Source: Polycladomyces abyssicola (GTDB lineage Bacteria; Bacillota; Bacilli; Thermoactinomycetales; JIR-001). From it: a DNA stretch of 64,000 nt. Under the pieces are notes generated by a model. That model ran no database searches and was not told the DNA's origin. It saw only the letters and a program-made list of their open reading frames with translations. Shown in pieces: positions 1-64,000 of this stretch. Numbering within the stretch: position 1 is the first letter of the stretch; every line of letters starts with the position of its first letter. The stretch is taken from positions 856,001-920,000 of the forward strand of contig NZ_AP024601.1 of NCBI RefSeq assembly GCF_018326425.1, in the 5' to 3' direction. Made by a program: the position numbers and the translations under genes.

Positions 1-429
1 AACCGTCCGGAAAACTCCGGTACCCGCGCGACTTTCGTCAAATATGCTCTGAACGGAGCGAATGAATACCGGGGCAAAGACAGCATTGTGCAAGACTCCT
101 CGGGAACCGTGCGTAAAATCGTTGCGGAAACGCCGGGAGCGATCGGTTATCTCGCCTTCTCCTACTTCGACAAATCGATCAAGCCGGTCAAGTTGGATGG
201 CGTGGAACCGACCAACGAAAACGTATATACCAACAAATGGAAAGTTTGGGCGTACGAGCACATGTACACCAACGCTGACGGCAAAAACAAAGAGCTGGAA
301 GAAAAATTCATCAATTTCATTCTCACCCCGGAAGTGCAAAAGAACTTGGTTGAAAAAATGGGCTACATCCCGATGACCGAGATGAAAGTGGAACGGGATG
401 CCCAAGGTAATGTAAAAAATAAAAAATAA
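1..429 (+). CDS. pstS: Phosphate ABC transporter substrate-binding protein PstS (5' partial)
   Basis: The reading frame is open from base 1 and starts with NRPENSGTRATFVKYAL, the phosphate-binding loop region of PstS proteins, so the N-terminal part (lipoprotein signal and first lobe) lies outside the window. The visible 142 residues are the C-terminal lobe, including EKFINFILTPEVQKNL, typical of the last helix. PstS binds extracellular phosphate and delivers it to PstCA. It heads the pst operon here, 83 bases before pstC. Any PhoP-dependent promoter would be upstream and is not visible. Confidence 0.95.
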   Translation, partial: NRPENSGTRATFVKYALNGANEYRGKDSIVQDSSGTVRKIVAETPGAIGYLAFSYFDKSIKPVKLDGVEPTNENVYTNKWKVWAYEHMYTNADGKNKELEEKFINFILTPEVQKNLVEKMGYIPMTEMKVERDAQGNVKNKK

Positions 430-464
430 CATCCGAACTTAGATAGACACACTCCGGAAGAGCG

Positions 465-492
465 AGGGGAGGCCACTTTATGGCTGTCCCCT
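465..492 (+). terminator. Intercistronic hairpin between pstS and pstC
   Basis: The arms AGGGGAGGCC and GGCTGTCCCCT can pair with one bulged G, directly after pstS. It is followed by a short, weak T-rich stretch rather than a long T-run. Such hairpins after a binding-protein gene usually raise the level of that gene over the permease genes, by partial termination or 3' end protection. That role is inferred here. Confidence 0.5.
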
Positions 493-512
493 GCTTTTCC
501 GTGTAGAAGGGG

Positions 513-1448
513 TTGAATTTCGACAGGATGGAGAACCGAGCGACGAGTGAATGGGCGAACCAATTGCTGCGCCCCGACAAAAAACAGCGTCGATTGGAAC
601 TGCAAGGGCGATTGATGACGTTGATCAGTGCTTGGGTCATTATTCTCACGTTGTTTTCATTGCTGTATTTCATCGCTTCCAAGGGGATTTCTACGTTCCT
701 GTTTGACGGTGTTTCGCTGTCCCAGTTTTTCTCTGGGAAATGGGCGCCGGCGGGAACACCGCCGTCCTTCGGTACCCTGCCGTTTATCCTGGGGTCGTTC
801 ATGGTGACGGTGCTGGCGGCGGTCATCAGTGCGCCGCTGGGTATCGGTGCGGCGATCTATATGACGGAGATCGCTCCTTCGTGGGGGAAAAAGATTTTGC
901 AACCGGTCATCGAGCTGCTGGTTGGCATCCCCTCAGTTGTATACGGGTTTGTCGGCTTGACGGTCATTGTTCCTTTTTTGCGGGATGTGACAGGTGGCCC
1001 CGGATTCAGTCTGCTTGCCGGGGTGCTGGTGCTGTCAGTGATGATTCTGCCCACGATCACCAGCATCGCCGTCGACACCCTGCAATCGATTCCCCGTTCG
1101 ATGCGGGAAGCTTCCTATGCATTGGGAGCCACGCGCTGGCAAACCATCTCCCGCGTTTTGGTACGTACGTCGTTGCCCGGTCTGATGACAGGGGTCGTTC
1201 TGGGAATGGCGCGTGCATTCGGGGAGGCGCTGGCCGTGCAGATGGTTATCGGGAACACCGATACCATGCCGACTAACCTGATCCAACCGATCAGCACCCT
1301 GACAAGCGTGATCACGTTGCACATGGGGGATACTGTTCCCGGAACTGTTTACAATGATGTGTTGTGGTCGATGGCATTGATTCTGCTATTGATGACGCTG
1401 GTCTTTATCGTGCTGATTCGTTGGATGACGAGAAGGGGAGAAAGTTGA
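513..1448 (+). CDS. pstC: Phosphate ABC transporter permease PstC
   Basis: Integral membrane subunit of the high-affinity phosphate importer; it forms the translocation channel with PstA. The 311-residue protein has a cytoplasmic N-terminus, a first transmembrane segment at about residues 35-60 and a BPD_transp_1 core containing the EAA-type loop [14 protein letters not shown] (about residue 195). An in-frame stop at 504-506 limits the start to TTG at 513 or ATG at 528. Neither has ideal Shine-Dalgarno spacing: AGAAGGGG abuts 513 and is 15 bases from 528. The stop codon overlaps the start of pstA. Confidence 0.93.
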   Translation: MNFDRMENRATSEWANQLLRPDKKQRRLELQGRLMTLISAWVIILTLFSLLYFIASKGISTFLFDGVSLSQFFSGKWAPAGTPPSFGTLPFILGSFMVTVLAAVISAPLGIGAAIYMTEIAPSWGKKILQPVIELLVGIPSVVYGFVGLTVIVPFLRDVTGGPGFSLLAGVLVLSVMILPTITSIAVDTLQSIPRSMREASYALGATRWQTISRVLVRTSLPGLMTGVVLGMARAFGEALAVQMVIGNTDTMPTNLIQPISTLTSVITLHMGDTVPGTVYNDVLWSMALILLLMTLVFIVLIRWMTRRGES

Positions 1449-2335
1449 TGAACGCAAAACTGGCCGACCGGATTGCGACAATCGTCTTTTATCTGATTGC
1501 GTTGTTGATTATAGGCATACTGTCAGGACTTATCGGTTTTATTCTGGTACGGGGTCTTAACGTAATCGATTGGCACTTCCTGACTTCCCCACCGTCAACG
1601 CTTACCGCAGGTGGCGGGGTGGCACCGCAGTTGTTCAACTCGTTGTATCTGTTAGTGTTGACGATGTTGATCACCATCCCGCTCGGCTTGGGAGGCGGCA
1701 TTTATCTGGCGGAATATGCCAAGCCCGGTAAGTGGACGGACATCCTCCGACTCAGCATCGAGGTGCTGTCCTCCCTGCCGTCAATCGTGGTGGGGTTGTT
1801 CGGTTTTCTGGTGTTTGTACAATATACCGGATGGGGATTTTCGCTTGCGGCGGGTGCTTTGGCATTGACGGTATTTAACCTACCGCTGATGGTGCGAGTG
1901 GTGGAGCAAGCCATCCGTGCGGTTCCGCGTGAGCAACGAGAAGCGTCGTATGCGTTGGGTGTTACCAAGTGGCAGACGATTACCCGAGTGGTGTTGCCTG
2001 CGGCGTTGCCTGGAATCTTGACTGGTACGATCTTGGCTGCGGGGCGTGTGTTCGGGGAAGCGGCGGCGCTGTTGTTCACGGCTGGGATGAGTTCGCCGAT
2101 GCTGGACTTTACCAACTGGGATCCGACTTCCCTCTCCTCTCCGTTTAATCCGTTCCGTCCGGCATCAACGTTGGCGGTGCATATCTGGAAAATCAATTCG
2201 GAAGCGATTATTCCTGATGCCAAAGAAGTGGCTGCAGGGGCTTCCGCCGTGCTGGTATTGGCCGTATTGTTTTTCAACCTGACGGCCCGTGCGTTGGGAC
2301 GTTGGATTCACAAACGGATGACATCCGGTTCTTGA
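1448..2335 (+). CDS. pstA: Phosphate ABC transporter permease PstA
   Basis: Second channel subunit of the Pst importer, 295 residues. The ATG at 1448 shares its A with the TGA of pstC, which suggests translational coupling. The frame is open further upstream inside pstC, but the overlapping start with GAGAAAG ahead of it fits the family N-terminus. The ABC-contact loop [17 protein letters not shown] is at about residue 160, and six hydrophobic segments are visible. Confidence 0.93.
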
Positions 2336-2351
2336 TGGGAGGAATCAAACG

Positions 2352-3185
2352 ATGGTGATAACAGCGGAACGGGTGGAAACGATAGCTTGGTCAGTTCAAC
2401 CGAATCCGAAACAGCCAGTTGCGCCCGAGTCGAGCAAGGTGTTGTTGGAAACGCGGGATCTCAACGTCTATTACGGGGATAACCACGCCGTCAAAAACAT
2501 CAATCTCAAGTTGTACGAAAAAACGGTGACGGCGTTCATCGGGCCGTCCGGTTGCGGGAAGTCGACATTTCTCCGCTGTTTGAACAGGATGAACGACACC
2601 ATCCCGCACGCTCGCGTGACTGGGGAAATCTTGATCGAAGGGATTAACGTCAACGATCCTGCGATCGACGCGGTCAATCTGCGACGTCAGGTGGGTATGG
2701 TGTTCCAAAAACCCAATCCATTCCAAAAATCGATTTTTGATAACGTCGCTTATGGCCCGCGTATCCATGGTGTGAAGAAAAAAGAATTGCCGGACATTGT
2801 GGAGCAAAGCCTTCGGCAGGTCGGTTTGTGGGATGAAGTGAAAGACCGCCTGCACACTTCCGCCTTGCAATTGTCGGGTGGTCAGCAACAACGTCTGTGC
2901 ATCGCGCGGACGATCGCGATGCGTCCCCGGATCATCCTGCTGGATGAGCCCACATCCGCGTTGGATCCAATTTCTACGGCACGGATCGAAGAGCTGATTC
3001 AGGAGCTGAAAAAGGATTACACGATTGCCATCGTGACACACAACATGCAACAAGCGGCGCGTATCTCCGATTACACGGCGTTTTTCCTGATGGGAGAACT
3101 GATCGAGCACAATGAGACGCACCGGTTGTTCACCAATCCTAAACGGCAGGAGACAGAGAATTATCTGACCGGACGCTTCGGCTGA
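2352..3185 (+). CDS. pstB: Phosphate ABC transporter ATP-binding protein PstB (first copy)
   Basis: ATPase that powers phosphate import. At 277 residues it has about 30 more N-terminal residues than the second copy. Walker [10 protein letters not shown], signature LSGGQQQR, Walker [13 protein letters not shown] and the H-loop THNMQQAA are all present. It is preceded by GGGAGG seven or so bases before the ATG. It lies 16 bases after pstA and 40 before a second pstB, an arrangement like pstBA-pstBB in Bacillus subtilis. Confidence 0.95.
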
Positions 3186-3225
3186 TGCGTCAGGAGGAGG
3201 AACCAGGGGAGAAGGAGTCGTTGTC

Positions 3226-3981
3226 ATGAGCGGAAAAATCGAAGTGCGGGATTTCAATTTATATTACGGCGAACACCAGGCGCTCAAACAGATCCGCTTG
3301 TCGATTCCGGAACGGGACGTCACCGCACTGATCGGGCCGTCTGGTTGCGGGAAGTCCACATTCCTGCGCAGTATCAACCGGATGAACGATTTGATTCCCA
3401 ATGTCCGTGTTGAAGGAGCGTTGGAGATCGACGGAGTGGATGTGTACGCGCCCGAACGGGACGTAGTTGAGTTGCGCAAACGGGTGGGCATGGTGTTTCA
3501 GCAGCCCAATCCGTTTCCGATGTCGATCTATGACAATATCGTCTACGGTCCCAAAATTCACGGTATCAAGGACAAGAAAAAACTGGACGAGATCGTGGAG
3601 CGTACGCTGCGGCAGGCCAACCTGTGGGATGAAGTGAAAGACCGTCTGCACGCTTCGGCGATGGGACTTTCGGGAGGACAACAGCAACGGCTGGTGTTGG
3701 CGCGCGTGTTGGCCGTGGAGCCTGAGATCATCCTGATGGACGAACCTGCTTCCGCGCTCGATCCCATCTCGACCGAACGTTTGGAAGAATTGATTCAACA
3801 GTTGAAACGGGAATACACGATTGTCATCGTTACCCACAACATGCAGCAAGCCGCCCGGGTCTCCACTTATACGGCGTTCTTTTTGAACGGTGAAGTCGTG
3901 GAGACCGGATTGACGGAAAACATCTTCACCAATCCGCAGGACAAGCGGACCGAGGATTACATCACCGGTCGGTTTGGCTGA
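3226..3981 (+). CDS. pstB: Phosphate ABC transporter ATP-binding protein PstB (second copy)
   Basis: Second ATPase of the operon, 251 residues, closely similar to the first. It has [17 protein letters not shown] and [12 protein letters not shown], with Ala instead of Thr after Glu-Pro. Both copies have all catalytic motifs, so both can be active, perhaps as a heterodimer; the sequence cannot decide this. AAGGAG stands ahead of the ATG. Confidence 0.95.
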
Positions 3982-4012
3982 CCGGTATGGCTAGGATAAG
4001 GAGTGGATCGTG

Positions 4013-4669
4013 ATGATTCGCCAATTTGACCAGTCGTTGCAGGACGTGAAAAACCTGTTGCTGCAGATGGGGGAACACGTGGAAATCGCGATTGACAAAG
4101 CCGTCAAATCACTATCCAGAATGGATGTCCGTATGGCGCGGGAAGTGATGGAACACGATCCGGCCATCGATGAAATGGAAGGAAAAATCGACGATGTCGT
4201 CGCCAAATTGATTGCCACGCAACAACCGGTGGCTACCGATTTGCGGCGGTTGATCGCGGCGATGAAAATCGCGTCGGACATGGAGAGGATGGCCGATTTG
4301 GCTGTCAATATCGCACAGGTGACAGTGCAATTGGTCGAGAATAAACTGTCATTGTTCAAAGAACTGGAGGATATCCCGAAAATCGCCGCTATCACCCAGC
4401 GAATGGTGCATGACGGGATTAACAGCTACATCGACGGAAACGTAGCGCTTGCCCGCAAAATGGCCGACACGGACGACGAAGTGGATCGGATGTACCATGC
4501 CATCGTTAATGAACTGATCGGGTTTATCAAGCAGAACAAGGCGGAAACTGAAGTGGCGTTGCGGCTTTGCTTTGTTGCGCGCTATCTCGAGCGGATCGCC
4601 GATCACGCGACCAATATCGCGGAAAGTATTGTGTATATCGAAACCGGTAAACAGGCCGATTTGAACTGA
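4013..4669 (+). CDS. phoU: Phosphate signalling protein PhoU
   Basis: Cytoplasmic two-repeat helical-bundle protein that modulates Pst transport and the phosphate two-component signal. At 218 residues it has the expected family length. Both repeats carry the acidic metal-binding pattern: MKIASDMERMADLAVNIA at about 87 and CFVARYLERIADHATNIAE at about 186. GTG at 4010 directly precedes the chosen ATG at 4013, and AAGGAG at 3998-4003 suits either. It is the last gene of the operon and is followed by a clear terminator. Confidence 0.94.
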   Translation: MIRQFDQSLQDVKNLLLQMGEHVEIAIDKAVKSLSRMDVRMAREVMEHDPAIDEMEGKIDDVVAKLIATQQPVATDLRRLIAAMKIASDMERMADLAVNIAQVTVQLVENKLSLFKELEDIPKIAAITQRMVHDGINSYIDGNVALARKMADTDDEVDRMYHAIVNELIGFIKQNKAETEVALRLCFVARYLERIADHATNIAESIVYIETGKQADLN

Positions 4670-4684
4670 TAATGGTAATTTCCT

Positions 4685-4714
4685 GACCTGTTTCATTTGA
4701 AACAGGTCTTTTTT
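4685..4714 (+). terminator. Rho-independent terminator of the pst-phoU operon
   Basis: The perfect arms GACCTGTTT and AAACAGGTC with a six-base loop are followed by a run of T. It lies 15 bases after the phoU stop. Confidence 0.92.
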
Positions 4715-4764
4715 GTGCACGATATTCAACGGTTTCCGTAGAGTTCCGGTAACAATTTTTTATT

Positions 4765-4790
4765 TTGGTAAAGACATGCCCCTATATAAT
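4765..4790 (+). promoter_or_regulatory. Candidate promoter of the PTS regulator gene
   Basis: A perfect TATAAT lies at 4785-4790, with only a weak -35 upstream (TTGGTA at 4765-4770, 14-base spacer). Transcription would begin near 4797, which argues that the regulator starts at the ATG at 4838 rather than at the upstream in-frame start at 4793. Confidence 0.4.
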
Positions 4791-4837
4791 GAATGACAGG
4801 GGCTGATTTATCAGTGGTTTGGGTGGTGATATGTGCG

Positions 4838-6322
4838 ATGGATGGGCGGAAAAAGCAATTGTTGCGGTATTTGGTTCATACGGATGGTTATATCACCACT
4901 GAAAGATTGGCCGAAAAGCTGAACGTATCCGAAAAAACCGTTCGAAACGATTTGAAACGATTGGATCGTTGGTTGCAATCTTTTTTGGGTACGGAGATTA
5001 TCAGGCAACCCGGGATGGGTGTTGCGCTCCGAGCGACCAGCGAGGAACGGGAGGCCATATTGCACCATCTGGACCACGCCCATGAGGCCAGCCCTGATAC
5101 CACATTGGCGGACCCCTTCCATCGCAGAATCAGTCTTTTGCAGATACTGCTTGAGGAAGAGCGTGTGTTTACATTGCAACAATTGTCCGATCGGTTGTAC
5201 GTGAGCAAAGCCACGGTCAGCCAAGATTTGACCTTGGTGGAACAATGGTTGGAGCGATACGGTCTTCGCTTGATTCGCAAACCCAATATGGGTTTATGGG
5301 TGGAGGGGGAGGAACGATCCAGAAGATTGGCCTTGGCGAAATTCTCGCAAATGTCGTCTGGTTTGGGAAATGACCGTTTCAACCCTTTCTGTAAAGATCC
5401 TTTCATTCAACATATCGTCCGAAAGATCGAACGGAAATCGGATGTGCGTTTTACCGATGAGGCGGTCGAACGGTTGACGATTCACGTGGCGATCGCCATC
5501 AAAAGAGTCAAAATGGGGTGCAAAATCCATCTGTCATCCGCTGAAATGGCCCAACTTCAGGAGAAACGGGAATACCGCCTAGCGGAAGAATTGGCAGAGG
5601 AATTGGAAAAAAAGTTCGCTGTCACCCTGCCCGAGGATGAAATCGCTTACTTGGCGATGCATCTGTTGGGTGCCAAAGTGCATTTTGTTCCCGTCAACAT
5701 TGGCCAATTGCCGCAATCCCTCGAAAAAGTCGATGAGGAAACGGTTCACCTGTCACAAAAATTGATAGCCAAAATGGAAGAATTGACGGGATTGCCGCTT
5801 ACTCGGGATAGGGAGCTGTTGGTCGGTTTGATGATTCACATGCAGACGGCGGTTCACCGGATCAGACATCGCCTACACGTCACCAATCCGATCCTTCATG
5901 ATATCAAGCGGGCATACCGCTATATGTTTGAAACCGTACTGTTGGCGGTTTCTATGATGGAATTCGATATGGAAGGCAGGGTTTCGGAAGACGAAGCGGG
6001 CTATCTGACTATGCATTTTCAAGCGGCTTGGGAGCGGTTGAAAAAACATCACGTACAACCGAAAAAGGTACTCCTGGTCTGCACGACGGGTGTCGGCACT
6101 TCTCAGTTGATGGCAGCCAAAATCAACCGCTGGTTCCCGTCCTTGACCATCCTCGACACAATCCCGGCTTCCCGGCTGAAGCAATCGCTCGCGTCGGAAC
6201 GTCCCGATTTTTTGATTAGTACAGTCCCATTGACGGAGTCGGACATTCCCGTTGTACATGTGTCTCCTTTGCTCGGGGAGCGGGATCGGAAAAACATCCA
6301 ACGCGCAGTGATGGAAGAATAG
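4838..6322 (+). CDS. manR: PRD-containing PTS-controlled transcriptional activator, ManR/MtlR type, ending before its EIIA domain
   Basis: Transcription activator of the LicR/MtlR/ManR class, probably controlling the mannose PTS genes downstream. The 494 residues contain a first HTH (about 1-55, SEKTVRNDLKRL), a Mga-like HTH (about 95-135, SKATVSQDL), PRD1 (about 190-285), PRD2 (about 300-405) and an EIIB-like domain with LLVCTTGVGTS, whose Cys is the expected phosphorylation site. Family members such as Bacillus subtilis ManR continue into a C-terminal EIIA domain. Here a TAG at 6320-6322 ends the protein, and that domain follows in the same frame as the next ORF. The start at 4838 is chosen because of the promoter position and GGTGGTG upstream. 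Confidence 0.85.
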   Translation: MDGRKKQLLRYLVHTDGYITTERLAEKLNVSEKTVRNDLKRLDRWLQSFLGTEIIRQPGMGVALRATSEEREAILHHLDHAHEASPDTTLADPFHRRISLLQILLEEERVFTLQQLSDRLYVSKATVSQDLTLVEQWLERYGLRLIRKPNMGLWVEGEERSRRLALAKFSQMSSGLGNDRFNPFCKDPFIQHIVRKIERKSDVRFTDEAVERLTIHVAIAIKRVKMGCKIHLSSAEMAQLQEKREYRLAEELAEELEKKFAVTLPEDEIAYLAMHLLGAKVHFVPVNIGQLPQSLEKVDEETVHLSQKLIAKMEELTGLPLTRDRELLVGLMIHMQTAVHRIRHRLHVTNPILHDIKRAYRYMFETVLLAVSMMEFDMEGRVSEDEAGYLTMHFQAAWERLKKHHVQPKKVLLVCTTGVGTSQLMAAKINRWFPSLTILDTIPASRLKQSLASERPDFLISTVPLTESDIPVVHVSPLLGERDRKNIQRAVMEE

Positions 6323-6361
6323 TCACCGACTGAATCGAACCGACAGGGTTCCGTTGCCACA

Positions 6362-6781
6362 TTGAAAGCGTTTATCGATCCACGGATGGTTTTACTCGAT
6401 GTGGACGGCGTAGACCGCTACCAAGTCATTCGATTATTGGCCGATCGGCTGATTGAAGCGGGGTACGCAGGGAAAGGATTTGTCGAAAGCGCATGGGAAA
6501 GGGAGCAAATATCAAGCACCTACATCGGGGGAGGTGTGGCAATCCCGCATGGTGGAGTCGATCTCGTGCTTCATTCGACTGTGGCGGTGGCCCGGTTGAA
6601 CAAACCGGTGGATTGGCATGGCGAGCCGGTCTTCCTCGTCTTTATGCCGTGTGTGAAGTGGCAAGACAAAGAAACGGCAGAACGTGTCTTTTCGGATTTG
6701 GTGGAACTGTCGGAAAATCCGGTTCGCCTCCATGCACTGCGAAATGTGGATACCGTCGAACAATTTCTAAATGAACTGTGA
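6362..6781 (+). CDS. Stand-alone EIIA(Fru/Mtl)-like domain, probably the detached C-terminus of the upstream regulator
   Basis: PTS EIIA type-2 domain of 139 residues with the active-site His in GGGVAIPHGG. It is in the same reading frame as the regulator. Between them lie only the TAG codon and 13 sense codons, so readthrough would give one protein of about 647 residues, the size of complete ManR-type regulators. The listed start is a TTG without a convincing Shine-Dalgarno site. It could be a free regulatory EIIA, the distal part of a nonsense-interrupted gene, or the result of a sequence error. In the family, phosphorylation of this His lowers activator function. Confidence 0.7.
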   Translation: MKAFIDPRMVLLDVDGVDRYQVIRLLADRLIEAGYAGKGFVESAWEREQISSTYIGGGVAIPHGGVDLVLHSTVAVARLNKPVDWHGEPVFLVFMPCVKWQDKETAERVFSDLVELSENPVRLHALRNVDTVEQFLNEL

Positions 6782-6797
6782 AAGCGAGGGGGAAGGG

Positions 6798-8210
6798 ATG
6801 AAACTACTTGCAGTGACGGCTTGTCCGGTTGGTATCGCTCACACGTACATTGCCGCTGAAAAGTTGAAGAAAGCGGCGGAAGAGTCCGGACATACGATCA
6901 AAGTGGAAACTTGGGGATCTATCGGTGTGGAAAATGCTTTCACTCAAGAAGAGATTCTGGAAGCGGACGGGATCATTCTGGCCGCGGATAAGGATGTGGA
7001 CAAGCAACGTTTCCACGGTAAACGGGTTTTGGAATGTTCGGTGCAGGATGCGATCCATCGACCGGAAGAGTTGTTGAAACGCTTCGCTGAGGGCAATGTT
7101 CCCGTATACCGGGACCCGGAAAAAGTGGCACGGGAACGGGAGGACACACAAGCGCAAAAGACGGAATCACAGCGGTCCTTTTATCGCAACCTCATGAGCG
7201 GGGTTTCCTATATGATCCCGTTCGTGGTGGTCGGCGGATTGTTGATCGCATTGTCGCTCGGGTTCGGAGGAAAACCCACTCCCGAAGGTTTTGTGGTTCC
7301 CGAGCATTCATTCTGGAAACCGTTACTGGAGGTAGGCAAGGCCGGTTTTCTGTTCATGGTCCCTATCTTGGCCGGATTTATTGCTTACAGTATCGCGGAT
7401 CGTCCTGGTCTGGCTCCCGGTATGATCGGTGGTTATATTGCGGCTAACGGGAGTTTTTACGGCAGCGAAGCGGGTGCCGGGTTCATCGGTGGGATTATCG
7501 CCGGATTTCTGGCGGGCTACATTGCCAAAGGCATCAAGTCTTTGCGTGTTCCGAAGATGATTCAGCCCATCATGCCCATTTTGGTGATTCCGCTGGTCAC
7601 GTCCATTTTGGTCGCTGTTCTCTTTATCTATGTGATTGGTGCACCCATATCTGCTATCATGACAGGGTTGACCGATTGGCTCAACGGTATGCAAGGTGCC
7701 AGCAAAGTGGTGTTGGCGCTGATTTTGGGGGCGATGATTGCTTTTGACATGGGCGGCCCGATCAACAAAGTGGCATTTCTGTTCGGAGCGGCGATGATCG
7801 GTCAAGGACAGCCCTTTATCATGGGAGCAATCGCTGCTGCCATTTGCACGCCACCGCTGGGCATGGGTTTGGCAACACTCCTGGATAAACGAAAATATTA
7901 CCCTGAAGAATGGGAGGCAGGGAAAGCAGCTTTGGCCATGGGACTGGTTGGAATCACGGAAGGGGCGATTCCGTTTGCATCCCGGGATCCTCTCCGTGTC
8001 ATCCCCAGCATCATGATCGGTTCCATGGTGGCGGCCGTTATCGCCATGCTGGGAGGCGTCACCGACCATGTGCCGCATGGGGGTCCGATTGTGGCGGTAT
8101 TCCAAGCTGTTGACCATGTTCCGATGTTTGCCTTTGCCATCGTGGTGGGGACGGTTGTAACGGCATTGTTGGTAAATGCACTGAAAAAAAAGGTCTCCGA
8201 TGGTAAGTAA
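6798..8210 (+). CDS. PTS fructose/mannose-family EIIBC component
   Basis: Sugar-transporting PTS permease of 470 residues. The N-terminal EIIB domain (1-100) has the phosphocysteine in TACPVGIAHTYIAAE. The EIIC domain (about 125-470) has roughly nine to ten membrane segments. The start is ATG at 6798 with GAGGGGGAAGGG before it; the frame is open upstream into the preceding gene. Bacillus subtilis ManP is a single EIIBCA polypeptide, whereas here EIIA is encoded separately just downstream. With manA following, mannose is the most likely substrate, and fructose is the main alternative. Confidence 0.88.
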   Translation: MKLLAVTACPVGIAHTYIAAEKLKKAAEESGHTIKVETWGSIGVENAFTQEEILEADGIILAADKDVDKQRFHGKRVLECSVQDAIHRPEELLKRFAEGNVPVYRDPEKVAREREDTQAQKTESQRSFYRNLMSGVSYMIPFVVVGGLLIALSLGFGGKPTPEGFVVPEHSFWKPLLEVGKAGFLFMVPILAGFIAYSIADRPGLAPGMIGGYIAANGSFYGSEAGAGFIGGIIAGFLAGYIAKGIKSLRVPKMIQPIMPILVIPLVTSILVAVLFIYVIGAPISAIMTGLTDWLNGMQGASKVVLALILGAMIAFDMGGPINKVAFLFGAAMIGQGQPFIMGAIAAAICTPPLGMGLATLLDKRKYYPEEWEAGKAALAMGLVGITEGAIPFASRDPLRVIPSIMIGSMVAAVIAMLGGVTDHVPHGGPIVAVFQAVDHVPMFAFAIVVGTVVTALLVNALKKKVSDGK

Positions 8211-8236
8211 GAAAACACGGGCGAGGGGTGGAGAAA

Positions 8237-8686
8237 ATGAACATGGCACAATTGATTACTGAGGATTTGATTAATTTGCAATTAAACGGTTGCCATAAAG
8301 AAGAGGTTTTAGATGAAATGATTCAAATGTTGGATCGTGCGGGTGTACTCATCGATGCCTCAAGGTTCAGGGAAGCCGTCATAGAACGCGAGAAACAAGG
8401 CCATACCGGAATCGGGTTCGGTATCGCCATCCCGCATGGCAAATCAGATGCTGTGAAAACACCGCGTGTCGCATTCGGCATGAAAAAGGAAGGATTGGTG
8501 TGGGACTCATCAGGAGAAAAGGTTCAGTTGGTCTTCCTAATCGCTGTACCCGAAAAACAAGCCGGAAATGAGCATTTACAAATCCTTCGGTTATTAGCAC
8601 AAAAACTGATCGACGAGAAGTTTCGAAACGCTTTGCAGGAGGTAGCGACGAAGGAGAAGGCGCTCCAATTGTTGGCTGCGGTCTAG
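8237..8686 (+). CDS. PTS EIIA component, fructose/mannose type
   Basis: Phosphocarrier of 149 residues that takes phosphate from HPr and passes it to the EIIB domain of the upstream permease. The active-site His lies in GFGIAIPHGKS (about residue 65). The start is uncertain among GTG 8228, ATG 8237 and ATG 8243, with GAGGGGTGGAG at 8223-8233; the middle ATG is listed. The gene is 26 bases after the EIIBC gene and surely co-transcribed. It is distinct from the regulator-type EIIA-like ORF at 6362. Confidence 0.9.
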   Translation: MNMAQLITEDLINLQLNGCHKEEVLDEMIQMLDRAGVLIDASRFREAVIEREKQGHTGIGFGIAIPHGKSDAVKTPRVAFGMKKEGLVWDSSGEKVQLVFLIAVPEKQAGNEHLQILRLLAQKLIDEKFRNALQEVATKEKALQLLAAV

Positions 8687-8723
8687 GTAATTGATCCGTA
8701 TCGCAAGCATCATTTATCCGGCG

Positions 8724-8798
8724 GGCACCGATTTCCCGTCTCCGCTCCGCACCTCGACGGGAAATTCGGTCCCGCTCCTCAAATGTGTGCGTGTTAAC
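8724..8798 (+). repeat. Dispersed intergenic repeat, family A copy 1
   Basis: This segment between the PTS EIIA gene and manA resembles 46581-46655. Shared blocks are GGC-CCGATTTCCCGT, TCGACGGG, CCCGCTC and GTGTT-AACC, in the same order and at nearly the same spacing. In this copy CCGATTTCCCGTC and GACGGGAAATTCGG can pair as a hairpin with a 15-base loop. No ORF with a ribosome site covers it. Confidence 0.55.
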
Positions 8799-8896
8799 CA
8801 CATTGTCACGATTTCTCGCTTTTCCGGATCTCTCTTTAAGATTGCCCCTGAAAGTCAAACAAAGTCGAAGATATTCTCTGTATCGGAGGTGGTTGT

Positions 8897-9850
8897 TTGT
8901 TGCAACCGGCGCCTATTTTTCTCAAACCGGTGTTCAAGGAGCGGATTTGGGGTGGATATACGCTGAGAGAAAGGTTTCATTACGACATTCCGTCCGAAAA
9001 AACCGGCGAATGTTGGGCGATCTCCGCACATCCGAACGGGCAGAGCACCGTAGCGGATGGTCCCTATGCGGGTTGGAAACTGGGAGAGCTGTGGAATCAT
9101 CATCGGGAGCTGTTCGGTCACCATCCGTCCGAATCGTTTCCCCTTTTGGTCAAAATATTGGATACGAACGATGATCTCTCCGTTCAGGTGCACCCGGACG
9201 ACTCATATGCCAACCGATGGGAGCGGGGAGAAAACGGCAAAACGGAATGTTGGTACGTAATTGATTGCACCGATGACGCAGAGATGGTCTATGGTCATTC
9301 GGCACAAACCCGGGAAGAATTTGAGGAACGATTGCAAAAGGGGGAATGGGACCGGTTACTGCATCGGGTCAAAGTAAAACCGGGAGATTTTTTCTACGTA
9401 CCCAGCGGTACCGTTCATGCACTTGGTGCGGGAATGTTGGTGTTGGAAACGCAACAAAATTCTGATACCACTTACCGACTATACGATTACGACCGGGTCG
9501 ACACAGCGGGAAACAAAAGGGAATTGCACATCGAGCGGGCGTTGGATGTGATCCGGTACCCTCATCGGGACGCGGTTTGCTGCCCGCAAGTAAGTAAGGT
9601 GCCGGGTGGGAGTGTCACCACCTTCATCACATGTGACTATTTCACAGTTCAAAAATGGGATGTCAACGGGAACATGGACTTGTGGCAACCACACGCTTTC
9701 ATGAATGTCAGCGTCATCGACGGGAACGGGGAGTTGGTCAGTGATTCAGGTGCCCGTTCCGTCAAAAAAGGAGATCATTTCATTTTACCGTACGGGATCG
9801 GACAAGTACGGTTGACGGGAGAATTGACGCTGATCATTTCTTTTCCGTGA
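8897..9850 (+). CDS. manA: Mannose-6-phosphate isomerase, class I
   Basis: Zinc enzyme interconverting mannose-6-phosphate and fructose-6-phosphate, so imported mannose enters glycolysis. The 317 residues match the short Firmicute ManA type. Zinc-site residues are visible in VQVHPDD (Gln and His) and KTECWYVI (Glu), with a later His in GTVHALG. The start is TTG at 8897, six bases after GGAGGT; no better-placed ATG exists. It stands about 210 bases after the EIIA gene, which fits a mannose locus. Confidence 0.93.
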   Translation: MLQPAPIFLKPVFKERIWGGYTLRERFHYDIPSEKTGECWAISAHPNGQSTVADGPYAGWKLGELWNHHRELFGHHPSESFPLLVKILDTNDDLSVQVHPDDSYANRWERGENGKTECWYVIDCTDDAEMVYGHSAQTREEFEERLQKGEWDRLLHRVKVKPGDFFYVPSGTVHALGAGMLVLETQQNSDTTYRLYDYDRVDTAGNKRELHIERALDVIRYPHRDAVCCPQVSKVPGGSVTTFITCDYFTVQKWDVNGNMDLWQPHAFMNVSVIDGNGELVSDSGARSVKKGDHFILPYGIGQVRLTGELTLIISFP

Positions 9851-9923
9851 ATGCCTAAGAACCGCCCAAGCGGGTCGGGAATATCCTGTTTCTGGCATAT
9901 CACCATGAGCAGGAGGAATCGTG

Positions 9924-11504
9924 ATGCGCTTGGGTCGAACGCTGTGTTGGTTGGCGTTGACGTTGGGGTGGGTTCTGGCTTTGTCGCCAACGATGCAGGC
10001 TGCCTCCCCGTCAACGGAACATGAACGGGCATCGTCGAAGCCGTTGATGAGATCGACGGTATCGACGCCGGTACTGTCGGAAAAAACGTTGCGGGTCGGT
10101 CGGTTATCCCGTTATTTTCAGCAGGCGGCCAAAGAGTTCGGATTGCCCGTACAGGTATTGAAGGCTGTGGGTTATGCCGAATCTCGATGGATGGATCACG
10201 GAGGGAAACCGAGTCAATTGAACGGATACGGAATCATGCACTTGGCGGACAATCCCAACAACCACACATTGAAAGAAGCGGCTCGCTTGTTGGGCGTGTC
10301 GGTGAAAACGTTGAAAACCGATGTTAAGCAGAATATCAGGGGATCGGCCGCTGTCATGGCACAGGAAGCACGCCGACAACACGCGGGTCGCCTCCCGTCC
10401 AAACTGGGGGATTGGTACACGACAGTAGCGGCGTACGGTGGTACTGGTTCCGATTTGACGGCCAAATGGTACGCGGATGAAGTGTTTCGGATCATCCAGC
10501 GCGGCGCCTATCGTTCCGCCGGGGGCGAAGACATATGGCTGCCGCCCACGGCGGTAACATTGAACCGCGGTCTTTATGAGAGAGTGAAAGAGGTTCTGCC
10601 CTTTGCCACACCAGATTATCCGGGCGCTCTTTGGGTTCCGGCCAACAGTGGCAATTACACCACGGCCAATCGGGAGGCGGATGGGAATGCGATCAATTAT
10701 GTGATTATTCATACAACGGAAGGTAGCTACGCGGGGACCATTAGTTGGTTTCAAAACCCGTCGGCCAAAGTGAGTGCACATTATGTGATCCGCTCCAGCG
10801 ACGGGGCGATCACACAGATGGTACAAAACAAGGATATTGCCTGGCATGCGGGAAACTGGGACTACAACGTCCACAGTATCGGGATCGAACATGAGGGATA
10901 CGTGAACGATCCCAGTTGGTATACGGATACGATGTATCGGTCCTCGGCCAACCTGACGCGTTGGATCTGCGACACGTACGGAATCCCGAAAGATCGGGCG
11001 CACATCATCGGGCATTATGAGGTTCCGGGAGCGACGCATACCGACCCAGGACCGGGATGGGACTGGACCTATTATATGTCCCTGGTGACTCAGGCACCCA
11101 CGATTATCGTCGACAACGCCACGTCGGGGCGGTTTTCAGCCAGTGCCAATTGGCAGGTCAGCTCTTGGAATACGCAGAAATACGGTTCCGACTACCGATT
11201 TGCCACCCCGCAGCCCATCAGCGATGCGGTTTGGTACAAACTGAACATCGCCACGGCCGGCATCTATGATGTATATGCTTGGTGGCCGGCCAACAGCGGG
11301 TACAACAGTGCGACGCCTTTCGTGATCAAAACGACCACCGGTAACATGACGGTGTATACGGATCAGCGCATCAACGGCGGAAAATGGGTGTTGCTCGGCA
11401 CATATTCGTTGGGAGCGGGTGACGATTGGATCATCGGCGTCTCCCGTTGGACTTCCGGTAGTGGGTATGTGGTCGCCGATGCGATCAAAGTGGTGAAGCG
11501 ATGA
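9924..11504 (+). CDS. Secreted N-acetylmuramoyl-L-alanine amidase with transglycosylase-like and C-terminal golvesin-like domains
   Basis: Probable cell-wall hydrolase of 526 residues. A signal peptide (about 1-27, ending at MQAAS) is followed by a lysozyme/SLT-like helical region (about 55-190; AVGYAESRW, YGIMHLAD), an Amidase_2 domain (about 245-390) and a beta-rich C-terminal domain (about 395-526) like those of golvesin/xanthan-lyase-binding type. Amidase zinc ligands are visible in VIIHTTEG and in GHYEVPGATHTDPGP. ATG 9924 lies seven bases after AGGAGG; GTG 9921 is the alternative start. Substrate and timing (growth or spore) are not evident. Confidence 0.88.
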   Translation: MRLGRTLCWLALTLGWVLALSPTMQAASPSTEHERASSKPLMRSTVSTPVLSEKTLRVGRLSRYFQQAAKEFGLPVQVLKAVGYAESRWMDHGGKPSQLNGYGIMHLADNPNNHTLKEAARLLGVSVKTLKTDVKQNIRGSAAVMAQEARRQHAGRLPSKLGDWYTTVAAYGGTGSDLTAKWYADEVFRIIQRGAYRSAGGEDIWLPPTAVTLNRGLYERVKEVLPFATPDYPGALWVPANSGNYTTANREADGNAINYVIIHTTEGSYAGTISWFQNPSAKVSAHYVIRSSDGAITQMVQNKDIAWHAGNWDYNVHSIGIEHEGYVNDPSWYTDTMYRSSANLTRWICDTYGIPKDRAHIIGHYEVPGATHTDPGPGWDWTYYMSLVTQAPTIIVDNATSGRFSASANWQVSSWNTQKYGSDYRFATPQPISDAVWYKLNIATAGIYDVYAWWPANSGYNSATPFVIKTTTGNMTVYTDQRINGGKWVLLGTYSLGAGDDWIIGVSRWTSGSGYVVADAIKVVKR

Positions 11505-11566
11505 TGGCGTTTTAGTTGTAGAATGAAAAAGGCCCACCCGGATTCAGCTAGGGTATCAATAAAGAT

Positions 11567-11625
11567 GGGAGCCATAACCCGCTTTGCCCGGCCGATTGGG
11601 CCGGGCAGTGGTCGGCTCCCTTTTT
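11567..11625 (+). terminator. Terminator of the amidase gene
   Basis: The outer arms GGGAGCC and GGCTCCC enclose an inner stem GCCCGGCC/GGGCCGGGC and are followed by TTTTT. It is a long composite hairpin 62 bases after the stop. Confidence 0.85.
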
Positions 11626-11733
11626 GCTTTATGGGGCGATTGATGTTGACCGCGTCCGTTTGCGGACGGAACCGTTTTTCCCAATGATATGGGCGCTTCG
11701 GTCGCCAAAGGCGCGGTGCTTTTGCGATTTGCC

Positions 11734-11838
11734 TTATTGCACGACTGTGACGGAACGCTTGCCATGGAGTTTGTTGGCCAGTTCTTTGTGCACGGGAATC
11801 TGTTGGAAAATGCGGTGCACGATCGACGAATGTTTCAA
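11734..11838 (-). CDS. Small ORF of 34 residues, function unknown
   Basis: On the minus strand GAGGAGGG stands six bases before a TTG that opens a 34-codon frame, starting MKHSSIVHRIFQQIPVHKE and ending SVTVVQ. It is basic and lacks a membrane segment. It lies in an otherwise empty gap, just downstream of the YjcZ-like gene on the same strand. The strong ribosome site is the only support. It could be a small spore protein, but no family is recognised. Confidence 0.4.
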   Translation of the reverse strand: MKHSSIVHRIFQQIPVHKELANKLHGKRSVTVVQ

Positions 11839-11892
11839 GAATATCCCTCCTCAAAAAAAGAAGTCTCAAGAGAGGGCTTTGTCATCAAAATG

Positions 11893-11925
11893 AAAAAGCA
11901 CCCCATGTGCATGCACGGGGTGCTT
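11893..11925 (-). terminator. Terminator of the YjcZ-like gene
   Basis: On the minus strand AAGCACCCC and GGGGTGCTT pair around a GTGCAT-containing loop and are followed by TTTTC. It lies about 30 bases after the stop at 11956. Confidence 0.85.
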
Positions 11926-11955
11926 CTTGGTAGTTCTTCCTGGTTAGGATCAGAA

Positions 11956-12072
11956 TCAGTAACCGAAGCCCACTCCGGCAAAGACGAAAATGGTGGCGAT
12001 CACCAACAGGAAGATCAACAGACGGCGCAGGCCGATGCCGAAACCATATCCGTAACCAAATCCTCCGCTCAT
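11956..12072 (-). CDS. YjcZ-family small glycine-rich membrane protein (sporulation-associated family)
   Basis: A 38-residue protein: a glycine/tyrosine-rich head MSGGFGYGYGFGIG, an arginine pair, one transmembrane helix (RLLIFLLVIATIFVFAG) and a GFGY tail. This is the YjcZ/YvrJ-like layout found in many spore formers. The start is the ATG at 12072 after GAGAGGAG; upstream in-frame codons are not needed. It has its own terminator. Family members are associated with spores, but a biochemical role is not known. Confidence 0.8.
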   Translation of the reverse strand: MSGGFGYGYGFGIGLRRLLIFLLVIATIFVFAGVGFGY

Positions 12073-12423
12073 GGAATCCAACTCCTCTCTGTGCTTTCGT
12101 GATAATGTATTGGAGAGAGGCAAGAAGGGGAACCGCATTTGTCCCGGTTTGAAAAAATCGGGCAGGAAGATTCGGATGGATCAACACGCCTGGAGCGTAT
12201 CTGGTTAAGGCATCAGAAGACAACGATATTCGCCAGAACACAACTTAGCCCAAAAAGGGAGCCTGTTTGTGCCGAATGGCTTACTCGGGGTACAATGGAC
12301 ATGTGCGCAAATGAACGGTTAGGGTGTGTCTAAGACAACTGCATTGATTCTTGGATTGACCAGACACGACCCAATAATGGTCGGGTGATCACCGGCCCGA
12401 AAAGATTGCGGGGGAACGATGGC
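12073..12423. other. 350-base intergenic gap before polA, with a possible promoter
   Basis: No ORF with a ribosome site is seen here. TTGTGC at 12267-12272 and TACAAT at 12291-12296 (18-base spacer) could be the promoter for polA on the plus strand; the -35 is weak. The upstream region of the minus-strand YjcZ-like gene also lies here, and no clear sigma-E, -G or -K promoter was recognised. Confidence 0.35.
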
Positions 12424-15066
12424 ATGGACAAACTGGTATTAATTGACGGCAACAGCATCGCGTTCCGTGCGTTTTTTGCCCTGCCGCTCCTATCCAATTC
12501 GGCAGGCGTCTATACGAACGCGGTGTACGGTTTTACGATGATGTTGATGAAGGTGCTGGAAGAGGAAGCACCTTCCCATATACTCGTGGCGTTCGACGCA
12601 GGCAAGACAACGTTTCGCCACGACGACTATCAGGAGTACAAGGGAAAGCGGGAAAAGACACCGGGCGAGTTTTCCCAGCAGATCCCGCTGATCAAAGAGG
12701 TGCTGGATGCGTTCGGTATCCGCCATTTTGAGCTGGAAGGTTTTGAGGCCGACGACATCATCGGCACATTGGCTCGCCAAGCTGAACGGTCCGGCCTCGA
12801 CACGTTGATCGTCACCGGAGACAAGGACTTGCTTCAGCTGGTGACCGACAAGGTGCATCTGTTGCTGACGCGCAAGGGTGTCACCGAAACGGAACGGTAC
12901 GATGTCGATGCAGTGAAGGAACGGTACGGCTTAAAGCCGGAACAGATCATCGATTTGAAAGGGCTGATGGGCGACCCGTCGGACAATATCCCGGGCATCC
13001 CGGGAGTGGGGGAAAAAACGGCGCTCAAACTGCTCCATCAGTTCGGTTCCGTCGAAGAAGTGTTGGAGCATGTGGATGAACTGCCTGGCAAAAAGTTGCG
13101 GGAACGGGTGGCCGAACACCGGGAACAAGCCCGGCTCAGCAAAAAGCTGGCCACCATCCATTGTAATGTTCCCCTGACATTTGACCTGGAGGATATCAAA
13201 TTTGTCCAGTATGACCGACAGCGGGTGCTGGAACTGTTCAAGCGGCTGGCCTTTCAATCGCTCATCGATCGGTTGGGGGAAGCAGAGGAGACTGCGGATC
13301 GAGACGATGCTCAGGAGATTGAGGTCCAAATCGTACATGAATCGGATGCGCAGTTGGACGAGCTGCTCACACAGGAACGCCTCGCTTGTCACGTCGAATT
13401 GAGCGAGACGAATTATCATCGCGCTGATATTATCGGTGTGGCGCTGTCCGATGGGGAGCGGCACGTGTACCTGCCGTGGGAAACCGCGCGTCAACACGAT
13501 GTGCTGCTGTCGTGGTTGGCCGATTCATCAAAGGAAAAGATCGGATACGATGTGAAGGCCGCCACGGTCGCGCTGCGACGTCACGGGGTACAAGTCACCG
13601 GATTTTCGTTCGATATTTTGCTCGCATCCTATCTGCTCAACCCGTCGGAGTCCACTCATGAGCTTTCCGATGTGGTGCGACGCAAACTGGACGGCAGTCT
13701 GCCGGACGACGAATCGTTTTACGGCAAAGGACAAAAGCGGCGCCAACCGGATGAAGACGAGCTGGCCCGCCATCTGGCGCGGAAAACGGCGGCAATGGTG
13801 CGCCTCCATCCCTTGCTGGTCGAGGAATTGGACGACGCTCGGATGATGTCGTTGTTTTCTGAGCTGGAAATGCCGCTCTCCCGCGTACTGGCCGACATGG
13901 AATGCGTTGGGGTGAAAGTGGATCGGGAGCGGTTGGAAAAGCTGGGTGAGGAACTGAAAAAACAATTGGATGTCTTGACCCAAGAGATTTACGATTTGGC
14001 GGGCACAGAGTTCAACATCAATTCGCCGAAACAATTGGGTGAAATCCTGTTTGACAAATTGGGCCTGCCGGTATTGAAAAAGACCAAAACCGGTTATTCC
14101 ACCAGTGCTGACGTGCTGGAAAAACTGGCCCCCCAACACGAAATCGTGGAGAAGATTCTTCATTTCCGCCAGGTGGGCAAACTGATTTCCACCTATGTAG
14201 AGGGGTTGCTGAAGGAGATCGACCCGGAGACAGGCAAAATCCACACCCGGTTCAACCAGACCATCACGGCGACAGGTCGTCTGTCCAGCACAGAACCCAA
14301 TTTGCAAAACATCCCGATCCGCTTGGAAGAGGGACGTCGCATCCGTCAGGTGTTCGTGCCGTCCGAGCCGGATTGGCTGATCCTGTCCGCCGATTATTCT
14401 CAGATCGAGCTGCGTGTATTGGCCCATCTGTCCGGAGACGAAAACCTGAAGGAAGCGTTTGTACGGGATATGGACATCCACACCAAGACGGCGATGGATG
14501 TATTCGGCGTGTCAGAGGAAGAAGTGACACCGTTGATGCGTCGCCACGCCAAAGCGGTCAATTTTGGGATTGTCTACGGGATCAGCGATTACGGATTGTC
14601 ACAAAACCTAAACATCTCCCGCAAAGAAGCGGCGGAGTTCATCGAAAGATATTTTGCGAGCTATCCGGGTGTCAAAGCGTACATGGAGCGCGTTGTGGAG
14701 CAGGCCAAACAGGACGGTTACGTCACCACGATGCTGAACCGGCGTCGTTATCTGCCGGACATCCGCTCACGTAACTACAACCTGCGCAGTTTCGCCGAAC
14801 GGACGGCGATGAACACCCCGATCCAGGGAACTGCGGCAGACATCATCAAGTCGGCGATGGTACGCATGGATGAAGTGTTGAAGGAGAAGGGCGCCCAAAG
14901 CCGCATGTTGCTCCAGGTGCATGACGAGTTGATTTTCGAAGTGCCGGCATCCGAGTTGGATTGGATGAAGAAAACAGTACGGGAAGTGATGGAGGGTACG
15001 ATGGCGCTGTCCGTTCCGCTCAAAGTGGATGTCCATCACGGTCCTACATGGTATCAAGCGAAGTAA
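12424..15066 (+). CDS. polA: DNA polymerase I
   Basis: Repair and Okazaki-fragment polymerase, 880 residues. It has an N-terminal 5'-3' exonuclease domain (1-290; LVLIDGNSIAFRAFF, GFEADDIIGTLAR), a middle domain at about 310-470 that keeps few exonuclease acidic residues (as in Bacillus-type Pol I lacking proofreading) and a polymerase domain (about 480-880) with SADYSQIELRVLAHLSGD and LQVHDELIFEVP. The ATG at 12424 follows GGGGGAA; the frame also opens 13 codons earlier without support. It starts the conserved polA-mutM-ytaF-coaE run. Confidence 0.96.
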   Translation: MDKLVLIDGNSIAFRAFFALPLLSNSAGVYTNAVYGFTMMLMKVLEEEAPSHILVAFDAGKTTFRHDDYQEYKGKREKTPGEFSQQIPLIKEVLDAFGIRHFELEGFEADDIIGTLARQAERSGLDTLIVTGDKDLLQLVTDKVHLLLTRKGVTETERYDVDAVKERYGLKPEQIIDLKGLMGDPSDNIPGIPGVGEKTALKLLHQFGSVEEVLEHVDELPGKKLRERVAEHREQARLSKKLATIHCNVPLTFDLEDIKFVQYDRQRVLELFKRLAFQSLIDRLGEAEETADRDDAQEIEVQIVHESDAQLDELLTQERLACHVELSETNYHRADIIGVALSDGERHVYLPWETARQHDVLLSWLADSSKEKIGYDVKAATVALRRHGVQVTGFSFDILLASYLLNPSESTHELSDVVRRKLDGSLPDDESFYGKGQKRRQPDEDELARHLARKTAAMVRLHPLLVEELDDARMMSLFSELEMPLSRVLADMECVGVKVDRERLEKLGEELKKQLDVLTQEIYDLAGTEFNINSPKQLGEILFDKLGLPVLKKTKTGYSTSADVLEKLAPQHEIVEKILHFRQVGKLISTYVEGLLKEIDPETGKIHTRFNQTITATGRLSSTEPNLQNIPIRLEEGRRIRQVFVPSEPDWLILSADYSQIELRVLAHLSGDENLKEAFVRDMDIHTKTAMDVFGVSEEEVTPLMRRHAKAVNFGIVYGISDYGLSQNLNISRKEAAEFIERYFASYPGVKAYMERVVEQAKQDGYVTTMLNRRRYLPDIRSRNYNLRSFAERTAMNTPIQGTAADIIKSAMVRMDEVLKEKGAQSRMLLQVHDELIFEVPASELDWMKKTVREVMEGTMALSVPLKVDVHHGPTWYQAK

Positions 15067-15088
15067 TGGTCGCAGGAGGGGTTGAACG

Positions 15089-15913
15089 TTGCCGGAATTG
15101 CCTGAAGTGGAGACAGTGAGACGAACGCTGGAGCAATTGATCGTTGGGAAAACGGTGGCGGATGTTGCCGTTTTCCTGCCCAAAATCGTCAAGGAACCGC
15201 CGGATGTCGACCTGTTTGTTCAGCGGTTGATCGGAACTAAGGTAACCGGTGTGGGGCGCAGGGGCAAGTTTCTGCGCATCTTTTTCGGTGATTGGGTACT
15301 CGTCTCCCATTTGCGCATGGAAGGCCGGTATTCGCTGGCGCAACATGATGAGCCGGTGGAAAAGCACACACATGTGATTTTCCGCTTTACCGACAAAACG
15401 GAGTTGCGGTACCGCGACGTGCGGCAGTTCGGTACCATGCATCTCTATCCAGCGGGGGAGGAGGAACAACATCCTCCGCTCAACAAACTGGGGCCGGAAC
15501 CGCTGTCGGACGACTTTACGCTGGATGTGTTCCGCGCGCGGCTGGCCGGACGCAAAACCAAGCTAAAAGCGCTCCTGCTCAACCAGGAGTTTCTGGTCGG
15601 TTTGGGCAATATCTATGTCGATGAAGCGTTGTTTACCGCCGGACTCCATCCCGAGAGACCAGCGGATGCATTGACCGAAGCGGAGCAGAGGCGGTTGTAC
15701 GAAAGCATCCGCTCCACCTTGGCCGAGGCGGTGCGGCTGGGCGGCTCGTCCGTCCGTTCGTATGTGGACAGCAAGGGGGAGATGGGGATGTTTCAACTGC
15801 AAATTCAAGTTTACGGACGCAAAGGCGAGCCCTGTGTACGCTGCGGAGAACCAATCACGCGGCTGGTCGTCGCCGGTCGGGGTACGCATGTCTGCCTGCA
15901 TTGCCAGCGGTGA
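15089..15913 (+). CDS. mutM: Formamidopyrimidine-DNA glycosylase (Fpg)
   Basis: Base-excision repair enzyme removing 8-oxoguanine, bifunctional glycosylase/AP lyase, 274 residues. The N-terminal PELPEVE provides the catalytic Pro and Glu, RRGKFL the conserved Lys, and the C-terminal zinc finger has CVRCGE and CLHC. The start is TTG after GGAGGGG, which places Pro directly after the initiator Met as the chemistry requires. It lies 22 bases after polA. Confidence 0.95.
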   Translation: MPELPEVETVRRTLEQLIVGKTVADVAVFLPKIVKEPPDVDLFVQRLIGTKVTGVGRRGKFLRIFFGDWVLVSHLRMEGRYSLAQHDEPVEKHTHVIFRFTDKTELRYRDVRQFGTMHLYPAGEEEQHPPLNKLGPEPLSDDFTLDVFRARLAGRKTKLKALLLNQEFLVGLGNIYVDEALFTAGLHPERPADALTEAEQRRLYESIRSTLAEAVRLGGSSVRSYVDSKGEMGMFQLQIQVYGRKGEPCVRCGEPITRLVVAGRGTHVCLHCQR

Positions 15914-15987
15914 CGCCGGGATAAGCACTATCCGCTCCCCTTTCCACATAAAATAGGGTGGAGTTTGATGAGAAAGGGGAGAGCGAA

Positions 15988-16638
15988 GTGTGGCCCACCC
16001 TGTCGATGTGGTTGCTGGCCAGTGCGGTCAGCTTTGACGGTTTCGTGGCCGGTATGACCTACGGCATGCGGAAAGTGAGGATTCCGATCGCTTCGGTCGG
16101 TGTCATAGCTGGATTCTCTGGCGGGTTGATGCTTCTCTCCCTGCATGCGGGACGTTGGATCGCACACGGTTTCTCCCCGTTTTGGAGCCGGTTGATGGGT
16201 GCACTCATTTTGATCGGCATCGGCGTATGGACGTTGATCAACAACGAACAACGGGAGGAGGAACCGGTTGCGCGTCGGGAAGCGGAAACGGGCAAGACGG
16301 TACTGTCCTTTGAAATCCGGATGCTCGGATTGGTCGTACAGATTTTGAAAACGCCGATGGCGGCTGACATGGACCGATCCGGTGTGATTTCTCCCTTGGA
16401 AGCTGTGTGGTTGGGATTGGCACTCTCGTTGGATGCCTTTGGAGCCGGTTTGGGAGCGGCGATGATGGGGTATCCGCCGTTCCCTCTCGCATTGGCGATC
16501 GCCGGAACCAGTGCACTGTTTCTGTTGGCCGGTATTCGGACAGGATGGAAAGTGTCGGGACGACGATGGGTATCAGCGGTGGAGTTCCTGCCCGGTTTAC
16601 TGATGATTGCCATTGGTCTGTTCCGTCTGATTCACTAG
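15988..16638 (+). CDS. ytaF: Sporulation membrane protein YtaF
   Basis: MntP-like membrane protein of 216 residues with about six hydrophobic segments and two related halves (SAVSFDGFVAGMTYG and LALSLDAFGAGLGAA). Those acidic motifs are typical of cation-exporter relatives. GTG at 15988 is chosen because AAAGGGGAG lies six bases upstream; the frame is open to 15958. Its position between mutM and coaE is the same as in Bacillus subtilis. The transported substrate is not established. Confidence 0.88.
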   Translation: MWPTLSMWLLASAVSFDGFVAGMTYGMRKVRIPIASVGVIAGFSGGLMLLSLHAGRWIAHGFSPFWSRLMGALILIGIGVWTLINNEQREEEPVARREAETGKTVLSFEIRMLGLVVQILKTPMAADMDRSGVISPLEAVWLGLALSLDAFGAGLGAAMMGYPPFPLALAIAGTSALFLLAGIRTGWKVSGRRWVSAVEFLPGLLMIAIGLFRLIH

Positions 16639-16699
16639 GGGCGTGTCTTGAAGGAGCAAATCGATTCACGGATGAGCCACATACCAAGCCATCCCGAGT

Positions 16700-16858
16700 G
16701 AAGCACCGGAAATCGCAGGCATGCAACCGCGGGCAACTTCCTCTCAGCGAAGCCTACTTTGCCCGCGTTCTGCGCTCCGGATCGGAGCGGTATGAACTCG
16801 CTTCTTGCACGCGCAGGCGGAGCGAGTCGGGAAATCAATGGCACAATATTCACCAGAC
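16700..16858 (-). repeat. Dispersed intergenic repeat, family B copy 1
   Basis: Read on the minus strand, this gap between ytaF and coaE resembles 60506-60650 on the plus strand. Shared blocks are GTCTGGTGAATA, TTTCCCG, CTCGCTCC, CCTGCGC, CCGGAGCG and GCATGCC, in the same order. The second copy lacks about 30-40 bases in the middle. Neither copy has a plausible protein. CGCTCCGATCCGGAGCG inside it is palindromic. Confidence 0.6.
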
Positions 16859-16881
16859 ATGCTCCAGAAGGAGGATAGGAT

Positions 16882-17496
16882 GTGGTTATCGGATTGACCG
16901 GCGGGATTGCGACGGGGAAAAGTACGGTTTCCCGGATGTTGGCTGAACGGGGGGCGCATATTATCGATGCCGACCAAGTGGCGCGGGAGGTGGTGGAACC
17001 ACACACCGAAGGATGGCATCGGATTCGTGCCCGTTTCGGTAAGGAGGTGTTCCACCCCGACGGGACATTGAATCGGCAAGCGCTGGGGGCACGGGTGTTT
17101 CGCGATGCCGAAGCGCGGGAAACATTGAACCAGATGTTGCATCCCCTGATCGTAGAACAGATGCAAATACTGACGAAGCGGTGGCGGGAACGCGATCCCG
17201 ACGGAATCGTCGTCTGGGACACCCCGCTGTTGATAGAAGGGAATTTGACGAAATCGGTAGAAAAAGTTATCGTTGTATATGTCCCGGAATCGTTGCAATT
17301 GCAACGGCTGATGGCCAGGGACGGTCTGAGCGAAGAGGAGGCTAGGCGACGGATTGCCAGTCAGATATCCATTGAAGAAAAAAAACGTTTTGCTGACTTT
17401 TTGATTGATAATTCAGGAAATTTGGCGGAAACGGAAAGACAGGTTGATCAAATATGGAAATTGCTAAACTCAAAAAATGGTTACGACCGGCGCTAG
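16882..17496 (+). CDS. coaE: Dephospho-CoA kinase
   Basis: Last step of coenzyme A synthesis: phosphorylates dephospho-CoA at the ribose 3' hydroxyl. The 204 residues include the P-loop GLTGGIATGKST at the N-terminus and DADQVAREV and WDTPLLIE for substrate binding. The start is GTG at 16882 after AAGGAGG. Its 3' end overlaps the next gene by 43 bases. Confidence 0.95.
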   Translation: MVIGLTGGIATGKSTVSRMLAERGAHIIDADQVAREVVEPHTEGWHRIRARFGKEVFHPDGTLNRQALGARVFRDAEARETLNQMLHPLIVEQMQILTKRWRERDPDGIVVWDTPLLIEGNLTKSVEKVIVVYVPESLQLQRLMARDGLSEEEARRRIASQISIEEKKRFADFLIDNSGNLAETERQVDQIWKLLNSKNGYDRR

Positions 17497-18065
17497 TTGC
17501 CCTGCCTCGCAAGCGGACGATGCTGATCGCGTTTTTGACTGTGGCAGCAGTCTTATTGGTGGCACTTCCTTTGTTTGTACGTTGGATGTACCCATTGAAA
17601 TATGAGGAGCAGATCTTTTACAGCTCTGAGGTTAACGGAGCCGATCCCTTCTTGGTGATGGCCATTATTCGGGTGGAGAGCAAATTTGACCCCAACAAGC
17701 GATCCGTCAAAGGAGCCGAAGGATTAATGCAGTTGATGCCCAGCACAGTGGATTGGGCCATTCAACACGGCAAATTTCCTAAAACGTTTCGTGAGAACGT
17801 GAAAGATCCCGCGATCAACATACATATCGGCACTTGGTGGATCGCCGGTTTGACTCGGGAATTCAAGGGTAATAAGGTGGCTGCAGTCGCCGCGTACAAT
17901 GCAGGGCCGGGCAACGTGCAAAAATGGCTGAAGCAGGGAAGATGGGACGGAACCAAAGCGCACGTCCGACAGATTCCCTACGGGGAAACTCGACATTACA
18001 TCCAACGGGTGATGTTTTTCTACGAAAAATACAAGACGATTTACGGACCGCTGGCACCCGAATAA
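17454..18065 (+). CDS. Membrane-anchored lytic transglycosylase, SLT family
   Basis: Peptidoglycan lyase of 203 residues. An N-terminal membrane anchor (about 22-46) is followed by an SLT domain (about 52-195) with catalytic Glu in RVESKFDP and the family motifs AEGLMQLMPST and AAYNAGPGNV. It starts inside coaE, so the two are translationally linked. Bacillus subtilis has an SLT-type gene (ytcD region) at a comparable place in this block. The role may be wall remodelling or spore germination, and this is not decidable here. Confidence 0.88.
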   Translation: MEIAKLKKWLRPALVALPRKRTMLIAFLTVAAVLLVALPLFVRWMYPLKYEEQIFYSSEVNGADPFLVMAIIRVESKFDPNKRSVKGAEGLMQLMPSTVDWAIQHGKFPKTFRENVKDPAINIHIGTWWIAGLTREFKGNKVAAVAAYNAGPGNVQKWLKQGRWDGTKAHVRQIPYGETRHYIQRVMFFYEKYKTIYGPLAPE

Positions 18066-18072
18066 ACCGCTC

Positions 18073-18117
18073 AAGGGCGTGCCTGGATCGATTCATTCGA
18101 TCCGGGTGCGCCTTTTT
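18073..18117 (+). terminator. Terminator after the coaE-transglycosylase pair
   Basis: The long hairpin has arms beginning AAGGGCGTGCCTGGATCGA and ending TCGATCC-GGGTGCGCC, with a TTCAT loop, followed by TTTTTC. Confidence 0.88.
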
Positions 18118-18232
18118 CTTTAAACTCAGTCTTCGGTCATCCGACTTATGGATGGGGCGTATCTGATCAATATCGCGTATGTCAATCAACTCATCCCACC
18201 AAATTCAGGGCGAGGTTTTTCTATTTTCCACG

Positions 18233-18260
18233 TTGCAAAATGTGACATACTGATTATAAT
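18233..18260 (+). promoter_or_regulatory. gapB promoter
   Basis: TTGCAA at 18233-18238 and a perfect TATAAT at 18255-18260 are separated by 16 bases. This predicts a start near 18267 and a leader of about 40 bases. Confidence 0.7.
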
Positions 18261-18285
18261 ATATAGGGGAATGATGTGTTATATA
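18241..18285 (+). promoter_or_regulatory. Two CcpN-type operator boxes at the gapB promoter
   Basis: TGTGACATACT (18241-18251, between -35 and -10) and TGTGTTATATA (18275-18285, just after the start site) both fit the CcpN consensus TRTGHYATAYW as I recall it. CcpN represses gapB and pckA under glycolytic conditions in Bacillus subtilis. The match and placement are seen; repression here is inferred. Confidence 0.6.
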
Positions 18286-18286
18286 A

Positions 18287-19348
<1,062 letters not shown>

Positions 19349-19379
19349 CAATGGATTCCCCGCCAATCTCACCATGTTG

Positions 19380-19426
19380 ACCGGCAAGGAGAGGAACGGA
19401 CGGACGACTCTCACAGCCGGTTTTTT
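19380..19426 (+). terminator. gapB terminator
   Basis: The nested arms ACCGGC-GAGAG and CTCTC-GCCGGT close a 14-base loop and are followed by a T-rich tail with TTTTTTCTTTTT. Confidence 0.9.
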
Positions 19427-19552
19427 CTTTTTGTCTCACGTTGATTTCCTGTTGCAAATTTCCTGTAAGATGGAATACTATCAAAGCGACGGACTGGGCA
19501 AAGCGCTTTACATACGAAACAGTTAACGGTCCAATACGGGGAGGAATGTTGC

Positions 19553-20017
19553 ATGCGGTGCCCATTTTGCGGGAGCATGGGAAGCCGGGTTCTGGACTCC
19601 CGTCCGGCCAACGAGGGAAAATCGATCCGTCGGCGTCGCGAATGCGAGGCGTGCGGCAGGCGGTTCACCACCTTTGAAACTGTGGAGGAAAAACCACTGA
19701 TGGTGATTAAGAAGGACGGGGGCCGGGAGGTATTTAGCAGAGAAAAAATCCTGCGGGGCTTGTTCCGCGCGTGTGAAAAGCGTGATGTGCCCCTGGAACG
19801 GCTGGAAGCGCTCGTGGATGAAATTGAACGTACCTTGCGCGAGCGGGGGGAAACGGAAGTTCCCACCAAGGAGATTGGCGAGATGATCATGGAGCGACTG
19901 GTGGATGTGGACGAAGTGGCTTATGTGCGGTTTGCATCCGTCTACCGTCAATTTCAGGATATCGATGCATTTGTACGGGAATTGGAGGATTTGCTGAACA
20001 GGACGGGAAAATCCTGA
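19553..20017 (+). CDS. nrdR: Transcriptional repressor NrdR
   Basis: Zinc-ribbon/ATP-cone repressor of ribonucleotide reductase genes, 154 residues. The ribbon has CPFCGS and [12 protein letters not shown] (residues 2-40), and the ATP-cone covers about 48-138. GGGAGGA stands before the ATG. It belongs to the conserved gapB-nrdR-dnaB-dnaI order. Confidence 0.96.
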
Positions 20018-20118
20018 TCTTGTCGAACCGGTGTGGCTCAGTGGCGGTTATGTCGCTTTCGTTTTCCTGTGATAAAATAAGAGAACGATTTTGGACGAAG
20101 CGACGGGGGGCTTGGTGG

Positions 20119-21603
20119 ATGTCGATGTTATGGAATCAGTGTACACCTCGCGACGAATGGATCTGCCGAACCCGCCGCCCCATCCATCTGGCGGATATCA
20201 TCGGATTGTTGCATTTGTATCAACCCATCGTCGGTTCGACCGCCATCGCTCTGTATCTCACCCTGGCGTATCAGGCACCGCCGGATCGGGCTGGTCGATC
20301 GGATGCCCATTCCCATTTGTATCTGATGAATCTGCTGTCCGTTTCTTGGCAGGATTTGTTGGAAAATCGATTTTTACTGGAAGGTGTGGGTCTGCTCAAC
20401 ACGTATGAGGTTCGTGACAACCCGACCTACCGGATCGAGTACGAGTTGGTGCCGCCATTGGTTCCGGAGCGCTTTTTCCAAAGTGATGTACTCAGTATTA
20501 CGTTGTATCACCGTTTGGGCAAGGATGCCTATCTGGCACTCCGGCGGCAGTTGTTGAACAAAGAAGGAGATACAGGTGAACCGGATGAGAGAGTGAATGT
20601 CACCAAATCGTTTCAGGAAGTATTCGGATGTTTGTCTCCTTCGGAGGTGGCGGCTGCACAGGCGGATACCCAATCGTTTTTGCCGTTGGAGCGGGAGCCA
20701 TCAGAGGTGAAGGATGGACAAGCCCCGCCGTTTCACTGGGATGAGGATACGTTTGATATGATCCGTTCCCGCTTGAAAACGGTGATTCCGGATGAGGCGT
20801 GGACGGATGAGGTGAAGCGGCAAATTCAGGAGATCCGATTCCTGTACGGACTGAGTGATCCGGATTTGCTTCGGGCGTTGCAAAATCCGTATATCACCAG
20901 GGGCGGTGAGATTGACATCGAGCGCTTGCGCCGGTTCGTCAAAAAAGAATACCGGTTGCAGTACGGCGAACCGCCGATGATTAAAAAGAAAGCGTTGATG
21001 TCAGAAGAAGGGAAAAAGGCGGCTTTACCCGAACCGGAGGAATCACCTGATGCGATGACGGAAGAAGAGAAACATATCCGGGAACTGGAGCAACTGTCAC
21101 CCTTGGAATTGCTGTCGTATTTTCAGGATGGTATGCGTATCCCGGATGCCGATGTCGAATTGGTCGCCCGTCTGATGCACGAATACGGTTTGCCACATGG
21201 TGTGATCAACGTCCTGCTGGAATACGTGTTGTATACGCATGACTACAAACTGCCCAAAGCCTTGGTGGAAAAAATCGCCGGTCATTGGAAACGAAGAAAA
21301 GTGCGAACCGCTCGGGAAGCGATGGAAATCGCCCGCCGCGAATTGAATTGGGAGTGGAAAAAACAGTCGGAGAACAGACGATTTACCTCGGCAGGCTCCC
21401 GGACCAAAGCGATCCGGGAAGAGAAGCTCCCCCACGCGGTGGCCATGCAGATGGAGCGTGCCCAACAACAGGCTACCCAGACACGGGATGATGCCCGGGC
21501 TGTCGAAAAAAACTCGGAAAGTCTGGCTGAAAAACGGGCCCGGATCCAAGCGAAACTCACCTTGATGCGCAAACGCCTCGGTGAAAAGGGGAATCGTCAG
21601 TGA
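20119..21603 (+). CDS. dnaB: Replication initiation and membrane attachment protein DnaB (Bacillus type)
   Basis: Helicase-loading cofactor of low-GC Gram-positives, not the helicase itself; 494 residues. The N-terminal helical domain includes LADIIGLLHLYQPIVG, and the C-terminal DnaB/DnaD-like region is at about 320-400 (LSPLELLSYFQDG), followed by a charged tail. A possible -10 (GATAAAAT) lies about 45 bases before the ATG at 20119, so the open frame back to 20020 is not favoured. The stop overlaps dnaI. Confidence 0.9.
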   Translation: MSMLWNQCTPRDEWICRTRRPIHLADIIGLLHLYQPIVGSTAIALYLTLAYQAPPDRAGRSDAHSHLYLMNLLSVSWQDLLENRFLLEGVGLLNTYEVRDNPTYRIEYELVPPLVPERFFQSDVLSITLYHRLGKDAYLALRRQLLNKEGDTGEPDERVNVTKSFQEVFGCLSPSEVAAAQADTQSFLPLEREPSEVKDGQAPPFHWDEDTFDMIRSRLKTVIPDEAWTDEVKRQIQEIRFLYGLSDPDLLRALQNPYITRGGEIDIERLRRFVKKEYRLQYGEPPMIKKKALMSEEGKKAALPEPEESPDAMTEEEKHIRELEQLSPLELLSYFQDGMRIPDADVELVARLMHEYGLPHGVINVLLEYVLYTHDYKLPKALVEKIAGHWKRRKVRTAREAMEIARRELNWEWKKQSENRRFTSAGSRTKAIREEKLPHAVAMQMERAQQQATQTRDDARAVEKNSESLAEKRARIQAKLTLMRKRLGEKGNRQ

Positions 21604-22535
21604 ATTCGATTGACAAGTACGTCAGTCATTGGAAAAAACAGCTGAAAACCGATCCGGAACGACAGTTGCGGACCTTGTTGTCTCACCCTTCTCTACAAGT
21701 ATTCGTTCAGCGTCATCCGGATATACCGATGGAAGTATACCGCCGTTCTTTGTCTCGTTTGCACCAGTACGTGCAGGAGCATGAACATTGTTCCCGTTGT
21801 CCGGGATTAAACCGATGCCCCAACCTGGTGCAGGGACACCGGTCGGAGCTGTCCGTTTATGCGGGATATCTCGATTTCCGGATGACGCCTTGTGAGAAGT
21901 GGGAGGCTCACCAAGAACAGCAAAAGCGAAGCCGTTTGATCCGCAGTCACCATATCCCGCAAGATGTATTGACGGCCACATTTGAGTTGATCGAACAGGA
22001 TGAGCATCGAGCGGACGTCATTGAAGCGGCCATCGATTTTTGCAGTCAGTTTGCTCATGGCAAGCCTCGCCGCGGATTATATCTGTATGGACCGCTGGGT
22101 GTGGGCAAAAGCCGGATTGCAGGTGCGATCGCACAGGAATTGGTCAATTACAATGTGGATTCCCTGATGGTGTATGTGCCGGAATTTATGCGGGAGTTGC
22201 GCGATGCCATCAACGAAGGGTCCGTAGCGGAAAAGTTGGATGCACTAAAAAAAGTGTCCGTGTTGGTTCTGGACGATATCGGCGCGGAAACGTTGACACC
22301 GTGGATTCGCGATGAAGTGCTGGGGGCGGTTTTGCAATATCGTGTAGCCGAGGGATTGCCTGTCATTTACACTTCCAACCTGTCGTTGGACGAGCTGGAG
22401 GATCATTTGGCCCATTCCCACAAAGGCGGTGTGGAGCGGATGAAAGCCAAACGGATCATGGAGCGGATTCGCCATTATGTTGACGTATATTTCGTGGACG
22501 GCCCCAACTGGAGAGAAAACCAACGATCATCCTGA
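21600..22535 (+). CDS. dnaI: Primosomal protein DnaI (helicase loader)
   Basis: AAA+ ATPase that loads the replicative helicase together with DnaB; 311 residues. The N-terminal zinc-binding region has HCSRCPGLNRCPN (about 60-73). Walker A is YGPLGVGKSR, Walker B VLVLDDIGAE, and sensor 1 is VIYTSNLS. The start is GTG at 21600, overlapping the dnaB stop in a GTGA arrangement. Confidence 0.95.
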   Translation: MNSIDKYVSHWKKQLKTDPERQLRTLLSHPSLQVFVQRHPDIPMEVYRRSLSRLHQYVQEHEHCSRCPGLNRCPNLVQGHRSELSVYAGYLDFRMTPCEKWEAHQEQQKRSRLIRSHHIPQDVLTATFELIEQDEHRADVIEAAIDFCSQFAHGKPRRGLYLYGPLGVGKSRIAGAIAQELVNYNVDSLMVYVPEFMRELRDAINEGSVAEKLDALKKVSVLVLDDIGAETLTPWIRDEVLGAVLQYRVAEGLPVIYTSNLSLDELEDHLAHSHKGGVERMKAKRIMERIRHYVDVYFVDGPNWRENQRSS

Positions 22536-22569
22536 TTGTTCGTGGACCCGGATTTTTTGAAAAAGGGTG

Positions 22570-22598
22570 TTGATTTCTGTGGACGGGCGTGATAAAAT
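22570..22598 (+). promoter_or_regulatory. Promoter of the tRNA cluster
   Basis: TTGATT at 22570-22575 and TAAAAT at 22593-22598 are separated by 17 bases, about 30 bases before the first tRNA. Confidence 0.6.
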
Positions 22599-22633
22599 AA
22601 ATCTCGTCGGTTGAACTGAATTCAGATGACAGT

Positions 22634-22709
<76 letters not shown>

Positions 22710-22718
22710 TCTCAATGA

Positions 22719-22793
22719 GCGGAAGTGGCTCAGGGGTAGAGCACCGCCTTGCCAAGGCGGGGGTCGCGGGTTCGAATCCCGTCTTCCGCTCCA
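22719..22793 (+). tRNA. tRNA-Gly (anticodon GCC)
   Basis: A 75-base cloverleaf with acceptor GCGGAAG/CTTCCGC, anticodon stem CCGCC/GGCGG around TTGCCAA, T-loop TTCGAAT and encoded CCA. It lies nine bases after tRNA-Phe. Confidence 0.97.
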
Positions 22794-22807
22794 TTTTTTT
22801 ATCCTTT

Positions 22808-22896
22808 GCCGGGGTGGCGGAATTGGCAGACGCACAGGACTTAAAATCCTGGGGTGGGTTTCCACCGTGTCGGTTCGAGTCCGACCCTCGGCACCA
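22808..22896 (+). tRNA. tRNA-Leu (anticodon TAA)
   Basis: An 89-base class II tRNA with acceptor GCCGGGG/CCTCGGC, anticodon stem CAGGA/TCCTG with TAA, a long variable arm (GGGTGGGTTTCCACC) and encoded CCA. Confidence 0.97.
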
Positions 22897-22943
22897 AACA
22901 GCCATGCCGAGGTATATGACAAGATCCTGCAGAATCACAATCA

Positions 22944-22978
22944 AAGCCTTCTTTCCAACGGGAAGAGGGCTTTTATTT
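22944..22978 (+). terminator. Terminator of the tRNA cluster
   Basis: AAGCC-TCTTTCC pairs with GGAAGA-GGGCTT around AACG, followed by TTTTATTTTT. Confidence 0.85.
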
Positions 22979-23048
22979 TTGGAACAGGCAATTTACTGGA
23001 AAATGGTTTACAATGAATCATAGATGGGTTGAAGGAGGGGGATTCGGT

Positions 23049-23639
23049 TTGGATATTTGGACAGCAATCCGTACACGTCGAAGCATTGGCGTCATGAAAC
23101 CGGACCCAGTGCCGCAGAAAATGATTGAGCAATTACTGGAGGCGGCGGTGTGGGCGCCATGTCATCATATGACGGAGCCTTGGCGGTTTTTTGTATTGAC
23201 CGGTGAGGGGCGCCGTCCCTTGGCGCGTACATTGGTGGAGATCGCACGCGAAAAGATGGCGGACCCCAAGACGGACGAAAACCGGGCCAAATTGGCGAAA
23301 GAAGAGCAAAAGCCGTTTCGTGCTCCGGTGGTGATCGCGGTAGCGGTTTCCCCATCCGACGATCCCAAAGTGGAAATGGTGGAGGAACTGGCAGCCGTTC
23401 ATGCGGCCGTGCAAAACATGTTGCTCGCCGCCCGCGCAATGGGATTGGGGGCGATCTGGCGGACCGGCATGCCATGTTATCATCCGAAAATGAAGAAACT
23501 GTTCGGTCTCGGAGAGAAGGAACAATTGGTCGGCTTTGTATACGTCGGCTATCCCGCCATCGATGCTCCCGTTAAAAAGAGGACTCCTGCCAGTGAAAAA
23601 ACGCGGTGGATCGATAAGGATGAACCGTATCATAAATAA
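23049..23639 (+). CDS. Nitroreductase family protein (YdjA/TdsD-like)
   Basis: FMN-dependent oxidoreductase of 196 residues. The N-terminal RTRRSIG is the flavin phosphate-binding stretch, and APCHHMTEPWRFFV and AARAMGLGAIWRTG are typical of the small YdjA-like subgroup. The start is TTG at 23049, eight bases after AAGGAGGGGG; the frame opens 12 codons earlier but overlaps that ribosome site. The physiological substrate is unknown. Confidence 0.85.
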   Translation: MDIWTAIRTRRSIGVMKPDPVPQKMIEQLLEAAVWAPCHHMTEPWRFFVLTGEGRRPLARTLVEIAREKMADPKTDENRAKLAKEEQKPFRAPVVIAVAVSPSDDPKVEMVEELAAVHAAVQNMLLAARAMGLGAIWRTGMPCYHPKMKKLFGLGEKEQLVGFVYVGYPAIDAPVKKRTPASEKTRWIDKDEPYHK

Positions 23640-23641
23640 CA

Positions 23642-23671
23642 AACAGCCCGCATGCCGCGGGCTGTTTTTTT
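23642..23671. terminator. Bidirectional terminator between convergent genes
   Basis: CAGCCCGC and GCGGGCTG pair around ATGCC. A T-run follows on the plus strand and a weaker one on the minus strand, serving the nitroreductase gene and the NHL-repeat gene. Confidence 0.85.
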
Positions 23672-23676
23672 GGCCG

Positions 23677-25152
23677 CTATTCCACCAATTCCAGCGTATC
23701 CAACTTCCGTGTGGTCAAATCGAACACACGGAGCAAGTGGTTGTTGGTGTCGGTGATATACAGTTTGTTTTCGTGGAACAACACGTCGTTGGGTTCGTTC
23801 AGCGGCAGTTCTTCGCAGGCTTCGTCGCCGATCCGGCAGGTCGTAGCCTCGCTTCTCGCGATCAGCGTTTCGATCCGTTGCGTGGGCAGATGGGCGACGC
23901 GGATGGCATGGTTATAGGTGTCGGCGATATACACCCGGTCTCCCGCCACGTCCACACCTAACGGATGCTGAAGCAAGGCGGAGTCGAAATCCCCGTCCTT
24001 CAGGCCGAAGACAAACAGTCCCCGACCGATTAACGTGCGTACTTCACCGGTTTGCAAATCACACGTGCGCAGGGCAGAGACTTCGCTGTCAGCAAAATAG
24101 AGACGTTCTCCGTCGTGGGCAATCCCGCTGGGTTGGGCCAGTTGCGCTCGTTCCGCGGGGCCATCGACGATGTTTTCCCAGCCGCTGCCCGCAAATACTT
24201 CCACCTGTCGGGTAGTCAAATCCAGTTTCCACAATTGGTGTGGTCCGGCCATCGCAATCAATAATTGATCACCCACCACGGTGCAATCCCAAGGTGAATT
24301 GAGCGGAGTCGTGGGGCCGTGTCCGCCCGTTGCCCCCCAGCTGGCTTGTTCCCCTGTGCCGGCAAGCGTTTCAACCTTGCGGGAGGCAAGGTCCAGTCGA
24401 CGGATCATATGGTTTTCCGTATCGCAAACATAGATGAATCGGTCTGTAACGGCCAATCCCTGCGGCCGGTAAAAGGTGGCGGTGTCGAAGTCCCCGTCCT
24501 CCGCCCCGATTTGGCCGGAACCGATGGTTTGTACAATCTGTGCTCGGTTACCGTTCACCTTCAGCTCCAATATCCGGTTGTGATTGGAGTCGGTGACAAA
24601 CAAATGCCCTGTTGTGGGATGAAGGTCCAGTTTGCCGGGAAAGGACAGCGGATGTTCCGGAATGGGTGGACGTCGGATGTCCATTTTCCGATCCGCCAAG
24701 ATCCCCCGATCCCGCGCATCTGCCAGCGCTTGTCCGATATGGCGGTCCAGCGCTTCTCGCAATCCTTCTCCCGACCCCTTGGCCACCACGCGACCATCGG
24801 CACCGATCAGTATGAAGGTGGGCCAGGCGTTTACTGCATAGGTATCCCACACCCGGTGATCCGAATCCACATAAACCGGGTGTTCGATTTCGTACCGGGC
24901 AATCGCATTTTGTATGTTTTCCGGGTCACGCTCGTTGTGGAACTTGGCCGAATGCACCCCGATCACCACGAACGGTTCCGCTTCGTATTTCTTCTCCAAA
25001 TAGGCCAAGTCCGGTAACACATGGATACAGTTGATGCAACAGTAAGTCCAGAAATCGAGCAGAACCACGTGGCCTCGCAATGCTTCGAGGGAAAGCGGGC
25101 GGTTCGTATTCAGCCATATACCGTCCTTCGGAAATTCAGGTGCCCGTACCAT
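23677..25152 (-). CDS. Thioredoxin-like/NHL-repeat protein (NHLRC2-like)
   Basis: A 491-residue cytoplasmic protein with no signal peptide. The thioredoxin-like domain (about 1-150) has the redox motif in FWTYCCINCIHVLPDL and the cis-Pro region AWPTFIL. It is followed by an NHL six-bladed propeller (about 170-490) with repeats such as VTDSNHNRILEL, VCDTENHMIRRLDL, IADTYNHAIRV and ITDTNNHLLRVFDL. Human NHLRC2 shares the architecture. The cellular role in bacteria is unknown, perhaps protein redox control or scaffolding. No operon partner is nearby. Confidence 0.87.
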   Translation of the reverse strand: MVRAPEFPKDGIWLNTNRPLSLEALRGHVVLLDFWTYCCINCIHVLPDLAYLEKKYEAEPFVVIGVHSAKFHNERDPENIQNAIARYEIEHPVYVDSDHRVWDTYAVNAWPTFILIGADGRVVAKGSGEGLREALDRHIGQALADARDRGILADRKMDIRRPPIPEHPLSFPGKLDLHPTTGHLFVTDSNHNRILELKVNGNRAQIVQTIGSGQIGAEDGDFDTATFYRPQGLAVTDRFIYVCDTENHMIRRLDLASRKVETLAGTGEQASWGATGGHGPTTPLNSPWDCTVVGDQLLIAMAGPHQLWKLDLTTRQVEVFAGSGWENIVDGPAERAQLAQPSGIAHDGERLYFADSEVSALRTCDLQTGEVRTLIGRGLFVFGLKDGDFDSALLQHPLGVDVAGDRVYIADTYNHAIRVAHLPTQRIETLIARSEATTCRIGDEACEELPLNEPNDVLFHENKLYITDTNNHLLRVFDLTTRKLDTLELVE

Positions 25153-25204
25153 GGGTATGCCCCCTTCGTGATGGTTTTGGTAGTAGCATACACCATCGGA
25201 CTGG

Positions 25205-25238
25205 AAAAATGAAACACGGGTGGCATCACCCGTGTTTC
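25205..25238 (-). terminator. Terminator of the queDEC operon
   Basis: GAAACACGGGTGATGCCACC-type hairpin on the minus strand (arms GAAACACGGGTG and CACCCGTGTTTC) followed by ATTTTT, just after queC. Confidence 0.85.
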
Positions 25239-25248
25239 ATTCACCATG

Positions 25249-25935
25249 TCATGACGATTGACGTGTCACATACGGAATCGGGTCTTCCACACCCGCTTCA
25301 GCAAACCCTTTTAGCCTTAGCCGGCAGCTGTCGCAAACGCCGCAAGCCGGACTTTGTCCCTGGTAACAGGAAGTGGTCAAATGATACGGTACACCCAATC
25401 GGGTGCCCAGCCGAATCGTGTCCGCCTTGGACAGATGAACGAGCGGCGCTTCGATCACGATGGGTCTTTCTTGTTGAGACGTCTTGGTACCGCGGCGGAT
25501 TGTTTCATTCATCGCTGCAATGAATTCCGGACGGCAGTCTGGATACCCGCTGTAATCGACAGCGCTGACGCCGATGAAAATGGTGTGGGCTCCGACCACT
25601 TCAGCATAGGAGGTGGCCAGGGACAAAAAGATCAAATTTCGGGCCGGCACATAGGTGACGGGAATGTCGTCCGTGACCCCTTCGGTTGGTACCTCCAGAT
25701 CCGGGTCGGTGAGTGCACTGCCACCGATCTGGCGGAGGAAATCCAGCTGAACAATCCGATGCTGTTTGACGCCGTAAAATTGGGCCACGCGTTTGGCGTG
25801 TTCCACTTCGTGCCGGTGGCGTTGGCCGTAATCGAAGGTGAGGGCGTATATTTCATATCCTTTGTCGGCGGCGATGCCCATGCAGGTGGTGCTGTCCAAA
25901 CCACCACTCAAAATGACAACTGCCTTTTCGCTCAT
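25249..25935 (-). CDS. queC: 7-cyano-7-deazaguanine synthase QueC
   Basis: ATP-dependent conversion of 7-carboxy-7-deazaguanine to preQ0 in queuosine synthesis; 228 residues. The PP-loop is VILSGGLDSTT at the N-terminus. The zinc site near the C-terminus has TSCYQG, CGVCDSC. The start is the ATG at 25935 behind GGAGAAGG; the longer open frame overlaps queE and is rejected. Third gene of queD-queE-queC. Confidence 0.95.
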   Translation of the reverse strand: MSEKAVVILSGGLDSTTCMGIAADKGYEIYALTFDYGQRHRHEVEHAKRVAQFYGVKQHRIVQLDFLRQIGGSALTDPDLEVPTEGVTDDIPVTYVPARNLIFLSLATSYAEVVGAHTIFIGVSAVDYSGYPDCRPEFIAAMNETIRRGTKTSQQERPIVIEAPLVHLSKADTIRLGTRLGVPYHLTTSCYQGQSPACGVCDSCRLRLKGFAEAGVEDPIPYVTRQSS

Positions 25936-25955
25936 GTTCCTTCTCCTCCGTTTCG

Positions 25956-26672
25956 TCATACCCCTCGTTTGTCGGGATCCCAGATGTATTTGTGCGTCTG
26001 TAGGTTCAGCTTGATTCGTTTGTTCTCCCCAGCTAAGATCCATTCCACCAGCTGACTCGGGGGAAGCGTCTCCCACACCGGACTAAAGAGAATATTCCCC
26101 TTTCTTACGCAGCGGCGAACCACTTCCATCGCCTCTTCGAACTCTTCCCGGTTGGCGATGACAAACTTGATTTCATCCCGTTCGTCCAACAAATGAAAAT
26201 TGCTCTCGATCATCTTTTCCCGCTCACCGGAAGAAGTGAGCTTATAATCCATTACAAACCGCACTTTTTTTCCTTCTGGCACGCTTTTCCGCCAAGTATC
26301 GAAACGGTCGAGGCGGATGGCGCCATTGGTTTCGATATGAATGTCTTCCACCAATGGGAGAGCGGCCAACTCCTGGATCAACGCCAATGCTTTCTCTTCA
26401 TACAAAAGCGGTTCCCCGCCTGTCAGGCAAATGAAGGGATTGCCGAAGCGTTCCGTCTGTTCCACGATTTCACCAATGGTGGCGGTAAATTCGGGCGGGT
26501 ATGGTGCATAACTGTACTTGGTATCGCACCAGGTGCAACGAAGATTGCAGTTGTACAAGCGGATGAAGGTGGTCGGATAGCCCGCCTTCAATCCTTCACC
26601 CTCCACGGTCTGGAAGATTTCCACCATGGGAAGGGTGAGATTTTTTGTATCTCGATCCTGTGTTTGCATCAT
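25956..26672 (-). CDS. queE: 7-carboxy-7-deazaguanine synthase QueE
   Basis: Radical SAM enzyme converting 6-carboxytetrahydropterin to 7-carboxy-7-deazaguanine; 238 residues. The cluster motif is CNLRCTWCDTKYS (about 37-49), with FICLTGGEPLL downstream. The ATG at 26672 overlaps the queD stop (ATGA). A second in-frame ATG follows at once. Confidence 0.95.
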   Translation of the reverse strand: MMQTQDRDTKNLTLPMVEIFQTVEGEGLKAGYPTTFIRLYNCNLRCTWCDTKYSYAPYPPEFTATIGEIVEQTERFGNPFICLTGGEPLLYEEKALALIQELAALPLVEDIHIETNGAIRLDRFDTWRKSVPEGKKVRFVMDYKLTSSGEREKMIESNFHLLDERDEIKFVIANREEFEEAMEVVRRCVRKGNILFSPVWETLPPSQLVEWILAGENKRIKLNLQTHKYIWDPDKRGV

Positions 26673-27205
26673 GATTCCACCATCCATTCGCGCTTGAGGA
26701 AAGCGGAACTGGTGGGTGTCTCGTACAGACGCAGCCATTCCAGACGCAATTCCTGCTCAGGCTTACCTATGTTTGCCAAGCCTTCCTCCAACTGTTCCCA
26801 CATCCAGACGATCATGTTTTCCGCGCTGGTGTTCATAGGCGGCAGCACTTCATTCAAATATTGATGGTCCAAAGGTTTCATGATTCGTTCTTTGACCAAT
26901 TGTTTCAGATCCTTGAAATCGACCACGATGCCGATTTCATTAACATATCCGCTTACTTGCAAAACCAACCGGTACGTGTGGCCGTGCAGGCTTTTGCATT
27001 TGCCATCGTACAGATGGAGATGGTGCGCTGCATCGAAGGTGAACGATTTTTCCACAGCCACGCGACGGTGGTGGTATTTCAACTGCTCTTTTTGAATGTC
27101 CCGACCGAATACTTGCAGTTTTGGCGGAAAACGGTATGTTCCCGGTGCAGGGGATTCCCCTGTCGTTTCAGTTCCGTTTACGTCAGACAGATGTTTTTCA
27201 CTCAT
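26669..27205 (-). CDS. queD: 6-carboxy-5,6,7,8-tetrahydropterin synthase QueD
   Basis: First dedicated step of 7-deazaguanine synthesis, from dihydroneopterin triphosphate; 178 residues. FDAAHHLHLYDGKCKSLHGH contains the zinc His residues and catalytic Cys. About 50 extra residues precede the enzyme core compared with the usual 120-140-residue proteins, and their role is unknown. ATG at 27205 stands behind GGGAGCG, which is also the tail of a candidate preQ1 aptamer. Confidence 0.93.
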   Translation of the reverse strand: MSEKHLSDVNGTETTGESPAPGTYRFPPKLQVFGRDIQKEQLKYHHRRVAVEKSFTFDAAHHLHLYDGKCKSLHGHTYRLVLQVSGYVNEIGIVVDFKDLKQLVKERIMKPLDHQYLNEVLPPMNTSAENMIVWMWEQLEEGLANIGKPEQELRLEWLRLYETPTSSAFLKREWMVES

Positions 27206-27212
27206 ATTGATC

Positions 27213-27256
27213 GCTCCCTAGTGTTGTTTTAAGAGTGGTGGGTTCTCGACACTCTT
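27213..27256 (-). ncRNA. Candidate preQ1-I riboswitch in the queD leader
   Basis: On the minus strand AAGAGTG pairs with CACTCTT around the loop TCGAGAACCCAC, followed by an A-rich tail (AAAACAACACTA) that runs into the GGGAG ribosome site of queD. Small size, hairpin plus A-rich tail, and a position at the ribosome site of a queuosine operon fit preQ1-I aptamers with translational control. The loop resembles the Thermoanaerobacter aptamer as I recall it. Exact pseudoknot pairing could not be fixed by eye. Confidence 0.55.
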
Positions 27257-27290
27257 GATGGACAAGGGATTTCGCGGTCCAATCACCACG

Positions 27291-27328
27291 AAAAAGGCCC
27301 GTTTGCAACATATTGCAAACCACGGGCC
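27291..27328 (-). terminator. Terminator downstream of the minus-strand DUF421 gene
   Basis: On the minus strand GGCCCG and CGGGCC enclose an inner TTTGCAA/TTGCAAA stem and are followed by TTTTT. It lies about 130 bases after the DUF421 stop and about 35 bases before the preQ1 candidate. It most simply separates these two units. Confidence 0.8.
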
Positions 27329-27458
27329 GTTAAGCTTTTTCTTCTGGTAAGTGTAACATATTTTCACAGCTTTTGTGCTGCACTTTTTGGCAAAGGAGTA
27401 GTGACTTTCTCCACATGGCTTGAGCCTGTCTGATGAATGCGGATTTACCGAACATGCT

Positions 27459-28157
27459 CTAGTTCTTTTTCTTTTTATCGTCTATTAAGTCGACGTATAA
27501 CTTTCCATCACTTTCCATGGCGACATAAAACACCTCATCCATCGAGGTGACGGGTTTTTGTTTTTGAATTTGCTCCAACAACCATTTTTCCGATTGACCG
27601 AGTTTACGTAAGTTTTCGTGAATCACTTTACCGTCCACCACCAGTTCCATCGGTACCTGGGGAACAGAAGACGGCTGAAACACATTCTTGGGAGTGGTGG
27701 GTTGGTATTGCGGCTTCATCATGACCGAGAGAGTTCCATCATTCTCCAAAACAGCAAACTGAACTTGGGACAGATCAAACACGTTCTTCTTCCGAAATAG
27801 CTGCAAAATTTCCGCCATGGTAAATCTGGTTTTCCGCATGTTCTCTTCCATGATTTTGCCATCGGAAACGATAAGTATAGGCTCACCTTGTAACAATTTG
27901 CGTGCCTTTCGGCTTTTAAGGGAGACGTAAGACATCAACAAGGTCAATGCACTGAATGCCACAAGACCGAGCCAATGATATCCCATATTACGGTCTACAT
28001 CGGTGGCCAGTGTAGCAGCGATGGAACCGACGGTAATTCCGTTAATATATTCAAAATAAGTCATCTCGGCGATTTGTTGCTTGCCGAGAATTACGGTCAC
28101 CACCAAAAGAGTTCCAAATGCAACCAGTGTTTGCAATAGGATTTGCAAGTACTCCAT
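27459..28157 (-). CDS. DUF421 (YetF-like) membrane protein
   Basis: A 232-residue protein with three N-terminal membrane helices (about 5-85) and a cytoplasmic YetF domain with PILIVSDGKIMEENMRKTRF and a second similar element LVVDGKVIHENLRKLG. It is transcribed away from the spoVA-type cluster that begins 250 bases upstream and shares domain type with two of its genes. Biochemical function is unknown. The family is common in spore formers. Confidence 0.85.
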   Translation of the reverse strand: MEYLQILLQTLVAFGTLLVVTVILGKQQIAEMTYFEYINGITVGSIAATLATDVDRNMGYHWLGLVAFSALTLLMSYVSLKSRKARKLLQGEPILIVSDGKIMEENMRKTRFTMAEILQLFRKKNVFDLSQVQFAVLENDGTLSVMMKPQYQPTTPKNVFQPSSVPQVPMELVVDGKVIHENLRKLGQSEKWLLEQIQKQKPVTSMDEVFYVAMESDGKLYVDLIDDKKKKN

Positions 28158-28355
28158 ATCGTTCGCCTTCTTTCGTTAAGGACTGGATGGTAATGTCACA
28201 TCCTTTCTTTCCATTTCGTATTTTTCTTATACGATTTTTTCGATCCTCTAAAGTGATTTCCTCAAAGGATCAATATGTGATTGATCCCTGCTGAAGAGGT
28301 GATGAAAGAAACAGTTTTTGGGGAGAGATTGGCTGAGCGAGGTTATAGAGATTCA

Positions 28356-28388
28356 TGTATAAAAATGGGATTTTCTGTTCCATAATGA
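28356..28388 (+). promoter_or_regulatory. Possible sigma-G-type (forespore) promoter of the spoVA-like cluster
   Basis: GTATA at 28357-28361 and CATAATG at 28381-28387 resemble the sigma-G elements GHATR and CATNHTA. The spacer is 19 bases, slightly long. The ribosome site of the first gene follows about 10 bases later, so the leader would be short. Confidence 0.4.
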
Positions 28389-28408
28389 CTTTTGTAAGGA
28401 GGAAAAAT

Positions 28409-28615
28409 ATGACTACTCATTCAAAAGTCAGACAAACTTTAGCAAGCTTGGAAGGTGCCAAAGCTACGATGGATTCGTATATTGCTATCACACAAGATGA
28501 GAAAGCACGTGAAATATTTCGTCGTAACGCACAAAAGTTGGAAGTGGTACTGGAGCGCTTGAAGAAACGGATGGGGGAGATCGAGTTCGAAGAGCCCCAG
28601 TTCAAAGGGTTTTAA
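28409..28615 (+). CDS. DUF1657 protein
   Basis: A 68-residue helical protein (KVRQTLASLEGAKATMDSYI), the DUF1657 type found next to spoVA genes of mobile heat-resistance operons. ATG at 28409 follows AAGGAGG; upstream in-frame codons are not supported. It is the first gene of the cluster, 19 bases before a DUF421 gene. Confidence 0.85.
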   Translation: MTTHSKVRQTLASLEGAKATMDSYIAITQDEKAREIFRRNAQKLEVVLERLKKRMGEIEFEEPQFKGF

Positions 28616-28634
28616 AAAGGGGAGGGAAAAAAGC

Positions 28635-29489
28635 GTGCCGGAATGGTTGCAGGTGATTGTTCGATCCGTTGTATTAATCGTTTTTTTGATCTTGCTGACC
28701 AGGAGTCTGGGCAGAAAGATCGCCGCCCGGATGACGTATTTTGATGTTGTATTCGCCATGGTGCTCTCTGTGATCATTGCCGCTGTCACTTTAAATATCA
28801 TCCAGGCGACATACGGGTTTATCGCACTGTTGACATGGGCACTCGTGGGCATTGGCCTCAGCTTTTTCTCCATAAAGAGCAAAGCGGTCCATGAAATTCT
28901 TCATGGCAAGGAGGCCGTTGTCATTAAGCACGGTAAAATCATGGAAGATCAATTGAAGAAGATGCGTTACACTCCCGAAGATTTGTTGCAACAGCTCAGA
29001 AGCAAACAAATTTTTAATGTGGCTGATGTGGAATTTGCCGTGATGGAAGCCAACGGTGAGATCAATGCGCTGCTAAAAGCGAACAAACAGCCGATCACCC
29101 CCAAACATTTGGGAGTGCAGACCACTCCGCAAACCGGTACGCAAACGGTGATCTTGGATGGAAATATCATGGATGAGGCGTTGACCACCATGGGTCTCAA
29201 CCGCGGTTGGCTTCGCACGGAACTGGATAAAATCGGGGTTTCGCCGGAAAATGTGTTTCTTGCTCAAGTAGATGCGATGAGGGATTTGTATATCGACCTC
29301 TTTGATGATGCGATTCAACCTCCTCAACCTACGGTAAGGCAATTGCTGCTCACTACTTTGGAACAAGCTAAGGCGGACCTGAAGAGCTTTTCCCTGGATA
29401 CGGATAATCCGAAAGCGAAGCAAACGTATCAGCGATGCGTAAAGGAGCTGGAATCGATCATTTACGATGTGCGACCATTGCTGAAATAA
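28635..29489 (+). CDS. DUF421 membrane protein with fused C-terminal DUF1657-like domain
   Basis: A 284-residue protein: three membrane helices (about 5-85), a YetF cytoplasmic domain (AVVIKHGKIMEDQLKKMRY, VILDGNIMDEALTTMG) to about 225, and a C-terminal helical part (VRQLLLTTLEQAKADLKSFS to the end) that closely resembles the stand-alone DUF1657 proteins at 28409 and 32137. The start is GTG behind GGGGAGGG. It is part of the spoVA-like operon. Confidence 0.85.
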   Translation: MPEWLQVIVRSVVLIVFLILLTRSLGRKIAARMTYFDVVFAMVLSVIIAAVTLNIIQATYGFIALLTWALVGIGLSFFSIKSKAVHEILHGKEAVVIKHGKIMEDQLKKMRYTPEDLLQQLRSKQIFNVADVEFAVMEANGEINALLKANKQPITPKHLGVQTTPQTGTQTVILDGNIMDEALTTMGLNRGWLRTELDKIGVSPENVFLAQVDAMRDLYIDLFDDAIQPPQPTVRQLLLTTLEQAKADLKSFSLDTDNPKAKQTYQRCVKELESIIYDVRPLLK

Positions 29490-29507
29490 AACCCGGAGGT
29501 GTTTCGT

Positions 29508-29990
29508 ATGTCCGATAAAAAGAAGAAAAAACTTACTCCTGTCCAGCAAGAATATCAGGATTTTGCGAAACAGCGCGAACCGAAGCGCCCGATTTTAAAA
29601 AACTGTGTGATGGCTTTTTTGTTTGGGGGTACCATCTGTTTGATCGGGCAGCTGATTTCCACGTTCTATATGCAGTGCTTCGGCTTTAATGAAAAGTCAG
29701 CAGGTGATCCCACAGTGGCAACTTTGATCTTTATCTCTGTTTTGCTGACGGGTTTAGGAGTTTATGACCATATTGCCCAAGTGGCCGGTGCCGGTACAAT
29801 CATTCCGGTGACGGGATTCGCCAATGCCATGTCTTCCGCAGCGATTGAACATCGATCGGAAGGATATGTACTCGGAGTTGGAGGAAACATGTTTAAATTG
29901 GCGGGTTCGGTGATTGTTTTTGGAGTGGTTTCCGCTTTTGTGATTGGAACCATCAAGGTGATTTTCAAGCAGGTATTAGGGGGATTCTAG
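29508..29990 (+). CDS. spoVAC: Stage V sporulation protein AC
   Basis: Membrane component of the SpoVA dipicolinic-acid channel (mechanosensitive in Bacillus subtilis); 160 residues, about four membrane segments, with GTIIPVTGFANAMSSAAIEHRS-type core. ATG at 29508 is seven bases after CGGAGGT; the open frame from 29499 is rejected. The lysine-rich N-terminus (SDKKKKKLTPVQQEYQDF) is typical. Confidence 0.93.
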   Translation: MSDKKKKKLTPVQQEYQDFAKQREPKRPILKNCVMAFLFGGTICLIGQLISTFYMQCFGFNEKSAGDPTVATLIFISVLLTGLGVYDHIAQVAGAGTIIPVTGFANAMSSAAIEHRSEGYVLGVGGNMFKLAGSVIVFGVVSAFVIGTIKVIFKQVLGGF

Positions 29991-31010
29991 GTGATTCAAG
30001 GACGGACGTGGATTTTTTCAAACCCGCCATCGATTGCCGCTTCGGCAGCAGTGGGAGGCCCGTTTGAAGCGCAAGGCCCCTTGGCGGATGATTTTGACCT
30101 TTTGCACGGAGATTTATGGTTGGGACAAGACAGTTATGAAAAAGCAGAAAAAAAACTGCTGGAACAGGCTTGTGAACGGGCGATTGACAAGGCGGGAATG
30201 AAAAAAGAGGATATCCAGTTTTTCCTGGCCGGTGATCTCATGAATCAGGTGATCACAAGCTCTTTCGCGGCACGCACCCTATCGGCTCCATATCTCGGTC
30301 TGTTTGGGGCCTGTTCGACTTCCATGGAAAGTTTGGCATTGGGAGCTTTGATCGTAGACAGCGGCAATGCCGAGCGGGTATTGGTCGGTACGGCCAGCCA
30401 TAATGCCGCAGCAGAAAAACAGTTCCGCTATCCGACTGAATACGGATCGCAAAAACCCCCGACAGCCCAATGGACAGCAACCGCAGCCGGCGCGGCGGTG
30501 GTTACACCCCATAAAGACGGGATATGCGTGACAGCGGCAACGATGGGCCGGGTCGTCGATATGGGCATTCAGGATCCTTTTAATATGGGCGCAGCGATGG
30601 CGCCTGCCGCCGTGGATACCATTGAGGCCCATTTTCGAGACTTGCGACTTTCCGTTTCCGAATATGATCTGATTTTAACGGGTGATCTGGGAAGAGTGGG
30701 GCATAGAATAGCGGTTGATTTGTTGGCGAAACACGGTTTAAAACTCCCGCAAGACCGATTCGGGGATTGCGGTCTGATGATTTACCGGGAGGATCAGCCG
30801 GTTCAAGCCGGAGCCAGCGGATGCGGTTGTTCGGCCAGTGTCACGTATGGACATGTGTTGAACCAAATGCGAAAGGGGGAACTGCGCAAGGTGTTAATCG
30901 TGGCAACGGGAGCTTTGCTTTCACCGATCAGTTATCAACAGAAAGAAAGCATTCCCTGTATTGCCCATGCTGTGGCGATCGAGTCAGTAGGAGGAGTGGG
31001 TTCACAATGA
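29991..31010 (+). CDS. spoVAD: Stage V sporulation protein AD
   Basis: Soluble, thiolase-fold SpoVA subunit that binds dipicolinic acid at the forespore inner membrane; 339 residues. [18 protein letters not shown] holds the thiolase-like Cys position, and [11 protein letters not shown] and CGLMIY are typical. The start is GTG directly after the spoVAC stop, with no gap. It overlaps spoVAE by four bases. Confidence 0.94.
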
Positions 31011-31357
31011 TTTTTCTGTGGGCATTTGTAGTGGGAGGGCTGATTTGTGTCATCGGTCAGCTTATGATGGACGTATTAAAACTTACCCCTGCACACACTA
31101 CCAGTATTTTGGTCGTTGTGGGAGCGATTTTGGACGGATTGGGTTTGTATGAACCTTTGATTAAATTTGCAGGAGCGGGGGCCACTGTTCCCATTACCAG
31201 TTTCGGAAACGCTTTGGTTCACGGAGCCATGGTGGAAGCACACAAATCCGGTTTGGTCGGAGTGATTACCGGGATCTTTGAAGTGACCAGTGCGGGTATT
31301 TCTTCTGCGATCGTGTTCAGTTTTTTGGCGTCTCTCATTTTTAAACCAAAAGGATGA
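31007..31357 (+). CDS. spoVAE: Stage V sporulation protein AE (SpoVAEb type)
   Basis: A 116-residue membrane protein related to SpoVAC, with [22 protein letters not shown] at 31007 overlaps the spoVAD stop, and its own stop overlaps the next ATG, so spoVAD-AE-DUF421 are translationally coupled. It corresponds to the short AEb form used in spoVA operons. Confidence 0.92.
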
Positions 31358-32070
31358 TGTTGCGACAATCGGACAAGCTGGGTGAATATAACGTGCTGCT
31401 TTACATATTAAAGGTTATAACCCTATTTACGTTTGCAATTGTGGTATTGCGTTTAATGGGGAAAGCTACATTGGCACAGGTTACCCCCCATGACTTGATG
31501 GCGATCGTGATCATCGCTGCTTTGGCTACCAAACCACTCTTGGTCGAAGGTTATGTCAAAACGCTCTTAGCCATTACTTTGGTAGTGGGAATCCATCTTC
31601 TCTATAGCAAACTGACTCTCTATCAGTGGACCAACCGCTTTATCTTAGGGGAACCGACCATCTTGGTGAAACACGGGAAAATTATAAAAGAAAACCTTCG
31701 CTGCTCACAATTCTCTTTATCTGAATTATTGGCTGTCATCCGCTCGAAAGGTTATCCCGATATCCGTATGATCCAATATGCGATTCTCGAACCTACCGGA
31801 ACTGTAAGCGTACTTCCTTGGGATGATTTGTATCCGGTTACCCCCAAGGACTTGCAGTTAAACATTCCCTACCGGGGATTGGCCCTTTCCTTAATTGTCG
31901 ACGGCCAAATTCAAACCCATAATCTGAGGTTGATCGGGAAAGACAAAAAATGGTTGAAACGAGAGCTGGAAAAAAAGGGATACGAGGATGTTCGCTATGT
32001 CATGTACGCAGCAACGACTGACCGTGAGGCCGATCTCTATGTGGACAACGGAACAGGCAAAATCCATTGA
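31354..32070 (+). CDS. DUF421 (YetF-like) membrane protein, last gene of the spoVA-like operon
   Basis: A 238-residue protein with N-terminal membrane helices (about 15-90) and a cytoplasmic domain with [20 protein letters not shown] and [16 protein letters not shown]. It is start-overlapped with spoVAE (ATGATG). It is paralogous to the DUF421 genes at 27459 and 28635, and divergent from them in the membrane part. Confidence 0.85.
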
Positions 32071-32087
32071 AAATGATTGGTAGTAAA

Positions 32088-32112
32088 AACCCCGCATTTT
32101 TGATACGGGGTT
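32088..32112. terminator. Bidirectional terminator between DUF421 and the convergent DUF1657 gene
   Basis: AACCCCG and CGGGGTT pair around ATTTTTGATA-type loop. On the minus strand a run of TTTTT follows. Confidence 0.8.
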
Positions 32113-32136
32113 CTTCGTGAACAAATTCAAAAACAG

Positions 32137-32343
32137 TTATTGTTGGTTATATTGCGGTTCTTCCGACATCACTTGTTGGGCTCTGTTTTTTAATTGCTGC
32201 ACAATGGAATCCATATTTTGTGCCAATTGATTATATAGTTGTTTTGCTTGCTGGTTGTTTGTATCCAGCGCAAAAGATTTGAGGTTGGCAGCAACACTTT
32301 CTGCGCTGGCAACGGTTTGTTGAATTTTTGTTCCGACAGTCAT
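32137..32343 (-). CDS. DUF1657 protein (convergent copy)
   Basis: A 68-residue helical protein (VGTKIQQTVASAESVAANLK, FALDTNNQQAKQLYNQLAQ) of the same family as the protein at 28409. ATG 32343 is nine bases after AGGAG; the TTG at 32352 abuts that site and is less likely. It faces the spoVA-like operon and shares its terminator. Confidence 0.85.
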   Translation of the reverse strand: MTVGTKIQQTVASAESVAANLKSFALDTNNQQAKQLYNQLAQNMDSIVQQLKNRAQQVMSEEPQYNQQ

Positions 32344-32541
32344 GACTTTCAACTCCTACCAATATGGTTTGTTGAACTTACATGCAATATTCTGTACATG
32401 GTTCAAGAAAATATTCCGGATAAGGAATGCCAATATTTAGGGGGCAGGTCCTTTAGGCCGCACCTGGTGAAAGAGCGCGATGTGCCACTTACCTCCTCGA
32501 CCCAAAAAGCGCCCACCTCTGACTTTGGTTAGAACGATTGA

Positions 32542-32898
32542 TCAGGTCTGGGCGCCGTTTTTGTCTTTGTCCGCGTCCATGGCCTTACTGATATATGCAA
32601 AGATCTCCTGATCCAGCCCCATCTGTGCCCCGAAATCCGGATTTTCTTCATACATGCGTTGCAGGGACTGTCGGATACCGGGATCGCCACCGGTGAACAT
32701 CTCGACCAGCTCTTTCCATCGATGAGCCAATTTCCGCACATTTTCGTCGTGCGGCGGAGTACTTTTTGTAAAAACGATGACCCGATTCCGTGTGGCGGGA
32801 TGGTTTTAACAGCCCGATCTGATCGTAATCATGCAAGGTTCGGATGGTAAGATCGGACTCTTGGTCCAGTTCTCCGATTTCCACTGGCGTTTTTCCAT
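32542..32898 (-). pseudogene. Decayed MerR/TipA-type regulator
   Basis: Fragments of one gene remain in different frames. From GTG 32884 the frame reads a MerR-type HTH (GELDQESDLTIRTLHDYDQIGLLKPS, shown here as two parts of one helix-turn-helix). From 32739 another frame reads a TipAS-like end (LAHRWKELVEMF, MYEENPDFGAQMGLDQEIF). The ATG at 32898 opens MEKRQWK, the usual N-terminus, but runs out of frame at once, so about one base is lost there. The middle 130 or so residues of the family are missing. Confidence 0.75.
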
Positions 32899-32925
32899 AG
32901 GTGGCTCTCTCCTTTCTGCAGCTTC

Positions 32926-32956
32926 AGCATACAACCTGACGTTGCGTCAGGTTCAA
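32926..32956 (-). promoter_or_regulatory. MerR-type promoter/operator of the decayed regulator
   Basis: On the minus strand TTGAAC and TATGCT are separated by 19 bases, the long spacer typical of MerR-controlled promoters. A near-perfect palindrome with arms AACCTGACG and CGTCAGGTT (32933-32953) covers the spacer. Confidence 0.7.
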
Positions 32957-33055
32957 GCCTTTTTTCGGTGTCAAGACAAACCAGCGTATTTTGTGGTAGG
33001 ATGAATGTGGAAGAGATGTACGGTCCGAGACCCTGAATAGTTGGAGGATGATCGT

Positions 33056-34165
33056 ATGGCCAAAATCGACGCGCTGCTCGAGCGCGCATTGAACGGGGAA
33101 CGACTCGGCTTGGAAGAGGGAATCGCCCTTTGGGAATCTGACGAGATCGAAAAACTGGGTTGGGCGGCCAATAAACTGATGGAACGCCGTCACCCGGAAC
33201 CGATTACTACATTTGTGATCGGGCGCAACATCAACTACACCAATGTGTGTGACACCTATTGCCGGTTCTGTGCATTTTACCGGGCACCGGGATCGGATGA
33301 AGGATATGTGCTGTCCAATGAGGAGATTTTTCGCAAGATCCAGGAGACGATCGATGTAGGCGGAACGGAAATTTTGATGCAAGGCGGAACCAACCCTAAT
33401 TTGCCGTTCTCGTATTATACCCAGTTGCTGAGAGAGATCAAAAAGCGGTTCGACATTCATATGCATTCGTTCTCTCCGGCGGAGATATTGAAGATGAAAG
33501 AAGTCTCGGGTCTGCCACTGGAAGAAGTCATCCGTCAACTGAAAGAGGCAGGTCTGGATTCCATCCCCGGTGGCGGAGCGGAAATCCTGGACGACCGAAC
33601 CCGCCGGAAGATCAGCAGGTTGAAAGGATCATGGCGCGACTGGATGGATGTGATGCAGACAGCGCACCGTCTGGGTATGCACACCACGGCCACCATGGTG
33701 ATCGGGTTCGGCGAATCGCTGGAGGAACGGGTACTGCACCTGTTGCGCATTCGCGAAGCACAGGATGAGACAGGCGGATTCCTCGCATTCATCGTTTGGA
33801 CGTTCCAACCGGAAAATACCTATCTCCAACGGGAAAAGCTCCCGCCGGAAGAGTACCTGAAAGCGGTGGCTATCTCCCGGATCATGCTCGATAACATTCC
33901 CAACTTACAATCGTCCTGGGTGACGATGGGACCGGAGATCGGGAAATTGTCGCTCTCATACGGCTGCAATGATTTCGGAAGTACCATGATTGAGGAAAAC
34001 GTCGTCTCCGCCGCTGGCACGACGTATAAGGTGAACACCAACATGATTCTCCGTCTGATTCGCGAAGCGGGCAAGATCCCTGCCCAACGCAACACCAAAT
34101 ATGAGATTTTGCGGATTTTCAAGGAAGACGAAACGGTGGAAAAAGATTTCGTGATGCAAAACTAA
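33056..34165 (+). CDS. mqnC: Cyclic dehypoxanthinyl futalosine synthase MqnC
   Basis: Radical SAM enzyme of the futalosine route to menaquinone; 369 residues. The cluster motif is CDTYCRFCAFYR (about 63-74), and GGTEILMQGGTNPNLP and GLDSIPGGGAEIL are characteristic of MqnC/CofH relatives. ATG 33056 is eight bases after GGAGG; TTG 33041 is inside that region. No other mqn gene is in the window, so MqnC is inferred from sequence rather than context. Confidence 0.88.
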   Translation: MAKIDALLERALNGERLGLEEGIALWESDEIEKLGWAANKLMERRHPEPITTFVIGRNINYTNVCDTYCRFCAFYRAPGSDEGYVLSNEEIFRKIQETIDVGGTEILMQGGTNPNLPFSYYTQLLREIKKRFDIHMHSFSPAEILKMKEVSGLPLEEVIRQLKEAGLDSIPGGGAEILDDRTRRKISRLKGSWRDWMDVMQTAHRLGMHTTATMVIGFGESLEERVLHLLRIREAQDETGGFLAFIVWTFQPENTYLQREKLPPEEYLKAVAISRIMLDNIPNLQSSWVTMGPEIGKLSLSYGCNDFGSTMIEENVVSAAGTTYKVNTNMILRLIREAGKIPAQRNTKYEILRIFKEDETVEKDFVMQN

Positions 34166-34189
34166 TGCAATCAGCGGCATAATACCACG

Positions 34190-34225
34190 AGCGCCGGAGC
34201 GGACCGACCGCGCCCGGTGCTTTTT
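34190..34225 (+). terminator. mqnC terminator
   Basis: AGCGCCGG and CCGGTGCT with an inner GCGG/CCGC stem, followed by TTTTCC. It overlaps the 5' end of the next open frame, which supports the later start chosen there. Confidence 0.75.
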
Positions 34226-34279
34226 CCTTCCTTCAAAACCAAACATATGTTTCCATTACTGTCAATGGAGGGGAGTTTG

Positions 34280-34951
34280 GTGACCGGAAAAACCCATCTG
34301 GCGGTCGGGATCGCAACCGGTACGATTGTGGCCGGTGTGACAGGGGTTTCCGACGAATTGATCCCGACGGTGACTACCATTGCTGTCGCCGGGTTTGCGT
34401 CCTTGTTGCCGGACATCGACGAAGACGGCAGTATGCTGAATAAATGGCTGTTCCGATTTGTCCCCAAAACCTATCAACTTCGCTCCATTTTGCTGGCGCT
34501 TATGGGAGCGGTGGTCTTGTTTCTTTCCTACTTGTATAAATGGCCTGCTTGGGCATGGGCATGCGGGATTTGGGCGATGGTAGTCGCTTTTGTTCCGCAT
34601 CGGACGATTACCCATTCCGTAGTCGGCACAGCTTTTTGGGCTTGGGTTATGCAGCAGGTATGGCCCGAATATGCTTTGGCAGCGGTGGCCGGTTACGGTT
34701 CCCACTTGCTGACAGATGCCATGACGCCGAAAGGGATTCCGCTTTTTTGGCCATGGAAATTGAATGTCGGTTTCAAAGCATTGGGGATCCGCGTAAAAAC
34801 CGGTGGCGTCTTGGACAAGGTCTTGGGAATCATCGCTTTGTGGTGTGCCTGTCTGTTGATGGTATGGTTCGTATTCTCCTTTTTTTATGAGGAAGCGGTG
34901 GCGGCGGGACTGTTTTCGCTTCCCCAACCAAGTGAGTTGCGTTGCCGATGA
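34280..34951 (+). CDS. YdjM-type membrane-bound metal-dependent hydrolase
   Basis: A 223-residue membrane protein. TGKTHLAVGIATG at the N-terminus, FASLLPDIDEDGS and HRTITHSVVG carry the His/Asp pattern of the YdjM family (LexA-regulated in E. coli). The C-terminal GYGSHLLTDAMTPKGIPLFW is also typical. GTG 34280 lies a few bases after GGAGGGGAG. The substrate is unknown; lipid or phosphatase activity has been suggested for relatives. Confidence 0.82.
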   Translation: MTGKTHLAVGIATGTIVAGVTGVSDELIPTVTTIAVAGFASLLPDIDEDGSMLNKWLFRFVPKTYQLRSILLALMGAVVLFLSYLYKWPAWAWACGIWAMVVAFVPHRTITHSVVGTAFWAWVMQQVWPEYALAAVAGYGSHLLTDAMTPKGIPLFWPWKLNVGFKALGIRVKTGGVLDKVLGIIALWCACLLMVWFVFSFFYEEAVAAGLFSLPQPSELRCR

Positions 34952-34971
34952 CGAAGGCACATCAACGCCAT

Positions 34972-35014
34972 GAGGGCTGTTTTTCGGGCCATTCCGGGAA
35001 ACAGCTCTTTTTTT
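34972..35014 (+). terminator. Terminator of the ydjM-like gene
   Basis: GAG-GGCTGTTT and AAACAGCTC enclose an inner CGGG/CCGG stem, followed by TTTTTTT. The remaining 190 bases to the next gene hold nothing recognised. Confidence 0.85.
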
Positions 35015-35201
35015 CGGGATGGATGATTTCCTCCCCAAACTGTCTTCCGCCAATTGAGCGTGGCCGATGGAAGCGGTGGAAAATTTTTTGGCTAATCACC
35101 ATGACCGTAAAAGCAAGCAAGAAAAAGGGCCCACCCGATGTCACGAAGATACGGAGCGGAGCCTGGATACTGTCTATATTCGCTTGTAAGAAATCTGCGG
35201 A

Positions 35202-35726
35202 TCAGCTGGCCCAGATCCGTTTTTTTTGTTCCAACATTTCTTCGTTGGTGATCACTCCCTGTTCTTTCAACCGGGCCAACCGTTCCAATTTGATCAAGAT
35301 GTCTTCATTCAGGGGAAATGTTTTGGCCGATTCGACCGATTGGACAATCCGTTGCCGGATTGTGGCGACGAGTGGTTGGATACGCGTTTTGTCAATGCCG
35401 CTGATGCGGAGATGATTGCCGGAAACATGAATCTCCAATGAACCGAACAAAATACCGGTGGAAAAACCGACAGCGGCGATTTTGTGATAATCAAACGTCT
35501 CGACGTGCAGAGAAAACAGCCGTTTCTCCAGAAAGATCAACCGTTGATTCGTAGCTGCCAAAATGCCGTGGTGATGCTGGTACCGACCGTACACCAAAAA
35601 TTCGATGTTTTCCCCTTCCAACAGCACTTGTGGCAACTGCTTGATTTCCCGCAAAACCATCCAGGAACGAATCCGATTGAATCCCAACCGCTTGATTTGT
35701 GCACGAGCTTCCTGCTGGGTCGGCAT
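35202..35726 (-). CDS. PH-domain/SHOCT-type protein
   Basis: A 174-residue cytoplasmic protein. The central part (about 40-110; YGRYQHHHGILAATNQRLIF, GILFGSLEIHVSGNHLRISG) is a bacterial PH-like domain, and the C-terminal LERLARLKEQGVITNEEMLEQKKRI is a SHOCT motif. ATG 35726 lies eight bases after AAAGGAGG. Function is unknown. It sits alone on the minus strand before ytxC. Confidence 0.8.
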   Translation of the reverse strand: MPTQQEARAQIKRLGFNRIRSWMVLREIKQLPQVLLEGENIEFLVYGRYQHHHGILAATNQRLIFLEKRLFSLHVETFDYHKIAAVGFSTGILFGSLEIHVSGNHLRISGIDKTRIQPLVATIRQRIVQSVESAKTFPLNEDILIKLERLARLKEQGVITNEEMLEQKKRIWAS

Positions 35727-35905
35727 CGCACATACCTCCTTTTTGCACAAGGGGGAGATGACTCCATCTTAAAAAATAAACCGATTTCAGTCTATTGCCA
35801 AAAGGTATTAATTTTCCTTCCCAGGTCGTCTGCTTGATTCATGTATACCTTCACTGTTGAACCCATATACTAGGAATAACTTATTGGACAAAGGAGCGGA
35901 CGGGG

Positions 35906-36799
35906 ATGGCAGCGTATCTGATCACATTGCCCAATCAAGCGCGGAATGAAGTGGATCAGCTCAGGAGCTGCCTGAACCGCGGGCAGGAACACCTTGCCGC
36001 AGCAGGATGGGACTGCCGGTTGCAGGAATGGGAAACGCCAGATCGCGTTGTGTTTCGGTTTTCCTGTCTCAAACGTGGGACAAAGGCGGAAGAAACCGTC
36101 TGTCGGGAACTGGGAAAAGGGATTGCCCACTTTATCTTGTCTTGCCGGGAACCGGCCGTGATCCGGAGCTTGATCCGTCGTGGTTATCAGGCACATCAGC
36201 CGGGCGAAATTGCTCAGATTGAAGCGTATGCCAGCCGGATTGCCAGTGAGAAGAACGGGCAGTCATCTCGCCTTCGTATGCAGAGAAAGGAAAAAATCGC
36301 TCGTCACTTGGAACGTTTCCTTCACACCAGCTCCATGCTATCCGTCGATGGGTTTATCACTTTCCGCTTAAAGTCGTATCTGCGGGCGTTGCACAAACTG
36401 GTGAACCACGCCATTGACGAATATCTCCTGGATCAGGAGTACAAGGAATTTATTCAACTCTTGCGATACTTCGTTTCCATGCAAAAACCGAAAGTTCCGT
36501 TGGTCCACGTGATGCATGAAGGGGATCGTTGTTTTCAACTCCTGCAATCGGATGGGAAACCACTCACCGTTCAGGAAGCGGACAGTACGATCGATGAGTT
36601 GCTGGAACAAGCGTTTTCGCATGAAGACCTGATCGTCAGCACGCTGCTCACTGTTGCCCCTGAACAAGTCATTATGCACACTCGTCACGAAGAGGCCAAT
36701 GTTGTACGAACCCTGAAGCAGGTGTTCGAAGGCCGGATCCAGATATGCCATGGCTGCGCACGCTGCAGGGAGGGAGCCCATTCGCGCTCGGATGCTTGA
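35906..36799 (+). CDS. ytxC: Sporulation protein YtxC
   Basis: A 297-residue protein of the YtxC family, helical, with FITFRLKSYLRALHKLVNHA and a Cys-rich end (CHGCARCREGA). In Bacillus subtilis ytxC lies between dnaI and thrS, and here it again precedes thrS. AAGGAGCG precedes the ATG. The stop codon overlaps the -35 of the thrS promoter. The molecular role is unknown. Confidence 0.88.
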   Translation: MAAYLITLPNQARNEVDQLRSCLNRGQEHLAAAGWDCRLQEWETPDRVVFRFSCLKRGTKAEETVCRELGKGIAHFILSCREPAVIRSLIRRGYQAHQPGEIAQIEAYASRIASEKNGQSSRLRMQRKEKIARHLERFLHTSSMLSVDGFITFRLKSYLRALHKLVNHAIDEYLLDQEYKEFIQLLRYFVSMQKPKVPLVHVMHEGDRCFQLLQSDGKPLTVQEADSTIDELLEQAFSHEDLIVSTLLTVAPEQVIMHTRHEEANVVRTLKQVFEGRIQICHGCARCREGAHSRSDA

Positions 36800-36825
36800 C
36801 TAGAGCTTCCTCCTGCCGTTATAAT
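36796..36825 (+). promoter_or_regulatory. thrS promoter
   Basis: TTGACT at 36796-36801 and TATAAT at 36820-36825 with an 18-base spacer, overlapping the ytxC stop. Confidence 0.75.
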
Positions 36826-36831
36826 ACATAC

Positions 36832-37106
36832 AAATTTCAATTGAGGACTGGCCATGACGAGGACATGAAACGGTCACACATGGTTGCCAGAGAACGGGGG
36901 CCATCGGCTGGAAGCCCTCGAACCCGCTGGTGATCGTTTTACCACCTCCGATGCTGCAACCGGGAACGTTCGTTTGGGACGAATCAGTATCGGTTGCCGG
37001 GTTCACGCCGTTATCCGTGATGAGAGGGGCATGTCCGATCTGGACGTGTCCGAAAAAGGGTGGAACCACGACAACCACGCTCGTCCCTTTGGGCCGGGCG
37101 TTTTTT
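36832..37106 (+). ncRNA. Threonine T-box leader of thrS
   Basis: The T-box sequence AAGGGTGGAACCACG lies at 37056-37070, followed by a terminator (37078-37106) with arms CGCTCGTCCC and GGGCCGGGCG and a T-run. Upstream, GCTGGAAGCC-like stem I elements and a likely specifier ACC (36941-36943, Thr) followed by A are visible. Uncharged tRNA-Thr would favour the antiterminator and thrS expression. Confidence 0.88.
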
Positions 37107-37130
37107 ATTTGCCGAAAAGGAGGAAGAAGC

Positions 37131-39059
37131 ATGAGCGTATCGGTTAAATTGCCCGACGGCTCGGTTCGCGAGTATGATCGGCCGGTTACGGTGGAAGATG
37201 TCGCCGCTTCGATCAGTAAAGGTTTGCACAAAAAAGCGGTCGCCGGGATGATCGACGGCAAACCGGTCGATCTTTCCACCGAGGTGCCGGATCAGGCGGA
37301 AGTAAAGATTCTCACCCTGGACGATCCGGAAGGGTTGGAAGTATATCGTCACAGTACCGCGCACCTGATGGCACAGGCGATTAAACGGCTGTATCCAGAT
37401 GTGAAACTGGGGATCGGTCCGGTGATTGAGGACGGGTTTTATTACGACATCGATCTGCCGGTTCGCCTCACCCCGGAAGATCTGCCCAAGATCGAGGCGG
37501 AAATGGAGAAAATCGTCAAAGAGGACCTTCCCATCAAGCGCAAAGTCGTCTCTCGTGAGGAGGCGATCCGGATCTACGAGGAAATCGGCGATCATCTGAA
37601 ACTGGAGATCATCCGTGATTTGCCAGAGGATGCAACCATCACGATTTATGAGCAGGGAGAATTTTTTGACCTGTGCAGGGGGCCGCATCTGCCGTCGACT
37701 GGGAAGATCAAAGCATTCAAACTGCTCAGCATCGCAGGCGCCTATTGGCGTGGAGACGCCAACAACCAGATGCTGCAACGCATCTACGGAACCGCATGGC
37801 CGAAGAAATCGCAACTGGACGAGTATCTGAAACGATTGGAAGAAGCCAAACAGCGCGATCACCGCAAACTGGGCAAGGAGCTGAAGATTTTCACGCTGAC
37901 GCCTGAAGTGGGGCAAGGATTACCGCTGTGGTTGCCCAACGGAGCGACCATTCGCCGCGTGATTGAGCGCTACATCGTCGATCTGGAGGAACGGCTGGGG
38001 TATCATCACGTGTACACGCCGCATCTGGCCAATGTGGAGCTGTACAAGATCTCTGGTCACTGGGATCATTATCATGAGGACATGTATCCGCCGATGCGGA
38101 TGGACAATGAAGAATTGGTACTTCGCCCGATGAACTGTCCGCATCATATGATGATCTACAAAAGCGAACTGCGGAGTTACCGCAATCTGCCGGTGCGGAT
38201 CGCAGAGCTGGGCACGATGCACCGTTACGAGATGTCAGGTGCGCTGGCCGGTCTGCAACGGGTTCGTTCCATGACGCTCAACGATGCCCACATCTTCTGC
38301 CGCCCGGATCAGATCCAATCCGAATTCACCAAAGTAGTACGGCTGATCCAGCGGGTGTACGAGGATTTCGGCATCAAGGATTTCTGGTACCGCTTGTCGT
38401 TCCGTGATCCGGCAGACAAGGAGAAATACGTTCAGAATGACGAGATGTGGGACATGGCGCAACAGATGTTGAAAAATGCCATGGACGACCTCGGCTTGGA
38501 GTATGTGGTGGCCGAAGGGGAAGCTGCTTTCTACGGACCCAAGCTGGATGTGCAGGTGCAAACCGCTTTGGGCAAGGACGAAACGTTGTCGACGGTTCAA
38601 TTGGATTTCCATCTGCCCAACCGGTTCGAACTGGAATACATCGGAGAAGACGGTCAGCCGCATCGTCCCGTTGTTATTCACCGTGGGATCGTCGGGACGA
38701 TGGAACGGTTTGTCGCCTTCCTGCTGGAATATTACAAAGGAGCCCTGCCGGTCTGGTTGTCTCCCGTTCAGGCGCGTGTGCTGACCATCTCTGAGTCGTT
38801 TAACGAATACGGTCAGCAGGTGGTTGATCGCTTGAAAGAAGCGGGCATCCGCGCCGAACTGGACAACCGTAACGAGAAAATAGGATATAAGATTCGTCAA
38901 GCCCAGCTGCAAAAAATCCCGTATATGCTCGTCGTCGGCGAAAAAGAGCAATCGGCCGGCACGGTAGCCGTCCGTCACCGGTCCGAAGGAGATCAGGGTG
39001 CACGGTCGGTGGAGGAAGTGATCGATCAGATCCGTCGGGAGATCGAAGCGAAGAAGTGA
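37131..39059 (+). CDS. thrS: Threonine--tRNA ligase
   Basis: Charges tRNA-Thr; 642 residues, standard length. TGS domain (1-62), second additional domain with [17 protein letters not shown] (about 70), class II core with RPMNCPHHM (zinc Cys), [14 protein letters not shown] and [11 protein letters not shown], and an anticodon-binding domain (about 540-642). ATG 37131 follows AGGAGGAAG; the open frame to 36930 is leader RNA. Confidence 0.97.
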
Positions 39060-39079
39060 TCTTAGCGAAGGTTGCACGC

Positions 39080-39108
39080 TTGACAAATAAAATCGACCAT
39101 GATATGAT
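39080..39108 (+). promoter_or_regulatory. Promoter of the infC-rpmI-rplT operon
   Basis: TTGACA at 39080-39085 and TATGAT at 39103-39108 with a 17-base spacer. Confidence 0.8.
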
Positions 39109-39114
39109 TGAGCG

Positions 39115-39226
39115 GTGATCAAGCAGAAGCGCCCCGCTTCTCACCTTTCGACGCATTTGCGCAGTTGGAAGGTTGTCATCGTCGATGATCGGAAGCAAAG
39201 TGTGGGCGTGTGCCCGCACTTTTTTG
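39115..39226 (+). ncRNA. L20-type autoregulatory leader of infC-rpmI-rplT
   Basis: A leader of about 150 bases before infC. It contains AGAAGCG-CGCTTCT and CACCTTTCG elements and ends in a terminator (39198-39225) with arms AAGTGTGGGC and GCCCGCACTT plus a T-run. In Bacillus subtilis, ribosomal protein L20 binds such a leader and promotes termination. The family assignment rests on context and overall layout. Confidence 0.65.
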
Positions 39227-39262
39227 TTATCCAGCCCAAATACCCCTCGGAGGTGGCAAGTT

Positions 39263-39775
39263 ATCAGCAGGGAACATCAGGTCAACGAAGCGATTCGTGC
39301 CCGTGAGGTTCGATTGATCGGCCCCAACGGAGATCAGATCGGGGTCGTACCACTTAGGGAAGCGCTCCGCATGGCGCAGGAGGCCGAATTGGATCTGGTC
39401 AACGTTGCGCCGCAAGCGAAGCCGCCGGTGTGCCGGATCATGGATTACGGCAAATTCCGCTATGAACAGAGCAAACGGGAAAAAGAAGCGCGCAAGAAGC
39501 AAAAAACCATCCAAGTTAAAGAAGTTCGTCTCAGTCCGTCCATCGAGGAGCACGATTTGCAGACCAAACTGCGCAATGTGAAGAAGTTTTTGCAAAGCGG
39601 GGACAAAGTGAAGCTGACCATCCGCTTTCGCGGACGGGAGATCACGCACCAAGAGATCGGCTTGGGCATCCTGAATCGGATGGCCAAGGAAGTGGAGGAT
39701 CTCGCTCAAGTAGAGCGCCAGCCCAAATTGGAAGGGCGCCAGATGATCATGATCTTGAGTCCGAAACAGCAGTGA
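39263..39775 (+). CDS. infC: Translation initiation factor IF-3, apparent AUC start
   Basis: Prevents premature subunit joining and proofreads start codons; 170 residues. The conserved N-terminus [18 protein letters not shown] begins after codons ATC AGC; GGAGG at 39249-39253 is nine bases before ATC 39263, and no ATG, GTG or TTG fits there. Rare start codons (AUU in E. coli and Geobacillus) let IF-3 limit its own synthesis. The open frame upstream to 39173 overlaps the leader terminator. Followed by rpmI after 12 bases. Confidence 0.93.
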
Positions 39776-39787
39776 GGAGGAGCTTGC

Positions 39788-39985
39788 ATGCCGAAAATGA
39801 AGACTCGCCGCGCTGCGGCCAAACGCTTCAAAAAAACGGGAACGGGAAAAGTAAAACGCAATCATGCGTTTAAAAGCCATTTGCTGGAAGGTAAAACCAT
39901 GAAGCGCAAATGGAAATTGCGCAAAAGTGCCATCATGGCCAAAGGCGATGTGAAACGGATCAAACAACTGATCGCCTACAAATAA
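39788..39985 (+). CDS. rpmI: 50S ribosomal protein L35
   Basis: A 65-residue basic protein ([20 protein letters not shown]) of the large subunit. GAGGAGC precedes the ATG. Part of infC-rpmI-rplT. Confidence 0.97.
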
Positions 39986-40026
39986 GGTATCACAAATTGT
40001 CGGATTGATTTCGGGAGGGATTGTTT

Positions 40027-40386
40027 GTGGCACGTGTAAAAGGCGGGGTAGTGACGCGCCGTCGTCGGAAAAAAGTGTTGAAACTGGCCAAAGGTTACTT
40101 TGGTTCCAAACATACATTGTTCCGCACTGCGAAACAACAAGTGATGAAGTCGCTGATGTACGCGTACCGCGACCGTCGTCAGCGCAAACGCGATTTCCGC
40201 AAATTGTGGATCACCCGGATCAACGCCGCTGCACGGATGAACGGTTTGTCCTACAACCGGTTGATGCACGGCTTGAAACAAGCGGGTGTGGAAATCAACC
40301 GCAAAATGTTGGCCGATTTGGCGGTGAACGACCAAAAAGCATTTGCCGAATTGGCCAACCTGGCGAAAGAAAAACTGAACGCTTGA
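40027..40386 (+). CDS. rplT: 50S ribosomal protein L20
   Basis: A 119-residue protein ([20 protein letters not shown]) needed early in large-subunit assembly and probable autoregulator of this operon. The start is GTG 40027 after GGGAGGGA; TTG 40021 upstream would add two residues absent from the family. Confidence 0.97.
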
Positions 40387-40398
40387 TGAAATGCAATC

Positions 40399-40429
40399 AC
40401 CCCCTCGTCCCCATGGGCGAGGGGGTTTT
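40399..40429. terminator. Terminator between rplT and the convergent permease gene
   Basis: CCCCCTCG and CGAGGGGG around TCCCCATGGG, followed by TTTTG on the plus strand. Confidence 0.88.
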
Positions 40430-40488
40430 GATTGGAGGATGAACGTCCAACTTGAGCGCATTCTTTGGAACGATGCAGGGGTCACATT

Positions 40489-41793
40489 CTAGAAGTGAAT
40501 CAAATAGCGAAGGTACAGATACACTTGTGCGATCGCCAAAGACAAAAGCGTGATGGGGGCGCCCACTTTCAGGTATTCCATGTAGCTGAAACCCTTGCCT
40601 TGTCGTGCCGCCATGTTGGCCACGATCACGTTGGCAGAAGCGCCAATGATGGTGCCGTTTCCACCCAAACAAGCTCCCAACGCCAATGACCACCACAATG
40701 CATTCATTTCCGGGGAGTTGACGGGAAGGCCGAGGGTGGTAGCCATATTCTGAATCAACGGAATCATGGTGGCCACAAATGGAATATTGTCTATGACGGC
40801 CGAAGCGATCCCGGAGACCCACAAGATCAGTGTGGCAGCCAGCGGGATGTTGCCTTTTGTGAAATCCAACAGCTGAACGGCCAAATGCTTGATGACCCCC
40901 GCTTCCTGCAATCCGCCCACGAGTGTAAACAATGCGGCAAAAAAGAAGATGGTTTCCCACTCCACATAATCAAATGCCTCTTCGATTTCCTTTTTGTCCA
41001 AGCCGATGAGCATCAAGATGGTCGCTCCGGTGATGGCGATAACGGATGCTTCCACATGGATGACGGAATGCAATACAAAACCGAGGATGGTCAGTCCAAG
41101 AACGAACAATGATTTTTTGGCCAATGTACGATCCTGAATATAGGTTTCTTCGTCCATCTCCATCAATCGGGATACATGTTCCTCATCGGTGATCAATTGT
41201 TTTCGATAGAACCAGTACAACAACAACAAGCTAACAGCGAGAATCACCACGATGACAGGCCCCAGATGGATCAGGAATGCATTGAACGTCAGGTGTTCAT
41301 TGGCCGATCCGATCATGATATTGGGCGGGTCGCCGATCAGAGTAGCGGTTCCCCCGATGTTCGAAGCAATGATTTCCGAGATAAAAAAGGGAACCGGACT
41401 TACTTTTAGTATGTGGGTGACTGCCAATGTGATGGGAACCACCAACAGTACGGTGGTCACATTGTCGAGAAAAGCCGATGCCACCGCCGTCAGCAGGGAA
41501 AACACGATCAGGATGCGGACCGGGTTTCCCTTGGCCGCTTTGGCGGCTTTGATAGCTACATATTGAAAGACGCCCGTTTGGTTGAGAATGCCCACCAGGA
41601 TCATCATGCCGATCAGCAACGTAATCGTATTCCATTCGATGTAATGTTCAAACACCCGATGAATGTCCAGTACTCCCACGAGAACCAGCAATGATGCACC
41701 CAATAATGAAATCACGGCTCGATTGATTTTTTCCGTGACGATCACGGCATAGGTGATCAGGAAAATCGCGATAGCAATGATTGTTTGCCCCAT
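40489..41793 (-). CDS. ArsB/NhaD (SLC13-like) family permease
   Basis: A 434-residue membrane protein with about 11 hydrophobic segments. SAFLDNVTTVLLVVPIT, NIGGTATLIGDPPNIMIG and SAVIDNIPFVATMIP are the paired signature motifs of the ion-transporter superfamily (ArsB, NhaD, OAT). It may export arsenite or exchange cations or organic anions; no ars genes are adjacent. ATG 41793 follows AGGAGGAGG. It is preceded by a structured leader. Confidence 0.85.
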   Translation of the reverse strand: MGQTIIAIAIFLITYAVIVTEKINRAVISLLGASLLVLVGVLDIHRVFEHYIEWNTITLLIGMMILVGILNQTGVFQYVAIKAAKAAKGNPVRILIVFSLLTAVASAFLDNVTTVLLVVPITLAVTHILKVSPVPFFISEIIASNIGGTATLIGDPPNIMIGSANEHLTFNAFLIHLGPVIVVILAVSLLLLYWFYRKQLITDEEHVSRLMEMDEETYIQDRTLAKKSLFVLGLTILGFVLHSVIHVEASVIAITGATILMLIGLDKKEIEEAFDYVEWETIFFFAALFTLVGGLQEAGVIKHLAVQLLDFTKGNIPLAATLILWVSGIASAVIDNIPFVATMIPLIQNMATTLGLPVNSPEMNALWWSLALGACLGGNGTIIGASANVIVANMAARQGKGFSYMEYLKVGAPITLLSLAIAQVYLYLRYLIHF

Positions 41794-41795
41794 GT

Positions 41796-41910
41796 TTAAC
41801 CTCCTCCTACAAATTGGGAGCCCCTGTCGTAAGGGCCCCGAAAAAAGCAAAAAGGAGCCCTTGGGTGACAGGCTCCTCCGATAGTCGAAAAGATATTCAT
41901 GTTTCTTCCA
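41796..41910 (-). promoter_or_regulatory. Structured leader of the permease gene
   Basis: On the minus strand TTTACT (41939-41934) and TATACT (41915-41910) with an 18-base spacer form a promoter. The leader contains a terminator-like hairpin (41853-41877; AGGAGCC and GGCTCCT followed by TTTTTGCTTTTTT). A downstream segment GACAGGGGCTCC (41828-41816) could alternatively pair with the hairpin's first arm GGAGCCTGTC. It could be an attenuator, or simply the terminator of the nuclease gene upstream. Confidence 0.45.
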
Positions 41911-41973
41911 GTATATCGATAGACGGGCCGGGAAGTAAATGAAGAAATGGTGAACTTTTGAGTCAACCGCTGT

Positions 41974-43062
41974 TTATTGGTTGGATGCCCCTTTCGTCGG
42001 GGTGCTGTCCTGGGTAGAGGACCAGTTGCCTCCGTCGGGATTGCGGTACCACGACGCATCATAGGCGGTGGAGGAATAAGTATATTGGTCGACGACCTTT
42101 CCGGAGGGATCTTTCAATGTGACATCATCACCGGTATTGTTGAAATAGTTGTTGGTTTCCCATACCCAGTATCCATGGGCGGGGATGGTGGTACCTGCCG
42201 GAATCGTGTAGGGAGATGAACCGCCGCCGACGATGTCGTCGATGATGTAGCCGCCGATATTGACAGGACTGTCAGACGGATTGTACAGCTCCACAAACTC
42301 CTTGGTATATGCCGTATTGGGTGCCGGCAGCACCTCATTGATCAAGACCGGGCCGGTCGTTCCCCCGTTGTCGCGCGTGTATCCGGCTGATTGTGCATCG
42401 GCTTCCGTCCAGAAAAAGACGCGGTTTTCGACCGGAATCTGCGGATAGTCGGCCGGGTCTACGTAGGTTTTGGTGTAATAATCACCTACGTATTTGTCCG
42501 GTTGGCGTCCACCGATGCGCAGGCGAAATTCAAACGGCAATTCCGTCAGCGGGTCAGCAGGATTCCAGATCCCCCGTCCCGCTTGTTTCGCTTCGAGCAT
42601 CGCGGCGCGGTACTCCTCGAAATACTTCATGTTGGGATAAATGTAATACGTCACGGCATGGCCCTGGCGCAAGATCTCCTTGTTGACGTCGAGATTGCCT
42701 TTCCATACATGCCCCAGTACGCGGCCATAGCTGTCCTTTTCCTCCACATCAGTCTCGATGGTCACCGGCGTGCCTGGAGGCAAAAGCTGCTTGAGATAAT
42801 TGGACGCATCGTAGGCGTGGTGTCCCTGGTTTTGCCCGTTGTAATTGGTTTCCGGGGTATCAATGGACACCAGCCGGACAGTGGTGGAGCCCAATACCGG
42901 CGTTTGCAAATGAATGGTGTCACCATCAACCACATCCGATACAACCGATGTGTAAGTGGCGGCCTCTGCTTGATGGACGGGAGACAGGATCGGTATCATC
43001 CAGAAGACCACCAATACCAGGATCAGTCCGACAAGCGTCCGCTTCCAACCATGATGATTCAC
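41974..43062 (-). CDS. Secreted thermonuclease (SNase family) with lamin-tail domain
   Basis: Extracellular nuclease of 362 residues. Signal peptide (about 1-34), SNase domain (about 38-175) with DVVDGDTIHL, VRLVSIDTPE and DSYGRVLGHVW, which hold the catalytic Arg/Glu and calcium Asp positions, and a C-terminal lamin-tail domain (about 240-350; LINEVLPAPNTAYTKEFVEL, NTGDDVTLKDPSGKVVDQ). The start is GTG 43062 seven bases after AGGAGG. LTD domains often attach secreted enzymes to surfaces; here this is an inference. Confidence 0.9.
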   Translation of the reverse strand: MNHHGWKRTLVGLILVLVVFWMIPILSPVHQAEAATYTSVVSDVVDGDTIHLQTPVLGSTTVRLVSIDTPETNYNGQNQGHHAYDASNYLKQLLPPGTPVTIETDVEEKDSYGRVLGHVWKGNLDVNKEILRQGHAVTYYIYPNMKYFEEYRAAMLEAKQAGRGIWNPADPLTELPFEFRLRIGGRQPDKYVGDYYTKTYVDPADYPQIPVENRVFFWTEADAQSAGYTRDNGGTTGPVLINEVLPAPNTAYTKEFVELYNPSDSPVNIGGYIIDDIVGGGSSPYTIPAGTTIPAHGYWVWETNNYFNNTGDDVTLKDPSGKVVDQYTYSSTAYDASWYRNPDGGNWSSTQDSTPTKGASNQ

Positions 43063-43152
43063 GCGACATCCTCCTTTGGTCTTGGGACTTTCGTCTCTCT
43101 CTTTTTTATCATCACTTTTCGATTTTTTCGTAAAGTCCTCTTGTTTTTTTCA

Positions 43153-43181
43153 TAAAAAAAACACCTGCCGGATAGGCAGGC
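43153..43181 (-). terminator. Terminator of the MarR-efflux operon
   Basis: On the minus strand CCTGCC and GGCAGG around TATCC, followed by TGTTTTTTTT. Confidence 0.85.
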
Positions 43182-43262
43182 GAGACTGCTGACAAAGTTC
43201 CGTAAGCGATCCGGGTGTGACCGAAGAGCAAACTGGCTCGGCGTGAACAAGTAATGATCAAG

Positions 43263-44891
43263 TCACGTGCTAGCCTGTTCCTGAACAACACAATCGGCAG
43301 ATCCTTCCCGTTGCGGGGGGCCGTCCGATCGGTTGGAAGTGCGCAACGGAATCTCTTTCAGCCACAAGGTGAAGACCAGTGCGGTGAACAGCACGATTGC
43401 TCCTGCTAAAAATACGCTGTCCAGTGCGTGAGCCAGTGTCGTCCTCAACATCAGGACAATTTGGTCAAACATCCCCGCCATGGATTCCGGAAGACTGTTC
43501 CGAATCTGCACCAATCGGTCCGGGTTCAACAAGATCTGCGGGTTGTGCAGGGCACTCAGTTTTTGTGCCAACGCAGGGGATGGGGCTGGTTGTGTTGGAT
43601 GTTGCGCCGCCAACCGTGACATTTCGTCTTTCATATGGCTGGACAGGATCGTTCCCATCACGGCTACACCAACGGTTCCCCCCATTTGCCGGAACAGTTG
43701 GGTGGAAGAAGTGGCCACACCGAGATGCCGATGTTCTACTGCGTTTTGCACCGTCAGCGTGAAAATGGGGAAAGCGATTCCCAATCCCGTCCCGATCACG
43801 ATCATATAAAGCACGACCGATTCGTTTGTGGCATCGGTATCCAACAACGACATCAAATACATGCCGCCCGCCATAAGCAAAATGCCAAACAAGGCCAGAC
43901 CTTTGTATCTCCCCGTCCGTGAGACGATTTGACCGCCGATGATACTCGCGACAACCATGCTCAAGGTAAGCGGGATGGTCACGAAACTGGATTGGGTGGC
44001 GGAAGTGCCGATCACGCCCTGGATGAAGAAAGGGGTGTAGATGATGGCCCCGAACATACCGATTCCCAATGTGAAATTCACCAGGTTAGACAGAGTAAAC
44101 ACGCGGTTGCCGAACAGATGAAGGGGTAAGACCGGATTTTTCGCTTTTAGCTCAACCCAAATGAACAGCGCCAGTGCCAGCATCGAACCGCTGAACAGGC
44201 CGATGATGATGGGGGAGGACCAAGCGTACTTACTCCCTGCCCAAGAGAAGGCCAGCAATATCGGCGTGATGGTGAATGCTAGGAAAGCCGACCCCGCTAT
44301 GTCGATCGGTTCGTTCTCTTTGTGGCTGACCGAGGGGAACAGCCACCAGATCAACATAAATGCCACCAGACCGAAGGGAAGAAAGATCCAAAAGACCCAG
44401 TGCCATTCCCAGTGATCCACGATATATCCACCCAATGTGGGGCCCAGCACGCTGGCCACACCAAACGCGGCACTCAGTGCGCCCTGCCAGCGTCCCCGTT
44501 CGCGGGGCGGAAACAGATCCCCGACGGAGGTGAACGCCGTGGACATGATCATCCCTCCGCCCAATCCCTGAAACCCGCGATACAGAATGAGTTGGAATAT
44601 GTCGGTGGCGGTGCCGCACAAAAGGGATCCCATCACGAACACTCCGATCCCGATCAGCAGAAACGGCTTACGGCCATAGATATCGGAGAGCTTCCCGACC
44701 AAGATGGCTGTGATGCTGGACGTCAGCATGTAGATGGTGAACACCCAGTTGAAATAGGACATGCCACCCAGTTTGGAAACAATGCGGGGCAACGCGTTAC
44801 CGACGATCGTCTGATTGAGTGCGGCGAACAACATGGATGCCATGATCGCCAACATGATTGTCATTTTCCGCTTCGCATCCAGGTGCTCCAT
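43263..44891 (-). CDS. DHA2-family MFS multidrug transporter (EmrB/QacA type)
   Basis: Proton-coupled drug exporter of 542 residues with about 14 membrane segments. ALNQTIVGNALPRI in helix 1, GKLSDIYGRKPFLL in loop 2-3 and GFQGLGGGMIMS (motif D1/B region) identify the family. An ATG after AGGAGG opens it. A MarR gene lies 73 bases upstream on the same strand, so it is probably a repressor-controlled efflux unit. Confidence 0.9.
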   Translation of the reverse strand: MEHLDAKRKMTIMLAIMASMLFAALNQTIVGNALPRIVSKLGGMSYFNWVFTIYMLTSSITAILVGKLSDIYGRKPFLLIGIGVFVMGSLLCGTATDIFQLILYRGFQGLGGGMIMSTAFTSVGDLFPPRERGRWQGALSAAFGVASVLGPTLGGYIVDHWEWHWVFWIFLPFGLVAFMLIWWLFPSVSHKENEPIDIAGSAFLAFTITPILLAFSWAGSKYAWSSPIIIGLFSGSMLALALFIWVELKAKNPVLPLHLFGNRVFTLSNLVNFTLGIGMFGAIIYTPFFIQGVIGTSATQSSFVTIPLTLSMVVASIIGGQIVSRTGRYKGLALFGILLMAGGMYLMSLLDTDATNESVVLYMIVIGTGLGIAFPIFTLTVQNAVEHRHLGVATSSTQLFRQMGGTVGVAVMGTILSSHMKDEMSRLAAQHPTQPAPSPALAQKLSALHNPQILLNPDRLVQIRNSLPESMAGMFDQIVLMLRTTLAHALDSVFLAGAIVLFTALVFTLWLKEIPLRTSNRSDGPPQREGSADCVVQEQAST

Positions 44892-44964
44892 CCATTTTCC
44901 TCCTTTTTCATTAGACCACAGAAAAGTTTATGTAGTGAAATAATGATCAAATAAAGCGCGTCTG

Positions 44965-45381
44965 TCAGATCAATTTCTGAAACAGACGCGTCATCGTTTC
45001 AATCTCTTCCGTCGTCAAACTTTCGAACCGATGTTGGAAATAAGCTCGTTTCTTCTCTTCCAGCTCGCGGATGGTCGTTTCCCCTTCGTTTGTGATTCGC
45101 AGTTCCACCACCCGTTTGTCGCGGCGGGAACGTTGGCGCTCCACCCATCCTTTGTTCACCAATCGATCGGTCACATTGGTGATGTGGCTGGCGGAAACCT
45201 CCAATTCCTGGGCGAGTTCCGACACGGTTTGCGGTCCTTTCTCCCGCAGCTGTTTGAGGACAAAGAAATCGCCGATGGAAATGGTTTCACCCAAGACGGA
45301 TTGCAATTCCTTACGCAATTTGCGAATCAAAGTTCGAAGGGAAATCTCCAATTCGTGCAACAGTTCCTGCCGGGTGCTCAA
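44965..45381 (-). CDS. MarR-family transcriptional regulator
   Basis: Winged-helix repressor of 138 residues; TVSELAQELEVSASHITNVTDRL is the recognition region and RRDKRVVELRITNEGE the wing. TTG 45381 follows AGGAGG by six bases; the open frame from 45399 overlaps that site. It is the first gene of a pair with the DHA2 pump and is likely to sense its drug substrates. Confidence 0.9.
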   Translation of the reverse strand: MSTRQELLHELEISLRTLIRKLRKELQSVLGETISIGDFFVLKQLREKGPQTVSELAQELEVSASHITNVTDRLVNKGWVERQRSRRDKRVVELRITNEGETTIRELEEKKRAYFQHRFESLTTEEIETMTRLFQKLI

Positions 45382-45609
45382 ACCGCGCCTCCTCTCCAAC
45401 GAAAAAATGTTAACTTATTCAATTATATATGAAAGAAGGGTGATCTCTCAATCATTGAATGCGCTCTTGTGACCACTTCTCCAAACTACCCTTGATCTTG
45501 GATCGTATTTTCTATAAAATAAAAAAAGTAACTTCTTTATGTTTAGTATGTGCGAAGGGAACCAATCTATTGAGGAAGGCCCAACTCAAATAGTGGGGGG
45601 AATACATAA

Positions 45610-46440
45610 ATGGCGAAACAGATTGCAGATACGACAGTGTTGGCTAACGGCGTGAAATTCCCATGGCTCGGCTTGGGCGTTTGGAAAGCGAAAGAAGGAA
45701 ACGAAGTGGAAAATGCGGTAAAAGTGGCGATCCAAACCGGCTATCGCAGTGTGGACACGGCGGCGGTTTACCAAAACGAAGAGGGTGTTGGCAAAGCGAT
45801 CAAGGAATGCGGCGTACCGCGCGAGGAATTATTTATCACGACCAAAGTGTGGAATGCCGACCAAGGGTATGAGTCCACCTTGAAGGCATTTGAAACCAGC
45901 CGCAAAAAATTGGGGCTGGAATATGTGGACTTGTACTTGGTGCACTGGCCGGTGAAAGGAAAATACAAAGAAACGTGGAAAGCGCTTGAGAAGCTGTATA
46001 AAGAGGGATGGGTGCGGGCAATCGGTGTGAGCAACTTCCAAGTGCACCATCTCAAAGATGTGATAGAAGACTGTGAAGTGAAACCGATGGTGAACCAAGT
46101 GGAGTTTCACCCTTACTTGACGCAAAAGGAACTTCTCGCCTTCTGCAAAGAGCAATACATTCAGCTTGAAGCTTGGAGCCCGCTCATGCAAGGGGAAGTG
46201 GTCAACGTTACGGAGATTCAGGAACTGGCAAAAAAATACGGCAAAACGCCTGCGCAAATCGTGTTGCGTTGGGACCTCCAGCATGGTGTGGTCACCATTC
46301 CAAAATCCGTGAAAGAACATCGCATCAAAGAAAATGCGGATATCTTTGATTTTGAACTGACGGCTGAAGACATGGCGAAATTGGATGCGTTGAACAAAAA
46401 CCACCGTTTTGGCCCCGATCCTGACAACTTTGATTTCTGA
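45610..46440 (+). CDS. Aldo/keto reductase, YtbE/YvgN type
   Basis: NADPH-dependent carbonyl reductase of 276 residues. The catalytic tetrad is visible in VDTAAVYQNE (Asp, Tyr), TTKVWN (Lys) and LVHWP (His); VTIPKSVKEHRI binds the cofactor phosphate. It may detoxify glyoxal-like aldehydes. GGGGGG precedes the ATG. In Bacillus subtilis ytbE lies near gapB, whereas here the relative is elsewhere, as a single gene. Confidence 0.9.
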   Translation: MAKQIADTTVLANGVKFPWLGLGVWKAKEGNEVENAVKVAIQTGYRSVDTAAVYQNEEGVGKAIKECGVPREELFITTKVWNADQGYESTLKAFETSRKKLGLEYVDLYLVHWPVKGKYKETWKALEKLYKEGWVRAIGVSNFQVHHLKDVIEDCEVKPMVNQVEFHPYLTQKELLAFCKEQYIQLEAWSPLMQGEVVNVTEIQELAKKYGKTPAQIVLRWDLQHGVVTIPKSVKEHRIKENADIFDFELTAEDMAKLDALNKNHRFGPDPDNFDF

Positions 46441-46514
46441 CGCAAAAATTTGAGTCAAAAACAGGGTGAAGGTAAAAAAGAGTTGCGGTACTTCAGAACC
46501 TTTCAAATACAAGT

Positions 46515-46546
46515 AAGCTACCCTTGATCTACTTTGGGTAGCTTTT
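46515..46546 (+). terminator. Terminator of the aldo/keto reductase gene
   Basis: AAGCTACCC and GGGTAGCTT around TTGATCTACTTT-type loop, followed by TTTC. Confidence 0.8.
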
Positions 46547-46580
46547 CCTATTTATTGCCATGATTATGACAAAGTCTGTT

Positions 46581-46655
46581 GGCTCCGATTTCCCGTTTGA
46601 AACTTCGCACTCGACGGGGATTTAGACCCGCTCAAAAAATCGAGAGTGTTCAACC
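46581..46655 (+). repeat. Dispersed intergenic repeat, family A copy 2
   Basis: Resembles 8724-8798 in the same orientation (GGCTCCGATTTCCCGT, TCGACGGGG, CCCGCTC, GTGTTCAACC). It lies between the aldo/keto reductase gene and sdpI. The rest of this gap, 46656-46765, holds no recognised feature. Confidence 0.55.
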
Positions 46656-46765
46656 CCTTTTTCATCAATTTTCAGATGATCCCAATCATTTCCCGCCGGC
46701 AGATTTCGTGCTGGCACGAAAAGGGGGGAATCGCGGAATCCGGTTGGCACAAAATACCGATGGAC

Positions 46766-47434
46766 TCACCGATGGCGTCTACGATAGACGACCAACGAAT
46801 AGACGCCCGGAATCACCGCCGTAAGACCGATTCCCACCACCAAGACCCCCACCGCCAACCAACCGGGTAGAAAAGCGGCGACAAGCATCAAGACGCCCGC
46901 AACCACCCACAGAGGAGCGGCCAAGCGGTGGGTGCGTCGCCACACCTCTTCGTCCGCCAGTGTCCAAGGGGTTCTGATCCCGAAGAAATAGTTGAACCGG
47001 ATCTGACCCAGGAAATTTCCGATTACCATCCAGATCAGACCGACCATCAGCAAAACGGCCATCTGCATATGGATGTGGTATCCCAGGTTGAAGGCTAGTA
47101 CCAAGCCGAACATCACGGCCAGAAACGTGGTGATCGTCAAGCGGAAGATCTCGTAAAAACGGCGAAATTTGTTGTAGTTCTCCCGTTTCGGGTCCAGGAC
47201 GGGCAAATATTTGATTAACAGGGGAATGGCCAACAACAGCAAGGCTTGACTGATCAGAAAGGTGCTTTTGGGCTGGTATCCATCGGGTTGACCCGAGATC
47301 CCGAAATGAACCGCCATCTTGGGCGGCAATTGCGGATATACCATCCACGTAATCAGAAGCGGGAGAATGGCAACCGCCATCACCACCCAGTCGATCCCAC
47401 ACCAACGATGATCATTTCGGAACATGCTCATCAT
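46766..47434 (-). CDS. SdpI-family membrane protein
   Basis: A 222-residue membrane protein with a DUF1648 start (LPPKMAVHFGISGQPDGYQ) and the SdpI end NYFFGIRTPWTLADEEVW. In Bacillus subtilis SdpI gives immunity to the SdpC toxin and recruits SdpR. The start overlaps the stop of the ArsR gene upstream. No sdpABC toxin genes are in the window. Confidence 0.87.
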   Translation of the reverse strand: MMSMFRNDHRWCGIDWVVMAVAILPLLITWMVYPQLPPKMAVHFGISGQPDGYQPKSTFLISQALLLLAIPLLIKYLPVLDPKRENYNKFRRFYEIFRLTITTFLAVMFGLVLAFNLGYHIHMQMAVLLMVGLIWMVIGNFLGQIRFNYFFGIRTPWTLADEEVWRRTHRLAAPLWVVAGVLMLVAAFLPGWLAVGVLVVGIGLTAVIPGVYSLVVYRRRHR

Positions 47435-47712
47435 TCCTTTGAATTGGGGGTGTCGCTGATTTCCATCAGCCAGCGCAAAACCTCTTGGACGACGGTCGTG
47501 TTGAGTGAGTAGACGATATACTGACCTTGGCGTTCGCTCATTACCAGACGGGCTTGTTTCAGCAGGTTGAGGTGATGGGAGATGCTGGGTTTGGTCATGT
47601 TGAAATGCTCGGCGATTTCCCCGGCGGTCAAATCTCCCTTCCGCAAGAGACGGAGAATTTGCCGGCGAGTGGGATCAGCCAATGCTTTAAACGTTTCGTT
47701 CAGGGAAATCAC
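47431..47712 (-). CDS. SdpR-like ArsR-family repressor
   Basis: A 93-residue winged-helix protein: FKALADPTRRQILRLLRKG, MTKPSISHHLNLLKQARLV. GTG 47712 gives the family length; CTG 47701-47703 is another possibility and is closer to the core. It forms a two-gene operon with sdpI, translationally coupled. A palindromic operator lies just upstream, fitting autorepression. Confidence 0.87.
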   Translation of the reverse strand: MISLNETFKALADPTRRQILRLLRKGDLTAGEIAEHFNMTKPSISHHLNLLKQARLVMSERQGQYIVYSLNTTVVQEVLRWLMEISDTPNSKE

Positions 47713-47723
47713 CTCTACGATAA

Positions 47724-47749
47724 TTAGATAAATATCTAAATATAGTATA
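47724..47749 (-). promoter_or_regulatory. -10 and palindromic operator of sdpRI
   Basis: On the minus strand TATACT (47749-47744) is followed by TTAGATA and TATCTAA arms (47739-47724), so the repressor site covers the start region. The -35 is not clear. Confidence 0.55.
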
Positions 47750-47865
47750 CGGTGTTTCGTGTATTTTGTCACGAATCCAAAAAATCAAATACCCCTGTGG
47801 ACAGATTGCGGATTTTGTACTAAGATTGTCAACAATATTTCTATTATTGAAAAGGGGGCGAACTA

Positions 47866-49536
47866 ATGCGAAGCGACAAAATCAAAAAGGGATTCGACCG
47901 GGCGCCGCACAGGAGTTTGCTCAAGGCGACGGGATTGAAGGATGAGGACTTTGACAAACCGTTTATCGGAATTTGCAACTCATTTGTGGAAATCATCCCG
48001 GGGCACAAACATCTGGACAAATTTGCCCGCGTGGTGAAGGAAGCTGTTTGGGAAGCGGGCGGTGTACCCTTTGAATTCAACGTGATCGGTGTGGACGATG
48101 GGATCGCAATGGGTCACATCGGCATGCGTTACTCCCTGCCCAGCCGGGAGCTGATCGCGGATTCCCTGGAGACCGTGGCCAACGCGCACTGGTTTGACGG
48201 GCTGATCTGTATCCCCAACTGTGACAAAATTACACCGGGAATGATGATGGGGGCGATGCGGGTCAACATCCCGACGATCTTCATCAGCGGCGGACCGATG
48301 GCTGCGGGGCGGCTGCCGGACGGACGTACCGTCGACCTGGCTTCCGTCTTTGAGGGAGTGGGGGCCTATAAAGCTGGGCGCATCGATGATCAAGGGTTGA
48401 AATTGCTGGAAGATCACGGTTGTCCGAGTTGCGGTTCGTGTTCTGGGATGTTTACCGCCAACTCGATGAACTGTCTGGCTGAAGCACTCGGGATCGCCTT
48501 GCCGGGTAACGGCAGCATCTTGGCGGCTACGCCGGAGCGGGAAGAGCTGGCCAGACGCGCGGCACGGCAGATTATCAAGCTGATCGAGGCGGATTTGAAG
48601 CCGCGCGACATCGTGACACTCGAATCGCTTGACAACGCGTTTGCGCTGGATATGGCGATGGGCGGTTCCACCAACACGGTTCTGCACACATTGGCCATCG
48701 CGCATGAAGCGGGCGTGGAATATCCTTTGTCCCGGTTGAACGAATTGTCTAAACGGGTGCCCAATCTGTGCAAGGTGAGCCCGGCCGGACAATGGCACAT
48801 GGAGGATATCGATCGTGCCGGGGGAATTTCGGCGATTTTGAAAGAGCTGAGCAAAATCGACGGCTTGCTCCACCTCGACCGTCCCACGGTCACCTTGAAA
48901 ACGCTGGGTGAAAATATCGCGGATGCCGAAATTCGGGATGAAGAAGTGATCCGGCCGCTGGAAAAAGCATACAGCAAGACAGGCGGATTGGCCATCCTGT
49001 ATGGCAACTTGGCACTGAACGGAGCGGTGATCAAAACGGGTGCGGTTGATCCCTCGATTCAGAAGTTCCGCGGTCCGGCCGTCGTGTTTGAGTCACAGGA
49101 AGAAGCGTTGGCCGGGATTATGCTCGGCAAGGTGAAATCCGGCGATGTGGTCGTGATCCGCTACGAAGGTCCCAAAGGCGGCCCCGGCATGCCGGAGATG
49201 CTGGCACCCACATCGGCAATTGCAGGCATGGGACTGGGCAAGGAAGTGGCGTTGATCACGGACGGACGTTTTTCCGGTGCGACGCGGGGTATCAGTATCG
49301 GTCATATTTCGCCAGAGGCGGCGGAAGGCGGTGTGATTGCCGTAGTGGAGCCGGGTGATATGATCGAGATCGACCTGCCCAACCGGCGCATCCATCTGGA
49401 TGTTCCTGACGAAGTGATCCAAGAGCGTCTTGCCAAATGGCAGGAACCGGAGCCCAAAGTGAAAGGCGGTTATTTGCGGCGTTACGCGCGCTTGGTCACT
49501 TCTGCGAGCACCGGAGCCGTGTTGCGGGAAATCTGA
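47866..49536 (+). CDS. ilvD: Dihydroxy-acid dehydratase
   Basis: Iron-sulfur enzyme making 2-keto acids for isoleucine and valine; 556 residues. Cluster Cys positions lie in [15 protein letters not shown] and [11 protein letters not shown], and [10 protein letters not shown] is typical. GGGGGCG precedes the ATG. It is transcribed separately from the ilvB operon, since a strong promoter and leader lie between them. Confidence 0.96.
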
Positions 49537-49640
49537 TTTGATTAATTGTCACAAAAAGTTTGAAATTATGCATTTACCTCACCTCAAGCTGATGGAATCG
49601 CTTTCGCAAAATTTTTAGACAAAAAGAGTGAGTTAACCGG

Positions 49641-49670
49641 TTGACATCCGCAAACTGAGGTGACTATAAT
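49641..49670 (+). promoter_or_regulatory. Promoter of the ilvB-N-C-leuA-B operon
   Basis: Perfect TTGACA (49641-49646) and TATAAT (49665-49670), 18-base spacer. The untranslated leader is about 580 bases. Confidence 0.85.
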
Positions 49671-49717
49671 AACACCTAAATAATCAAAATGGTTCAGTAA
49701 ATCGGACAACGAGCAGT

Positions 49718-49906
49718 TCTGGTTGGGAGGGTGTCTAGGGTTCCGCCCGCGAGGGGACTGTGACCGAGCGACACCAGCACTCGCCCGACGGCGGGTGTAC
49801 ACCGTGAGGATAAAAGCCTCTGCGGCAGGTTCTGACCAGACTCGATACCTGTGTGCATTTTTGGCTGGGGATCGAGTCGTTCACCTGTTGGAAGAGGCTT
49901 GTTTTT
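49718..49906 (+). ncRNA. ykkC-superfamily riboswitch, probably ppGpp type (2a), with terminator
   Basis: TCTGGT (49718) and ACCAGA (49835) close the aptamer. Inside, GTGTCTAGGGTTCCG, GGACTGTGACCGAG and ACACCGTGAGGATAAAAGCC match the ykkC core. Upstream of ilv genes, subtype 2a (ppGpp) is expected rather than guanidine or PRPP. AAGCCTCT in the core (49814-49821) can pair with AGAGGCTT (49893-49900) followed by GTTTTT, giving a terminator that the folded aptamer would block. Confidence 0.8.
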
Positions 49907-49914
49907 ATTGACTA

Positions 49915-50240
49915 AAAAAACTGATGAGTTGAAAGGCTGTGAAAAGGACGGGAGCCGGATGCCGTGTCACAGAAAGTCCCGGGTTGATGAGACGGGATCA
50001 CGCGCCGGTTGTCCCTCTCACCTTGGAGCCGACCATCGAAACGGGATGCCCACGATGCATCCCCGAGTAGGTGTTCTCCGGTTGTCGCCGTTATCGACGC
50101 GGTGCGCTCGCAGAAAGCGCACCGGTGGAGGCCGTTCGCCGCGAGGCGGCGGTGAAGTTGGGTGGTACCGCGAACCTTTCGCCCCAATATAGACGACAGG
50201 TGTGTTCGCTGTTGTCAACGGGTGAAAGGTTTTCATTTTT
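49915..50240 (+). ncRNA. Leucine-type T-box leader
   Basis: Second element of the leader. The T-box sequence GTTGGGTGGTACCGCG lies at 50157-50172; the terminator uses AACCTTTCGCCC (50173-50184) and GGGTGAAAGGTT (50220-50231) with TTTTTT following. A likely specifier CTC (50017-50019, Leu) precedes A, and GAGTAGG stands before the antiterminator stem. Uncharged tRNA-Leu should switch it on, as in the Bacillus subtilis ilv-leu leader. Confidence 0.88.
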
Positions 50241-50258
50241 TCAAAGGGGGTTTCAAAA

Positions 50259-51992
50259 TTGGCCACTACGGCAACGATGACGACGGATCAGAAGCATACG
50301 TCGGCAGATGGTGAGCTGACCGGTTCCGAGATTTTGCTCCGCTGTCTGATTGAAGAGAAAGTGGAATTCATTTTCGGTTATCCAGGTGGAGCGGTGCTTC
50401 CGATTTACGATTCGCTGTATTACGGAAGCATCAAACATATTTTGTACCGCCACGAACAAGGGGCGATACACGCCGCAGACGGATACGCGCGGGCGACGGG
50501 CAAACCGGGAGTGGTGATTGCCACGTCCGGACCGGGGGCGACCAACTTGGTGACGGGGATTGCCACTGCGCAGATGGATTCGATCCCGTTAGTGTGTATC
50601 ACCGGCAACGTCCCGCAAAATCTGATCGGTACGGATGCGTTCCAGGAAGCGGACATCACGGGCATTACCATGCCAATCACCAAGCACAGTTATCTGGTGC
50701 AGGATGTCAGAGACCTGCCGAGGGTGGTGAAAGAAGCGTTTCATATCGCCTCCACCGGACGGCCAGGGCCGGTGCTGATCGACATCCCCAAGGATGTCTC
50801 CAATGCCAAGGCGCCGTTTTCTTATCCGGAAACAGTATTCATTCGTGGGTATCAGCCTACGACGAATCCGCATCCGCTGCAGATCGAGAAATTGCATCAG
50901 GCAATCGCCGAGTCGAAACGACCGCTGATTTTGGCTGGCGGAGGAGTGGTCACCTCCGGTGCCGATCAGGAATTGATCGCGTTCGCGGAGCGGGCAAAAA
51001 TTCCGGTGACGACAACATTGATGGGGATTGGTGGCTTCCCGGGCACGCATCCGTTGTGGTTGGGGATGCCGGGGATGCACGGAACGGTGGCGGCCAACCG
51101 TGCATTGCTGGAATGTGATTTGCTGATCGGTATCGGAGCCCGGTTCGATGACCGGGTGACCATGGGGCGGATTGACAAATTCGCCACGAGTGCCAAGATC
51201 GTTCACATCGATATCGACCCCGCAGAAATCGGCAAAAACGTCGACACTTACATCCCGATCGTCGGTGATGTGAAGCGGGTGTTGGAAGTAGCACTGCAGG
51301 ACCTGCCGGTCAGTCAGTCCGAAGCTTGGTTGCAAAATCTGAAAGATTTGAAACAGCAGTACCCACTCACCTTCAAACAAAGTGACAACACGCTGAAACC
51401 GCAATGGGTGATCCAACACCTGTATGAAACAACGGGTGGAGATGCGATCGTCACCACCGACGTGGGTCAGCATCAGATGTGGGTGGCGCAATATTTCCAC
51501 TTCTCCCGACCGCGTTCGTTCATCAGCTCCGGCGGACTGGGTACGATGGGCTTCGGGTTCCCCGCCGCGATCGGCGCGCAGTTGGCGTACCCCGACCGAA
51601 CGGTGATCTCCGTGACGGGAGACGGCGGCTTCCAGATGACCGCCCAGGAGCTGGCTGTGGTGGCACTGGCCAACATTCCCGTCAAAGTGGCGATCATCAA
51701 CAACCAATGCTTGGGCATGGTCCGGCAATGGCAGGAAGTGTTTTATCAACGCCGCTACAGTGAAGTGGACTTGTCCGGCAGCCCGGATTTCGTCAAGCTG
51801 GCGGAAGCCTACGGTGTCAAAGGTATGCGGGCATGTACGCAGGAGGAAGCACGTCAGGCTTGGCGGGAGGCTCTGGATCATCCCGGCCCGGTCGTGATCG
51901 ACTTCCAGGTGGACCCGGAGGAAAATGTCTATCCGATGGTGGCGCCGGGAGCAGGGCTGGATGAGATGATGCTGGGGGATGAGAAACCATGA
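50259..51992 (+). CDS. ilvB: Acetolactate synthase large subunit
   Basis: ThDP-dependent first common enzyme of valine, leucine and isoleucine synthesis; 577 residues. [16 protein letters not shown] carries the catalytic Glu, and [12 protein letters not shown] to AIINN is the ThDP site. The start is TTG 50259, eight bases after AAAGGGGG. The stop overlaps ilvN by four bases. Confidence 0.96.
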
Positions 51993-52495
51993 GACACATC
52001 ATTTCGATTTTGGTCAACAACCAGCCCCGTGTGCTGGCACGGGTGGCCAGCCTCTTCGGCAGACGCAATTTCAACATCGAAAGCATCAGCGTCGGTGAGT
52101 CCGAAGAACCCGGTCTGTCGCGGATCGTCATTGTGACTCACGGAGACGCCCGAACGATGGAACAGGTTTCCAAACATTTGCACAAATTGATCGACGTGAT
52201 CAAGGTGCAGGATTTAAGCATCCAACAGTCAGTGGCCCGGGAGCTGCTGCTGGTCAAGGTGGGGGCCACTGCTTCCAATCGGGCGGAGATCCAGGGGATC
52301 ATCGAACCGTTCCGGGCGTCGGTCGTCGATGTCGGTATCAACAGTCTGATGATCCAGGCAACCGGTGATCGCGAAAAACTGGATGCACTCATCGAACTGC
52401 TGCGCCCGTACGGCATCAAGGAACTGGCCCGCACGGGGATCACCGCCCTGCCGCGCAGCATGCAGATCCAACCCAAAGCGCATATGCATGCGTGA
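51989..52495 (+). CDS. ilvN: Acetolactate synthase small (regulatory) subunit
   Basis: Valine-feedback subunit of 168 residues: N-terminal ACT domain ([19 protein letters not shown]) and a C-terminal regulatory domain (about 85-160). Its ATG overlaps the ilvB stop (ATGA), fitting a fixed subunit ratio. Confidence 0.95.
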
Positions 52496-52553
52496 TGAGT
52501 TTGTCAAAGCGGATTCGCTCTCATCACATACATTTTACGAGGAGGAATTCAAC

Positions 52554-53567
52554 ATGGTGAAAATGTACTATGACCAAGATGCACAACTGGACGTATTGAA
52601 AGGGAAAACCGTAGCAGTGATCGGGTATGGCAGCCAAGGTCACGCACAAGCGCAAAATCTTCGGGACAGTGGCGTTCACGTTATCATCGGCCTTCGTCCG
52701 GGCCGCTCTTGGGAACAGGCGGAACAGGACGGCTTCGAAGTATTTGAGGTAGACGAAGCCGTTCGTCGCGCGGACGTCGTGCAGCTTCTGCTGCCGGACG
52801 AAGTGCAGGCCAAGGTGTATCAAGAACAGGTGGCACCTCATTTGAAATCGGGATCGGCCCTGTTTTTCTCCCACGGTTTCAACATCCATTTTGGTCAGAT
52901 CCAGCCGGCAAGCGATGTGGACGTGGTGTTGATTGCACCAAAGGGGCCGGGTCACCTGGTGCGTCGCGTCTATGTAGAAGGCTTCGGCGTCCCGGCATTG
53001 ATCGCGGTGCATCAGAACGCCAGCGGGCAGGCCAAGGAATTGGGATTGGCTTATGCCAAAGGCATCGGTGCCACCCGGGCCGGCGTGATCGAAACTACTT
53101 TCAAAGAGGAAACGGAAACGGACTTGTTCGGCGAGCAAGCCGTGTTGTGCGGCGGTGTGAGCGAGTTGGTCAAAGCCGGTTTTGAAACGCTGGTGGAAGC
53201 GGGCTATCAGCCGGAAATCGCCTATTTCGAGTGTTTGCACGAATTGAAATTGATCGTCGACTTGATGTATGAGGGCGGTTTGGCCAACATGCGGTATTCA
53301 GTCAGCGACACCGCTGAGTACGGTGACTATTCCAGCGGCAAACGCGTTGTGGGAGAAGCATCGCGTCAAGCGATGAAGGAAGTGTTGAAGGAAATCCAGG
53401 ACGGCACCTTTGCCCGCAACTGGATCGACGAAAACCGGCAAGGGCGCCCCAACTTTCAACGGTTACGGGAAGAGGAGAGAAACCATCAACTGGAACGGGT
53501 GGGAGCGGAATTGCGCCGCATGATGGCTTGGCTGGACGGTAAGAAAAAAGAACCGGTACAGTCCTGA
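52554..53567 (+). CDS. ilvC: Ketol-acid reductoisomerase, class I
   Basis: Converts acetolactate to dihydroxyisovalerate; 337 residues. Nucleotide motif [14 protein letters not shown], phosphate loop RPGRSW suggesting NADPH, and metal-binding [12 protein letters not shown] and [17 protein letters not shown] 52554 follows GAGGAGG; the earlier open frame overlaps ilvN. Confidence 0.96.
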
Positions 53568-53584
53568 CGAAAAGGGGGATGACC

Positions 53585-55138
53585 ATGCGAACGGTTCAGA
53601 TCTTTGACACCACTTTGAGGGACGGCGAACAATCGCCCGGCGTCAATCTGAGCACGGAGGAAAAGGTAGAAATCGCCCTGCAGCTGGAACGATTGGGTGT
53701 GAACGTCATCGAGGCGGGTTTCGCCGCCTCTTCCCCCGGTGATCAGTCGGCTGTCCGCGAGGTGGCACGAGTGGTGACCGATGCCTCCGTGGCCAGCTTG
53801 TCACGTGCGGTGCCACAGGATATCGACGCGGCGTGGGAGGCGTTGAAAGAAGCGAAGCAGCCCGCCATTCACATCTTTCTCGCCACCTCGCCCATTCATC
53901 GGGAATACAAGCTGAGAAAAACCAAGGAGCAGGTATTGGAGCAGGCGGCAGAGGCGGTGCGGTATGCCAAACGGTTTTTCCCCGTAGTGGAGTTTTCTCC
54001 GGAAGACGCGGGGCGCACGGAGATCGACTTTCTCTGCGAGGTGGCGGACGTCGTCATCCGAGCCGGTGCGGACGTGCTCAACATCCCGGATACGGTGGGG
54101 TACCTGACGCCGGATGAATACGCCAACATCTTTGTGCAATTGCGTGAACGGGTACCGGGGATCGACCGGGTGAAGCTGAGTGCACACTGTCACGATGATC
54201 TCGGATTGGCGGTGGCCAACAGTTTGGCTGCGATCCGGGCCGGAGTGGATCAAGTGGAGGGAGCCATCAACGGGATCGGAGAACGCGCAGGCAACGCGGC
54301 ACTGGAAGAAGTGGTGATGGCGTTGTACACACGCCAATCCTATTATCAAGTCGCCACTACCATTCGACCTGCTGAAATTGCACGGACCAGCAGGCTGGTC
54401 AGCAAACTGACGGGGATGCCGGTGCCGGCCAACAAGGCGATCGTCGGTGCCAACGCCTTTGCCCACGAATCGGGCATCCATCAGGACGGTATGTTGAAAC
54501 ACCAAGAAACATACGAGATCATCCGGCCGGAGACTGTCGGCTTTTCTCAGACCAAGCTGGTTTTGGGCAAACACTCGGGTCGGCACGCATTTCGGGAACG
54601 GTTGGAAACTTTGGGTTATACGTTGTCCGAAGAGCGGATCAATGCCTTGTTTGCCCGTTTCAAGGAATTGGCAGATCGCAAAAAGTCGCTCACCGATGAG
54701 GACTTGATCGCACTGGCGGAGGAAAAGCACGGCGAGGTTGCGGAGTTTTTCGAATTGGAATCGATCCAGCTCTCCTACGGCAATCATGCATTACCAACGG
54801 CATCGCTTCGTCTGAGAAACCGGCAAACGGGAGATGAAGTGGAAGAAGCGGCATGCGGCAACGGCTCGATCGACGCCATCTTCAAAGCGATCGATCGGGC
54901 GACGGGAGAACAAGTGGAATTGCTCGACTACAAAGTGGCTTCCAACACGCAGGGTACGGATGCACTGGGTGAGGGGTACGTCCAGCTGCGTCAAGGTGAG
55001 TTGACCGTGCAGGGTCGGGGAGTAAGTACCGACGTGCTGGAAGCGAGCGCACGGGCGTATATCGATGCGATCAATCGCCTGCTGACTCGAAAGCAGTCGA
55101 AAAACCAGGATGCTACGTTGAATGTGGTATTGGGATGA
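53585..55138 (+). CDS. leuA: 2-isopropylmalate synthase
   Basis: First committed step of leucine synthesis; 517 residues. [19 protein letters not shown] opens the TIM barrel, [15 protein letters not shown] binds the metal, and a C-terminal allosteric domain (about 390-517) should give leucine feedback. ATG 53585 is preferred over ATG 53579, which touches the GGGGG ribosome site. Confidence 0.95.
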
Positions 55139-55162
55139 AGGCCAACGGAGGGAGAGAAGCAT

Positions 55163-56281
55163 ATGGGAACGGTGAAAAAAATCGCAGTGCTTCCCGGTGA
55201 CGGCATCGGGCCGGAAATCATGGAGGAAGCGCTGAAAGTATTGCGAAAGGTGGAAGACCTGTTCGGCCATTCGTTTCAGTTTACGTTCGGGATGGCGGGA
55301 GGCGGGGCGGTTGACCGCGTCGGGAACCCGCTTCCCGAAGAGACGCTTTCGCTCTGTAAACAATCGGATGCCGTGTTACTGGCGGCGGTCGGCGGTCCAA
55401 AATGGGACAACAACCCGCCGGAGTTGCGACCCGAGCAGGCATTGTTGGGATTGCGCAAATCGCTGAACCTGTACGCCAATCTGCGGCCGGCCGTCCTGTT
55501 TGAAGGATTGGAAAATGCCTCCACCCTCAAACCAGAAGTGGTGAAGGGTGTCGATCTGCTTGTGGTGCGCGAGCTGACCGGTGGCATCTACTTCGGTGAA
55601 AAGAAACGGGAGCGGTTGGAAGACGGCCAACAGGCGACGGATACACTGGTGTACCACGAGCGCGAAGTGGAGCGGATCGTGCGGCGGGCTTTTGAAATTG
55701 CGCGGGGTCGTCGGAAAAAGCTGACCTCAGTAGACAAGGCCAACATTTTGGAAAGCTCCCGCCTGTGGCGGTCGGTGGTGGACCGCGTGGCACGCGATTA
55801 CCCGGATGTTCAGGTGGAGCACGTACTGGTAGACAACTGCGCCATGCAGTTGATCCGTCGGCCGGCAGACTTTGACGTGATCGTCACCGAGAACATGTTC
55901 GGTGATATTTTGAGTGATGAAACCGCCATGCTGACGGGGTCCATCGGTTTGTTGCCATCAGCCAGCCTGGGGGAGGGCATGACAGGACTGTACGAACCCG
56001 TTCACGGTTCCGCGCCGGACATCGCCGGCCAAGGCGTGGCCAATCCAGCTGCCATGATCTTGTCCGCGGCGATGATGCTGCGTCATTCTTTCGGATACGA
56101 GGAAGCGGCGACAGCGGTGGAGCAGGCGGTTCGCAAGGTGCTGGCCGACGGGCATCGTACCGCCGACCTCGCCGGACCGGGTACGTTGGCGGTTGGCACG
56201 GAAGAATTCGGTGACCTCGTCGTGGAAGCGATGAACGCTTATGAACCGGACCCGAAGGTGCCGTTGGAAGTTGTGATGTAG
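55163..56281 (+). CDS. leuB: 3-isopropylmalate dehydrogenase
   Basis: NAD-dependent oxidative decarboxylase of 372 residues: [24 protein letters not shown], and [20 protein letters not shown] with the metal Asp residues. Usually followed by leuC-leuD; here a terminator follows, so isopropylmalate isomerase must be encoded elsewhere. Confidence 0.95.
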
Positions 56282-56330
56282 AGCAGAATAAAGGGAAACC
56301 GGCTTTGAATTGAGAATCTAAGCCTATTGA

Positions 56331-56358
56331 AAACCCAGCGGTTTAACCGCTGGGTTTG
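56331..56358 (+). terminator. Terminator of the ilv-leu operon
   Basis: AACCCAGCGGTT and AACCGCTGGGTT form an almost loopless stem, followed by TGTGTTG. Confidence 0.75.
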
Positions 56359-57024
56359 TGTTGTCCTGATCATTCAAAATGAAACATGGATAAACCAAAA
56401 GGGCGATTGGATATGAGCCAACAGAAGAACATAATATTTGGCGAAGTCCCCCAGACGCGCGACAGTATGGCCGAGCGATGGTGATCGTACACAGCTGGCT
56501 TCGGGTCGTTGGGCTTGTCTGTGGCGGACCGGTGGCACTGGTGAAGGGCGAAAACCACAATGGCCGGTGCCCCCGTATGGAAAGAGGATGGACGCGAATG
56601 GTTTACCTATCGGGAGATTTAACACGAAATGGAGCGGTTCGCCGAATGGGGTGAAACTTTTGGGCGGAGATGGGCTGTGTGACCAGGGGCATGGTTAGAT
56701 TGGCGGAGGAGAAACTGTTTTCACAGCATGCAGCAGTCGACTTTGCCAAGGAGTGGTTGGAACGACAGCGGCAGAAAGACAAGACTTTCGGTAATGGGAA
56801 TGCCCCACTCTTGAAGCGTGGGATTCCTCGCTAGCGTCCTCATTTTCATTCTGCTTGTGAACCGCAAGCTCGGGGTTGTCCGCAACTCGTTCATACGATT
56901 TCTACAAGTCAGTAGCAGGGTCCGTATCATCGAGTGAACTGTTGCGGGGACACGAGTTTTTCAATAAAGCCCGTTCATTTCCCCTCCGTTAGGTAGACGG
57001 AGGGGGATTGGATCAAAATCATTG
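56359..57024. other. 666-base gap with a possible IS200/IS605-type remnant
   Basis: No convincing gene. A hairpin GGAATGCCCCAC / GTGGGATTCC at 56797-56827 resembles the right-end/omega-RNA hairpins of IS605-type elements. Open codons just before it read KEWLERQRQKDKTFGNGNA without a recognisable TnpB. A second hairpin CCCCTCCGT/ACGGAGGGG (about 56979-57006) lies next to the minus-strand gene at 57025 and may be its terminator, though without a T-run. Confidence 0.3.
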
Positions 57025-57453
57025 TCAGAAAACGCGAAGTATATTATCCAAAAAGGGCAGTCTGCGCACGTCCTTGATTCGTCTATGTTCTTTTCTCCAT
57101 TCACGGGCGGGCTGGATGAACTGATGCAAGGTTGGTGTCCACTCTTTCAAAATTCGGATTGCCAGTTTTCTTTGTTCGCTGGTTTTGCATGGCACGACCA
57201 CGCCGCGCACTATCAATTTGACAGGTGTGCCCATTGGCGTGATGGTCGTCTGCGTTTCCACTTGCTCTCCTTTATAATGCGTGACCATGATTCTGCGGCC
57301 GTTCTCGGAGTCCCATGCTTGGATGACGAGAGAATCACTGTGGTTGGCGGACAAGATGCGGACCCGAAAGTTGTCGGCCTTCTCAAAATCTTGATATTCT
57401 CCCACTTTCTTGACGATCATCTTGACAGTATCAAGAAAATCCATGATGTTCAC
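57025..57453 (-). CDS. Protein of unknown function
   Basis: 142 residues, no signal or membrane segment, mixed alpha/beta, basic C-terminus (PAREWRKEHRRIKDVRRLP). No family is recognised. GTG 57453 is six bases after AAGGA; ATG 57444 and 57501 are alternatives. The length, coherent composition and ribosome site support a real gene. It stands alone on the minus strand. Confidence 0.65.
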   Translation of the reverse strand: MNIMDFLDTVKMIVKKVGEYQDFEKADNFRVRILSANHSDSLVIQAWDSENGRRIMVTHYKGEQVETQTTITPMGTPVKLIVRGVVVPCKTSEQRKLAIRILKEWTPTLHQFIQPAREWRKEHRRIKDVRRLPFLDNILRVF

Positions 57454-57648
57454 ACGCCATCCTTTCCGCGGTATGGTGCGTACCTGTCTTACTTCATCCA
57501 TTTAGACGATCAGGCCTGGACGATTGTTGCGCGGCTCGGGAAAAAATCGGGGGAAAATCTTTTGATGGAAGGAAAAATTGGGGAGCTTTACGAATGATAT
57601 ACATATAAATAAGAAAGAGATGCTGGCCGCATCGAAGGAGGGTAAGCC

Positions 57649-57789
57649 ATGTCTGCCATAGGGATTCTGATTTTTCTGACCGCAGTGGGCGTGGCATTGT
57701 TGGTGGGGTATATTGCGAATGATTTTGTCGGAAAGTTGAAAGCGGGCGAGCATGAGCCGGTAAAAGGGAAAAACGACCGGGGTAGATAA
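57649..57789 (+). CDS. Small single-pass membrane protein, unknown function
   Basis: 46 residues: a hydrophobic helix (IGILIFLTAVGVALLVGYIA) near the N-terminus and a charged tail (KLKAGEHEPVKGKNDRGR). GAAGGAGGG stands five bases before the ATG. A hairpin follows. It has the look of a small stress or spore membrane protein, but the family is not recognised. Confidence 0.7.
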   Translation: MSAIGILIFLTAVGVALLVGYIANDFVGKLKAGEHEPVKGKNDRGR

Positions 57790-57801
57790 CGTAATCAATC
57801 A

Positions 57802-57827
57802 ACAGGCGGGGAACATTCCCCGCCTGT
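57802..57827. terminator. Hairpin between convergent genes
   Basis: ACAGGCGGGGAA and TTCCCCGCCTGT pair perfectly around CA. No real T-run on either side; probably shared by the small membrane protein gene and the aldo/keto reductase. Confidence 0.65.
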
Positions 57828-57847
57828 AAATTGTGCTATCGCACCGT

Positions 57848-58885
57848 TTAGCGAGTCGCCACGGGCGTCGGCTTGTTCTTGCTGTTGGAGAAGGGTTGTT
57901 TCAGCTTTTCTTTCAGACCGCCTTCCCACAGTTCTTCGATCTTCTTCATTTCTTCCTCGGTCAGCGGTGATTTCTCCGGTGCTTGTGCAAATTCGCGCAG
58001 GTTCTCCTCGCTCGTGATGTTGGGCAATACCGATTTGATCGCCGGACTGGCCAACGAGTAGAGGATCGCCGCTTGGCCGATGGTGCGGTCGGTACCTTCG
58101 TACAGGAATTTCATTTGTCGTACCGCTTCCAGACCGGCTTGCATCCACTTGATCGGACGGTGCGAACGATGGTCTTGTTTGTCGAAGTGCTTGTCCGGAT
58201 CATACGTGCCGTCCAACAAGCCGGATGCGTGAGGAACACGGGCGATCAAGGCTTTGTTTCGCTTTTCCGCCTCCCGGATCAGTTCGCGGGCGGGGTCTTG
58301 CTCCAGCAGGTTGTTGATGATTTGGGCCATGTCGTACCGTTCATCTTCCAGCGTGGCCAGCCCTTCATCCCGCCAACCGATGTCCGGTCCCAGCGCGACG
58401 CCGTATGTGCGAATCTTCCCTTCTTCCTTCAACCGCTCCAGCGTCTCCAGCACTTCCTCGCTTTGGATGGCTTCCATCCGTGCGTTGTGCAATTGATAAA
58501 TGTCGATTACATCGGTCTTTAGCCGGCGCAAGCTCTCTTCACAGGATTTTCGGATCGAGGCGGCATCCCACTGCTGGGGCAATTCAGAGTGTCCGCCGTG
58601 TCGGTCGCCCCGCTTCGCATAGATGTCGTATCCGAACTTGGTGGCAATTACCACCTTATCGCGAAGCCCTTCCAGTGCTTCGGCCAAGAGGGTTTCTCCC
58701 TTGCCCTGACCGTAGACGTCGGCAGTGTCAAAGAAAGTAATTCCGTACTCTTCGTATGCCATGCGCAACAAGCGTTTCCCGAACGCATCATCTTTGACCC
58801 CCCACCAAGGGGTGGCGACGGACCAAACGCCGAAGCCCACTTCGGATACCGGTGTGTCAATGCCGGGTAGATTGCGGTATTTCAT
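57848..58885 (-). CDS. Aldo/keto reductase
   Basis: NAD(P)H oxidoreductase of 345 residues, YhdN/Tas-like. [21 protein letters not shown] (shown to 20 residues: Asp and Tyr of the tetrad), VIATKFG (Lys) and IYQLHN (His). [19 protein letters not shown] and [19 protein letters not shown] fit this subfamily. AGGAGG precedes the ATG. Single gene, substrate unknown. Confidence 0.88.
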
Positions 58886-59012
58886 TGGGAAACCTCCTTC
58901 TCGTATCTCTACATCGCACGGAGGCGATTGGGTGAACCCATCTTCTCGCCAAAAGTAGCGGCGTCAGTACTTATTGTACCATTATTGCCGCGGCGGAAAC
59001 GAACGGGAGGTA

Positions 59013-59666
59013 TTACATTTTTGTGGAGCCGACCGCCTGCGCCAATGCTTCGGCTGCCCGCTTGGGGTCTTCCGCTTTGGTGATGGCGGAGATCACGGCG
59101 ACGCCGTCTGCACCCGCAGCCATTACTTTATGCGCATTGGATGCGGTGATTCCCCCTATGCCCACGATGGGGAAGGGTTCCTCCAGTTGCTCGCGAATCG
59201 CCTGAAGGGCCTCCGGATAGATGGGGAACCTGGCATCTGATTTGGATGACGTCAAAAACATGGGTCCCACCCCGATATAGTCCGCTCCGTTCTCTATGGC
59301 TTGCCGCGCTTCCGCGATATTTTCAGCCGACACCCCGAGGATTTTGTCGGGTCCGATCAGGCGTCGAACTTCCCGGGCTGGCAAATCTTCCTGTCCCACG
59401 TGTACGCCGTCGGCATCCAAGATGAGCGCCAAATCGGCCCGGTCGTTCACAATGAACGGGATGTTGTGTTGACGGCAAATCTCACGCAGGTGGCGTCCCA
59501 AAGCAACAGTTTCGCTCAGTGTGAGGTCAGAGTTTTTTTCGCGGAATTGAAACATCGTGATACCGCCTGCGATCGCTTGTTCGAGCACGTCGATCGGGTC
59601 TTGGTCGGGACAGTCCTGACTGCCCATGATAAAGTACAGGCGCAAATGAGATGAAGTGAAGGCCAT
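59013..59666 (-). CDS. thiE: Thiamine-phosphate synthase
   Basis: Joins HMP diphosphate with thiazole phosphate; 217 residues, TIM barrel. MFQFREKNSDL, PFIVNDRADLALILDADGVH and GADYIGVGPMFLTSSK are family motifs. 16 bases after thiD in the same operon. Confidence 0.94.
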   Translation of the reverse strand: MAFTSSHLRLYFIMGSQDCPDQDPIDVLEQAIAGGITMFQFREKNSDLTLSETVALGRHLREICRQHNIPFIVNDRADLALILDADGVHVGQEDLPAREVRRLIGPDKILGVSAENIAEARQAIENGADYIGVGPMFLTSSKSDARFPIYPEALQAIREQLEEPFPIVGIGGITASNAHKVMAAGADGVAVISAITKAEDPKRAAEALAQAVGSTKM

Positions 59667-59682
59667 TCATCAACCCACCTTT

Positions 59683-60480
59683 CTATGTTGTTTGCCGGTA
59701 AGCCCAATGGTTGGTGGGACCATGTCCCTGCCCGAGGTCAAGGGGATGGCGAATCGCTTCCGTAATAAAGGCTTTGGCCGTTTTCACCGCCTCCCACAAT
59801 GATTCGCCTTTGGCCAACCCGGCTGTGATGGCTGCGGAAAACGTGCAGCCCGTCCCGTGAGTGTGGCGTGTATGAAAACGAGGTGCCGACAGGGTACGGA
59901 ATTCTCGCCCGTCATAAAACAGATCGACGGCTTCCTCGTCGTCGGTGTGCCCTCCTTTGATCACGACGGCGTGTACACCCAGATCCAACAACCGTTTGGC
60001 TGCTTCCTTGCGTTGTTCCATGGTGGTCAGAGACATGCCTGTCAACACTTCCGCTTCAGGGAGATTGGGTGTGATCACGGTTGCCAGGGGAATCAACAGG
60101 CGTTTCAGCGCATCCCGTGCGTCCTCTTTTAACAGTGCATGTCCACTTTTGGCGATCATCACCGGGTCGATCACCAATCGGTGGATGCGATGTTCTCTGA
60201 CTTTTTCCGCAATCACTTCCATAATCTCGATATTGGCGATCATACCGGTTTTAGCCGCATCAACTCCCAGATCTGTGACTACGGCGTCGATTTGGCGGGC
60301 GACCGCTTCCGGGGGAAGTTCGTAAATGCCCGTCACGCCCAATGTGTTTTGCGCAGTAACCGCCGTGATCGCGCTCATACCAAATACATGCAATTCCTGA
60401 AATGTTTTCAGATCTGCTTGAATGCCAGCTCCTCCGCCGCTATCCGAACCGGCGATGGTGAGTGCCCGAGCGATGGTCAT
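59683..60480 (-). CDS. thiD: Hydroxymethylpyrimidine/phosphomethylpyrimidine kinase
   Basis: Phosphorylates HMP and HMP-phosphate; 265 residues, ribokinase fold. TIAGSDSGGGAGIQADLKTF at the N-terminus and HTHGTGCTFSAAITAGLA with the catalytic Asp-equivalent anion hole. AGGAGAAC precedes the ATG. No TPP riboswitch is visible upstream. Confidence 0.94.
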   Translation of the reverse strand: MTIARALTIAGSDSGGGAGIQADLKTFQELHVFGMSAITAVTAQNTLGVTGIYELPPEAVARQIDAVVTDLGVDAAKTGMIANIEIMEVIAEKVREHRIHRLVIDPVMIAKSGHALLKEDARDALKRLLIPLATVITPNLPEAEVLTGMSLTTMEQRKEAAKRLLDLGVHAVVIKGGHTDDEEAVDLFYDGREFRTLSAPRFHTRHTHGTGCTFSAAITAGLAKGESLWEAVKTAKAFITEAIRHPLDLGQGHGPTNHWAYRQTT

Positions 60481-60505
60481 GTTTGTTCTCCTCTCCCCTA
60501 ATGGT

Positions 60506-60650
60506 AGTCTGGTGAATACTGTCCAATTGCTTTCCCGGCTCGCTCCACCTGCGCCCTACAAGGAAGCAGATATGGCCACTTCAGACCCGGAGCGTAGGAC
60601 GCAGGCATGCCCTCGATTTCATTCCTGCGCTTTCGCTCGGAAGGGATTAG
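60506..60650 (+). repeat. Dispersed intergenic repeat, family B copy 2
   Basis: Resembles the minus strand of 16700-16858, with a shorter middle. It begins about 25 bases upstream of thiD. The remaining gap 60651-60967 has no ORF with a ribosome site, and no clear promoter was recognised. Confidence 0.6.
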
Positions 60651-60967
60651 GTCTTCGCTCGCCTGGGAAAACATTGCCTTTTTACGAAATGACCTGACAC
60701 ATCACATCTTGTCTGCAAACGTAGGCAAGTGTGTTACGCCCATATCAATCCCGCAGTGTCTCCCGCTTCCGCTACATATCCCCGTTTCAGGGTGTTGCTA
60801 TTCCATCGTAAACGGCTCCAACTCATCTTAGGCATACTGGGAACCGGGTGTCAACGGAGCTCACTCGATGAAGTTTCCACTAAATAACCGGTTATGTGTC
60901 TATACGAAAGGAAATGGACGGACATATGTTGTTGAAGAGTCCAACTTGAGGAAAGGGAGGTTGCGGT

Positions 60968-61120
60968 GTGATTCAAGGGGCGACAACCAGTAGCTTTTTC
61001 GGCTTGTTCGGTTTGAAATGGATAATCGTGGTGATTGTCATCCTGATCATCCTCGGCGTTTTATTCTTTTCGTTGTTTGGAGGGTTTGGCTTCGGGTTCA
61101 CGCCCGGATTCGGATTTTAA
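60968..61120 (+). CDS. Small YjcZ-like membrane protein with Gly/Phe-rich tail
   Basis: 50 residues: one membrane helix (KWIIVVIVILIILGVLFFSL) and a GGFGFGFTPGFGF tail, similar in style to the YjcZ-like protein at 11956. GTG 60968 is seven bases after GGAGG. A terminator follows. A spore-associated role is likely from the type, but not proven. Confidence 0.7.
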   Translation: MIQGATTSSFFGLFGLKWIIVVIVILIILGVLFFSLFGGFGFGFTPGFGF

Positions 61121-61137
61121 ACGCTTCTGTCTATGGG

Positions 61138-61159
61138 CCTCCGGCAACGGAGGTTTTTT
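61138..61159 (+). terminator. Terminator of the small membrane protein gene
   Basis: CCTCCG and CGGAGG around GCAA, then TTTTTT. Confidence 0.92.
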
Positions 61160-61188
61160 ATCTTCACACCGTGATGGAAAGGAGTTGT

Positions 61189-61623
61189 TTGAGGGTGTTC
61201 AGGCCTTTGCCGTTTCGCCGTTTCTCCTCCTTTGTCTGGCGCGATGTGAGAGAGATGATTCGGGAGTTGGACAAATGGATGGACGATTTTCCAGGGTTTG
61301 GCCGGGTGGTGAGCCGGGTCACTCCGACCGATCACGGCATGGTGATCCAGACCCAGATTGGTGTGGTCGGGGAGGATGATGTGATCGATGTGCGGATGGA
61401 GGGACCGTTTTTGGTAATCCGCATCAATTCCCATGTCGTGCAGGATGCGGACCAGGAGTACCAGCGGCGAATCGATGGACAACGCATGTTCACCCAGAGT
61501 TTTCACATCCCGTTCCCAGTCGATGAATCGAGAATTCGGACTGAGTGGCGGGATCGAATGCTGACAGTGTTCGTTCCCAAACGTGTACCCAATGGCCCTT
61601 CTCATAAGTCATCGCCCGTGTGA
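61189..61623 (+). CDS. Hsp20/alpha-crystallin-like protein
   Basis: 144 residues. The region about 50-135 has the beta-rich alpha-crystallin pattern, ending RTEWRDRMLTVFVPK, the position of the A-x-x-x-n-G-v-L motif. The helical N-terminus has VREMIRELDKWMDDFPGF. Starts TTG 61189 or GTG 61195 fit AAAGGAG; the frame is open much further upstream without support. It may be a chaperone or a CotM/CotP-like coat protein. Confidence 0.75.
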   Translation: MRVFRPLPFRRFSSFVWRDVREMIRELDKWMDDFPGFGRVVSRVTPTDHGMVIQTQIGVVGEDDVIDVRMEGPFLVIRINSHVVQDADQEYQRRIDGQRMFTQSFHIPFPVDESRIRTEWRDRMLTVFVPKRVPNGPSHKSSPV

Positions 61624-61692
61624 CCTTCTCGGACAAGGGTCAATCCCCTGCAGGAAAACAAAGAGAAAAATCGAAATACAAGGATAAATTGG

Positions 61693-61914
61693 GTGAAGGA
61701 GGCTCAGTCCATAGCAGATGTGACGATCAAGGTGAACGATCAAGGACCATTGGTCGTGTCCGGTCCGGTTGAATTAATCGACGCCTTGGGAAACCGGTTT
61801 GAGACGAGAAAGGTGTTTGCGCTTTGCCGGTGTGGATTGTCCCAGAACAAGCCGTTTTGCGATGGGAACCACGCCGGGAATTTTGATTGTGCCCGCGCGA
61901 AACAGGCAGAATGA
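61693..61914 (+). CDS. CDGSH iron-sulfur domain protein
   Basis: Up to 73 residues. CRCGLSQNKPFCDGNHAG is the CDGSH [2Fe-2S] motif with three Cys and one His; Asn replaces the usual Ser/Thr/Ala. The listed GTG 61693 overlaps the ribosome site AAGGAGG (61696-61702). The family N-terminus (ADVTIKVNDQGP) suggests the real start is ATA at 61711, eight bases after that site, or GTG 61720. Role probably redox; unknown here. Confidence 0.8.
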   Translation: MKEAQSIADVTIKVNDQGPLVVSGPVELIDALGNRFETRKVFALCRCGLSQNKPFCDGNHAGNFDCARAKQAE

Positions 61915-62028
61915 CAGCAAGGAGCTCCGTGGATCCATATCGCGTATTCGATTTCCCGTCTGAAGCCCGAAGCAACAGCTAGCGTTTGTGGTGGAGACGT
62001 TCGTTAAACCACTTTGGCAACAGCCTCG

Positions 62029-62056
62029 GCGAAGAAGTCGCTTCTTCGCTTTTTTT
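62029..62056 (+). terminator. Terminator after the CDGSH gene
   Basis: GCGAAGAAG and CTTCTTCGC around TCG, then TTTTTTT, about 115 bases after the stop. Confidence 0.9.
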
Positions 62057-62173
62057 CTGCTGAGCGGAAAGAAACTACTCCGTTTTTCCTTTTCCGTTTC
62101 CGGTGTGGTAAGATAGGACTCACAACAGTAATCCGATCCTACCTCATCACAAACGGGAGACAAGGGGGGAGCG

Positions 62174-63256
62174 ATGGTGATGGATGAGCTGCGTTCGATG
62201 TTGGCGGAGTTGACGAACGCGGGCGGTCCACCCGGACATGAGGGAAACGTTCGTGAAGTGATGCGGCGCTGGACAACGCCCGTGGCGGATGAAGTAACAT
62301 CAGATCGGCTGGGCGGTTTGATCGCCTGGAAAAAGGGAACGGCGGATGAACCTCGCGTTATGGTGGCAGGACACCTGGACGAGATCGGCTTCATGGTGAC
62401 GCGAGTGACGAAAGACGGGTATCTGCGATTCCAGCCGTTGGGCGGTTGGTGGAGTCAGGTGTTGCCGGCCCAGCGTGTGGAGGTACATACGAAACAGGGA
62501 ATCGTCATCGGCGTGATCGGTTCCAAGCCACCGCATCTGATGTCGCCGGAACAACGGAACAAGCCGGTCAAAACGGAAGATCTGTTTATCGATGTGGGGG
62601 CCTCCAGCCAGGAGGAAGCGGAGTCGTTCGGCATCCGGCCGGGAGACCCGGTGATCCCGCATTCTCCATTTACGGTTCTGAAGAACGAAAAACTGTGGAT
62701 GGCCAAAGCGATGGACAATCGGGTCGGATGCGCGGTAGCTGCTGAAGTATTGCGCCGGTTGCAACATACTGATCATCCAAACACCGTAGCGGCAGTGGGT
62801 ACTGTGATGGAGGAAGTTGGCCGGAGGGGAGCGTTTACAGCATCCGCCGCCGTCAAGCCGGATGTGGCGTTTGCTGTGGATGTCGGCATTGCGGGGGACA
62901 CGCCGGGTGTCGGTAAGGACGAAGCCGCTTCACGGTTGGGGGAAGGTCCGACCGTGGTGTTGGCTGACGGAGGACATCTCGCTCACCGGGGATTGTTGGC
63001 ATTGGTACAAAAGACGGCGGAGGAACAGGGAATCCCGCTTCAGCCGGATACGCTTCCGCGGGGAGCGACGGATGCCAGTCATATTCATCTCCACGGCCGA
63101 GGGGTTCCGACGTTGACCTTGGGTATTCCCGCCAGGTACATTCACAGCCATGCTTCGATTATCCACCGGGATGACTTGGAGAACCTGATTCGGCTACTGG
63201 TCGAAGTGATTCGGAAATTGGATCGTACGACGGTATATCATTTGTGTCATGGATAA
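62174..63256 (+). CDS. M42-family glutamyl aminopeptidase/cellulase-type peptidase
   Basis: Di-metal cytosolic aminopeptidase of 360 residues. VAGHLDEIGFM (His and Asp), KAMDNRVGC (bridging Asp), TVMEEVGRRGA (catalytic Glu pair), AVDVGIAGD (Asp) and HSHASIIH (His) are all present. ATG 62174 follows GGGGGGAG. Similar to YsdC/FrvX/PepA types. It probably degrades peptides. Confidence 0.92.
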   Translation: MVMDELRSMLAELTNAGGPPGHEGNVREVMRRWTTPVADEVTSDRLGGLIAWKKGTADEPRVMVAGHLDEIGFMVTRVTKDGYLRFQPLGGWWSQVLPAQRVEVHTKQGIVIGVIGSKPPHLMSPEQRNKPVKTEDLFIDVGASSQEEAESFGIRPGDPVIPHSPFTVLKNEKLWMAKAMDNRVGCAVAAEVLRRLQHTDHPNTVAAVGTVMEEVGRRGAFTASAAVKPDVAFAVDVGIAGDTPGVGKDEAASRLGEGPTVVLADGGHLAHRGLLALVQKTAEEQGIPLQPDTLPRGATDASHIHLHGRGVPTLTLGIPARYIHSHASIIHRDDLENLIRLLVEVIRKLDRTTVYHLCHG

Positions 63257-63272
63257 AATAATGGAGGAGAAC

Positions 63273-63308
63273 GGGAGCCGGCCCGCGTGTTGGGTGGAAA
63301 CGGCTCCC
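63273..63308. terminator. Hairpin between convergent peptidase and sspI genes
   Basis: GGGAGCCG and CGGCTCCC pair around a 20-base loop. There is no T-run, so terminator function is uncertain. Confidence 0.45.
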
Positions 63309-63342
63309 TCCCTTCGCCAGGGCCGGAAAATGGGAACTTGAT

Positions 63343-63576
63343 TCATGGCCGGGGCGGAATGGCCTTCTCATTGGGCAGGGCGCTGTGAAGGGTTTGAATC
63401 ATGTGTTCTTGTTCTCCCGGTTGGCTGTTTTTCCAAATCACTTCAAAAACGACGCCCAGTCCGGGCAAGAGTTTTTCTTCCCTTCGTTGGATCGAGTCGA
63501 CCACCATATCTTTCAATTCTTGCGGGTTCATGTCTTGAATATTGTGGATGACAGCTCCACGGATATCGATGTTCAC
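63343..63576 (-). CDS. sspI: Small acid-soluble spore protein SspI
   Basis: 77-residue spore protein: NIDIRGAVIHNIQDMNPQEL, IQRREEKLLPGLGVVFEVIW are the SspI family blocks. GTG 63576 is nine bases after GGAGG; TTG 63585 abuts that site. Expected to be made in the forespore. The promoter elements were not resolved. Confidence 0.9.
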   Translation of the reverse strand: MNIDIRGAVIHNIQDMNPQELKDMVVDSIQRREEKLLPGLGVVFEVIWKNSQPGEQEHMIQTLHSALPNEKAIPPRP

Positions 63577-63669
63577 TGACAACAACCTCCTTTTGTTCTA
63601 TTGTGAGCCGTCCGTCATCGAGTTATCCCTTGATGCTGAAGCAAAATACGGATAGGTGGGTGTGTAGAG

Positions 63670-64000
63670 GTGAGTAAGCAGTTTGCCGTAATCGGATTGG
63701 GTCGCTTCGGTGGCAGTGTGGCCCATACCTTGAGCGAAATGGGATATGAGGTGTTGGCGATCGACCAAGATCCCCAGCGGGTGCAGGATTTTTCTCAAGT
63801 CGTCACGCATGCGGTCGAGGCCGATTCGACCGATGAGAATGCACTGAAGGCATTGGGTATCCGCAATTTTGACGTGGTAGTGGTGTCCATCGGTGAAGAT
63901 ATTCAGGCCAGTATCATGACCACGTTGATTTTGAAAGAGCTGGGCGTGAAAAAGATCGTCGTCAAAGCGCGCAATGATCTGCATGGAAAGGTATTGTACA
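63670..64000 (+). CDS. KtrA/TrkA-type potassium channel regulatory subunit (3' partial)
   Basis: Cytosolic RCK protein gating a Ktr/Trk potassium transporter. The visible 110 residues are the TrkA-N domain: KQFAVIGLGRFGGSVA (nucleotide motif GxGxxG), AIDQDP, ADSTDENALKALGI and SIMTTLILKELGVKKIVVKA. The start is GTG 63670; the ribosome site is weak (AGGTGG at 63654 or so). The RCK-C part lies outside the window. Confidence 0.92.
   Translation, partial: MSKQFAVIGLGRFGGSVAHTLSEMGYEVLAIDQDPQRVQDFSQVVTHAVEADSTDENALKALGIRNFDVVVVSIGEDIQASIMTTLILKELGVKKIVVKARNDLHGKVLY

Follow-up and report, generated by a model that had tools for sequence, protein, structure and literature searches.

A ppGpp riboswitch of ykkC subtype 2a and a leucine T-box, two RNA switches in series that both end in an intrinsic terminator of their own, very probably precede the ilvBNC-leuAB genes of Polycladomyces abyssicola. 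Within the window, i.e., the whole stretch of 64,000 nucleotides that was analyzed, the leader runs in the order promoter, ykkC-fold aptamer, terminator 1, leucine T-box and terminator 2, and is followed by ilvB-ilvN-ilvC-leuA-leuB (Table 1). The initial annotation had proposed a ykkC-type element and a leucine T-box in tandem before ilvB, each ending in a terminator of its own. The tandem itself is borne out by matches to the Rfam models RF00442 (49724-49826; 48.4 bits, E 1.7e-7) and RF00230 and by a CTC specifier, and the separate terminators are borne out by two hairpins that both lie at z -4.73 relative to shuffled sequences. Since both matches score under the Rfam gathering thresholds (63 for RF00442 and 93 for RF00230), a default Rfam scan of the 64-kb window lists neither element. 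Annotation that relies only on Rfam can miss such leaders or name the ppGpp unit a guanidine switch.

Table 1. Features of the ilvB leader and of the genes behind it, in window positions.
Feature	Position	Strand	Support or remark
Promoter TTGACA-18-TATAAT	49641..49670	+	12/12 consensus bases
Promoter-proximal conserved block TATAATAACACCTAAATAAT	49665..49684	+	20 bases; one match in own genome
Probable ykkC subtype 2a (ppGpp-class) aptamer, including end helix P0	49717..49835	+	R1 84.0, R2 57.0, RF00442 48.4 bits; covariation (n=20)
Terminator 1	49814..49909	+	5' arm 49814-49830 in aptamer 3' strand; 3' arm 49883-49900; then GTTTTTATT
T-box leader, stem I to antiterminator	49930..50189	+	RF00230 67.4 bits, E 2.1e-14
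Specifier codon CTC (leucine)	50017..50019	+	invariant in 20/20
T-box antiterminator TTGGGTGGTACCGCGAACCTTTCGCCCCAA with UGGU bulge	50158..50187	+	sequence and fold
Terminator 2 (T-box terminator) and U-run	50170..50241	+	fold energy
ilvB, acetolactate synthase large subunit	50259..51992	+	TIGR00118 853.7 bits; TTG start
ilvN, small subunit	51989..52495	+	TIGR00119 197.9 bits
ilvC, ketol-acid reductoisomerase	52551..53567	+	TIGR00465 473.4 bits; start chosen by us
leuA, 2-isopropylmalate synthase	53579..55138	+	TIGR00973 740.3 bits
leuB, 3-isopropylmalate dehydrogenase	55163..56281	+	TIGR00169 536.3 bits

The promoter is of the sigma-70 type, with the -35 hexamer at 49641-49646, an 18-base spacer and the -10 hexamer at 49665-49670, and it is the sole promoter-like site reported in a scan of 49540-50300. 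A second promoter between the ykkC element and the T-box was rejected, as none was reported in this interval; thus, two separate expression platforms lie under a single promoter. A promoter of the TTGACA-TATAAT type is likewise found 77-103 bases 5' of the ykkC core in all 20 tandem leaders considered below. On its upstream side, the leader is adjoined by ilvD. Downstream, the list of open reading frames holds no leuC-size frame on the plus strand from leuB to 60000. A terminator-like hairpin lies past leuB, at approximately 56332-56358, and is followed by a stretch without a clear gene (window positions 56282-57000). This gene-poor stretch contains a palindrome near 56796-56830, which we take to resemble the ends of IS200/IS605 elements.

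For comparison, ykkC elements were gathered at two levels: in the order, 27 of 42 genomes gave a match; in the class, 232 of 398 genomes matched model R1 at E<=0.001, and 40 places were fetched. The elements were then sorted by the gene behind each. The ykkC - T-box - ilvB tandem was found in 17 of the 42 genomes of the order, and three more tandems were present among the 40 class places, namely L136 and L139 before ilvB and L118 before ilvE. Three models were built from the sorted elements. Model R1 (subtype 2a) comprises 21 stand-alone elements from other genera, none of them a tandem, with 18 before ilvE and three before an ABC transporter gene. Model R2 (subtype 2b) comprises 12 of 17 elements that precede a Xan_ur_permease gene, purK or purQ, and model R3 (subtype 1) comprises seven elements, each of which precedes a small multidrug resistance protein.

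The initial annotation had favored the ppGpp subtype, and a comparison fixed in advance, whether subtype 1 or 2b would outscore 2a, came out in favor of this assignment: the ilvB-leader aptamer reaches 84.0 bits with R1, 57.0 bits with R2 and 48.4 bits with the guanidine-I model RF00442. With model R3, nothing in the window was reported at E<=0.1, a result of little weight given the implausible RNAalifold structure of R3; because of this structure, the comparison with guanidine-I switches is carried by the Rfam model and one diagnostic base. As controls, five PRPP elements that had not entered R2 (L133, L134, L148, L150, L153) were scored, giving 98.1, 111.4, 97.3, 110.8 and 101.9 bits with R2 and 68.3, 68.2, 67.9, 67.4 and 62.7 bits with R1, and six guanidine-type elements reached 42-51 bits with R1. 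Elements in a 2a context outside the R1 training set also scored higher with R1 than with R2, although the gap falls to as little as 9 bits (L121, 83.3 versus 74.2) because the two models have much sequence in common.

Published work on the ykkC family offers two further markers: an A as opposed to a pyrimidine (C49) separates guanidine-I from subtype 2, and position 96 is G in the PRPP class but not in the ppGpp class (PMC6031431). Position 96 was mapped by our own alignment to PRPP elements and not from the crystal sequence. Taken as the base that precedes the NNGG block in the last strand, this position is U in the ilvB leader, T in 20/20 tandems and G in 17/17 PRPP elements; among the other 2a-context elements, it is G in one of 25 within the order (L010) and in none of 13 outside. 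If the position is instead counted as the third base 3' of AARCC, G occurs in 7/25 and 5/13 of the same two sets, the marker being alignment-dependent because the stretch after AARCC varies in length. These data bear on the possibility of a PRPP (2b) riboswitch as the first element. Subtypes 2a and 2b adopt the same fold, and both possess P0 as well as a pyrimidine at the subtype position. Nevertheless, the higher score with R1 than with R2 (84.0 against 57.0 bits), the U at the position where every PRPP element has G, and the presence of a BCAA operon behind the element rather than purine genes render this assignment highly improbable, and it was rejected on the model scores and the diagnostic base.

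Still less probable is a guanidine-I riboswitch, the name that RF00442 and a 2025 survey would give to the element. RF00442 is the only riboswitch family besides the T-box that matches the ilvB leader, and the survey lists 'T-box Guanidine' tandems on ilv and leu genes (PMC12452182). Against this reading, the match lies under the cut-off, and the base after CCRAG is C in the ilvB leader, whereas it is A in 7/7 guanidine-type elements; these seven reach 82-92 bits with RF00442 and all precede small multidrug resistance proteins. A low RF00442 score proves nothing by itself, because three divergent guanidine-type elements (L014, L024, L028) score 60, 53 and 32 bits. The rejection was therefore based on the model scores together with the diagnostic base. 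A pyrimidine follows CCRAG in 20/20 tandem aptamers (C or T), and in the other 2a-context sets in 24/25 elements by script (the exception, L015, being a loop match) and in 12/13 (L138 has G).

The fold of the aptamer was assessed by covariation across the 20 tandems. In this alignment, which was fitted to the model structure, 96.7% of cells are paired and 18 pairs are changed on both sides, compared with a mean of 9.7 for shuffled alignments and at most 7 for slid controls. For the end helix P0 (helix 1), 93.3% of cells are paired, with two-sided changes in 4/6 pairs. The aptamer alone is no stabler than shuffled sequences (z 0.01), and the stability of the T-box antiterminator is barely above that of its shuffles (z -1.41; 20/200); the case for both structures is consequently comparative. 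The ppGpp riboswitch is ykkC subtype 2a (PNAS 2018, doi 10.1073/pnas.1720406115, as cited in PMC6031431, PMC7266159 and PMC10687018), and the ilvB-leader element resembles it in its core, the pyrimidine at position 49, the lack of G at position 96, the P0 helix and the strand common to aptamer and terminator. The BCAA genes behind the element agree with the BCAA or other amino-acid context of the ppGpp class. The same genome also carries a stand-alone 2a element before ilvE (L001:1494-1617; G000:C1:1071547-1071670), with 115.9 bits for R1 and a terminator-like hairpin.

Within the tandem set, P. abyssicola and two congeners have the lowest R1 scores of the 20 aptamers (84.0 for P. abyssicola), as would be expected if the leader were a relic in which one of the two units had decayed in this genome. 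Yet in three species of the genus the core bases, P0, both terminators, the specifier and the bulge are all intact, and decay is scarcely credible in light of such retention.

Terminator 1 is linked to the aptamer through a common strand. The segment GCCUCUGCGGCAGG forms the 3' half of the last aptamer hairpin and of the end helix, and it is also the 5' arm of terminator 1, so that the two structures are mutually exclusive by base pairing. The segment 49812-49907 folds with -41.8 kcal/mol, a value equaled by one of 200 shuffles. Pairing of the aptamer 3' strand into a terminator was found in 20/20 tandem leaders, with 0/100 shuffles doing so for each. Free folding of the leader favors terminator 1 and breaks the 3' half of the aptamer, as expected without ligand, which is no proof of switching. 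A consensus terminator scan of 49540-50300 listed neither terminator 1 nor terminator 2, because their loops exceed its limit. In length, the terminator 1 hairpin of the genus (89-91 nt, including an additional internal hairpin) differs from that of the other 14 tandems of the order (64-72 nt); outside the order, it measures 72 (L136), 66 (L139) and 116 bases (L118). For a ppGpp switch of another bacterium, it was shown that the ligand favors the aptamer helix over a competing terminator of this type and that read-through results (PMC10687018).

The second unit possesses the antiterminator motif GGGTGGTACCGCG together with the RF00230 match, the score of which lies under the gathering value of 93. 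Its terminator (fold of 50165-50242) reaches -29.7 kcal/mol, matched by 0/200 shuffles, and is mutually exclusive with the antiterminator. In the T-box alignment (n=20), two-sided changes were observed in 28/40 predicted pairs. The leucine specificity proposed by the initial annotation agrees with the CTC codon at 50017-50019 and with a tRNA-Leu(GAG) gene in the genome, whose product has discriminator A and ends in ACCA, thus fitting the UGGU of the antiterminator. The ilv-leu T-box of Bacillus subtilis also works with an antiterminator/terminator pair, and the P. abyssicola element has in common with it this pair, the leucine tRNA and the operon. It differs by the second sensor in front and by scoring below the Rfam cut-off; the account given in PMC12452182 presents the B. 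subtilis operon with a single T-box. A pairing between a promoter-proximal CACCTA and the TAGGTG of the T-box was considered and dropped, as it is not kept in relatives on inspection by eye. A further T-box lies elsewhere in the window at 36845-37091 (G000:C1:892845-893091; 69.4 bits, under the Rfam cut-off), upstream of an L20 leader at 39115-39231.

Taken together, these elements suggest the following course of events. From the one promoter, RNA polymerase would make the aptamer first. Without ppGpp, the strand GCCUCUGCGGCAGG would pair downstream into terminator 1 and transcription would stop; with ppGpp bound, this strand would be held and the polymerase would continue. The T-box would be made next, and the anticodon of uncharged tRNA-Leu(GAG) could pair with CUC and its ACCA end with UGGU, holding the antiterminator so that the polymerase enters ilvB, whereas with charged tRNA terminator 2 would be free to form. 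Because the polymerase would have to get past two terminators in succession, each controlled by one ON switch, full expression should need both signals (AND logic). The ligand, the ON direction and the AND logic are what we infer from these parts, and a RelA/SpoT gene is present in the genome. The BCAA genes would accordingly reach full expression in cells that combine uncharged leucine tRNA with an active stringent response, a sense drawn from published tandems (PMC9481103; PMC5912903) and from the arrangement described here.

Both sensors could instead be real without forming an AND gate. Terminator 1 might be leaky at the usual concentrations of ppGpp, or ppGpp might rise whenever tRNA-Leu is uncharged, in which case the T-box by itself would set expression and the ppGpp unit would do no more than trim it. 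The two inputs are indeed not independent, given that uncharged tRNA activates RelA (PMC7266159; PMC5912903). In addition, 11 other genomes of the order have an ilvB T-box with CTC specifier and no ykkC element, and a T-box must therefore suffice for these relatives. Conversely, in two class genomes (L117, L146) a 2a element stands before an ilvB-like gene and the T-box motif is missing. A leaky terminator 1 is opposed by its predicted strength and by its retention in 20/20 tandem leaders. We consider this alternative improbable, and two serial switches acting as an AND gate remain the preferred explanation.

The T-box-only leaders were searched for remnants of the first unit, and in the 10 of the 11 that were searched (R1 with filters off) no degenerate ykkC element was detected, the best score being 10 bits. 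Three T-box-only ilvB leaders (L186, L178, L171) have some 150-200 other bases between promoter and T-box; these leaders contain no ykkC element and no Rfam match except the T-box. An exact-pattern scan of named genomes returned eight records, six of them with the T-box motif and CTC specifier. Among the named genomes, the tandem is carried by Melghirimyces profundicolus, M. thermohalophilus, Paludifilum halophilum, Marinithermofilum abyssi and two MAGs; the record from Kroppenstedtia guangzhouensis ends before the T-box region, and that from Candidatus Carbobacillus altaicus has no T-box motif. On an IlvB tree of 32 rows (G017 and L118 left out; midpoint root; six forks open; three long-branch rows), two changes in the tandem state suffice. 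With this weak rooting, the pattern is read as an old tandem that was lost twice, in family f6 and in G018.

The promoter region itself is conserved beyond its hexamers. The block TATAATARCAYCTAAATAAT spans the -10 and the presumed start and is retained where relatives lack the ppGpp unit; judged by position, the block is present in 17/17 tandem and 8/11 T-box-only ilvB promoters of the order. The pattern TATAATNNCACCTAAATAAT, at and just after the -10, occurs with <=2 mismatches in 33/42 genomes of the order, compared with seven matches in all 42 genomes for the same pattern read backwards. With one mismatch allowed in the 398 class genomes, its matches outside the order were the two ilvB tandems plus a further 12 places, and the backward control gave 12. 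These observations leave some room, though not much, for a broader scheme in which the two RNA switches are part of a multi-input starvation sensor with the block as a third, hitherto undescribed input at ilvB (start-site or nucleotide sensing, or a protein site), and in which the ppGpp unit is the older state, dropped by two lineages.

The CodY box has the consensus AATTTTCWGAAAATT. The best CodY-box-like site, at 49610-49624, matches it at 11/15 positions and is equaled in 13/200 shuffles, and the leader contains no CodY site with three or fewer mismatches. Two CodY-domain matches are encoded in the genome (G000:C1:2712195-2712725 and 1841002-1841529), and such matches are also found in many genomes of the order.

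The statement in the initial annotation that such tandems had been described before was confirmed in the literature. The AND gate of a ppGpp riboswitch and a leucine T-box was presented in eLife in 2018 (PMC5912903, Fig. 6C legend), and a 2022 article in RNA Biol counts 15 examples of ppGpp followed by T-box(Leu) and 16 of the reverse order as AND gates (PMC9481103, Table 2). The P. abyssicola leader has the same two units in the order of the 15, with separate expression platforms and a BCAA context, and nothing essential differs. Another tandem, that of guanine and PRPP, likewise places two sensors including a ykkC-2 aptamer in one leader, but it is described with one common terminator and IMPLY logic (PMC5912903; PMC7266159), whereas the ilvB leader has two terminators. 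The ilvB leader is thus a well-conserved further example of a gate already in print, this order of units included, and not a new kind. In a literature search combining the ppGpp riboswitch with Thermoactinomycetaceae, the phrase 'ppGpp riboswitch' appeared in none of the best matches listed, which does not prove its absence.

The 2025 survey, which used Rfam models, reports its T-box/guanidine tandems on ilv and leu genes under these labels and, on this basis, speculates that guanidine may govern the synthesis of branched-chain amino acids (PMC12452182). The model scores and diagnostic bases given above argue that the 'guanidine' elements of the survey would belong to the ppGpp class, at least where they precede ilvB in genomes of the order. 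For the specialist, the conservation, the mislabeling and the promoter block are of mild interest; the tandem as such is no surprise. Through much of one bacterial order, ilvB control regularly includes the ppGpp/T-box-Leu gate, and this order is therefore well suited for asking why an organism would couple a general starvation signal to a specific one.

Several ykkC elements in other contexts were encountered along with the tandems. In four genomes of the order, 2a elements stand before ABC transporter operons (L016, L030, L049, L050; Pfam ABC_tran for L016 and L030), the transporter genes being presumably of the natA type. Two 2a-like elements, L130:916-1027 (72.3 bits with R1) and L145:2555-2668 on the minus strand (92.1 bits), precede a GNAT acetyltransferase gene, assigned by Pfam for L130 and by a similar translation for L145; this context is not named for ppGpp switches in the literature consulted. 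Finally, a divergent ykkC element (L070:4530-4654, minus strand; G010:C2:247540-247643) with 19.3 bits for R1 and 22.3 bits for R2 lies before a HAD-like hydrolase gene, a context that fits the nucleoside-diphosphate class 2c as described in PMC7266159.
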